Assembly (NCBI GenBank): GCA_017390945.1
Contig: JAFOZZ010000040.1
Location: forward strand, 1 to 32,115
DNA from: Akkermansia sp.
GTDB taxonomy: Bacteria > Verrucomicrobiota > Verrucomicrobiia > Verrucomicrobiales > Akkermansiaceae
DNA: 32,115 nucleotides
Direction of reading: 5' to 3'
Position numbers and translations under genes: made by a program. How positions within the stretch are numbered: the stretch's first letter is position 1; each line of letters begins with the position of its first letter. Positions 1 through 32,115 of the stretch are shown piece after piece. The notes below the pieces were generated by a model. That model was given only the letters and a program-made list of their open reading frames with translations, ran no database searches and was not told the origin of the DNA.

Positions 1-100
1 CCTGTAGCTTGTCCTGTAGCTTGTCCTGTAGCTTGTCCTGTAGCTTGTCCTGTAGCTTGTCCTGTAGCTTGTCCTGTAGCTTGTCCTGTAGCTTGTCCTG
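1..100. repeat. 12-bp tandem minisatellite at the window edge
   Basis: Eight uninterrupted identical copies of CCTGTAGCTTGT fill positions 1-96, followed by a partial unit CCTG. The array begins at the first base, so its true length is unknown. The unit is a multiple of three and is open in several frames (PVAC on the + strand; TSYR or KLQD on the - strand), but no credible start leads into it. It lies just beyond the terminator of the neighbouring - strand gene. Perfect identity between copies suggests recent slippage expansion. Confidence 0.95.
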
Positions 101-103
101 CTG

Positions 104-141
104 TACGCAAAAGAGCCGTACCCGTTACCGGGTACGGCTCT
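104..141 (-). terminator. Intrinsic terminator of the ArsC/Spx-family gene
   Basis: A perfect 13-bp stem (112-124 with 129-141) closes a TTAC loop. On the - strand it is followed by TTTTGCG, a short T run. It sits 30 nt after the stop of the 171-533 gene. Confidence 0.85.
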
Positions 142-170
142 GACTCTCTCCATATTATCACTTACAAATC

Positions 171-533
171 TTACTTACCCAGAGCAGCGCTCCAGGTTTC
201 GGCCTTAAAGCCGGGAATGACCTTGCCGCTTTCGGTTACAAGCAGCGGGCGCTTCACCAGCAAGCCGTCTGTGGCAAGTAGCTCGAGCATTTCGTCCTCG
301 CTCATCTCTTTCAGACGCGCGGCCAGATTCATCTCTCGGTACTTTACACCACAGGTATTGAAAAACTTCTTCAGAGGCAACCCGCTTGCCTGCCACCAGC
401 CGCGCAGCTCATCCGCTGTGGGTACCTGCTCCGCAATGTGGCGATCCGCAAACTCTACCCCCTGCTCCTGCAGCCATGTGCGTGCCTTGCGGCAGGTGCT
501 GCACTTCGGATATTCGATAAACTGTGTACTCAT
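171..533 (-). CDS. ArsC/Spx-family thioredoxin-fold reductase-like protein
   Basis: A 120-residue protein of the ArsC/Spx/YffB family, small thioredoxin-fold proteins that either reduce arsenate with glutathione or thioredoxin or act as redox-sensing transcription partners. The N-terminal CSTCRKA motif (Cys11 and Cys14) follows the first beta strand, as in Spx and YffB. The later segment LLVKRPLLV resembles the conserved family motif around the cis-proline and active-site arginine. Length matches the family (about 115-130). The gene is monocistronic, with its own terminator at 112-141. No arsenic genes (arsB, acr3, arsR) are nearby, so a dedicated arsenate reductase is not supported and the physiological substrate is unknown. 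The start at 533 fits a promoter that places the ATG six bases after the -10 box. Confidence 0.9.
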
Positions 534-539
534 GACTTT

Positions 540-568
540 TAATTACCATATTTCCTATCGTTTTGCAA
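540..568 (-). promoter_or_regulatory. Promoter of the ArsC/Spx-family gene, leaderless geometry
   Basis: TTGCAA (563-568), a 17-bp spacer and TAATTA (540-545) precede the ATG by 6 nt. The -10 is a poor match on its own. The call rests on the -35 and on sharing exact geometry with other promoters in the window. Confidence 0.5.
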
Positions 569-908
569 TACTTTTATTCAAAAATGCCGCATTTTTTTCA
601 AAAAAATTGATTTTCTGCCACCTAAAAAGCCAAAATACACGAAAATGGACCAGCGTAACCGCACTTTGCGTCATTCCGCAATGCCAGGGGAACAAAATAC
701 GCGAGAATACGTTGGAGAGCAAGAGTGCCACCACAACTCACGGCAAACATGCAGACATGCTAATTTACTGAAAACAAGAGCTTAATATCACCCACGGCTC
801 CATATCGTCCACACCTCATTTTCACACATGGGCAGGATAGTTAAGAAAAGCTAGATGTGCATGACAGATGCAACTCACACAGCCAGAACATATGGCACCG
901 GGGGCACC
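569..908. other. Intergenic stretch without a supported gene
   Basis: This AT-rich spacer separates two divergent genes. A 7-bp hairpin with a T run (AAAAATG, loop CCG, CATTTTT at 580-596) is the only local structure seen. The reading frame crossing it on the + strand is the extension of an antisense frame over the ArsC/Spx gene and shows no coding features. I see nothing else. Confidence 0.6.
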
Positions 909-936
909 TTGACGCCCCTACCGGTTGTGGTAAGAT
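909..936 (+). promoter_or_regulatory. nrdR promoter, leaderless geometry
   Basis: TTGACG (909-914), a 16-bp spacer and TAAGAT (931-936) lie 6 nt before the ATG at 943, so the transcript should start at or next to the start codon. A short inverted repeat, GGGGC (901-905) and GCCCC (914-918), spans the -35 and could be an operator. Confidence 0.75.
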
Positions 937-942
937 GTCGGC

Positions 943-1431
943 ATGAGATGCGTTCAATGCGGCTATATGGAAGACAAGGTAATCGACTCCCGCACGTCGA
1001 AAGACGGCACATGCATACGCCGCCGCCGCGAGTGCATACGCTGCCAGTACCGCTACACCACCTACGAGCAGATTGAACGCACGGAGCTGCGCGTGGTGAA
1101 GCGCGACAATGTACACGAAGCGCTGAACCGCGAAAAGATTCTGCGCGGCATGATTAAGGCCTGCGAGAAGCGCCCGGTGAGCATGGATCAGCTCGACATC
1201 GCTGCGGATGAAATCGTAGCAGAGCTGCACCGCGACCACCAGCGCGAGGTACCCTCCTCCATCATTGGCATGAAAGTGATTGAGAAGCTGCAGAGCATCG
1301 ACCCCGTGGCCTACATTCGCTACGTGTCCGTATACCGCCAGTTTGGCAACGTAGACGAATTTATCGACCTGATTCGCCGCATGGAGCGCAAGAGCCAGAA
1401 CGACCCCTTGCAACGCAAACTTTCCTTCTGA
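943..1431 (+). CDS. nrdR: Transcriptional repressor NrdR
   Basis: NrdR is a nucleotide-sensing repressor that binds ATP/dATP and shuts off ribonucleotide reductase genes. The 162-residue protein has the N-terminal zinc ribbon with Cys3, Cys6, Cys31 and Cys34, an arginine run (residues 26-29) before the second Cys pair, and an ATP-cone from about residue 48 to 140 (RVVKRDN followed by four helices and YVSVYRQF). Length fits the usual 150-165. The ATG at 943 gives the canonical start with Cys3 and lies six bases after the -10 box, with no ribosome-binding site. The next gene begins on the last base of the TGA stop. No ribonucleotide reductase gene lies in this window, so its targets are elsewhere. 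Confidence 0.96.
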   Translation: MRCVQCGYMEDKVIDSRTSKDGTCIRRRRECIRCQYRYTTYEQIERTELRVVKRDNVHEALNREKILRGMIKACEKRPVSMDQLDIAADEIVAELHRDHQREVPSSIIGMKVIEKLQSIDPVAYIRYVSVYRQFGNVDEFIDLIRRMERKSQNDPLQRKLSF

Positions 1432-1946
1432 TGATATCTTTCAAAAACAATCGTCCGCTGCTGCAGAACGGCTACTGCGTGTTCTCTGACTACGACCTTT
1501 CCTGGCTGGTGAACGTACTGCAGGAGGCCGCCGACAGCGCCGGCACCAAGCTGCCGTTCAAGGAGGAAATCGCCGCAGGTGTACTGCAATACCTGGAGAC
1601 GAACTGCCCGCTGCACGCCGTGCCGCTGGATTACTTGTTTGACCGCATGCGCAACCTGCTCAACCAGATTGGCCTGCCGCTGATTGCCACCCATCTGCGC
1701 AAACAGACACCGCCCGTCGACATTGAGCTGGATACCCTGGCAGACGAGACCCCGCTGCCGCTCTTCTTCTACACCGAGCTTCGCCGCCGCATGGATGCCC
1801 TGCGCAGCAAGGGGCTGAATAGTTACCACTTCTCCGGCGCCGAGCGATGCAGCTTTGCCCTCGGCGACCGCCGCCGCGCCTGCCCCACCCAGCAGCGCGC
1901 CCTCGATGAGCTCAATGCTTTCCTGCAAGTCACGGCAGAAAAATAG
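1431..1946 (+). CDS. Unknown protein overlapping nrdR
   Basis: I do not recognise this 171-residue soluble protein. It has no signal peptide, membrane segment or zinc motif. It is rich in predicted helices, with a central block (about residues 40-80) of alternating hydrophobic and acidic positions and a conserved-looking end with GAERCSFALGDRRRACP. Its start overlaps the nrdR stop by one base (TGATG), so the two are translationally coupled. That suggests a role in the same process or in its regulation, but this is only context. Composition matches nrdR. A terminator follows 16 bases after the stop. A divergent helical ATP-cone-like fold is possible but I cannot demonstrate it. Confidence 0.85.
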   Translation: MISFKNNRPLLQNGYCVFSDYDLSWLVNVLQEAADSAGTKLPFKEEIAAGVLQYLETNCPLHAVPLDYLFDRMRNLLNQIGLPLIATHLRKQTPPVDIELDTLADETPLPLFFYTELRRRMDALRSKGLNSYHFSGAERCSFALGDRRRACPTQQRALDELNAFLQVTAEK

Positions 1947-1962
1947 AAATGTAGAATACACG

Positions 1963-1996
1963 AAGGACAATGTACCATGTACATTGTCCTTTCTCA
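1963..1996 (+). terminator. Terminator of the nrdR operon
   Basis: A perfect 13-bp stem (1963-1975 with 1979-1991) with a CAT loop is followed by TTCTC. It lies between convergent genes and may also stop the ABC ATPase transcript from the other side. Confidence 0.8.
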
Positions 1997-2043
1997 CATC
2001 CTCATATATCGCTTTTATAGAGGAGCGTCAGTGCAAATCGCAA

Positions 2044-2829
2044 TCATTCAATCACGGTCCAACGGCGGCCGTTTTTCGCTTTAATGAGGCGGATATCGTG
2101 CTCAAAGGCATCGCGCAGATTCTGCTCGGTAAGCACCTCCTCGCGGGCGCCGTAGGAAAGGATATTGCCACGACTCAGAATCATGCCTCGGGAGAACACG
2201 GGCAGAATGTCTTCAATACGCTGCGTAATGAAAATAATCGTGAGCTGCGGATGCGCGGCAGCCAGCTCCTCAATCGTATGCAGCAGGAACTCACGCCCGG
2301 CAATATCCAGATACACACTCGGCTCATCCAGAATCATCAGCTCCGGATTCGTCATGAGGGCGCGGGCAATCAGCACCTTCACCTGCTCGCCGCTGCTCAT
2401 GGTGGCTACAGTACGCTCCATGAGGTGCTCTGCACGCAGGCTCTGCATCAGAGCAAGCGCACGCGCTTCCTCTTCCTCCGTGGCATCGCGGAATAAACCA
2501 ATCGTCGCATCCGGGCCGGAAAGCACCATCTCGCGCCCCGTCCAGTCGCGCTCGCCCAGCCACTGGTGCATCAGCGGGCTCACCCAGGCTATATGCTTGC
2601 GGAGCTCCTGCAAATTAATCGTACCAAAACGCTTGCCCAGCACCTCCACCGTAGCGCCGAATACCGGCCAGGCATAGCCCATGAGCATACGCACCAGCGT
2701 CGTCTTGCCGGCACCATTGGCACCCAGGATAAAGCAACGCTCACCGCGCTTTACCTCCCAGTTGATATTGTGAAGAATCTCGCGGCCGGAGAGGAATACG
2801 CGCGCGTCCTGTACTTTGATAGCGTTCAT
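2044..2829 (-). CDS. Stand-alone ABC transporter ATP-binding protein (YlmA/ModF-like)
   Basis: A single ABC ATPase domain of 261 residues. Walker A is GANGAGKTT (36-44), the signature is SSGEQ (145-149), and Walker B is LMILDEP (164-170). The H-loop position reads ITQRIEDI, with Gln203 where ABC ATPases normally carry histidine. No permease or binding-protein gene is adjacent, as is common for the YlmA/ModF type of orphan ATPase, so the substrate is unknown. I chose the ATG at 2829: the in-frame upstream ATG at 2868 lies inside the tsf terminator stem, and only the shorter form starts with the usual beta strand (MNAIKVQDARV). No clear promoter is seen; a weak TTGGAT element follows the terminator. 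Confidence 0.9.
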   Translation of the reverse strand: MNAIKVQDARVFLSGREILHNINWEVKRGERCFILGANGAGKTTLVRMLMGYAWPVFGATVEVLGKRFGTINLQELRKHIAWVSPLMHQWLGERDWTGREMVLSGPDATIGLFRDATEEEEARALALMQSLRAEHLMERTVATMSSGEQVKVLIARALMTNPELMILDEPSVYLDIAGREFLLHTIEELAAAHPQLTIIFITQRIEDILPVFSRGMILSRGNILSYGAREEVLTEQNLRDAFEHDIRLIKAKNGRRWTVIE

Positions 2830-2850
2830 AACGAATATGGGGCAAGCGGC

Positions 2851-2892
2851 AGAAAATCCAAAGGGCACGGAGCGCTTGCATGCTCCGTGCCC
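2851..2892 (-). terminator. Terminator of the rpsB-tsf operon
   Basis: An 11-bp GC-rich stem (2863-2873 with 2882-2892) is followed on the - strand by TTTGGATTTTCT. It begins 24 nt after the tsf stop and separates the operon from the ABC ATPase gene. Confidence 0.8.
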
Positions 2893-2916
2893 CCGGGTTA
2901 AGGAAATAGTGGTGAA

Positions 2917-3783
2917 TTAAGCACCGAGCTGGAAGCGCTCGAAAGCAACCACGGTGACGCTGTCACCCAGCTGCTTGGCCACGTCGGCCACGAGCTTCTC
3001 CACAGTGATGGAGCCGTCCTTCACGAACTCCTGGCTCATCAGGCAGCTCTGCTTGTAGAGAGCCTTGAGCTTGCCGGGAAGAATCTTCTCGAGCAGAGCC
3101 TCGGGCTTGCCCTCAGCGATGAGCTGAGCCTTGGCAATCTCCTGCTCCTCGGCCACGAAGGCGGGGTCCAGAGAGGTAGCGTCAACGCTCTTGGGAGCGC
3201 AGGCAGCGATGTGCAGGGTGATGTCCTTGCACATACCCTGGAACTCAGCGGTAGCGGCGGTCTCGGCCTTGCCGCAGGCAACCTGCAGAAGCACGCCCAC
3301 CTTGCCACCCATGTGGATGTAGGAGACGATGCTACCCTCGCCGCTCATGGTGTAGCGGGCGAACTTGCGCAGCTTCATGTTCTCACCGATGGCGGCGCAC
3401 TGCTCAGCGATGTACTTCTCAACGGTCGTGCCGTTGATAGCCACGTTGAGAGCAGCCTCCAGATCCTTGGCGTCGGAAGCCTTCAGCACAGCAGCGATCT
3501 CAGCCACGAGAGCCTTGAACTTGTCGCCCTTGGAGCAGAAGTCAGTCTCGCAGTTAATCTCGAAGATGATGCCGTCGTTACCCTCCACAACGGTGGTAAC
3601 AACACCCTCCTTGGCGTCGCGGTCAGCCTTCTTGGCAGCCTTGGCGATACCCTTCTCGCGGAGGTACTTCACGGCCTCGTCCATGTTGCCGTCGCACTCA
3701 ATCAGAGCGTTCTTGCAGTCCATCATGCCGGCGTCAGTCTTGGCGCGCAGCTCTTTGACCATCTGGGCGGTAATATCAGCCAT
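2917..3783 (-). CDS. tsf: Translation elongation factor Ts
   Basis: EF-Ts is the guanine-nucleotide exchange factor that recycles EF-Tu from GDP to GTP in the cytoplasm. The 288-residue protein begins with the UBA-like domain and the hallmark TDAGMMDCK motif (residues 16-24), followed by the core domain with the family segment ETDFCSKGDKF (about 80-90). Length fits bacterial EF-Ts. It lies 37 bases after rpsB on the same strand without a terminator between, the classical rpsB-tsf operon. The start ATG has the context CGACAATG with no Shine-Dalgarno sequence, the same eight bases as before ilvC. Confidence 0.98.
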   Translation of the reverse strand: MADITAQMVKELRAKTDAGMMDCKNALIECDGNMDEAVKYLREKGIAKAAKKADRDAKEGVVTTVVEGNDGIIFEINCETDFCSKGDKFKALVAEIAAVLKASDAKDLEAALNVAINGTTVEKYIAEQCAAIGENMKLRKFARYTMSGEGSIVSYIHMGGKVGVLLQVACGKAETAATAEFQGMCKDITLHIAACAPKSVDATSLDPAFVAEEQEIAKAQLIAEGKPEALLEKILPGKLKALYKQSCLMSQEFVKDGSITVEKLVADVAKQLGDSVTVVAFERFQLGA

Positions 3784-3820
3784 TGTCGTAATGAGTAAAA
3801 TCTTGGGTTAAATCAGGCTA

Positions 3821-4501
3821 TTAGGCCTTGTTCTTATTGATAGCCTCCGTCAGTACGGAGAGAATCAGGCGGATGGAACGCACGGCATCGTCGTTGCCCG
3901 GGATGGGGAAATCAACGCTGTCGGGGTCGGCGTTCGTGTCGGTCAGAACGATTACGGGAATGCCCAGGATGTGAGCCTCGCGGATAGCGATATCCTCGTG
4001 GTCCGCGCCGATGGCAACCATCACGTCGGGAGCGCCACCCATGTTGCGGATACCCTGCAGGTTGCGCAGCAGCTTCTCGCGCTCACGAGCAAGCTGAGCA
4101 AGCTCCTTCTTGGACATGCTCTTGTACTCGGGCTGCTTGTCGAGGTTCTCAAGCCAGTCAAGGCGAGCAAGGCTCTTCTTGATGGTGGCCATGTTGGTGA
4201 GCATACCACCCAGCCAACGGAAGTTTACGTAGTACTGACCGCAGGCCTCAGCGGCCTCCTTTACAGCCTCCTGAGCCTGGCGCTTGCAGCCAACGAAGAG
4301 GATCTTCTTGTTCTTGGCAGCCTTCTCAGCGAGGAAAGCGCAAGCCTTGTCGAGGCACTTTTCAGTCTCCTCCAGGTTGATGATGTGAATGCCATTCTTC
4401 TGAGTAAGAATGTACTTCTTCATGTTGGGGTGCCACTTGCGGGTCTGGTGACCGTAGTGTACGCCAGCCTCAACCATCTTGGATACGAGTTCGTTAATCA
4501 T
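3821..4501 (-). CDS. rpsB: 30S ribosomal protein S2
   Basis: S2 is a late-binding protein of the small ribosomal subunit. The 226-residue product has the family start VSKMVEAGVHYGHQTRKWHPNMKKYI, split here as the segments VEAGVHYGHQ and KWHPNMKKYI, then FRWLGGMLTN, and the C-terminal IPVIVLTDTNADPDSVDFPI region, which reads as IPVIVLTDTN and DSVDFPIPGND. I chose the ATG at 4501; the upstream in-frame TTG at 4525 would add eight residues not typical of S2. A consensus promoter lies about 110 bases upstream, leaving a leader long enough to hold an autoregulatory structure. It is first in the operon with tsf. Confidence 0.98.
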   Translation of the reverse strand: MINELVSKMVEAGVHYGHQTRKWHPNMKKYILTQKNGIHIINLEETEKCLDKACAFLAEKAAKNKKILFVGCKRQAQEAVKEAAEACGQYYVNFRWLGGMLTNMATIKKSLARLDWLENLDKQPEYKSMSKKELAQLAREREKLLRNLQGIRNMGGAPDVMVAIGADHEDIAIREAHILGIPVIVLTDTNADPDSVDFPIPGNDDAVRSIRLILSVLTEAINKNKA

Positions 4502-4610
4502 TGTATTTGTATGTGTTGTGCGCAACCTTATATCAGGAAACGCGAGTGTGCGGAAGGTGCTGCGCTATAGCCCCCAGCCCTCCGTTGTTGGTATTGCAGC
4601 ATCAGCGGGG
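4502..4610 (-). promoter_or_regulatory. Leader of rpsB mRNA, possible regulatory RNA
   Basis: From the predicted start near 4610 to the ATG there are about 108 untranslated bases, by far the longest leader in the window. The first half is GC-rich with several short complementary G- and C-runs. Autoregulation by S2 through the leader is known in other bacteria; I cannot match a known leader fold here. Confidence 0.35.
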
Positions 4611-4616
4611 AGCGGC

Positions 4617-4645
4617 ATCATACACCGCTCCCTGCCCTTTGTCAA
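4617..4645 (-). promoter_or_regulatory. rpsB promoter
   Basis: TTGACA (4640-4645), a 17-bp spacer and TATGAT (4617-4622) form a near-consensus sigma70 promoter. An inverted repeat, GGAGCGG (4609-4615) and CCGCTCC (4625-4631), flanks the -10 box and might be an operator. Confidence 0.9.
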
Positions 4646-4771
4646 TCAAAATAATTCATATTTCAACACTTACCTGCGCTTTTTTGGCGTTTTCTGCGTC
4701 TCCCCTCACCGCTCCCCACCCCACTGCCACAAAAATCCACAAAATTGCGCTCTTTATGTCGCATTAAATAC

Positions 4772-4799
4772 TTGCTTTTCAAATAAATGGTGGTATCGT
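4772..4799 (+). promoter_or_regulatory. ilvC promoter
   Basis: TTGCTT (4772-4777), a 16-bp spacer and TATCGT (4794-4799) would give a leader of about 50 bases before the ATG at 4859. The CTTGCTTTT string recurs at the mutS promoter, and CTTGCTTTTTT at dnaB. I see no attenuator with branched-chain codons in the leader. Confidence 0.6.
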
Positions 4800-4858
4800 A
4801 GCGGGGTGCATCCGGCTCCATCGGGTGCTGAGGTTTCAAATCTAATCAATACACGACA

Positions 4859-5839
4859 ATGGAAATTCTTCACGACAAGGACGCTGACGTAAGCGTTCTG
4901 AATGGCAAGACCGTAGCTGTTATCGGTTACGGCGCTCAGGGTCGCGCCCAGGCTCTCTGCATGCGCGACAGCGGCGTGCACGTTATCATCGGCATTCGCC
5001 CCGGCAAGAGCTGGGACGCCGCCGTACAGGACGGCTTCGAGGTAATGACCGTTGATGAGGCTTCCCAGAAGGCCGACATCATCCACATCCTCCTGCCCGA
5101 CGAGATGCACGGCTCCGTGTACGCCAACCAGATTAAGCCCGGCCTCTGCGCTGGCAAGACTCTGTGCTGCTCCCACGGCTTTGCCTACGTGTTCAAGACC
5201 ATCGAGCCCCCGGCAGATGTTGACGTTATCATGGTAGCTCCCAAGGGTCCGGGCACGGAGGTGCGCCGCGTGTTCGAGGAGGGCTTCGGCTGCCCCGGCC
5301 TCATCGCTGTATTCCAGAACCCCAGTGGCAACGCCAAGAACGTGGCTCTCGCCATGGCCAAGGCCGAGGGTCTGACCCGCGGTGGCGTGCTGGAGTGCAC
5401 CATGCAGCAGGAGACCTACGAGGACCTCTTCGGCGAGCAGAACGTGCTCTGCGGTGGTCTGGTAGACCTCATGAAGTATGGCTTCGAGACCCTTATCGAG
5501 GCTGGCTACCCCGCCGAGATGGCTTACTTCGAGTGCGTACACGAGGCTAAGCTCATCGTAGACATCATCTACAACAAGGGCATCCAGGCCATGAACGGCG
5601 TTATCTCCAACACCGCTGAGTTCGGCGAGTACTACAACGGCCCGCAGATTCTCGGCCCGGAGGTGAAGGAGAAGATGAAAGAGAGCCTCAAGCGCATCGA
5701 GAGCGGCGAGTTCGCTCGCGTATGGCTGGCCGAAGCCGCCGCCGGCGCCCCCAACCTCCTTGCCAAGCGTGCCGCTCTGGCTGAGCACCCCGTCGAGGTG
5801 GTGGGCAGCAAGATTCGCGCCCTCTTCGAGCGCAAGTAA
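4859..5839 (+). CDS. ilvC: Ketol-acid reductoisomerase, class I
   Basis: This enzyme converts acetolactate or acetohydroxybutyrate to the dihydroxy acids of valine, leucine and isoleucine synthesis, using Mg2+ and a reduced nicotinamide cofactor. The 326-residue length is that of the short class I enzymes. The Rossmann motif is GYGAQG (23-28), and the cofactor-specificity loop reads GIRPGKSW (45-52), shorter than the common LRxGSxS form. The all-alpha C-terminal domain carries the metal residues in EDLFGEQ and ECVHEAKLIVD and the substrate serine in ISNTAEFG. The gene is alone on its transcript, with its own promoter and terminator and no ilvBN neighbours. The ATG context CGACAATG lacks a ribosome-binding site. 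Confidence 0.97.
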   Translation: MEILHDKDADVSVLNGKTVAVIGYGAQGRAQALCMRDSGVHVIIGIRPGKSWDAAVQDGFEVMTVDEASQKADIIHILLPDEMHGSVYANQIKPGLCAGKTLCCSHGFAYVFKTIEPPADVDVIMVAPKGPGTEVRRVFEEGFGCPGLIAVFQNPSGNAKNVALAMAKAEGLTRGGVLECTMQQETYEDLFGEQNVLCGGLVDLMKYGFETLIEAGYPAEMAYFECVHEAKLIVDIIYNKGIQAMNGVISNTAEFGEYYNGPQILGPEVKEKMKESLKRIESGEFARVWLAEAAAGAPNLLAKRAALAEHPVEVVGSKIRALFERK

Positions 5840-5865
5840 TCATCGCTCCACATTCTTTACAACAC

Positions 5866-5900
5866 AAGCCCGGCTCCTACAAGAGCCGGGTTTCTTTTTT
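5866..5900 (+). terminator. ilvC terminator
   Basis: An 8-bp GC-rich stem (5869-5876 with 5883-5890), extended by A-T pairs, is followed by TTTCTTTTTT. It begins 27 nt after the stop. Confidence 0.95.
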
Positions 5901-5969
5901 GCCCAGACACGGAAGCCTTACTGGCAGGCACAATTACTACCACTTGCCGGTAGTGAAAAAATCGCAGAT

Positions 5970-6016
5970 TAAAAAACAAGAATCCCCGCCTGCGCCAATC
6001 GCACAGGCGGGGATTC
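5970..6016 (-). terminator. tpiA terminator
   Basis: A perfect 13-bp stem (5980-5992 with 6004-6016) with an 11-nt loop is followed on the - strand by TTGTTTTTTAA. Confidence 0.95.
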
Positions 6017-6037
6017 GAAAAACGATATGTAAAAGAT

Positions 6038-6799
6038 TTACACGGAAGCCTTGATGATGGCAGCGAAGGAGTCAGCCTTCAGAGCGGCACCACCCACGAG
6101 GGCGCCGTCGATGTCGGGCTGGCTCATGAGCTCGGCAGCGTTGTCGGGCTTCACGGAGCCACCGTACTGCAGGCGTACAGCCTCAGCTGCCTCAGCACCG
6201 AAGGTGTCGGCGATGACGCCACGGATGAAAGCGTGAGCGGACTGAGCGTCAGCAGCGCTGGCGGTCACACCGGTACCGATGGCCCATACGGGCTCGTAAG
6301 CGATAACGAGGCCAGCAACCTCAGCGGGGGTAAGGCCCTCAAGACCCTCAACCACCTGGGACTTCAGCACGGACTCCAGCTGGCCACCCTGGCGCTGCTC
6401 GAGCGTCTCGCCGATGCAGTAGATGGGGCAGAGGTTAGCGGCAAGAGCCTTCTTAATCTTCTTGTTGATGTAAGCGTTAGTCTCGCCATGGTACTGGCGG
6501 CGCTCGCTGTGGCCAAGCACCACGTAGGTGCAGCCCAGCTCGTTGAGCATAGCGGTGGAAATCTCACCGGTGAAGGCGCCGTTGTCGCGGTCGCTCACAT
6601 CCTGAGCGCCCACGCCGATGCACTTGCACTCACCGAGGGTCTCCATCACGGCGGGAATGGTCACGAAGGGAGGAACGATAACCTTGTCAACAGCGATGTC
6701 GCAGGTCTTCTCATCCTTGAACGCGGCGAGGAAAGCCTTAGCTTCCTTCGGGCCCATGTTCATCTTCCAGTTGGCAGCAATAATGGGTTTGCGAGACAT
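6038..6799 (-). CDS. tpiA: Triosephosphate isomerase
   Basis: TIM interconverts dihydroxyacetone phosphate and glyceraldehyde 3-phosphate in glycolysis and gluconeogenesis. The 253-residue barrel has the catalytic lysine in AANWKMN (Lys12), the electrophilic histidine in VLGHSERR, the catalytic base in AYEPVWAIGTG, and the phosphate-binding QYGGSVKPDN and GALVGGAAL segments. I chose the ATG at 6799; the upstream in-frame start at 6832 would lie in the -10 box. The gene is monocistronic and divergent from the Sel1-repeat gene. Confidence 0.98.
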   Translation of the reverse strand: MSRKPIIAANWKMNMGPKEAKAFLAAFKDEKTCDIAVDKVIVPPFVTIPAVMETLGECKCIGVGAQDVSDRDNGAFTGEISTAMLNELGCTYVVLGHSERRQYHGETNAYINKKIKKALAANLCPIYCIGETLEQRQGGQLESVLKSQVVEGLEGLTPAEVAGLVIAYEPVWAIGTGVTASAADAQSAHAFIRGVIADTFGAEAAEAVRLQYGGSVKPDNAAELMSQPDIDGALVGGAALKADSFAAIIKASV

Positions 6800-6831
6800 A
6801 ATAATAAGATGTGTCTTGTTCTGACGCCGCA

Positions 6832-6860
6832 AGCGTACCCCGAACAGGTTAAAAAGTCAA
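6832..6860 (-). promoter_or_regulatory. tpiA promoter
   Basis: TTGACT (6855-6860), a 17-bp spacer and TACGCT (6832-6837) give a leader of about 26 bases. The -35 is preceded by TTGC, so the string reads TTGCTTGACT. Confidence 0.75.
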
Positions 6861-6916
6861 GCAAAAACGCATTGTTACAAGAAAATGAATTTACTAACGC
6901 TCCGTAGTGTGATAAC

Positions 6917-8692
6917 ATGCCCGGCATGGAACTACCCCTCTCCCCATCAGAAATAGATGCACTCATCCGCCAAGGCATCTTCCATGAAGATGATTTCAAC
7001 TTCGACCTAGCAGAAGAGTACTACCAACAAGCGGCCGATGCCGGCGACCCGTGGGCCATTTATCGCATGCGGTGCCGCGAAGAGAGCGATGACAAATGGA
7101 TGCAGCACCTCCGGAACGCCGCCGAAAACGGGCACGCATGGTGCATGTATGAACTGGGCAAGCAATATGACGAGGGCTATTACGTAGAGGAAGACACCGA
7201 GAAAGCGATTTACTGGTACGAGCGAGCTGCGGCCTACGGCATCCCCGAGGGAGAAATCGCAGCCGCAGTTCTGCGCTTCAATGAGACAGGTAGAGGCGCC
7301 GAGCAGCTGGCCATTGCCCTGCAACACCAAGCTGAGGCGGGGAACGCTGTCAGTCTATTCCAGCTGGCACTTCTCTACCAACAAGGCATCGGTGTAACGC
7401 AAGACGAGCGCAAGGCCATTGTCCTGGCCGAAGCCGCAGCTGAACGCCACGTGCCGATAGCTGCCATGATGGTAGCAACACACTACGATACAGCCCCAAG
7501 GCGCAACAAGCAAAAGGCCGCCCGTTACTACGCTATCGCTATTGGTGAAGAAACGCCATCTAACAACGAAAACCCCGTCTTTTTCATACCGTATAACCGC
7601 CCAAAGCTTCCCAACATCCCCCATTTTGATTGGGAGCACGCGCTCAAACGCGCGGCCGAGCTGAGGCACCCTGCAGCCCTATACAGATTAGGGCAACAGC
7701 ACCGGGACGCCGCAGAATACACGGCCATGCTCTCCTGCTACAAAAAAGCAGCCCACCGTGGGCACGTTGGAGCTATGACCGAATTGGGCTGGGCTTACTA
7801 CTGGGGAAAAGGCGTGAAGCGCAACTGGCGCAAGTGTGTCGACCTATTCCGCCGCGCGGCGGCAGCCGGGGATACCCTTGCCATGTACAACCTAGGCTAC
7901 CGTTTACTGGAGGGCGAAGGTACAGCTCAAAACACAGAAGAAGGCCTCATGTGGATGAAACGCGCCAAGAGAGCCGGGGACGCCTACGCACCATCCATTC
8001 TGGGAGGCATCTATCTGAACGGCCAATACGGCGTACCCAAAGACCCGAAAAAAGGCATTGCCTACCTGCGCCTCGGCGTCCGGAAGAACGATAGTGCCGC
8101 AGCCAACAATCTAGGGCTCGCCTACTATCAAGGCAACGGCGTCACTCGCAACTACAGGCTTGCTTTCCACTACTATAAGCTGGCTGAGCGACTTGACTAC
8201 AAAGACGAGGTTCCGATTTACAACCAGGGAATATGCCTCTTATTGGGGCGTGGAACCAAAGCAGATTATGTAGCCGCGGTGGAAAAATTCCGACGTTCAG
8301 CAGAATCTCACTACGCCTCAGCCCTAGCCTACCTGGGCTTTTGCTATCGGTTCGGCTATGGGGTCGAGCTCAATATACAGGAAGCACTCAAATGGTACAA
8401 ACAAGCAGCCAAGCGTGGGCACAAATCAGCTCGAGCAACGCTCCGCCAGCTCCAAGCGCCGCTGCCAAAGCAGACTATACAAACCCATCAATCGCTCTTT
8501 GAGCGTGCGCGCATGCAGCAAGATACGCAAGCCATGCAAGCGATAGGGCAACTATACGAAAACGGCCACGACACCCGCCGCAGCCTCCCTATGGCACGCC
8601 GTTGGTACACAGCAGCGGCACTGCGGGGAGATGCCTCAGCACGCGCTGCACTGAAACGCCTCGCCCGCACCCCCGATAAGGAATCATTGTAA
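6917..8692 (+). CDS. Sel1-like repeat protein
   Basis: A 591-residue protein made almost entirely of about twelve Sel1-type (TPR-like) repeats of roughly 36 residues, with the pattern of LG..Y..G.GV and A..WY..AA..G; good examples are LGWAYYWGKGVKRN and LGFCYRFGYGVELN. Such solenoids serve as protein-binding scaffolds. There is no signal peptide or membrane segment, so it is probably cytoplasmic. One spacer (about residues 205-245) breaks the repeat register. It is divergent from tpiA and overlaps the end of the convergent exported protein by nine bases. The start at 6917 or the in-frame ATG at 6926 are both possible. The only upstream promoter candidate is a weak TTGTTA element near 6872. 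Partner and function are unknown. Confidence 0.93.
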   Translation: MPGMELPLSPSEIDALIRQGIFHEDDFNFDLAEEYYQQAADAGDPWAIYRMRCREESDDKWMQHLRNAAENGHAWCMYELGKQYDEGYYVEEDTEKAIYWYERAAAYGIPEGEIAAAVLRFNETGRGAEQLAIALQHQAEAGNAVSLFQLALLYQQGIGVTQDERKAIVLAEAAAERHVPIAAMMVATHYDTAPRRNKQKAARYYAIAIGEETPSNNENPVFFIPYNRPKLPNIPHFDWEHALKRAAELRHPAALYRLGQQHRDAAEYTAMLSCYKKAAHRGHVGAMTELGWAYYWGKGVKRNWRKCVDLFRRAAAAGDTLAMYNLGYRLLEGEGTAQNTEEGLMWMKRAKRAGDAYAPSILGGIYLNGQYGVPKDPKKGIAYLRLGVRKNDSAAANNLGLAYYQGNGVTRNYRLAFHYYKLAERLDYKDEVPIYNQGICLLLGRGTKADYVAAVEKFRRSAESHYASALAYLGFCYRFGYGVELNIQEALKWYKQAAKRGHKSARATLRQLQAPLPKQTIQTHQSLFERARMQQDTQAMQAIGQLYENGHDTRRSLPMARRWYTAAALRGDASARAALKRLARTPDKESL

Positions 8693-9529
8693 CACGCCAC
8701 GCAGCGCCGGCAGTAGCTCCAGGAAGGGCTGCAGTGCCTGCTGCATGGCGGCATCCACTCGAAACCGAGCCGGGCGTACCTTGTACTCGGCTTGGCATAC
8801 AGAGGCGTACACAGCAGCAAGGGCATCGACTCGCAGGCGGTCGCCCTCACACTGCAACAGGTAGTCCGTATAATCACGCAGCCCGGCCATAGCAGCGGCA
8901 TCCCCCTGCTCCAGCACGGCTTTGAACTCCGCCAGGAAGGAATATACAGTCTTGTAATCGCGAACCCAGCGCTGTTCCAGCAACTGAGCGGGGCGTTTCA
9001 ACAACTTTTCACCACCCAATTCCTCCATCAAACGAACTAACTCCTCCTGCAAAGCCGGGGAAGCGCCATTGGTGAGCTGCCTCTCTACAGCCTTCGCAGC
9101 CTTTACCAGGCGCTCCAGACACGTTGCTATTTCCGCCTCCCGCGGCATGCTCACGCAACTATCCGCCTCCGCCATATCCAGCAGCCAGGCACTCTGCCAA
9201 TCAATCGCATCCGCCAGCAAAAGCAGCTCACTCAGCTTCTTTCCCGGCAATTCAGCCAATACCCGCCAACGCGGCAACAACCATTTCTGCCCTATCAAAT
9301 GAACAGTAACCTGGGGATTCACCTGCATACCCGGGTCTTCCAACACCGTTTGCAGCATTTCTGCCACCTCTATCGTCTCTCGCACCAGCGCCAACTGTCC
9401 GGCCATAGTGGATGGCAGTGCTATCGTTTCCGCCGGCAGCTCAGACACACACCCAGCCACTCCATTCGATTCAGCATGAAGCGGCAACACTACCACCAAC
9501 AGACAAAAGGTGAGAAAAAATGTTTTCAT
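8684..9529 (-). CDS. Exported helical protein of unknown function
   Basis: I do not recognise this 281-residue protein. Residues 1-19 form a clear Sec signal peptide (MKTFF, then a hydrophobic run, ending LHAES), and the rest is soluble and strongly helical, with many Leu and Ala residues and three cysteines in the middle. No lipobox is present. I chose the ATG at 9529, because the longer frame from 9580 would bury the signal peptide. The stop overlaps the end of the Sel1-repeat gene on the other strand by nine bases, and no terminator lies between them. It follows tRNA-Asn on the same strand, separated by a hairpin. No convincing promoter was found in front of it. Confidence 0.88.
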   Translation of the reverse strand: MKTFFLTFCLLVVVLPLHAESNGVAGCVSELPAETIALPSTMAGQLALVRETIEVAEMLQTVLEDPGMQVNPQVTVHLIGQKWLLPRWRVLAELPGKKLSELLLLADAIDWQSAWLLDMAEADSCVSMPREAEIATCLERLVKAAKAVERQLTNGASPALQEELVRLMEELGGEKLLKRPAQLLEQRWVRDYKTVYSFLAEFKAVLEQGDAAAMAGLRDYTDYLLQCEGDRLRVDALAAVYASVCQAEYKVRPARFRVDAAMQQALQPFLELLPALRGVLQ

Positions 9530-9580
9530 GACAAATGGAGTTCTATAGCTGGTATCGATTAGCGCTCCCTGTGAACGCAA

Positions 9581-9612
9581 GAAGAGCCAGAGAATCTCTT
9601 CTCTGGCTCTTC
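9581..9612 (-). terminator. Hairpin directly after tRNA-Asn
   Basis: A perfect 14-bp stem (9581-9594 with 9599-9612) with loop TCTC starts two bases after the tRNA discriminator base. The following - strand bases TTGCGTTC are a poor T tract, so it may be a weak terminator or a 3'-processing element. Confidence 0.6.
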
Positions 9613-9614
9613 AG

Positions 9615-9686
9615 CTCCGGCGGTTGGGATCGAACCAACGACCTAGTGATTAACAGTCACCCGCTCTCCCGCTGAGCTACGCCGGA
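9615..9686 (-). tRNA. tRNA-Asn(GUU)
   Basis: The - strand folds into a complete cloverleaf of 72 nt. The acceptor stem pairs TCCGGCG with CGCCGGA, with discriminator G. The D arm is GCTC/GAGC, the anticodon loop is CTGTTAA with anticodon GTT, and the T arm is GTTGG TTCGATC CCAAC. The 3' CCA is not encoded. It is a single tRNA gene with its own promoter. Confidence 0.97.
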
Positions 9687-9719
9687 TTTGCGTTCCCGTT
9701 GTTTTCGGGGTGCGGGCAG

Positions 9720-9748
9720 ATAATACTCCTTTTCACGGCGCATTGCAA
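9720..9748 (-). promoter_or_regulatory. tRNA-Asn promoter
   Basis: TTGCAA (9743-9748), a 17-bp spacer and TATTAT (9720-9725) precede the tRNA. Upstream lie runs of A and T (about 9751-9784), including an A8/T8 inverted repeat, which could act as an UP element for this strong promoter. Confidence 0.9.
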
Positions 9749-9787
9749 GCTTTTTTTGCAAAAAAAATCATTTTTTTTGATTTTCGG

Positions 9788-9816
9788 TTGAAAATTGGGA
9801 CGAATTAAGGTAAAAG
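9788..9816 (+). promoter_or_regulatory. M50 protease promoter, leaderless geometry
   Basis: TTGAAA (9788-9793), a 17-bp spacer and TAAAAG (9811-9816) lie exactly 6 nt before the ATG at 9823. It shares the AT-rich divergent region with the tRNA-Asn promoter. Confidence 0.65.
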
Positions 9817-9822
9817 AAAGAC

Positions 9823-10584
9823 ATGAACGCACCCGAAACAAGCCGCGGCACCCTACACTTCACCCTTTGGGGTATCCCCATCAGCATCCAACCGAGCAGC
9901 TGGATAGTACTGGCGCTACTGGGAGGAGCCTTTCGCATTAACGATGGCAGCGATTTGAAAAATGTCCTCATCTTTGTTGCTGCCGGTATGCTGTGCTTGC
10001 TGGCGCATGAGCTGGGACACGCTCTCATGGGACGCAAGCTCACGGGTGAGACGCCCACCATTTCCCTGGCTATGATGGGCGGCGTTACCATGCTGCACAA
10101 TCCCCCGCGCACGCGTATGGGTTACTTCCAATATATCCTGGCAGGTCCGCTGGCGGGTCTGATACCGGGGCTGGCCGCAGCTCTGCTGCTGGGCATGCAG
10201 ATTGGCCACCTGGTCGCGGGCATCAGCTTCTTCTTCCTGAGCCCGTTCGGTGCCGAAAGTGCACTACCGTCAAGCCACGTCGAAGCGCTGGTCATTGCCC
10301 TGCACGAAGGCACGCTGTCCTACACCGCGCTGGGTATATATGGTACCACTATCCTCATCAGCGTATGGTGGTGCATATTCAACCTTCTGCCCATCTTCCC
10401 GATGGATGGCGGACAGATTCTGCTCACCATTACCAACAACTACAAAACAACGGCGTTGATTGGTCTCATCCTGGCCGGCATCCTGACCCTCGTCAGCATC
10501 AGCCTCTCCATGTGGTTTACCATGATGCTCCTGGGCTATTTTGCCTACATCAACTGGCAGATTTTCAGAAGCTCCGGCGAATAA
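9823..10584 (+). CDS. Site-2 protease family (M50) membrane metalloprotease
   Basis: A 253-residue integral membrane protein of peptidase family M50, which cuts within membranes or processes membrane-anchored regulators. The zinc motif is HELGH (62-66), and the third ligand is Asp195 in NLLPIFPMDGG, with Asn187 in the family position. About five to six hydrophobic segments surround these motifs. There is no PDZ domain, so it belongs to the short rather than the RseP type. A separate promoter places the ATG six bases after the -10 box. The aroC promoter starts just downstream with no clear terminator between. Its substrate cannot be deduced; no anti-sigma factor gene is adjacent. Confidence 0.92.
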   Translation: MNAPETSRGTLHFTLWGIPISIQPSSWIVLALLGGAFRINDGSDLKNVLIFVAAGMLCLLAHELGHALMGRKLTGETPTISLAMMGGVTMLHNPPRTRMGYFQYILAGPLAGLIPGLAAALLLGMQIGHLVAGISFFFLSPFGAESALPSSHVEALVIALHEGTLSYTALGIYGTTILISVWWCIFNLLPIFPMDGGQILLTITNNYKTTALIGLILAGILTLVSISLSMWFTMMLLGYFAYINWQIFRSSGE

Positions 10585-10630
10585 ACACGCCGCCAAGGCC
10601 TGATAAATCGCGCGTTGTCACGTTTGCAGC

Positions 10631-10659
10631 TTGCGTACGGCTGCGGCATCGTTTATGAT
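10631..10659 (+). promoter_or_regulatory. aroC promoter
   Basis: TTGCGT (10631-10636), a 17-bp spacer and TATGAT (10654-10659) predict a start near 10666, only about ten bases before the ATG. Confidence 0.85.
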
Positions 10660-10664
10660 AAACG
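10650..10664. promoter_or_regulatory. Palindrome over the aroC -10 box, possible operator
   Basis: CGTTTAT and ATAAACG form a perfect 7-1-7 palindrome centred on G10657. It covers the whole -10 element and reaches the predicted transcription start, an ideal position for a repressor site. No known consensus is recognised. Confidence 0.5.
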
Positions 10665-10675
10665 GCGTACAAGTT

Positions 10676-11758
10676 ATGTCCAGCTCATTTGGTTCCGTTT
10701 TCAAAGTAAGCACCTGGGGAGAATCCCATGGTGTGGGTGTGGGTGTTGTGATTGATGGTTGTCCGGCAGGAGTGGCGCTGACAACAGAGATGATTCAGGC
10801 CGAGCTCGACCGCCGCCGCCCGGGACAGAGCGACATCGTTACCCCCCGCAACGAGGAAGACCGTGTGGAAATCCTCAGCGGCGTACTGGATGGCATCACG
10901 CTCGGCACCCCCATTGCCCTGTCCGTACGCAACAAAGACCACCAGTCCTCTGCCTACAATGAAATGCAGCACACCTACCGTCCCTCCCATGCGGACTACT
11001 GCTACGACGCCAAATACGGCATTCGCGCCTGGGCCGGTGGTGGCCGCGCCAGCGCACGCGAAACAATTGGCCGCGTAGCCGCCGGTGCCGTGGCCAAAGC
11101 GGTGGCTCAGGCCGTGTGCCCGGGCTTGCAGGTGATAGCTTGGGTGCAGCAGGTGCATACCGTTTTCTGCCATGTTAAGCCCGCAGATGTCGACCCCGCC
11201 GTGGTAGAAAGCAACATCGTCCGTGCTGCCGACCCGGAAAGCGCCGAGGACATGAGCGTTGTCATTCGCGAGGCTCGCGCCAAGGGCGACTCCGTAGGCG
11301 GAGTGGTAGCCTGCACTGTACGCAACTGTCCCGTAGGACTGGGCGACCCGGTATTCGATAAGCTGGAGGCCACACTGGCGCATGCCATGATGAGCATTCC
11401 GGCCTGCAAGGGCTTCGAGATTGGCAGCGGCTTTGGTGCGCCCGCACTGCGCGGCTCCGAGCACAACGACCCGTACTACATGGAGGGCGACCGCGTGCGC
11501 ACCCGCACCAACAACTCCGGCGGCGTCCAGGGCGGCATTGCCAACGGTGAGGACATCAATATGCGCATGGCCTTCAAGCCGACAGCCACCCTCATGGTAC
11601 CGCAGAACACCGTGAACGATGAACACGCCGAAGTACAGCTGCGCGGTAAGGGGCGCCACGACCCCTGCGTACTCCCCCGCGCTGTCCCTGTCGTAGAGGC
11701 AATGGCCTGGCTTGTCATTGCCGACCACATCCTGCGCCAACGCTCCGCACGCATCTGA
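10676..11758 (+). CDS. aroC: Chorismate synthase
   Basis: AroC makes chorismate from 5-enolpyruvylshikimate 3-phosphate, the last shared step of aromatic amino acid synthesis, and needs reduced FMN. The 360-residue protein starts [18 protein letters not shown], shown here in part as STWGESHG, and contains RPSHADY, the [10 protein letters not shown] motif, and FKPTATL near the end. The family's GIRDWRGGGR appears as [11 protein letters not shown] chose the ATG at 10676, because the longer frame begins inside the -35 box. The promoter gives a very short leader, and a palindrome over the -10 suggests repression. An unknown membrane protein follows five bases later on the same transcript. Confidence 0.97.
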
Positions 11759-11763
11759 CCGCC

Positions 11764-12453
11764 ATGAAAATCGACAAGCACACCCCGCAGGAGGACATGC
11801 AGAAGCTCTACGCCGCTGTCGTCAAGCGCGAGTTTCTGAGAGGCACCCCGCTCAATGTGAAGGCATTTCTGCGTTATGCCATTCTGTTCCTGCTCTTTCC
11901 GGGCATGGTATTCGGCTTCTACGTAGGTCTGGCCGTTACGGCCATCTTCTGCGGTGTTCTGCTCACACTGGTGCTGACGGATAACATGCACTGGGGGATG
12001 ACAGCCACCCTGTCCTGGCTCGTGCTGGGCATCGTCCCCACCATCTTCATCACCATCGACACATGGCGCCGCGCCGCTCGCACTCGCGCCCAGCGTATGA
12101 TGGAGCGCAGCCCCCTGCCCGGCAGCCACGCGCCCAAGGGTGAGGCACCCGCTCACATGCCCCTCAAGTGGCGCCCCAAGAAGAGCAATGGCACTACCAT
12201 CCGCATCGCCTCCGCTACCGTACAGGTCGAAGCAGATGGCATTTATGCCTTTCTGCTCTGCATCAGGAACTACTCCGGCACACGCCTGGTAACAGATGGG
12301 CCTGCCGGCATGTGCCTGGTACAAAGCAGCGCCAAGAAGGGCGAGGAGCTCCAGGCACTCATGCTCTACCGCCTGAAGGCCGGTGTGCATGAAATGAACT
12401 GGACGCTGCAAGGCGACGAAGCTCCGCAGACCACCCTGAGCCGCCTGAACTAA
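11764..12453 (+). CDS. Membrane protein of unknown function downstream of aroC
   Basis: A 229-residue protein that I do not recognise. A basic N-terminus (about 1-32) is followed by two or three transmembrane segments between residues 35 and 98, then a basic linker (RRAARTRAQR) and a soluble domain from about 135 on with alternating hydrophobic residues suggesting beta strands. It begins five bases after the aroC stop and shares its terminator, so the two are co-transcribed. No Shine-Dalgarno sequence is visible. Nothing links its sequence to aromatic synthesis; the pairing may be incidental. Confidence 0.87.
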   Translation: MKIDKHTPQEDMQKLYAAVVKREFLRGTPLNVKAFLRYAILFLLFPGMVFGFYVGLAVTAIFCGVLLTLVLTDNMHWGMTATLSWLVLGIVPTIFITIDTWRRAARTRAQRMMERSPLPGSHAPKGEAPAHMPLKWRPKKSNGTTIRIASATVQVEADGIYAFLLCIRNYSGTRLVTDGPAGMCLVQSSAKKGEELQALMLYRLKAGVHEMNWTLQGDEAPQTTLSRLN

Positions 12454-12506
12454 AGCACACGCACAGAAAAGCGGAGTTCACCTCAACGACAAATCCTCAA
12501 ACAAAT

Positions 12507-12543
12507 CGGCCGGTCGGGAAATCCCAACCGGCCGTTCTGTTTA
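12507..12543 (+). terminator. Terminator of the aroC operon
   Basis: A GC-rich stem (12507-12518 with 12523-12534, one mismatch) with an AAAT loop is followed by TTCTGTTTAT. It lies between convergent genes and is T-flanked on both sides, so it may work in both directions. Confidence 0.85.
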
Positions 12544-12561
12544 TAAAGTTAATGGGCTAGA

Positions 12562-12894
12562 TTAATAGCGGATGGTGTAATCCTCGGGCTCACGCGGAGC
12601 CTCGGGCTCGCGGTCGCAGGGAGGCAGCATAGTGTTCAGAGCGCGGCGCTGGAGAGTCTTCTTCATACCGGCGTCATTGAACTCGGTAAGCTCAGCAGCC
12701 TTCTTGGTATCTTTTTCACGCTGCTTCTCAGCCTTAGCCTTAGCCTTGTGGTACTGCTCAAGGCTGGCCTTCTGACGCGGAGTAGCGATACCCTTCAGGG
12801 TAGCCTCAGAGATGTCGGCGGGCTCGATAACGGGGGCAGCCTGTGCCACGATGGCAAAAGCGGCAAACACAGAGAGGAAAGAAAGAGTTTTCAT
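12562..12894 (-). CDS. Small exported Lys/Glu-rich protein
   Basis: A 110-residue protein with a Sec signal peptide (MKTLSFLSVF through VAQA, cleavage near residue 19). The mature part is charged and helical, with a KAKAKAEKQREKDTKKA segment and a Pro/Glu-rich C-terminus ending TIRY. One cysteine lies near the end (PPCDREPE). I do not recognise it. The ATG at 12894 is preferred over the longer frame because of the signal peptide and because a near-consensus promoter ends 17 bases upstream. It is divergent from dnaB and probably periplasmic. Confidence 0.85.
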   Translation of the reverse strand: MKTLSFLSVFAAFAIVAQAAPVIEPADISEATLKGIATPRQKASLEQYHKAKAKAEKQREKDTKKAAELTEFNDAGMKKTLQRRALNTMLPPCDREPEAPREPEDYTIRY

Positions 12895-12911
12895 AAATCT
12901 AAGACAATCCC

Positions 12912-12939
12912 AGTATACGTCATCCCCCTGACATGTCAA
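12912..12939 (-). promoter_or_regulatory. Promoter of the small exported protein
   Basis: TTGACA (12934-12939), a 16-bp spacer and TATACT (12912-12917) are close to the sigma70 consensus and predict a leader of about ten bases. Confidence 0.9.
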
Positions 12940-12978
12940 GCTCATTCTGTAGTTTTTGAGAGACAGCAGGAAAAAAAC

Positions 12979-13007
12979 TTGCTTTTTTACGCGTCTGGCG
13001 GTACCAT
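12979..13007 (+). promoter_or_regulatory. dnaB promoter
   Basis: TTGCTT (12979-12984), a 17-bp spacer and TACCAT (13002-13007) predict a start near 13014. That excludes the in-frame ATG at 13006 as start codon and favours the one at 13030. Confidence 0.65.
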
Positions 13008-13029
13008 GAGTCCCGCGTACGACAGAATC

Positions 13030-14460
13030 ATGAGTGAGCAGACCAAAGAGAAACCCGATTTCAAAAGCAGCCCGCTGAAGGAAGTGGACCGCACCATCAT
13101 GCCCCAGGCACCGGGTGTGGAAAAGAGCCTGCTCTCCATGATGACGATTGACCCCACCAACATCATCTCCCAGTGTATCGCCGATGGCATGAACAGCGAG
13201 TACTTCTACGTACCTGCCCACCGCATCCTCTGGGAAATCTTCCGCGACCGCTACGAAAAAGGCATCGCGCTCGATACCGTCTCCGTGGCTCAGGAGCTGA
13301 CCGACAACAAACAGCTGGAAGCCGTGGGTGGCCACGCCGGCCTGGCCGATATCTTCTCATACGCCACCACCACAGCCCTCTACAGTCTGCACTTCGAGAC
13401 GCTGAAGGAGAAGTTCATCCGCCGCAGCATCATCCTCACCGCCAACAAGGCCTCCGATTCTGCCTACACCTCCGAAGCCGAAATCGATGAGCTGCTCGAC
13501 CAGACCGAGCAGGACGTACTCAAGATTCGCATGAACTCCGCCAAAGGCGAGGAATGGAGCCTGAAAGCCGATATTGACAAGGCCGTGACCAACCTGGAGC
13601 GTATGATGTCCACCTCCGGCGGTATCTTGGGGCTCTCCTCCGGTTTCCCGAAACTGGACACCATGATTAACGGCATGAAGCCGGGCGAGCTTTTCATTAT
13701 CGCTGCCCGTCCGGCCATGGGTAAGACCTCGTTCATGCTCAATATCATGGAGCACGTGGTTCTCGACCTCAAGAAACCCATGATGGCTTTCTCCTGCGAA
13801 ATGCCCAGTGAGCAGCTGGTAGAGCGCTTGCTCTACGCACGCAGCGGCATCAATAAGCAAGACCTCAAAGCCCGCCAGGGCAAGCTGACACCGGAGGAAA
13901 TGAAGCGCTTCCGCTCCGCCATTACGGAGATGAAGAACAGCAAGCTCATTATCGACGATACCGCTGCCATCTCCATTTCCGAGCTGCGCGCCAAGGCTCG
14001 CCGCCAGATGCGTAAATACCCCGATCTGGCCGCCATCGGCATTGACTACTTGCAGCTGATGCGCTCCCATACCAAGCAGGCTCAGAACAGCCGCGAACGT
14101 GAGATTGCAGAAATCTCCGGCGGCCTCAAGAGCCTCGCCAAGGAGCTGAAGCTGCCCATCATCGCCTTGGCTCAGCTGAACCGTGGCCCGGAAAACCGTA
14201 CCGGCAAAAACAAAGGCACCCCCCAGATGAGTGACCTGCGTGAATCCGGTGCTATCGAGCAGGACGCCGACATGATTGGCCTGCTGTGGCGCTCCCGCTA
14301 TTATGCGGAGGACGATGAAGAGCGCGAAAACGTGGGCAACGAAGCTAACCTCCTGCTTGCCAAGAACCGTAACGGCCCGACCGGCGACGTCCCCCTCAGC
14401 TTCCACGCCGAAATCATGCGCTTCGTACCGCGTACCGTGACCGACAGCGAGGAGGAATAA
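13030..14460 (+). CDS. dnaB: Replicative DNA helicase DnaB
   Basis: DnaB is the hexameric helicase that unwinds DNA at the replication fork and recruits primase. The 476-residue protein has the N-terminal helical domain (about 25-130, from EKSLLSMM), a linker, and the RecA-like domain with Walker A ARPAMGKT (226-233), Walker B in AIGIDYLQLM, and the LNRGPENR and SGAIEQDAD motifs. I chose the ATG at 13030, because the predicted transcription start lies after the in-frame ATG at 13006. Longer frames extend into the divergent promoter. No intein is present. A terminator follows directly. Confidence 0.96.
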   Translation: MSEQTKEKPDFKSSPLKEVDRTIMPQAPGVEKSLLSMMTIDPTNIISQCIADGMNSEYFYVPAHRILWEIFRDRYEKGIALDTVSVAQELTDNKQLEAVGGHAGLADIFSYATTTALYSLHFETLKEKFIRRSIILTANKASDSAYTSEAEIDELLDQTEQDVLKIRMNSAKGEEWSLKADIDKAVTNLERMMSTSGGILGLSSGFPKLDTMINGMKPGELFIIAARPAMGKTSFMLNIMEHVVLDLKKPMMAFSCEMPSEQLVERLLYARSGINKQDLKARQGKLTPEEMKRFRSAITEMKNSKLIIDDTAAISISELRAKARRQMRKYPDLAAIGIDYLQLMRSHTKQAQNSREREIAEISGGLKSLAKELKLPIIALAQLNRGPENRTGKNKGTPQMSDLRESGAIEQDADMIGLLWRSRYYAEDDEERENVGNEANLLLAKNRNGPTGDVPLSFHAEIMRFVPRTVTDSEEE

Positions 14461-14467
14461 TTTTCAT

Positions 14468-14506
14468 CGACCAGGTTTCCGAACAGGAGCCTGGTCGTTT
14501 GCTTTT
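14468..14506 (+). terminator. dnaB terminator
   Basis: An 8-bp stem (14468-14475 with 14490-14497) with a 14-nt loop is followed by TTTGCTTTT. Confidence 0.85.
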
Positions 14507-14536
14507 CCAAATACCCCAAGCAATGGGTGCTGCGGC

Positions 14537-14935
14537 TCACAACTCCTCACTCAACACCCCGGCTTCGATGAGAGCCTCGTCGCCGCCGTGGTAGTTCACC
14601 TCCTCCAGCGGCACATAGGCCACACGTGCGGTAGTAGCACCGGCGCCGGAGTAGATAATGGTATTACCGCCCATATCTGCCGCCATTTCCTTAATGGCCA
14701 GCATAAACTCCTCGTTGTCGTACTGGAGACCGGCCTGGTTAAGAATGCGGAAACTACCGACAATCACCGTGCCGGGTACAGTGGGCACCTCCGGCAGCAC
14801 CTCTACCTCATAGGCAGGCACATCCTGACGAGGCCCGGCCACAGGAATAGGCTCCGGTTTCCAGTCGCTCACACCCGGTACCGATGTGCAGGCGGCCAGC
14901 AGGCAAAGGCTCATCGTCAGGTACAGCGCTTTCAT
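14537..14935 (-). CDS. Small lipoprotein of unknown function
   Basis: A 132-residue precursor with a lipoprotein signal peptide: MKALY, a hydrophobic run, and lipobox LAAC with the cysteine at residue 16. A Pro-rich linker follows, then a compact domain (about 55-110) with GTVIVGSFRI and a GGNTIIY segment. This resembles small outer-membrane lipoproteins that carry a heavy-metal-binding-like alpha/beta domain, but I cannot name the family. The ATG at 14935 is chosen because the upstream in-frame TTG adds nothing to the signal peptide. It lies 20 bases after the GTG-start gene on the same strand and is probably co-transcribed with it. Confidence 0.85.
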   Translation of the reverse strand: MKALYLTMSLCLLAACTSVPGVSDWKPEPIPVAGPRQDVPAYEVEVLPEVPTVPGTVIVGSFRILNQAGLQYDNEEFMLAIKEMAADMGGNTIIYSGAGATTARVAYVPLEEVNYHGGDEALIEAGVLSEEL

Positions 14936-14955
14936 CAGTAGCAAATGGGGTTCAA

Positions 14956-15210
14956 TTACTCAGCCGGCACAAATCGGCAACAGAACACCTCTGTTCCCGC
15001 TGCATACAAACGCACAGCAATGCGCCCACACTCATGGCTCACACGGTAAGCATCATGCTCCGCCGGGGGACGCGGCGAAAAACGCCCTGCCCGCTCCGGC
15101 GATAACACGGCCGAACGAAGCAAACACACCAGGCGGCGGTTGCTCATTGTCTGCATCTGCTCATAGTCCGAAGTAGGCAGCTCAAGTGTCGGTACTTTGT
15201 TGTGACTCAC
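14956..15210 (-). CDS. Small unknown protein with GTG start
   Basis: I do not recognise this 84-residue protein. It has no signal peptide. The N-terminal half is polar and helical (SDYEQMQTMSNRRLVCLLRS), and the C-terminal half has beta-like segments with several cysteines (IAVRLYAAGTEVFCCRFV). Its reality rests mainly on the promoter: TTGACA, 16 bases, TATATT and then GTG seven bases later, so a leaderless mRNA would begin on the start codon. The lipoprotein gene follows 20 bases downstream. Confidence 0.75.
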   Translation of the reverse strand: MSHNKVPTLELPTSDYEQMQTMSNRRLVCLLRSAVLSPERAGRFSPRPPAEHDAYRVSHECGRIAVRLYAAGTEVFCCRFVPAE

Positions 15211-15217
15211 GGTGAAA

Positions 15218-15245
15218 AATATACACCAAAACTCAGATTTGTCAA
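15218..15245 (-). promoter_or_regulatory. Promoter of the GTG-start gene, leaderless geometry
   Basis: TTGACA (15240-15245), a 16-bp spacer and TATATT (15218-15223) lie 7 nt before the GTG at 15210. It is one of the best consensus matches in the window. Confidence 0.9.
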
Positions 15246-15293
15246 GTCCCCCTTCTTTACAGGTATTTTTTTACAATGGCGCCTATTTTTTAC

Positions 15294-15322
15294 TTGCAGA
15301 AGCACTTAGTTAGAGTTAGAAT
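15294..15322 (+). promoter_or_regulatory. lpxA promoter, leaderless geometry
   Basis: TTGCAG (15294-15299), a 17-bp spacer and TAGAAT (15317-15322) lie 6 nt before the ATG at 15329, so the transcript should begin at the start codon. Confidence 0.85.
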
Positions 15323-15328
15323 GCAGGC

Positions 15329-16111
15329 ATGGCGGAAATACATCCTACAGCTATTGTTGACAAAACTGCTGAAATAGCAGATGACGTAAAAATCGGGCCT
15401 TATTGCATCGTCGGCCCTCACGTAAAACTGGGCTCCGGCTGCGTACTGCACAGCCACGTTGTGCTCGGCGGTCCCTCCACATTCGGCAAGAACAACGAGT
15501 TCTTCCCCTTTGCGGTTATCGGCTCCAAGACCCAGGACCTTAAATACAAGTGCGAGCCCACCTTCCTTGAGGTAGGCGACAACAACGTATTCCGCGAGAA
15601 TTGCAACATCAACCGCGGCACCACGCCCGAGACTAAGACCATCATCGGCAACAATAACCTCTTCCTCATCAACAGCCACTGTGGCCACGAGGTGCATGTG
15701 GGCAATAACGTCATCATGTCCGGCTACGCCGCTGCTGCCGGCCATTGCGAGATTGGCGACTGGGCCATCATCTCCGGTTGCGCCGCCCTGCACCAGTTCG
15801 TGCGCATTGGCGAGCACGCCATGGTAGGTGGTGCCAGCAAGATTGTACAGGACGTAGCTCCCTACATGATTGCTGATGGCGGCCTGCTGCGCTCCGTGAA
15901 CCTTGTAGGTCTGAAGCGCCGCGGCTTTGCCGAGGATGACATCCGCGCCATCAAGTACGCTTACCGCAAGCTGTTCCTGGACAAGAAGTCCAACATGGCC
16001 ATCAACATTCAGCTCCTTCAGGACGAAGGTGATGAGAAATTTGTGCAGAATCCGCACGTACAACGCATTCTGGAGTTCGTCAAAGCCTCGGAACGCGGGT
16101 TCATGCACTAA
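15329..16111 (+). CDS. lpxA: UDP-N-acetylglucosamine acyltransferase LpxA
   Basis: LpxA transfers a 3-hydroxyacyl chain from acyl carrier protein to UDP-GlcNAc, the first step of lipid A synthesis in the cytoplasm. The 260-residue protein is a left-handed beta helix of hexapeptide repeats with a C-terminal helical domain. His117 and His120 in INSHCGHEVHVG match E. coli His122 and the catalytic His125. IISGCAALHQF, MVGGASKIVQDVAPY and LVGLKRRGF are family signatures. Length matches the usual 255-265. It is not next to lpxD or fabZ, the arrangement seen in proteobacteria. The HAD phosphatase gene starts on its stop codon (TAATG). Confidence 0.96.
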   Translation: MAEIHPTAIVDKTAEIADDVKIGPYCIVGPHVKLGSGCVLHSHVVLGGPSTFGKNNEFFPFAVIGSKTQDLKYKCEPTFLEVGDNNVFRENCNINRGTTPETKTIIGNNNLFLINSHCGHEVHVGNNVIMSGYAAAAGHCEIGDWAIISGCAALHQFVRIGEHAMVGGASKIVQDVAPYMIADGGLLRSVNLVGLKRRGFAEDDIRAIKYAYRKLFLDKKSNMAINIQLLQDEGDEKFVQNPHVQRILEFVKASERGFMH

Positions 16112-16776
16112 TGAAACGCCACATTGTTTTTGACCTGGACGGCACCTTGGTAGATTCTCTGCCCGGGATTGCCGAGGGTGTAAATCGCTCACTGCGTGCT
16201 CTGGGCAAGCCGGAGCACTCGCTGAGCGCAGTCAGCCGTATGATTGGCAGCGGTGCGGCCAACCTGTGCGGCATGGCGCTGGGCTATGAGGATGCCGCCC
16301 ACACCCCGCCCGAGGAGCTGGAAGCCATGCACGCGGAGTTCCGCCGCCATTATCCGCAGTGCTGGCAATACCCCCTCACACGAGCCTATCCCTGGATAGC
16401 CAACATGCTCACCCTGCTTTCCGCCGAAGGGGCTGAGCTGGCCGTGCTGTCCAACAAGCCACACGATGTGACTGAGCCCATGGTGCGTGCCATTTTCCCG
16501 CACATTCCCTTCAGCACCATCCTGGGCTACACGGGCGAATTCCCCCGCAAACCCGCCCCGGATTCCCTGCACTACATCGCCTCCCGCTGGGGTATCCCCA
16601 CCAGCGAAATCACCATGGTAGGCGATAGCCTGTACGATGCCCGCACAGCGCAGAATGCCGGGTGCGGCCTTGCACTTGTAGCCTGGGGCTATGCGAACGT
16701 GCGCGATTTAGCCGCATGGCCAGCTCCCACCTTCGGCTCGGTGGATGAGCTGCGCCACTACCTGCTCAACAGCTGA
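16111..16776 (+). CDS. HAD-family phosphatase, phosphoglycolate phosphatase-like
   Basis: A 221-residue hydrolase of the HAD superfamily with a helical cap. Motif I is FDLDGTLVD (nucleophile Asp8, acid Asp10), motif II LAVLSNK, motif III RKPAPD and motif IV MVGDSLYD. The order and cap resemble Gph and related phosphoglycolate or pyrophosphate phosphatases, but these families cannot be separated by eye. Its ATG overlaps the lpxA TAA by one base, so it is translationally coupled. rlmH follows nine bases later. No role in lipid A synthesis is implied by its sequence. Confidence 0.92.
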   Translation: MKRHIVFDLDGTLVDSLPGIAEGVNRSLRALGKPEHSLSAVSRMIGSGAANLCGMALGYEDAAHTPPEELEAMHAEFRRHYPQCWQYPLTRAYPWIANMLTLLSAEGAELAVLSNKPHDVTEPMVRAIFPHIPFSTILGYTGEFPRKPAPDSLHYIASRWGIPTSEITMVGDSLYDARTAQNAGCGLALVAWGYANVRDLAAWPAPTFGSVDELRHYLLNS

Positions 16777-16785
16777 TTATCGCAT

Positions 16786-17226
16786 ATGGATTTCATCATT
16801 TTTGCAGCCGCTAAACCCTCGATTGATTACGCCCGCCGAGGCGTACAGTTTTTCGAGGAACGCCTGCGCCCGCTCGGCAAGGTAGAGATTCGCTATGTGA
16901 AAGCAGGCAGCTCGGAGGAAGTATCCGCCCGCCTGCTGGAAGCCAGCAAAGGCTGCCTACGTATCGCCATGGATGAACGCGGCGAAAACTGGACATCCCG
17001 CGAGCTGGAAAAACGTGCCAAAACCTGGCAGATGCGGGCGGTAAAACACGTAGCCTTTCTCATTGGTGCCGCCGATGGCCACACACAGGAGCTGCGCGAC
17101 GCCTGCGACCACGTGCTCTCGCTAGGGCGCCATACCATGCAGCACGAGCTGGCGCTCGTGGTACTGCTGGAGCAGATTTACCGCCTGCACACCATGCTGG
17201 CCGGGAGTCCCTACCACCGGGATTAG
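16786..17226 (+). CDS. rlmH: 23S rRNA (pseudouridine-1915-N3)-methyltransferase RlmH
   Basis: RlmH is a small SPOUT methyltransferase that methylates pseudouridine 1915 in helix 69 of 23S rRNA in assembled ribosomes. The 146-residue protein has the trefoil-knot signatures FLIGAADGH (S-adenosylmethionine loop), [25 protein letters not shown], given here in part as [10 protein letters not shown] and LLEQIYR, and ends in SPYHRD, as the family does (G-x-PYH). It is the third gene of the lpxA operon. No terminator is obvious before mutS. Confidence 0.95.
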
Positions 17227-17399
17227 TGGAGGCAAACCACTTTTCTCAGAAGGACTAATTACAAGTTACCAAGGACTAGGTATAGAATTCTGCAGGCATA
17301 CGCCCGCTGGAATTATCTGCTGCGGTGCAGCGCAATCTCGTTCACAGCAAAGACGCAAATCGCGTTAAATAACTTCTACTGCCATCAGCACGAAAAAGC

Positions 17400-17428
17400 T
17401 TGCTTTTCAGGGGTGTATCTGCTAGACT
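17400..17428 (+). promoter_or_regulatory. mutS promoter
   Basis: TTGCTT (17400-17405), a 17-bp spacer and TAGACT (17423-17428) lie 13 nt before the ATG at 17442, giving a leader of only about seven bases. Confidence 0.75.
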
Positions 17429-17441
17429 CGGCTCACACATT

Positions 17442-19952
17442 ATGGCGGACGATTGCAAGATAAGCCCGATGATGGAGCAATACCTGCGCATGAAGCAGGG
17501 CTTGCCGGATGACGTGTGGCTTTTCTTCCGCGTGGGCGACTTTTATGAAATGTTTTTTGAGGATGCGGTAGACTGCTCCGCCGCCCTCGGTCTCACCCTC
17601 ACCAAACGCCAGAGCATCCCCATGTGCGGCGTACCGCACCATGCAGCAGAGGGCTACATCGGCCAGGCAGTCAAGATGGGGCGCCGCATTGCCATTGCCG
17701 ACCAGATGACCGACCCTGTGCCAGGCAAACTCGTGGAGCGCCAGATTACACGCATTGTCTCCGCCGGCACCCTGTCCGACCTTTCGCTGCTCGATGAGAG
17801 CGAGCATAACTACATCATCGCCTGCTACAAGGACAAAAAGACTTGGGGGCTCGCCTGCGCTGACCACAGTACCGGCGAGTTCACTGTGGTGGACTACGAC
17901 AACCGCGAGGCCCTCGTGGAGGAAATCGCACGCATCCAGCCCCGTGAAATGCTGGTGAGCGATGAGCAGAAGGAGCACTTCGTCGGCACGCCCATCACCC
18001 AGTACTACGATGGCTACACCTTCCTGCCCGGCGTGGCAAAGCCCTTCCTGGAAAGCCACTTCCGCGTCCACTCCCTGCAAGGCTTTGGCTGTGCTCACCT
18101 GGTAGCAGCCCTAGGAGCTGCAGCCGCCATTCTGCACTACCTCAAGCACCAGATGCGCCGCAGCACCGACCACCTGCGCCGTATCGCCCTGCGCCCCACG
18201 GACAACGCCGTGCTTATCGACACCGCCAGCCGCGCCAACCTCGACCTTGTGGAAGCTCGTGGCGGCATGCGCAATACCCTGCTGGGTGCGCTGGATGGCA
18301 CATCGTCCCCCATGGGCGCCCGCAAGATGCGCGACTGGGTTCTGCACCCCGTGTGTGACCTGACCGAGCTGCAACGCCGTCAGGAGCTCATCGCCGCCTT
18401 CCTGGCGGAGCCTTTCCTGATGAGCAAGCTGCGCGACACCTACAAAGGCGTGCGCGACACGGAGCGACTGACCTCCCGCCTGGCTCAGAATGCCGGCAAT
18501 GCCCGCGACCTGATGGCACTAGGCACCTCACTGGCACTGCTGCCCGACATCGCCGCAGACCTCACAGTACTGGCCGAGCGCCAGCCCTACTTTGAGCCGC
18601 TCCTGCGTGACCTAGGTGACTTCACAGAGCTGACGGAGCTGCTGGAGCGAGCCATCTGCGACGAGCCCCCTGTCACTATCAAAGAGGGTGGCATGATTCG
18701 CGATGGCTACGACGCCCAGCTCGATGAGCTGCGCACCGCTTCCCGCGAGGGCAAGGGCTGGCTCACGGAGCTCGAAGCCCGCGAGCGTGCCGCCACCGGC
18801 ATCGACTCCCTCAAGATTCGCTATAACAACGTCTTCGGCTACTACATCGAAGTCACCAAGGCCAATTACGCCAAAGTACCTGAGCATTATGTACGCAAGC
18901 AGACGCTCGCCAACGCAGAGCGCTACGTCACGGACGAGCTCAAGCGTATGGAAGGCACCATCCTCGGTGCCGATGAGCGCTCCCGCCAGCTGGAGTACGA
19001 GCTCTTCTGCCGCCTGCGCGATGAAGTGGGGCAGTACATTGACCGCATTCAGACCAGCGCGGAAGCTCTGGCCGAAGTGGACGTGCTGCTGAGCCTGGCC
19101 GAGACTGCCCGCCGCCACAACTACTGCCGCCCCGTGCTGGATGAAAGCCGCATTCTGGACATCCGCAATGGCCGCCACCCCGTCATTGAGCAGGTGCAGA
19201 CGGATACCGCCTTCGTGCCCAACGACACCGATATGCACGAGGAGCACGACCGTGTCCTCATCCTCACCGGCCCCAACATGGCGGGTAAATCCACCTACAT
19301 ACGCCAGGTGGCCCTCATCACCCTCATGGCACAAATGGGCTCATACGTGCCGGCGGAATCCGCCCACATCGGCCTGGTAGATCGCATTTTCTGCCGCGTA
19401 GGTGCCAGCGATGACATCGCCCGCGGGCAATCCACCTTCATGGTGGAAATGAGCGAGACCGCCCTCATCCTGAACAATGCCACGCAACGCTCGCTCGTCA
19501 TTCTCGATGAGATTGGCCGCGGCACCGCCACTTTCGATGGTCTGTCCATCGCCTGGGCCGTAGCCGAGCACCTGCACGACGCCATTGGCTGCCGCACCAT
19601 GTTCGCCACCCACTACCACGAGATGGTCGACCTGGAGCACACCCACCCGGGAGTCAGCAACCGCCATGTCGAGGTGCGCGAATGGAAGGACGAAATCGTC
19701 TTCCTGCGTAAAGTGCTGCCCGGCCCCGCCGATAAATCCTATGGTATTCAGGTGGCACGCCTGGCCGGCCTGCCCGCCCCCATCATCGACCGCGCCAAGC
19801 AAATCCTCACCCACCTGGAGATGAGCGCTGGCTCCCGCGAGCCCAAGACAGCCCGCCGCCGCAAAGCCCGCGAGCATGGGCTGCCTGCCGCCGAACCCAC
19901 TGCCGACATCACGCAGCTGGACATGTTCTCCATGCTCGATGACGGACTCTGA
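17442..19952 (+). CDS. mutS: DNA mismatch repair protein MutS
   Basis: MutS recognises mismatches and small loops and recruits MutL. The 836-residue protein starts with the mismatch-binding domain (Phe34-Tyr35-Glu36 in GDFYEMF), followed by connector, lever and clamp domains, and the ATPase with Walker A GPNMAGKST from residue 610, Walker B ILDEIGRGTATFDG and the ATHYHEM segment. The C-terminal tail holds QLDMF (825-829), a good match to the sliding-clamp binding motif. I chose the ATG at 17442 because upstream residues would overlap the -10 box. It heads a unit with the thioesterase and thioredoxin-like genes. mutL is not in the window. Confidence 0.97.
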   Translation: MADDCKISPMMEQYLRMKQGLPDDVWLFFRVGDFYEMFFEDAVDCSAALGLTLTKRQSIPMCGVPHHAAEGYIGQAVKMGRRIAIADQMTDPVPGKLVERQITRIVSAGTLSDLSLLDESEHNYIIACYKDKKTWGLACADHSTGEFTVVDYDNREALVEEIARIQPREMLVSDEQKEHFVGTPITQYYDGYTFLPGVAKPFLESHFRVHSLQGFGCAHLVAALGAAAAILHYLKHQMRRSTDHLRRIALRPTDNAVLIDTASRANLDLVEARGGMRNTLLGALDGTSSPMGARKMRDWVLHPVCDLTELQRRQELIAAFLAEPFLMSKLRDTYKGVRDTERLTSRLAQNAGNARDLMALGTSLALLPDIAADLTVLAERQPYFEPLLRDLGDFTELTELLERAICDEPPVTIKEGGMIRDGYDAQLDELRTASREGKGWLTELEARERAATGIDSLKIRYNNVFGYYIEVTKANYAKVPEHYVRKQTLANAERYVTDELKRMEGTILGADERSRQLEYELFCRLRDEVGQYIDRIQTSAEALAEVDVLLSLAETARRHNYCRPVLDESRILDIRNGRHPVIEQVQTDTAFVPNDTDMHEEHDRVLILTGPNMAGKSTYIRQVALITLMAQMGSYVPAESAHIGLVDRIFCRVGASDDIARGQSTFMVEMSETALILNNATQRSLVILDEIGRGTATFDGLSIAWAVAEHLHDAIGCRTMFATHYHEMVDLEHTHPGVSNRHVEVREWKDEIVFLRKVLPGPADKSYGIQVARLAGLPAPIIDRAKQILTHLEMSAGSREPKTARRRKAREHGLPAAEPTADITQLDMFSMLDDGL

Positions 19953-19976
19953 TTTTCACCCCATCCACTTCACACA

Positions 19977-20387
19977 ATGAACTCGCAATACACACTGAAT
20001 TACCGAGTCATGTACTACGACACCGATGCCGGCGGCGTGGTACACAACCTGGCCTACCTGCGCTGGGTGGAAGAAGCCCGTACCAAAATGGCTATCGAGC
20101 TGGGTATGGACTACGGCACCATGGCCAAGGAAGGTCGTCACCTCGTACTGGTAAGCCACGAGGTACACTACCACTCCCCTGCTTTCCTGGCAGATGAGGT
20201 ATTTGTCAACACCTGCCTCGAAAAGGTAGAAAAATCCTCCATGTTCGTCCGCACGGAAATCCGCCGCGCGGAGAATGACAAGCTCTGCGTATCTGTCCTC
20301 CAGCGCCTGGCTCTGGTGCAGATGCCGCAGGGACGCCCCTGCCGCATGCCTGCCGAATGGGTAGCACTGGCAGCCCCTCAGGAATAA
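19977..20387 (+). CDS. YbgC-type acyl-CoA thioesterase
   Basis: A 136-residue hotdog-fold thioesterase of the 4HBT/YbgC family. The active-site motif is YDTDAGGVVHNLAYLRW, with Asp17 as the catalytic residue and His23 after it. Length fits (about 130-140). Members hydrolyse short or aromatic acyl-CoA thioesters. In proteobacteria ybgC sits with the tol-pal genes, but here it lies 24 bases after mutS, so context gives no hint of its substrate. The ATG context CACACAATG has no ribosome-binding site. Confidence 0.92.
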   Translation: MNSQYTLNYRVMYYDTDAGGVVHNLAYLRWVEEARTKMAIELGMDYGTMAKEGRHLVLVSHEVHYHSPAFLADEVFVNTCLEKVEKSSMFVRTEIRRAENDKLCVSVLQRLALVQMPQGRPCRMPAEWVALAAPQE

Positions 20388-20410
20388 CCCCGCACCCCAT
20401 CACGCATATT

Positions 20411-21115
20411 ATGAAACACACCATCGTAACCCTCAGCTTGCTTCTGGGGCTTTGCACATGGGCTCTGCCCGTAGCCGAGGCTCAGAATGACAACACTCCC
20501 GCCGCCTCCAGCCGCTCCAAGAAAGAAAAGAAAAAGAAGATGACGGCTAAGGAAAAGCGCGAGGCGGCCAAGGAAAAGAAGGCCGCAGCCAAGGCTGAAA
20601 AGGCCGCCGCCAAGGCCAAGAAGCTCGCCGAAAAGAAAGCCGCCGCCATCCAGCGCGCTTTCGAAGCAGCAGAGCCCACCTCCGCCATCGGCAAGTTCCT
20701 CAAAGAGCAGAAATACGCTACCGATGCCCGCCCGAATCTGGAGGCCGAGTACTACGTCATTTTCCGCTCCTCCTCCACCTGCAAGCACTGCCACAAGCTC
20801 CTGCCGGATGTCATCACCGCCCACGCTGAGATGCTTGCCAGCAAGAAGGTGGACATCATCTTCGACAGCTATGATGGCGACCTCTCTGCCACCAAGGAGT
20901 ACCTGGAGAAAAACGGTGCCTCCTTTGCCGCTGTGCATAACCCCGCCATGCAGAAGATGCCCGGCGCCCTGCACCAGTACCTCCTGCTGCCCCCCGGCAT
21001 GTACATCGTAACAGCGGAGGGCCAGCGCGTGGCTCATGGTCACGCCTCCCAGGTGCTTCCGGACTGGAAGAAGCACACGCTCGACAAGGCCGCTGAAGCT
21101 CCGGCTGCCGAGTAA
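20411..21115 (+). CDS. Exported thioredoxin-fold protein with Lys/Ala-rich linker
   Basis: A 234-residue precursor. Residues 1-24 form a Sec signal peptide ending AEA. Residues 34-78 are an extremely Lys/Ala/Glu-rich helical stretch. From about 110 a thioredoxin-like domain follows, with CKHC (Cys124, Cys127) after FRSSST and a hydrophobic beta strand before it, and LPPGMYIV near a possible cis-proline position. The CxxC suggests a periplasmic disulfide reductase, oxidase or isomerase, but the partners are unknown. It lies 23 bases after the thioesterase gene and ends the mutS unit before a strong terminator. Confidence 0.88.
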   Translation: MKHTIVTLSLLLGLCTWALPVAEAQNDNTPAASSRSKKEKKKKMTAKEKREAAKEKKAAAKAEKAAAKAKKLAEKKAAAIQRAFEAAEPTSAIGKFLKEQKYATDARPNLEAEYYVIFRSSSTCKHCHKLLPDVITAHAEMLASKKVDIIFDSYDGDLSATKEYLEKNGASFAAVHNPAMQKMPGALHQYLLLPPGMYIVTAEGQRVAHGHASQVLPDWKKHTLDKAAEAPAAE

Positions 21116-21138
21116 GCTGCCCCAGACACGCAAACTTT

Positions 21139-21180
21139 AACCCCGCTGCAAATCCCTTTTGCAGCGGGGTTTATTTATTG
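21139..21180 (+). terminator. Terminator of the mutS unit
   Basis: A 12-bp stem (21141-21152 with 21158-21169), extended by A-T pairs, is followed by TTTATTTATT. It may also serve the convergent DUF1893 gene. Confidence 0.95.
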
Positions 21181-21200
21181 CTGAAACTTACAGTGGGCTA

Positions 21201-21695
21201 TTATATAATGCCCATTTCGTGCAGGCGAACGCGCAGTGCATCCACACCGGCGGCGCAGTCCTCGATTTCGTACACAGCCTGTTCCATGGGGCAGCGCCCG
21301 GAGAAATGGCGGTTGAGAATCTGCGGTACATAGGTACGGGCATGGGTGGCAATGCCGTGGGCTTGCAGGAGCTCACGAGCGTCCTCGGACATCACCATAG
21401 CCGTTACAGAGCGCACGCCGCCCTCGATGGCAATCATCGCCGCCGCGCGCCCCACAATTTTGTCCACCAAATCCGCGCCTTCCATATCGCCGCGCTTTTC
21501 ATCCAGCAGGGACAGCAGCGGCAAGATACCCGAGCCCAGAGCCTCCGTCACAATGGCACCTTCTTTCACCAGCACGCACGAGGCCTCACCGGCTTTAATC
21601 TGCACCAGAGCGGCCTCCACCTGGGGAGCTGCGGGCTCAGAGCCCAGCGTCACAGGTGCCACCAACAAAGCTAACAACCAAGCAGTCTTTTTCAT
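21201..21695 (-). CDS. Exported DUF1893-domain protein
   Basis: A 164-residue precursor whose first 20 residues are a Sec signal peptide (MKK, hydrophobic run, TLGSEP). The remainder matches the DUF1893 pattern: CVLVKEG, LLSLLDE, then DKIVGRAAAMI, GGVRSVTAMVMSEDA, an AHGI segment, VPQILNR and CPME. DUF1893 proteins usually have no signal peptide, and their function is unknown; the pattern recalls cytidine-deaminase-like folds, but the zinc motif is not complete here. I chose the ATG at 21695 because the upstream TTG adds nothing. It is last in an operon behind a lipoprotein amidase, which suggests envelope work. Confidence 0.85.
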   Translation of the reverse strand: MKKTAWLLALLVAPVTLGSEPAAPQVEAALVQIKAGEASCVLVKEGAIVTEALGSGILPLLSLLDEKRGDMEGADLVDKIVGRAAAMIAIEGGVRSVTAMVMSEDARELLQAHGIATHARTYVPQILNRHFSGRCPMEQAVYEIEDCAAGVDALRVRLHEMGII

Positions 21696-21710
21696 AGCAA
21701 ACAAATACAA

Positions 21711-22565
21711 TTAAGAGTTCGATTTCAGCCAATTCACCACCCCCTTGGCAATGGTGCGAGCCAGCTTACGAGCATTGGCATCATTGCGGATATAGTCCAC
21801 ATGGGCACGATTATTCACATACACGGCCTCGAACACGATGGCCGGAATGCGGGATTCATCCAGCGCATTCATCCAGCCAGCCGAGGGCTGAGAGCCAATG
21901 TAGCGAGGCAGCACTTTAATGCCCTTCCCGGCATTGGGCATACCACCGGGGCGGTCAAGGATATCGCTGCGCATGGTAGCGCATACCGCCTCTGCCAGGC
22001 CGTGGCCATACTTGCGGTTGCAGATAATCAACCCAGTGGGCGGGGTATCGCTCCACTTGCTGCTCACGCTGTTGAGATGCAGGAACACCATGCAGCGAGC
22101 CTTCTGCTCGATGGCGTAGTCCGCGGCAATCATACCGCAGCCGATATGCTGAGGGTAATACTTGGAGGGATAACGCACCGCGCCCTTATCAGGCCTGTTG
22201 AGCTGCACCACTCCGGCAGCACGGCAGGACTCCAGCACATGCTTCTTCGTGGGAGCCACGCTGCGGTTCACCACGACGCAGGGGTAGCCCGCAGCCTCAA
22301 TCACCGCCTTCACCTCACCGGCATAGGTGCACCAGAACTCATACTCGCTCACCTTGCCATCCGGGGAAGCGGCACCACCGGAGGTCGATTGGTGGCCGAT
22401 ATCAATCATCACCACGCCATTGGGATTCGCAATAGGAGGCGTGGCCTTGGCAGCAGCGGCAGGCGCAGCAGCAGGAGCCACAGCGGGGCGCTTCCGGGCA
22501 GATGCGAGGGAGAAACAACCTGTCAGCACAAACAGGCTCAGCAGCAAAGTGGGCAGATACTTCAT
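21711..22565 (-). CDS. N-acetylmuramoyl-L-alanine amidase, probable lipoprotein
   Basis: A 284-residue Amidase_3-type enzyme that cleaves the bond between peptidoglycan glycan strands and stem peptides. The signal peptide ends in the lipobox LTGC (Cys17), so it is probably lipid-anchored. An Ala/Pro linker (28-48) precedes the catalytic domain: IDIGHQ (His58), Glu in SEYEFW, the third zinc ligand in FLHLNS, and the C-terminal catalytic Glu in IPAIVFEAVYVNN. The central His motif is FLHLNS where most amidases have S-I-H-A-N. Its ATG overlaps the stop of the upstream membrane protein gene by four bases, and the DUF1893 gene follows 15 bases later. Confidence 0.9.
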   Translation of the reverse strand: MKYLPTLLLSLFVLTGCFSLASARKRPAVAPAAAPAAAAKATPPIANPNGVVMIDIGHQSTSGGAASPDGKVSEYEFWCTYAGEVKAVIEAAGYPCVVVNRSVAPTKKHVLESCRAAGVVQLNRPDKGAVRYPSKYYPQHIGCGMIAADYAIEQKARCMVFLHLNSVSSKWSDTPPTGLIICNRKYGHGLAEAVCATMRSDILDRPGGMPNAGKGIKVLPRYIGSQPSAGWMNALDESRIPAIVFEAVYVNNRAHVDYIRNDANARKLARTIAKGVVNWLKSNS

Positions 22566-23455
22566 GGCTTAAGAGAAATGTATATCAGAGCCGGAGCCTC
22601 CTTGGGGTCACCCCCCTTGGGAACAGGCAGCATCACATACTCGCCGTAGTCCAGGTAAAGCACCGCTGCATTCTCACACAGCGAGAAATCCGTACGCTTA
22701 ATACGCGGACGACTGGCACGCGGATTCTCCATGTAGTAATTGAGCAGCGTATGCGTGCGGCGGCGATCCTCCTCGGAGCGGATGGGGGAAATGTAAAGGT
22801 CTACCTTACCCTTGATATCAAAGTGGGGTTTCAGTGTAAAACGACGCGTACTGCGAATGTGGCTGAGCTCAAAACTGGCAGGTCCACTTTTGCAGCCCAC
22901 GCGGAAATCACCATCGGGCAAGCGGAACGAATGCAGGTAAGGATAAGCGGAGGGTTGCAGCTCGCGCACGCCCTGAGCCAGCGCCTCAGGGCTCACCCAG
23001 TTGACATAGGCGAACGCCCCCTCACCATGAATACCCTGGCAGCTGATGCTCATGGTGCTTCGGTTCTCGGCCAGCTTCAGGTAGGCATAGCGCAACGGCA
23101 GACAAACAGCCAGTGCCACCAGCAGCACCCATACATCCCACCAGCGGCGCCACAGGGTGGCGGGCTTGCGCTGAGGCTCCTCGGCCGGGGCTACGGGCTG
23201 GTCGGCCTTGCGGCGCTGCTTCCACCAGCGCAGCCCCAACAATACACAGGCTACCACCGGAACTAATATGCACCCGCAAATAGAGATAATCGCCACGGGC
23301 ACGTGATACATCGTGCCGCCATATAAATCGGACTCCCAGCTACGCATGGCAGCAGCCAGATACCATAAAGAAACCGACGCAAGCAGCAGTGCCACCGAGC
23401 GACGCACGGTGACAAGCCAGGGCTGGCGTAAATATGTGATAATGCGGTCCATCAT
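22562..23455 (-). CDS. Membrane protein of unknown function, first gene of amidase operon
   Basis: A 297-residue protein that I do not recognise. Three transmembrane segments are visible at about 18-37, 52-75 and 108-126, with a basic, Pro-rich cytoplasmic loop (RRKADQPVAPAEEPQRK) between the second and third. A soluble C-terminal domain of about 170 residues follows, probably periplasmic, with beta-like segments and two cysteines. The start can be ATG 23455 or 23452. A consensus promoter ends eight bases before the first. Its stop overlaps the amidase start by four bases, so it is co-translated with a peptidoglycan enzyme. Confidence 0.88.
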   Translation of the reverse strand: MMDRIITYLRQPWLVTVRRSVALLLASVSLWYLAAAMRSWESDLYGGTMYHVPVAIISICGCILVPVVACVLLGLRWWKQRRKADQPVAPAEEPQRKPATLWRRWWDVWVLLVALAVCLPLRYAYLKLAENRSTMSISCQGIHGEGAFAYVNWVSPEALAQGVRELQPSAYPYLHSFRLPDGDFRVGCKSGPASFELSHIRSTRRFTLKPHFDIKGKVDLYISPIRSEEDRRRTHTLLNYYMENPRASRPRIKRTDFSLCENAAVLYLDYGEYVMLPVPKGGDPKEAPALIYISLKP

Positions 23456-23463
23456 CAGCGCAT

Positions 23464-23493
23464 ATTATAGTGCGCCAACATGCAGCTTGTCAA
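23464..23493 (-). promoter_or_regulatory. Promoter of the amidase operon, near-leaderless
   Basis: TTGACA (23488-23493), an 18-bp spacer and a perfect TATAAT (23464-23469) lie 8 nt before ATG 23455. The transcript would start at or next to the first ATG. Confidence 0.88.
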
Positions 23494-23534
23494 CGACAAA
23501 AGAGCTTACCCCAACAAAAATGGGGGATTTTCTC

Positions 23535-24626
23535 TTATATTTCCTCAGAATTACCGTTCAGACTATGCCCGAAAACGGCTGAACTGCGGCCACTAGCCTC
23601 CAGCAACGCACGGCGCGAAGCCGGCAATACATCGCGCGAAAGCTCAGCATAGCCCAGGCGGTCGCGGAAATAAGCCACCGCGCTCTGGGATATGGCAAAA
23701 ATCCATTCAAAGCCCAGCGCACGGGCTTTATCCTCGACAAAACGGCACATTGCACGCCCATAGCCGTGCCCCTCGTAGTTTTTCTTAATAAACAGGCAGC
23801 CCAGCTCGGCGCAGTTATCCTCCGCGTATGGATAAAGAGCCACGCAGCCTACGATGGTGTCATCGAGCGTGTACACGTAGTAGCTGTCGATATTGTCGCG
23901 AATATCCTCGTAAGTACGCTCCACCAGTTTGGAGTCCACCATACTGCGGGCAATCATGGAAAGGAGCTCAGGAATGTCATCCTCCTGCAAGGGACGCACC
24001 TCGCGGTAGGAGTCGGTGTGCACCATGCTACCCACGCCTTCCTCGGAGAAAATCTCATCCAGCAGCACGCCACGGCGCAGGCCATCGAGGAGATGCACAC
24101 GGGGTACTCCCCTGCGGCAAACTTCCGCCGCCTGTTGCAACACGTCTGCATGCAGGCAATCATCATAGGCACCTGCCAGCACATCGCTCTCGCGTATGGC
24201 AAATATGGGCTGGCCGCTTCGGCACGGCACACCCTCCACCTGCAAGCTGATGTACTTGGCAGCCCCCAGAGCTGCGGCCAGTGCCACGCTACCGGCATCA
24301 AAACGCCCGCGAGTACCCGAGGGCACGATAGCCACCTGACGGCGCTCGACAATCTCCTGCACGCGAGCTACCGCGGCACTCCCCTCGGTAAGCGGCAGCT
24401 CTGCCTCGGCTGCATGGATTTCGCACAGACTGGCGCGGCGCATCAGCTGCGAGGTATCGGTACCCTCAGCCACCAGCACCAGGCGCACACCAATCTCATG
24501 CAGAGCATCGGCATCCAGCAAGGCATCCATCAACTCATCTGCCGACAGCAACTCTTCGCAGATATGAACTACGAAGAGTCGGCCACGGAAATAAGGCACG
24601 TATTCCAGAACAGAACGAACGTTCAT
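23535..24626 (-). CDS. argA: N-acetylglutamate synthase, ArgA type
   Basis: The 363-residue protein joins an amino-acid-kinase-like domain (about 1-240) to a GNAT acetyltransferase domain, the layout of ArgA, which acetylates glutamate at the first step of arginine synthesis. The start VRSVLEYVPYFRGRLFVV resembles ArgA (SVPYI..HRG.TFV). RVHLLDG, DEIFSEEGVGSMV and the GNAT part with IVGCVALYPY and NYEGHGYGRAM fit ArgA well. E. coli ArgA has about 443 residues, so the kinase-like domain is shortened. I chose the ATG at 24626; the longer frame runs into secA in the wrong frame. It lies 40 bases after secA and is probably co-transcribed. No other arg gene is near. Confidence 0.85.
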   Translation of the reverse strand: MNVRSVLEYVPYFRGRLFVVHICEELLSADELMDALLDADALHEIGVRLVLVAEGTDTSQLMRRASLCEIHAAEAELPLTEGSAAVARVQEIVERRQVAIVPSGTRGRFDAGSVALAAALGAAKYISLQVEGVPCRSGQPIFAIRESDVLAGAYDDCLHADVLQQAAEVCRRGVPRVHLLDGLRRGVLLDEIFSEEGVGSMVHTDSYREVRPLQEDDIPELLSMIARSMVDSKLVERTYEDIRDNIDSYYVYTLDDTIVGCVALYPYAEDNCAELGCLFIKKNYEGHGYGRAMCRFVEDKARALGFEWIFAISQSAVAYFRDRLGYAELSRDVLPASRRALLEASGRSSAVFGHSLNGNSEEI

Positions 24627-24666
24627 ACCGTGCAGGCAGAGAGAGAGACGCGATGCTGATGACTGT

Positions 24667-27600
24667 TTACTTCTGCTCGGCATCCAGGGAATCAGCGAGC
24701 GGGTCAGCCACGAGCTCTTCCTCGCCCATGGCGAGAACACCCGGGTTCGTCTCGCGCTTCACCTTGCCCATCACCTTCTTGCGAGGCAGCTTAATCTTCT
24801 TCTCGGCCTTCATGCGCACGCCGGGCATAGGAGCACCGCTGATGGTCTCCCCCTCCGGAAGCTCCATGGGGCCGAAAGAATCCATAGCCTCGGTCACAGC
24901 GGGCATACCCTCAGGCATGTCAGGAGCGGGCAGCTCATCCTCCTCGGGTGCATTGGCACGAGCGCGGGCGGTAATCTGGCTCATCTGCTCGCGCAGCATG
25001 GACAGCAGGTCGCCATTGCCCAGGATATCGGTGATATCGCTGTCCTCCTCATCCGCATTGCTGCTGGGCAGAGAGGCCAGGAAGTCCTCGAAAGCGTTGA
25101 GGTTCGTGGTGCTGCGGAAGAGGTTAGCGAGAATCTCGAACTGAATGTTGTTCATCAGGGTCTCGAAAATCTCGTAAGCCTCGCGCTTGTACTCCACGAG
25201 CGGGTCGCGCTGCCCCTGAGCACGCAGGCGTACGCCTTCGCGCAGGGCATCCATATCGGTGATATGCTGCTGCCAGAGCTTATCGATGGATTGCAGCATA
25301 ATGCTACGCTCCATCTGCTCCACGCGGTCCGGACGCTCACCTGCCACCTTCTTCTCGTACATCTCGCGCACCTTGTCAATGATAACCTGTGCGGCGTCAG
25401 TCGGTGTCTTGCTCAGGAAGTCGGAGTCGGCCTCGCCCCAACCCAGGGGGAAGGTAGCATTCACCCACTGCAACAGGTCAGCGCGGCGCACCGTACCGGT
25501 GTTGTCCTCGTTGAGGTAGAGCTCGCACTTGTTGTTCACGCCCTCATTGAGCTGGTCGTAAATCATCTCGCGCGGGTCTTCGCACAGCAGAGCCTCGTTA
25601 CGCATACCGTACACAATGGTACGCTGCTGGTTCATCACGTCATCGTAGTCCAGCACGTGCTTACGCCACATGTAGTTGCGCTGCTCTACGCGCTTCTGTG
25701 CGCCCTCGATAATCTTGTTCATCAGGCCGCTTTCCACAGCCTCACCTTCCTCCATACCGAAGCGATCCATCACGCGGGTCATGCGCTCGCTGCCACCGAA
25801 GTTGCGCATCAGGTCGTCCTCGAAGGAGAGGAAGAACTGGGAAGCACCGGGGTCGCCCTGGCGAGAACAACGGCCACGCAGCTGGCGGTCGATACGGCGG
25901 GACTCATAGCGCTCGGTACCCAGCACAAACAGGCCACCCAGCGCGGCCACACCCTCGCCCAGCTTAATGTCGGTACCACGACCAGCCATGTTGGTGGACA
26001 CGGTCACAGCACCACGCTGGCCGGCACGAGCCACAATCTCAGCTTCGCGCTGGTGGTTCTTGGCATTCAGCACCTCGTGCGGAATGCGAGCACCGGAAAG
26101 CATGCGGGAAAGCGTCTCGGAAGCCACCACACTGGCAGTACCCACCAGCACAGGCTGCCCCTTGGTGTGCAGTTCCTTAATCTTGGCTACCACAGCGTTG
26201 AACTTCTCACGACGCGTCTTGAAAATCAGGTCGTTCAGATCCTCACGGATGCAGGGACGGTTCGTCGGGATGGGCAGCACGTCCAGCTTGTAAATATCAT
26301 GGAACTCAGCAGCCTCCGTTTCAGCCGTACCGGTCATACCAGCCAGGCGGGTATAGAGGCGGAAGTAGTTCTGAATGGTGATAGTGGCGTAGGTCATGTT
26401 CTCGGCCTCTACCTCCACACCTTCCTTGGCTTCCACGGCCTGGTGCAGGCCTTCGCTCCAGCGGCGACCCGGCATTTCACGGCCGGTGTTCTGGTCAATG
26501 ATAACAACCTTGCCCTCCTTCACCACGTATTCCTTATCCTTTTCGTAGATGGTGTAGGCCTTCAGCAGCTGACTGATGGTGTGCAGGCGAGCAGCATTCT
26601 CATCCAGTCGCTTAATGAGCATGGACTTGCGAGCCTCGCGTTCGCGCTCGCTCAGCGTCTCATCCTCATCAATGTTCACGAACTCGGTGCCGAGGTCAGG
26701 CAGCACGAAATCCTCCGGCTTGCCGGGGCTGATGAGCTCGCGGCCCATCTCCATCAGATCGGCATCATGCAGCTTTTCATCCAGGCAGAAGTACAGCTCT
26801 TCCTTCAGCTTGAAGAGCTCCAGCTTACGGGGGTCCTGCAGCAGGAACAGCTCGTACTTCTCCACCATGCGGCGCATCTCCACGTCCTCCTGAGAGCGCA
26901 TGAAAGCACGGTTGCGGGGCATGCCCAGCTTCACCTTGTACAGGCAGCGACCGGCAGCAGAGGCATCGCCCTCAGCGGCGTACTTCTTCGCCTTGGTCAT
27001 CAGGCCGTTGCAAAGCTCAATCTGAGCCTTCACCACCTTCTCAATGAGGGGCTTCAGCACATCATACTGCTGCTCGCGTTCAATAACGGCCGGACCGGAA
27101 ATAATCAGCGGCGTGCGAGCCTCGTCAATCAGAATGGAGTCCACCTCGTCAATGATGGCGAAATAGTGCCCGCGCTGCACCTGAGCACTGCGGGTATTGG
27201 CCATACCATTGTCGCGCAGGTAGTCAAAGCCGAACTCAGCATTGGTACCGTAAGTGATATCGCAGGCGTACATCTGGCGGCGCAGGTCGTTGGGCATCAT
27301 GCTCTGAATACAGCCAACCGTCAGGCCGAGGTATTTGAAGAGCGCACCCATCCACATGGAGTCGCGGCGAGCCAGGTAGTCGTTCACCGTCACAACGTGC
27401 ACACCCAGCCCCGTCAGAGCATTCAGGTATACAGGCAGCGTTGCCACGAGGGTCTTACCCTCACCTGTGGCCATCTCGGCAATAAAGCCACGGTGCAGCG
27501 CAATACCGCCAATCAGCTGCACGTCAAAGTGTACCATATCCCACTTAATCGGGGTACCGCATACATCCACCTCAGTACCGCACAGGTTGCGGGCAGCGCA

Positions 27601-28023
27601 CTTGGCCACAGCAAAGGCCTCGGGCATAATCTGCTCCAGATACTTGGCACGCAGCTTGTCGAACTTAGGCTCAATCTCAGCAAAGGCTTTCTTACCAGCC
27701 TCAATGGAATCCGGCGTAGCCTCTACGGCAGGCAGCTTGGGGAAAAGGTCTTTCAGGGACTCAAAACGGGTATTCAGCACTTCTGCATACTGCTGCAAAT
27801 CAGCGGCATCCGCAGCCAGAATCTCACCTCGGGTCGGCAGCGTAATCGGCGTAAAGCGGTGCAGATACTTCTGCCACTCAGCTGTCTTACCTACCAGGAA
27901 ATCGCGGTCCTTACCCTCCCAGTTCTTCTCGATTTCGAGCATCTTCTTCACAACGGGGCGCAGCTTACGCACCTCGCGCTGGTTCTTGGAACCTACGATT
28001 TTATTGAGAATCCACTTAATCAT
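24667..28023 (-). CDS. secA: Protein translocase ATPase SecA
   Basis: SecA drives preproteins through SecYEG at the inner membrane. At 1118 residues it is far longer than E. coli SecA (901). Walker A is MATGEGKT (184-191), with DEVDS as the DEAD-box equivalent, a GRRWSEGLHQAVEAKEGV region, TNMAGRGTDIKLG and the RQLRGRCSRQGDPG helicase motif. Extra residues lie mainly between about 325 and 480, in the preprotein-binding region. The C-terminus is a variable tail rich in Pro, Met and charged residues and lacks the Cys-rich zinc motif that binds SecB. It has its own promoter and a leader with a tandem 12-bp repeat. argA follows. Confidence 0.97.
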   Translation of the reverse strand: MIKWILNKIVGSKNQREVRKLRPVVKKMLEIEKNWEGKDRDFLVGKTAEWQKYLHRFTPITLPTRGEILAADAADLQQYAEVLNTRFESLKDLFPKLPAVEATPDSIEAGKKAFAEIEPKFDKLRAKYLEQIMPEAFAVAKCAARNLCGTEVDVCGTPIKWDMVHFDVQLIGGIALHRGFIAEMATGEGKTLVATLPVYLNALTGLGVHVVTVNDYLARRDSMWMGALFKYLGLTVGCIQSMMPNDLRRQMYACDITYGTNAEFGFDYLRDNGMANTRSAQVQRGHYFAIIDEVDSILIDEARTPLIISGPAVIEREQQYDVLKPLIEKVVKAQIELCNGLMTKAKKYAAEGDASAAGRCLYKVKLGMPRNRAFMRSQEDVEMRRMVEKYELFLLQDPRKLELFKLKEELYFCLDEKLHDADLMEMGRELISPGKPEDFVLPDLGTEFVNIDEDETLSEREREARKSMLIKRLDENAARLHTISQLLKAYTIYEKDKEYVVKEGKVVIIDQNTGREMPGRRWSEGLHQAVEAKEGVEVEAENMTYATITIQNYFRLYTRLAGMTGTAETEAAEFHDIYKLDVLPIPTNRPCIREDLNDLIFKTRREKFNAVVAKIKELHTKGQPVLVGTASVVASETLSRMLSGARIPHEVLNAKNHQREAEIVARAGQRGAVTVSTNMAGRGTDIKLGEGVAALGGLFVLGTERYESRRIDRQLRGRCSRQGDPGASQFFLSFEDDLMRNFGGSERMTRVMDRFGMEEGEAVESGLMNKIIEGAQKRVEQRNYMWRKHVLDYDDVMNQQRTIVYGMRNEALLCEDPREMIYDQLNEGVNNKCELYLNEDNTGTVRRADLLQWVNATFPLGWGEADSDFLSKTPTDAAQVIIDKVREMYEKKVAGERPDRVEQMERSIMLQSIDKLWQQHITDMDALREGVRLRAQGQRDPLVEYKREAYEIFETLMNNIQFEILANLFRSTTNLNAFEDFLASLPSSNADEEDSDITDILGNGDLLSMLREQMSQITARARANAPEEDELPAPDMPEGMPAVTEAMDSFGPMELPEGETISGAPMPGVRMKAEKKIKLPRKKVMGKVKRETNPGVLAMGEEELVADPLADSLDAEQK

Positions 28024-28027
28024 TTCT

Positions 28028-28052
28028 ATTGACGGTTAAAATTGACGGTTAA
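28028..28052. repeat. Tandem 12-bp repeat in the secA leader
   Basis: ATTGACGGTTAA occurs twice (28028-28039 and 28041-28052), separated by one A, giving a period of 13. It lies in the untranslated leader, ending five bases before the ATG. Confidence 0.9.
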
Positions 28053-28081
28053 GCGCGCCCGAGATACGCACGCGGTTGCAC

Positions 28082-28110
28082 ATTGTAGCATAACTACCTG
28101 CCCGTGGCAA
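28082..28110 (-). promoter_or_regulatory. secA promoter
   Basis: TTGCCA (28105-28110), a 17-bp spacer and TACAAT (28082-28087) predict a start near 28075 and a leader of about 52 bases. Confidence 0.85.
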
Positions 28111-28205
28111 GCATAACGCCCGAATTCCCCCTGCCCTGTTGTGTCATGCTGCCATGAATGAAGACTAACAAGGCAGGCTCTCCGTTGACAAGCGCTCATG
28201 AGCCC

Positions 28206-28243
28206 CAAAGAACAAGCCGCAGCAATGACTTGCTGCGGCTTGT
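28206..28243 (-). terminator. metY terminator
   Basis: A perfect 14-bp stem (28212-28225 with 28230-28243) with loop TGAC is followed on the - strand by TTCTTT. Confidence 0.85.
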
Positions 28244-28270
28244 CGATAGAGGTTTATTCCTTCCGGGGAA

Positions 28271-29548
28271 TTAACGAATGGCGGCAAAAGCCTGCTGAAG
28301 GTCAGCAATGATATCCTCTGCGGCCTCAATACCTACGGAGAAGCGAATAAGGTCGGGCTTTACACCGGCCTCCACCAGCTGCTCGTCCGTCAGCTGACGG
28401 TGCGTATGGCTGGCCGGGTGCAGCACGCAGGTGCGGGCATCGGCCACGTGCGTCACGATGGAGGTGAGCTTCAGGCTGTCCATGAACTTGATAGCGCGCT
28501 CACGGCCACCCTTAATACCGAAGGTTACAACACCGCAGGTACGGCCGCCATCAAACTGACGCTGAGCCAGCTCGTAGTAGCGGTTGCTGGGCAGACCGGC
28601 ATAGTTAATCCACGCCACATCCTCCTGAGCCTCCAGGAACTCTGCCACCTTCTGGGCGTTCTCGCAGTGGCGCGGCACGCGCAGGTGCAGCGTCTCAAGC
28701 CCCAGATTCAGCAGGAAGGCATTCATGGGGGACGGGATGGAACCAAGGTCGCGCATCAGCTGTACGGTGCACTTGGTGATGTAGGCGCCCTTGCCGAAAG
28801 CCTCCGTGTACACAAGGCCGTGGTAGGAATCATCCGGCTGAGTCAGCCCCGGGAAGCGGTCGGCGTGAGCAGCCCAGTCGAAGTTGCCGCTATCCACCAC
28901 AACACCGCCTACCTGGGTAGCGTGACCATCCATGTACTTGGTGGTGGAGTGCATCACGATGTCGGCGCCGTGCTCGAACGGACGGCAGTTCATCGGAGTG
29001 GCAAAGGTATTGTCTACGATAAGGGGTACGCCGTTCTTGTGGGCGATATCGGCCATCTTGCGGATGTCCAGCACCTGCAGGGAGGGGTTGGAAATCGTCT
29101 CGGAGAATACGCACTTCGTATTCGGACGGAACGCTTTCTGGATTTCCTCCTCGGGGGCATCCTGGTCAACAAACGTTACTTCGATACCCAGCTTCTTAAA
29201 CGTAACGGCAAAGAGGTTGAATGTGCCGCCGTAAATAGCGCTGGTGGAGATGAAGTGGTCGCCGGCTTCGCAGATATTGAAAATGGAGTAGAAAGATGCA
29301 GCCTGACCGGAAGATGTCAGAATAGCAGCTACGCCGCCCTCCAGCTCTGCAATCTTCTTAGCCACACACTCATTGGTGGGGTTCTGCAGACGAGTGTAGA
29401 AGAAGCCGGATTCCTCCAGGTCGAACAAGCGTGCCATCTGGTCGCTCGTCTCATACTTGAAGGTAGTCGACTGAAAAATAGGCAGCACTCGGGCTTCACC
29501 CTTCTTGGGCTGCCAACCGCTCTGTACGCAAATGGTGTCTCTGTTCAT
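28271..29548 (-). CDS. metY: O-acetylhomoserine aminocarboxypropyltransferase (sulfhydrylase)
   Basis: A 425-residue PLP enzyme of the Cys/Met metabolism family. MetY makes homocysteine directly from O-acetylhomoserine and sulfide, and can accept methanethiol. The PLP lysine is Lys204 in HSTTKYMDGHA, the pyridine-binding Asp is in VDNTFATP (Asp179), and YTRLQNPT (51-58) is the substrate-site motif. Length and the HSTTKY lysine site favour MetY over the shorter MetB or MetC (about 380-395). I chose the ATG at 29548 over the in-frame TTG upstream. It is monocistronic with its own promoter and terminator. No S-box riboswitch is seen, and the leader is only about 27 bases. Confidence 0.92.
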   Translation of the reverse strand: MNRDTICVQSGWQPKKGEARVLPIFQSTTFKYETSDQMARLFDLEESGFFYTRLQNPTNECVAKKIAELEGGVAAILTSSGQAASFYSIFNICEAGDHFISTSAIYGGTFNLFAVTFKKLGIEVTFVDQDAPEEEIQKAFRPNTKCVFSETISNPSLQVLDIRKMADIAHKNGVPLIVDNTFATPMNCRPFEHGADIVMHSTTKYMDGHATQVGGVVVDSGNFDWAAHADRFPGLTQPDDSYHGLVYTEAFGKGAYITKCTVQLMRDLGSIPSPMNAFLLNLGLETLHLRVPRHCENAQKVAEFLEAQEDVAWINYAGLPSNRYYELAQRQFDGGRTCGVVTFGIKGGRERAIKFMDSLKLTSIVTHVADARTCVLHPASHTHRQLTDEQLVEAGVKPDLIRFSVGIEAAEDIIADLQQAFAAIR

Positions 29549-29581
29549 GGTTAGATGCAATTTTTTAACGCTTGCGCGGGC

Positions 29582-29610
29582 ATAGTATCACTTTATTCCT
29601 ATAATTGCAA
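29582..29610 (-). promoter_or_regulatory. metY promoter
   Basis: TTGCAA (29605-29610), a 17-bp spacer and TACTAT (29582-29587) predict a start near 29575. Confidence 0.85.
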
Positions 29611-29640
29611 GGAGAAATATACGAATTATGTCAAAAAATG

Positions 29641-29680
29641 TAAAAAAGATGCTCGATAGGTTAGAAAACCTACCGAGCAT
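29641..29680 (-). terminator. Terminator of the PA14-like gene
   Basis: A 14-bp stem with one mismatch (29649-29662 with 29667-29680) is followed on the - strand by CTTTTTTA. Confidence 0.92.
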
Positions 29681-29703
29681 GGTTCATTGAACAGATGAAA
29701 TTG

Positions 29704-30984
29704 TTACCAGAGGCGCCAGGAATCGAGGATATTTTCCTCCTTGCCCTGTTTATCCTCTTTTTTCGGCTTATCGTTGGCGGAGTCATCCTTGTGCGAGGTA
29801 CCCATAGCGGTATCCTTGTCGCTGCCGCTAATCTTGCCGAACAGTCGGGAGAAGAGGCCGCGCTTCTCGCCTTCCGCGAAATCGGCCTTCCAGATAAGGC
29901 TATCCTCGACAAAGGGCGGTCCCTCCTTACAATCGCTGATGGAATAATCGACACCGCCAGCAGTCAGGGCGCGCTTTATCTTAGCCGGGTCAGGCAGCAC
30001 ATCGCAGGTGCGGAAAAGGTGAAGCTTGGGTGCCTCCTTAGGGGCAAAAATACCGTACGGAGCCTTTCCGGGGCTCTCAATTTCCTCCGTCAGCAGACAG
30101 AAGCCGAACTCGTTCCCAGGCACCTCCGACACCAGAATCTCGATGGGGTATTTCTCGCCCTTCTTCACGGTAAAAGGCACACCGGAGGGGATACCACCCA
30201 GCATCCGATTCCAGTGCGGAGTATTCTCGAACTGATAGATAGCGCGGCCGCGAGTCTGAGGCGTTATCTCCCGCTGGTGACGGGAGGCTGCGTTATGAGC
30301 CTTCTGGGTAATCTCCTGCTGGTATGTGCGGCGAGTTCCTTCATCGAAACCACGGCGGGTCGGAATCGTCCAACCGCTTTCCAACACCAGCTTGTTGTTG
30401 AAGCGCACCATCAAGGTATCATCCCCCATACCCACGAAGCGGAAGGTGCCGCTCTTAGGTGCAGTTACAACGCCGCGATAGATAACCACCCAGGCGGTCG
30501 GGTTCACCTTGGGCTCACCCTTGTCCGCATTCACATTACACTGAAAAGCCTCCGGACCATAGCTTGCCTTGCAGCGCGGCAAGTAAAAATAAGGGGCATA
30601 CAACTTTACCTTGGGGGAGTAATAACCGGCAAACACCGACTGATCCCACTTCTTGTTGTTGAACTCATGGAAGATATCCACCACCCCCTGGCGCTTCAGC
30701 GGCTTTGACTTTCCATCAATGGGTTGCTTCAGGTCGTAAAAACGCCCCACCAGCGCAGACTCTTCATCCACCACGTTACCAAAAGCCTGAAGCAAATCAT
30801 AGTTCAGCTCCATTTTGTCCCATTGCTTTTTGGCGGTATCCCAGGCGCGCTTACCGATGTCGCCTGCCTGCTGCCCGAGCTCCTTGGTATCCTCCCACAA
30901 ATCATTCCAGTCAGCCCGTGCCTGCGGAACCATGGCCAACATACAGATACCTGCTAATATTGAGTTAAAGTGTGCTCTCTTCAT
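29704..30984 (-). CDS. Exported PA14-like domain protein
   Basis: A 426-residue precursor with a Sec signal peptide (residues 1-24, ending QARA). The N-terminal mature part is helical (WNDLWEDTKELGQQAGD). A segment from about 160 to 300 resembles a PA14 domain: SGTFRFVGMGDDTLMVRFNNKLV, given here in part as GTFRFVGMGDD and RFNNKLVLESGW, followed by a KYPIEILVSE strand. PA14 domains often bind carbohydrate. The C-terminus is a Lys/Asp-rich low-complexity tail (about 390-420). No catalytic module is recognised. The promoter places the ATG six bases after the -10 box. It is probably periplasmic or surface-exposed; its role is unknown. Confidence 0.9.
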   Translation of the reverse strand: MKRAHFNSILAGICMLAMVPQARADWNDLWEDTKELGQQAGDIGKRAWDTAKKQWDKMELNYDLLQAFGNVVDEESALVGRFYDLKQPIDGKSKPLKRQGVVDIFHEFNNKKWDQSVFAGYYSPKVKLYAPYFYLPRCKASYGPEAFQCNVNADKGEPKVNPTAWVVIYRGVVTAPKSGTFRFVGMGDDTLMVRFNNKLVLESGWTIPTRRGFDEGTRRTYQQEITQKAHNAASRHQREITPQTRGRAIYQFENTPHWNRMLGGIPSGVPFTVKKGEKYPIEILVSEVPGNEFGFCLLTEEIESPGKAPYGIFAPKEAPKLHLFRTCDVLPDPAKIKRALTAGGVDYSISDCKEGPPFVEDSLIWKADFAEGEKRGLFSRLFGKISGSDKDTAMGTSHKDDSANDKPKKEDKQGKEENILDSWRLW

Positions 30985-30990
30985 GCTCTC

Positions 30991-31019
30991 AGTCTACCCA
31001 ACCACCAGCGCCATAGCAA
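30991..31019 (-). promoter_or_regulatory. Promoter of the PA14-like gene, leaderless geometry
   Basis: TTGCTA (31014-31019), a 17-bp spacer and TAGACT (30991-30996) lie exactly 6 nt before the ATG at 30984. Confidence 0.8.
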
Positions 31020-31133
31020 GCAAAAAAATCGCCCCCAGACCAAAATCATACATTTTCACCATGATTTCACCTTCTCAGCCTGCCCTTACTATCCATTTCT
31101 ATCGTTAAACCTTCAACAGTCTCAGCCTTGCCC

Positions 31134-31613
31134 ATTGCCCTGCATCTGCGGGGCAATCTCATTCATGCGCCAGCATGAATGAGATTGAGCCTCATGCTCA
31201 ATCTCTCTGCGAGCCCACTCGCAATCTCGTCCCAAAAACTGCCCGCGACAGCGGGCAATTTCACCAGCCCCGCCCAGGGGGCTGATTTCACTTTGCCCCC
31301 GGCAAAATTTCACCCGAGCGCCAGCGAGGATTTCACCTGAGCCGCCAGGCGCAACATCACCTCGTCCTTCCCATCACTGCCCGCGCCAGCGGGCAATCTC
31401 GTTCACGCGCAAGCGTGAATCTCGTTGAGCCGCCAGGCTCAATCTCACTGCGAGCCCGCTCGCAATCTCGTCCCAAAAACTGCCCGCGCCAGCGGGCAAT
31501 TTCACCAGCCCCGCCCAGGGGCTGATTTCACTTTGCCCCCGGCAAAATTTCACCCGAGCGCCAGCGAGGATTTCACCTGCGCCGCAGGCGCAACATCACC
31601 TCGTACCTCGCAA
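31134..31613. repeat. Array of different short palindromes, duplicated as a 240-bp unit
   Basis: Two direct copies of about 240 bp (roughly 31134-31373 and 31374-31613; offset 240-241) each hold about eight to nine short inverted repeats of 12-18 bp. Each palindrome has a different sequence, for example TGCCCGC/GCGGGCA, TTCACGC/GCGTGAA, TTGAGCC/GGCTCAA, TGCGAGC/GCTCGCA, AGCCCC/GGGGCT, TTTGCC/GGCAAA and TGCGCC/GGCGCA. The loop is often GCCA or GCAA, and each palindrome is followed by ATCTCG, ATTTCAC or ACATCAC. Several palindromes differ between copies but remain self-complementary. No coding features are seen on either strand. Confidence 0.9.
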
Positions 31614-31661
31614 ATAGACACCAAACGACGAATGATTTAATAGAAAAGACTTCAAAACACT

Positions 31662-31689
31662 TTGGTAATTCATTAGAAAAAAATATCCT
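31662..31689 (+). promoter_or_regulatory. Candidate promoter of the small AT-rich gene
   Basis: TTGGTA (31662-31667), a 16-bp spacer and TATCCT (31684-31689) precede a leader of about 48 bases that holds a small hairpin, ACTGCG (31697-31702) with CGCAGT (31713-31718). The match is moderate. Confidence 0.45.
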
Positions 31690-31743
31690 ATTGGTAACTG
31701 CGCGGAGGTAGACGCAGTAGACCAACTGTTACAAAAGGGAAGC

Positions 31744-31971
31744 ATGTTAAAAGACATCCGAATTCACTCTACGTATGCTAACCAGGAATCGCGTAAATTA
31801 TTGAGTAAAGGATGTAATCCAAAAATTATGAAGCCATGTGAATATTGCAAGTTTATGTTTAGACCTATCTTAAACCAGCGCGGGGTTAAAATCGAAACGC
31901 CAACAATCTACATTCTACCTGGATTGAATAATTATACTGATGCAGCAAATCAAATCGGTAATGGCTGGTAA
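31744..31971 (+). CDS. Small AT-rich gene of unknown function
   Basis: I do not recognise this 75-residue protein. It has no signal peptide or membrane segment and contains one CEYC pair (Cys32, Cys35) and a basic N-terminal half. It is the only gene in the window with a Shine-Dalgarno-like sequence (AAAGGGAAGC just before the ATG), and its codon use is clearly more AT-rich than its neighbours. A moderate promoter and a strong terminator frame it, so it looks like a complete transcription unit. It may be acquired DNA or a remnant of a mobile segment. A chance frame inside an RNA gene is the alternative. Confidence 0.55.
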   Translation: MLKDIRIHSTYANQESRKLLSKGCNPKIMKPCEYCKFMFRPILNQRGVKIETPTIYILPGLNNYTDAANQIGNGW

Positions 31972-31984
31972 GCCATAATAATTT

Positions 31985-32015
31985 GAGAGGGAGACGTCAA
32001 GTCTCCCTCTCTTTC
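31985..32015 (+). terminator. Terminator of the small AT-rich gene
   Basis: A perfect 11-bp stem (31985-31995 with 32001-32011) with a GTCAA loop is followed by TTTC. It begins 14 nt after the stop. Confidence 0.85.
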
Positions 32016-32115
32016 AATAAATTGATATCAAATATCTTAAAAATAATGACAGATAAATCTTTGCAGGCGTTTTTTACTGTTACTGAAGCCATATTTTTTT
32101 TAAATAGGAAACATC

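Follow-up and report, generated by a model that had tools for sequence, protein, structure and literature searches.

A tandem chain of hairpins in the window

The stretch of DNA under study (hereafter, the window) is contig JAFOZZ010000040.1 of the Akkermansia sp. assembly GCA_017390945.1, 32,115 nt in length. Positions 31134-31613, located between protein genes, were found to hold two tandem copies of a chain of short hairpins (unit 240 bp, 1.9 copies, 92% matches), in agreement with a preliminary description of this region as a duplicated array of palindromes. Each copy consists of module A, with four hairpins and the words ATCTCGT or ATCTCAC, followed by module B, with about five hairpins, ATTTCAC words between them and ACATCAC at the close. 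On the forward strand, module A of copy 1 (31134..31230) has four hairpins with words of the ATCTCA/ATCTCG type and matched a covariance model (R1) with an E value of 2.9e-16. Module B of copy 1 (31240..31360), with ATTTCAC between its hairpins and ACATCAC closing, has hairpins at 31240-31257, 31265-31284, 31292-31306, 31314-31329 (imperfect) and 31338-31353 (one mismatch). Module A of copy 2 (31376..31471; R1 match with an E value of 1.1e-21) has the words ATCTCGT, ATCTCGT, ATCTCAC and ATCTCGT and hairpins at 31378-31395, 31402-31419, 31425-31442 and 31449-31464. Module B of copy 2 (31481..31599) has ATTTCAC words between hairpins at 31481-31498, 31506-31524, 31532-31546, 31554-31569 (imperfect) and 31578-31592, with the closing ACATCAC at 31593-31599.

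Thirteen perfect hairpins with stems of at least 6 bp were detected within 31134-31613 and cover half of its 480 bp, compared to a mean hairpin coverage of 3.3% and a maximum of 12% elsewhere in the window. Chains of hairpins with similar linkers numbered three at the array, none elsewhere in the window and none in 30 Markov-1 random windows. The array strand was also found to fold strongly as RNA (z = -11.1 compared to shuffles). The main conserved signal of the array is its linkers, each a 7-nt word, and the hairpins are the spacers between the words. Perfect inverted repeats joined by fixed linkers, as previously described, were generally observed, although a few stems are imperfect (CCGAGC-GCCA-GCGAGG in both copies and TGAGCC-GCCA-GGCGCA, with one mismatch, in copy 1). 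In module A of copy 1, one linker has turned into the reverse complement of the linker that precedes it, such that the second hairpin is extended to a 15-bp perfect hairpin (CAATCTCATTCATGC-gcca-GCATGAATGAGATTG; 31154..31187, forward strand); TGAGAT is found here where the other copies have ATCTCG as the 3' flank.

The neighboring host gene (29704..30984, reverse strand) encodes a 426-aa protein with a Pfam match to the PA14 domain; its start faces the array, and it lies outside of the element. Orthologues of this gene in 19 species had no array beside them. The orthologous locus does not provide a clean empty site, since the genes are ordered differently there than in the window (secA is no longer the divergent neighbor). 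The PA14-type gene has secA as its divergent neighbor in most related species; within 24667-31000 of the window it does not, and the order is broken beside the array. Other repeats of the window include a 12-mer (CCTGTAGCTTGT) in 8.3 perfect copies at the contig edge (1-100) and imperfect 21-bp tandem repeats, lysine-rich in translation, in a coding stretch (20528-20630). A search of Rfam families at gathering score detected one tRNA in the window and no match at the array, and the window had no rRNA match.

Copies, covariation and spread of the array family

The source genome is a fragmented draft (2.47 Mb in 225 contigs, 87% complete), in which copy counts are search matches. The array family was detected at 50 places by blast and by 97 matches at E<=1 to the module A covariance model; further arrays in the genome had been the main test set by the preliminary description. 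These arrays reside in varied gene contexts, often past terminators, and are intermixed with other modules (words such as ATATAAC, ATTTAAC and GTGATAT). A hairpin repeat of another kind, GC-rich and of the ACCCCGG..CCGGGGT type, flanks an IS200-type TnpA gene of the source genome on both sides (L098, G000:C122, 900-2160) and occurs elsewhere in the genome as well.

Between copies of the array, the words and the succession of hairpins are retained, whereas stems and loops differ. Among 28 aligned copies, 96.6% of the paired cells were complementary, compared to 25-40% when partners were slid, and 47 double changes were observed versus 15 in shuffles. Thus, the earlier claim that paired arms change together holds beyond chance, but as what usually rather than always occurs, given the few imperfect hairpins. 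The accompanying proposal of selection or a copying mechanism acting on the hairpins is a fair reading. We infer that pairing is kept by selection and/or self-templated copying, either of which would explain the covariation equally well. The single case of templated word conversion is that of window copy 1, which resembles a copying event.

For analysis of the loops, the strand reading ATxTCAC was used. Tetraloops of GNNA form were found to exceed those of TNNC form by 29:1 in the source genome, 16:4 in relatives and 41:0 in Clostridia, and triloops of GNA form exceeded TNC by 76:4 overall. The loop-closing pair was nearly always C-G, and the third loop base had no purine preference (that is, no GNRA bias). 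The minihairpins d(cGNNAg) and d(cGNAg) are very stable in DNA, and the loop pattern fits these better than it fits the GNRA loops of RNA. One single strand of this polarity seems to matter.

The pattern GTGADATT-N-GTGADATT-N-GTGADATT was detected in 10 of 76 Akkermansia species, one of which (G169) had no hairpin match, and the backwards control pattern was detected in none of the 76. Arrays with TATCGT words were found in a further Akkermansia species (G183). When 84,980 species genomes were scanned, the matches listed included many ruminant-gut Clostridia with the same architecture, in which the hairpins differ from those of Akkermansia and the arrays often have two mirror-image halves. A scan of viral contigs recovered 52 stretches, nearly all without hairpins and ascribed to chance or simple tandem repeats. 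A phage origin of the arrays was rejected, as the viral matches were mostly chance-like.

IVP/S23 genes between mirrored 7-nt words

On several contigs, a PF05635 gene, encoding the 23S rRNA intervening-sequence protein (IVP/S23), was found between arrays; the protein encoded on contig C168 matched PF05635 with an E value of 5e-21. S23p has been described as a homopentamer of four-helix bundles, with a solved structure and no known function (PMC4990558). The solved IVP relatives 2rld and 2gsc have five chains each; when solved structures were searched by profile for additional relatives (the Avd protein of diversity-generating retroelements, for example), these two were the only matches. At most IVP loci read, a single word specific to the element was found in arrays on both sides of the gene, in mirror image; these words include TTCTTCACC/GGTGAAGAA (C136), CGAGAT (C116), GTGAAAT (C168), GTTGAAA, AAACATT, TACAATT, TTCGTAT, CTTTCACG and others. 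The words beside IVP genes, typically about four per arm, are arranged in plain head-to-tail tandem or are separated by hairpins. The word varies by species, yet the two arms agree at those loci that allowed both to be read (e.g., L349 vs L358; L357 vs L363). Two IVP genes of the source genome carry the words of the window in hairpin arrays, ATCTCGT on C116 (where the gene is perhaps truncated at its start) and ATTTCAC on C168, and elsewhere in this genome plain tandem heptamers accompany IVP genes. No IVP gene was found on the 32-kb contig of the window array itself.

This arrangement was compared to that at control genes, which were small, author-chosen sets that included Y1 transposases. 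Repeated 6-mers at exactly 7-nt spacing were found at 19.2 per kb in Akkermansia IVP flanks, 6.9 in Clostridia and 14.0 in other phyla, compared to 1.3 at control genes; two-letter words were filtered in this test, and the result is unambiguous nonetheless. Further spacing peaks in the IVP flanks were at 14 nt and, where hairpins separate the words, at 20-25 nt. A mirrored word with at least three copies each way was detected in 68% of Akkermansia IVP flanks compared to 16% of controls (p=4e-7), and in 76% of Clostridia IVP flanks compared to 14% (p=2e-9); p was 3e-7 in an initial form of the test. The word extraction was crude and leaves about a third of IVP flanks below the word threshold. 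Across 39 loci, IVP identity correlated with word similarity (r=0.29, with 0 of 2000 permutations as high; 0.44 within Akkermansia and 0.34 within Clostridia), a correlation that recognition of the word by the protein or common descent of linked DNA could each produce.

IVP was present in 10 of 10 Akkermansia species with hairpin arrays compared to 45 of 66 others (p=0.03), and no PF05635 match was found in 21 Akkermansia genomes. Several IVP genes may occur in one genome, up to 15, with differing words, and they are missing from many sister species. Human-type large-genome Akkermansia (L332-L345) also have IVP genes, with weaker mirrored words of AGTTAA type. At one locus of another species (L313, G198:C11, 1085-2700), densely clustered word arrays enclose an IS200-type TnpA gene with an IVP gene beyond it, which suggests nested insertions. 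Among the 18 Clostridia genomes with hairpin arrays, 14 had IVP genes, most with adjoining word arrays (the AGTGATATT type included), and the other four drafts had no IVP match. IVP relatives in viral records were limited to two unannotated faecal phage records.

The pattern was also present at IVP genes of Bacteroidota and of one oscillatorian cyanobacterium. Only 42% of IVP flanks of other phyla passed the crude 6-mer mirror test, which ignores two-letter words (e.g., GGGAAAA) and thereby undercounts the cyanobacterial set. Heptamer repeats were found at the edges of ten named genes on cyanobacterial plasmids, mirrored in most (GGGAACA, GGGTGTA, AAAAGCT, GGTGACA and others), with 57 repeats per kb at a distance of 7 nt and 0 at 8 nt in this set; the annotation of nearly all ten is 'S23 ribosomal protein' or 'four helix bundle protein'. 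On two plasmids, Pseudanabaena galeata pPg_01 (L462) and Anabaena sp. 90 pANA02 (L464), an IVP gene with heptamer arrays lies between cas6 and cas4 of a CRISPR locus, followed in the latter by cas1d.

Occupied and empty forms of one site, between aminotransferase and CAAX protease genes, were compared among Akkermansia species. An IVP element or remnant, with words TTTACAA or ATTACGA, occupies this site in about 13 species; the site is empty in about 16. At 8 of 13 occupied compared to 2 of 16 empty orthologous sites (p=0.008), the host gene was found to end in 11-16 nt that recur after it in inverted form, and no direct target-site duplication was established. Two loci without an IVP gene (L437 of G214 and L444 of G204) have a 12-bp palindrome spanning the terminus of the host aminotransferase gene and are perhaps scars of lost elements. 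The inverted copies of host gene ends at occupied sites, together with the word conversion in window copy 1, suggest fold-back synthesis.

Origin of the array and its relation to known repeats

We consider it probable that IVP mobile elements gave rise to the window array, which retains their cis-acting arms in gene-less (MITE-like) form, and, as part of the same reading, that the full element is a small IVP/S23 gene (PF05635, a pentameric ring of four-helix bundles) set between mirror-image arrays of one 7-nt word. The window block, which has two words and no gene, is then read as non-autonomous. Its words are those found at the IVP genes on C116 and C168, and these two genes may have driven the spread of modules A (ATCTCGT) and B (ATTTCAC), respectively. 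In the proposed mechanism, the IVP ring would bind the words as single strands, and hairpins of free sequence would present the words at regular spacing. The two mirrored arms would be brought together, and host replication or repair enzymes would copy the element into new intergenic sites. The arms of the hairpins would remain complementary through selection for folding and through fold-back (self-templated) copying. Against this reading, IVP has no known catalytic site, and we infer the movement of the element from sequence comparison.

Three other explanations were weighed. Word arrays and palindromes could arise passively by replication slippage and quasi-palindrome correction and be spread by recombination between copies, with IVP genes merely lodging in them. 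The templated conversion in window copy 1 is clear, repeats of many types abound in array-bearing genomes, and slippage can expand tandem heptamers, as has been proposed (PMC4692102). However, a gene inserted into an existing array would have words of one orientation to its left and right, whereas the arms at IVP genes are mirror images. Such arrays are absent at control genes (Y1 transposases among them), and the link to IVP recurs in distant phyla. A passive origin is thus unlikely. Slightly less credence is given to structured RNA or regulatory sites, by which IVP would bind host or element signals (in RNA stability, termination or autoregulation) with no mobility. The strong RNA folding and the covariation agree with this explanation, from which a link of gene to word would follow as well, and TAACTGA heptamers of Beggiatoaceae have been suggested as translational control sites (PMC4679880). 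It fits poorly with genomes that hold up to 15 IVP genes of differing words while many sister species have none, with orthologous sites that are empty in some species, with varied gene contexts in which arrays often lie beyond terminators, and with the absence of an Rfam match and of the GNRA loop bias expected of RNA.

The preliminary description had proposed looking for a dedicated transposase or RAYT-like enzyme. A third explanation is that of REP/BIME-like hairpins mobilized on single-stranded DNA by a RAYT or IS200/IS605-type Y1 transposase. Hairpins with strand-specific loops would suit such an enzyme, and Y1 genes are present in the source genome and, in G198 and G183, include one close to arrays. 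By contrast, neither Y1 gene of the source genome is flanked by these arrays, stems vary and words are constant where a constant tetranucleotide tag with a single conserved palindrome would be expected, and two array-bearing species (G207 and G214) have no Y1 match. Since Y1_Tnp was moreover not enriched (8 of 10 array-bearing compared to 42 of 66 other Akkermansia species, p=0.26), a dedicated RAYT/Y1 enzyme is not supported. This explanation, already weakened, is now highly improbable; RAYT/Y1 as the mover was rejected for want of association in the source genome and 76 Akkermansia species, and the data indicate the IVP/S23 gene as the partner instead.

The preferred reading, of a gene-less derivative of IVP elements, places the array beside several known systems. 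The intervening sequences (IVSs) of 23S rRNA in Coxiella and Leptospira encode the same protein family, and that of Coxiella, termed a selfish element, has tandem GACAGAT heptamers ahead of the S23 ORF and a 28-bp terminal stem or inverted repeat (PMC4990558). The window words likewise flank IVP genes (on C116 and C168). However, IVSs lie within the 23S rRNA gene and are cut by RNase III, whereas the elements described here occur between protein genes. The window block, itself outside of any 23S rRNA gene, is without a gene, and its words are spaced by hairpins. Heptamer repeats, such as the cyanobacterial STRR, TAACTGA of Beggiatoaceae and GGGAATC of Xanthomonas, are likewise 7-nt words in intergenic arrays that are patchy across phyla, for which reports name no partner gene and no established mechanism (PMC4679880, PMC4692102). 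Here, by contrast, the words are linked to IVP and, in the window, are separated by hairpins rather than joined head to tail. In the open PMC literature, nothing was found that joins S23/IVP to heptamer or hairpin arrays, save the heptamers beside the Coxiella ORF.

REP/BIME sequences and REPINs resemble the arrays in their many intergenic hairpins per genome and mosaic arrangement, but have one palindrome, a tag of GTAG/CGTC type and a RAYT partner, whereas the arrays have varying stems and constant 7-nt linkers, and no link to a RAYT or Y1 enzyme was found. CRISPRs have identical repeats and unique non-palindromic spacers; in the array the variable parts are palindromic and the constant part is 7 nt. 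That the pattern is not that of REP, ERIC or CRISPR had been stated in the preliminary description and is borne out. MITEs are likewise short and gene-less with ends common to a gene-bearing element, and the window array shares words and architecture with the IVP arms of C116 and C168; it appears to differ in having no DDE transposase or defined target duplication, and its ends are arrays of words and hairpins. Thus, the window array is not a strict IVS, a REP, a CRISPR or a plain heptamer array; it works like a MITE whose partner, IVP, is no known transposase.

A wider reading, which we hold tentatively and at somewhat below an even chance, is that an IVP/S23 ring with mirrored heptamer arrays defines a widespread class of mobile element not previously described. 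Its forms would include 23S rRNA IVSs, heptamer repeats of cyanobacteria and other bacteria, and hairpin arrays, with each protein recognizing its own 7-nt word and fold-back copying taking the place of a classical transposase. The link of IVP to mirrored words provides a candidate cause for heptamer repeats known for decades and a candidate substrate for IVP, both of which can be tested at the bench, and the layout of gene and mirrored 7-nt words in several phyla may explain several bacterial repeat families without a known cause. The hairpin form provides natural covariation experiments on nucleic-acid folding within intergenic DNA, and the genomes of gut bacteria are likely to rearrange at the many array copies.
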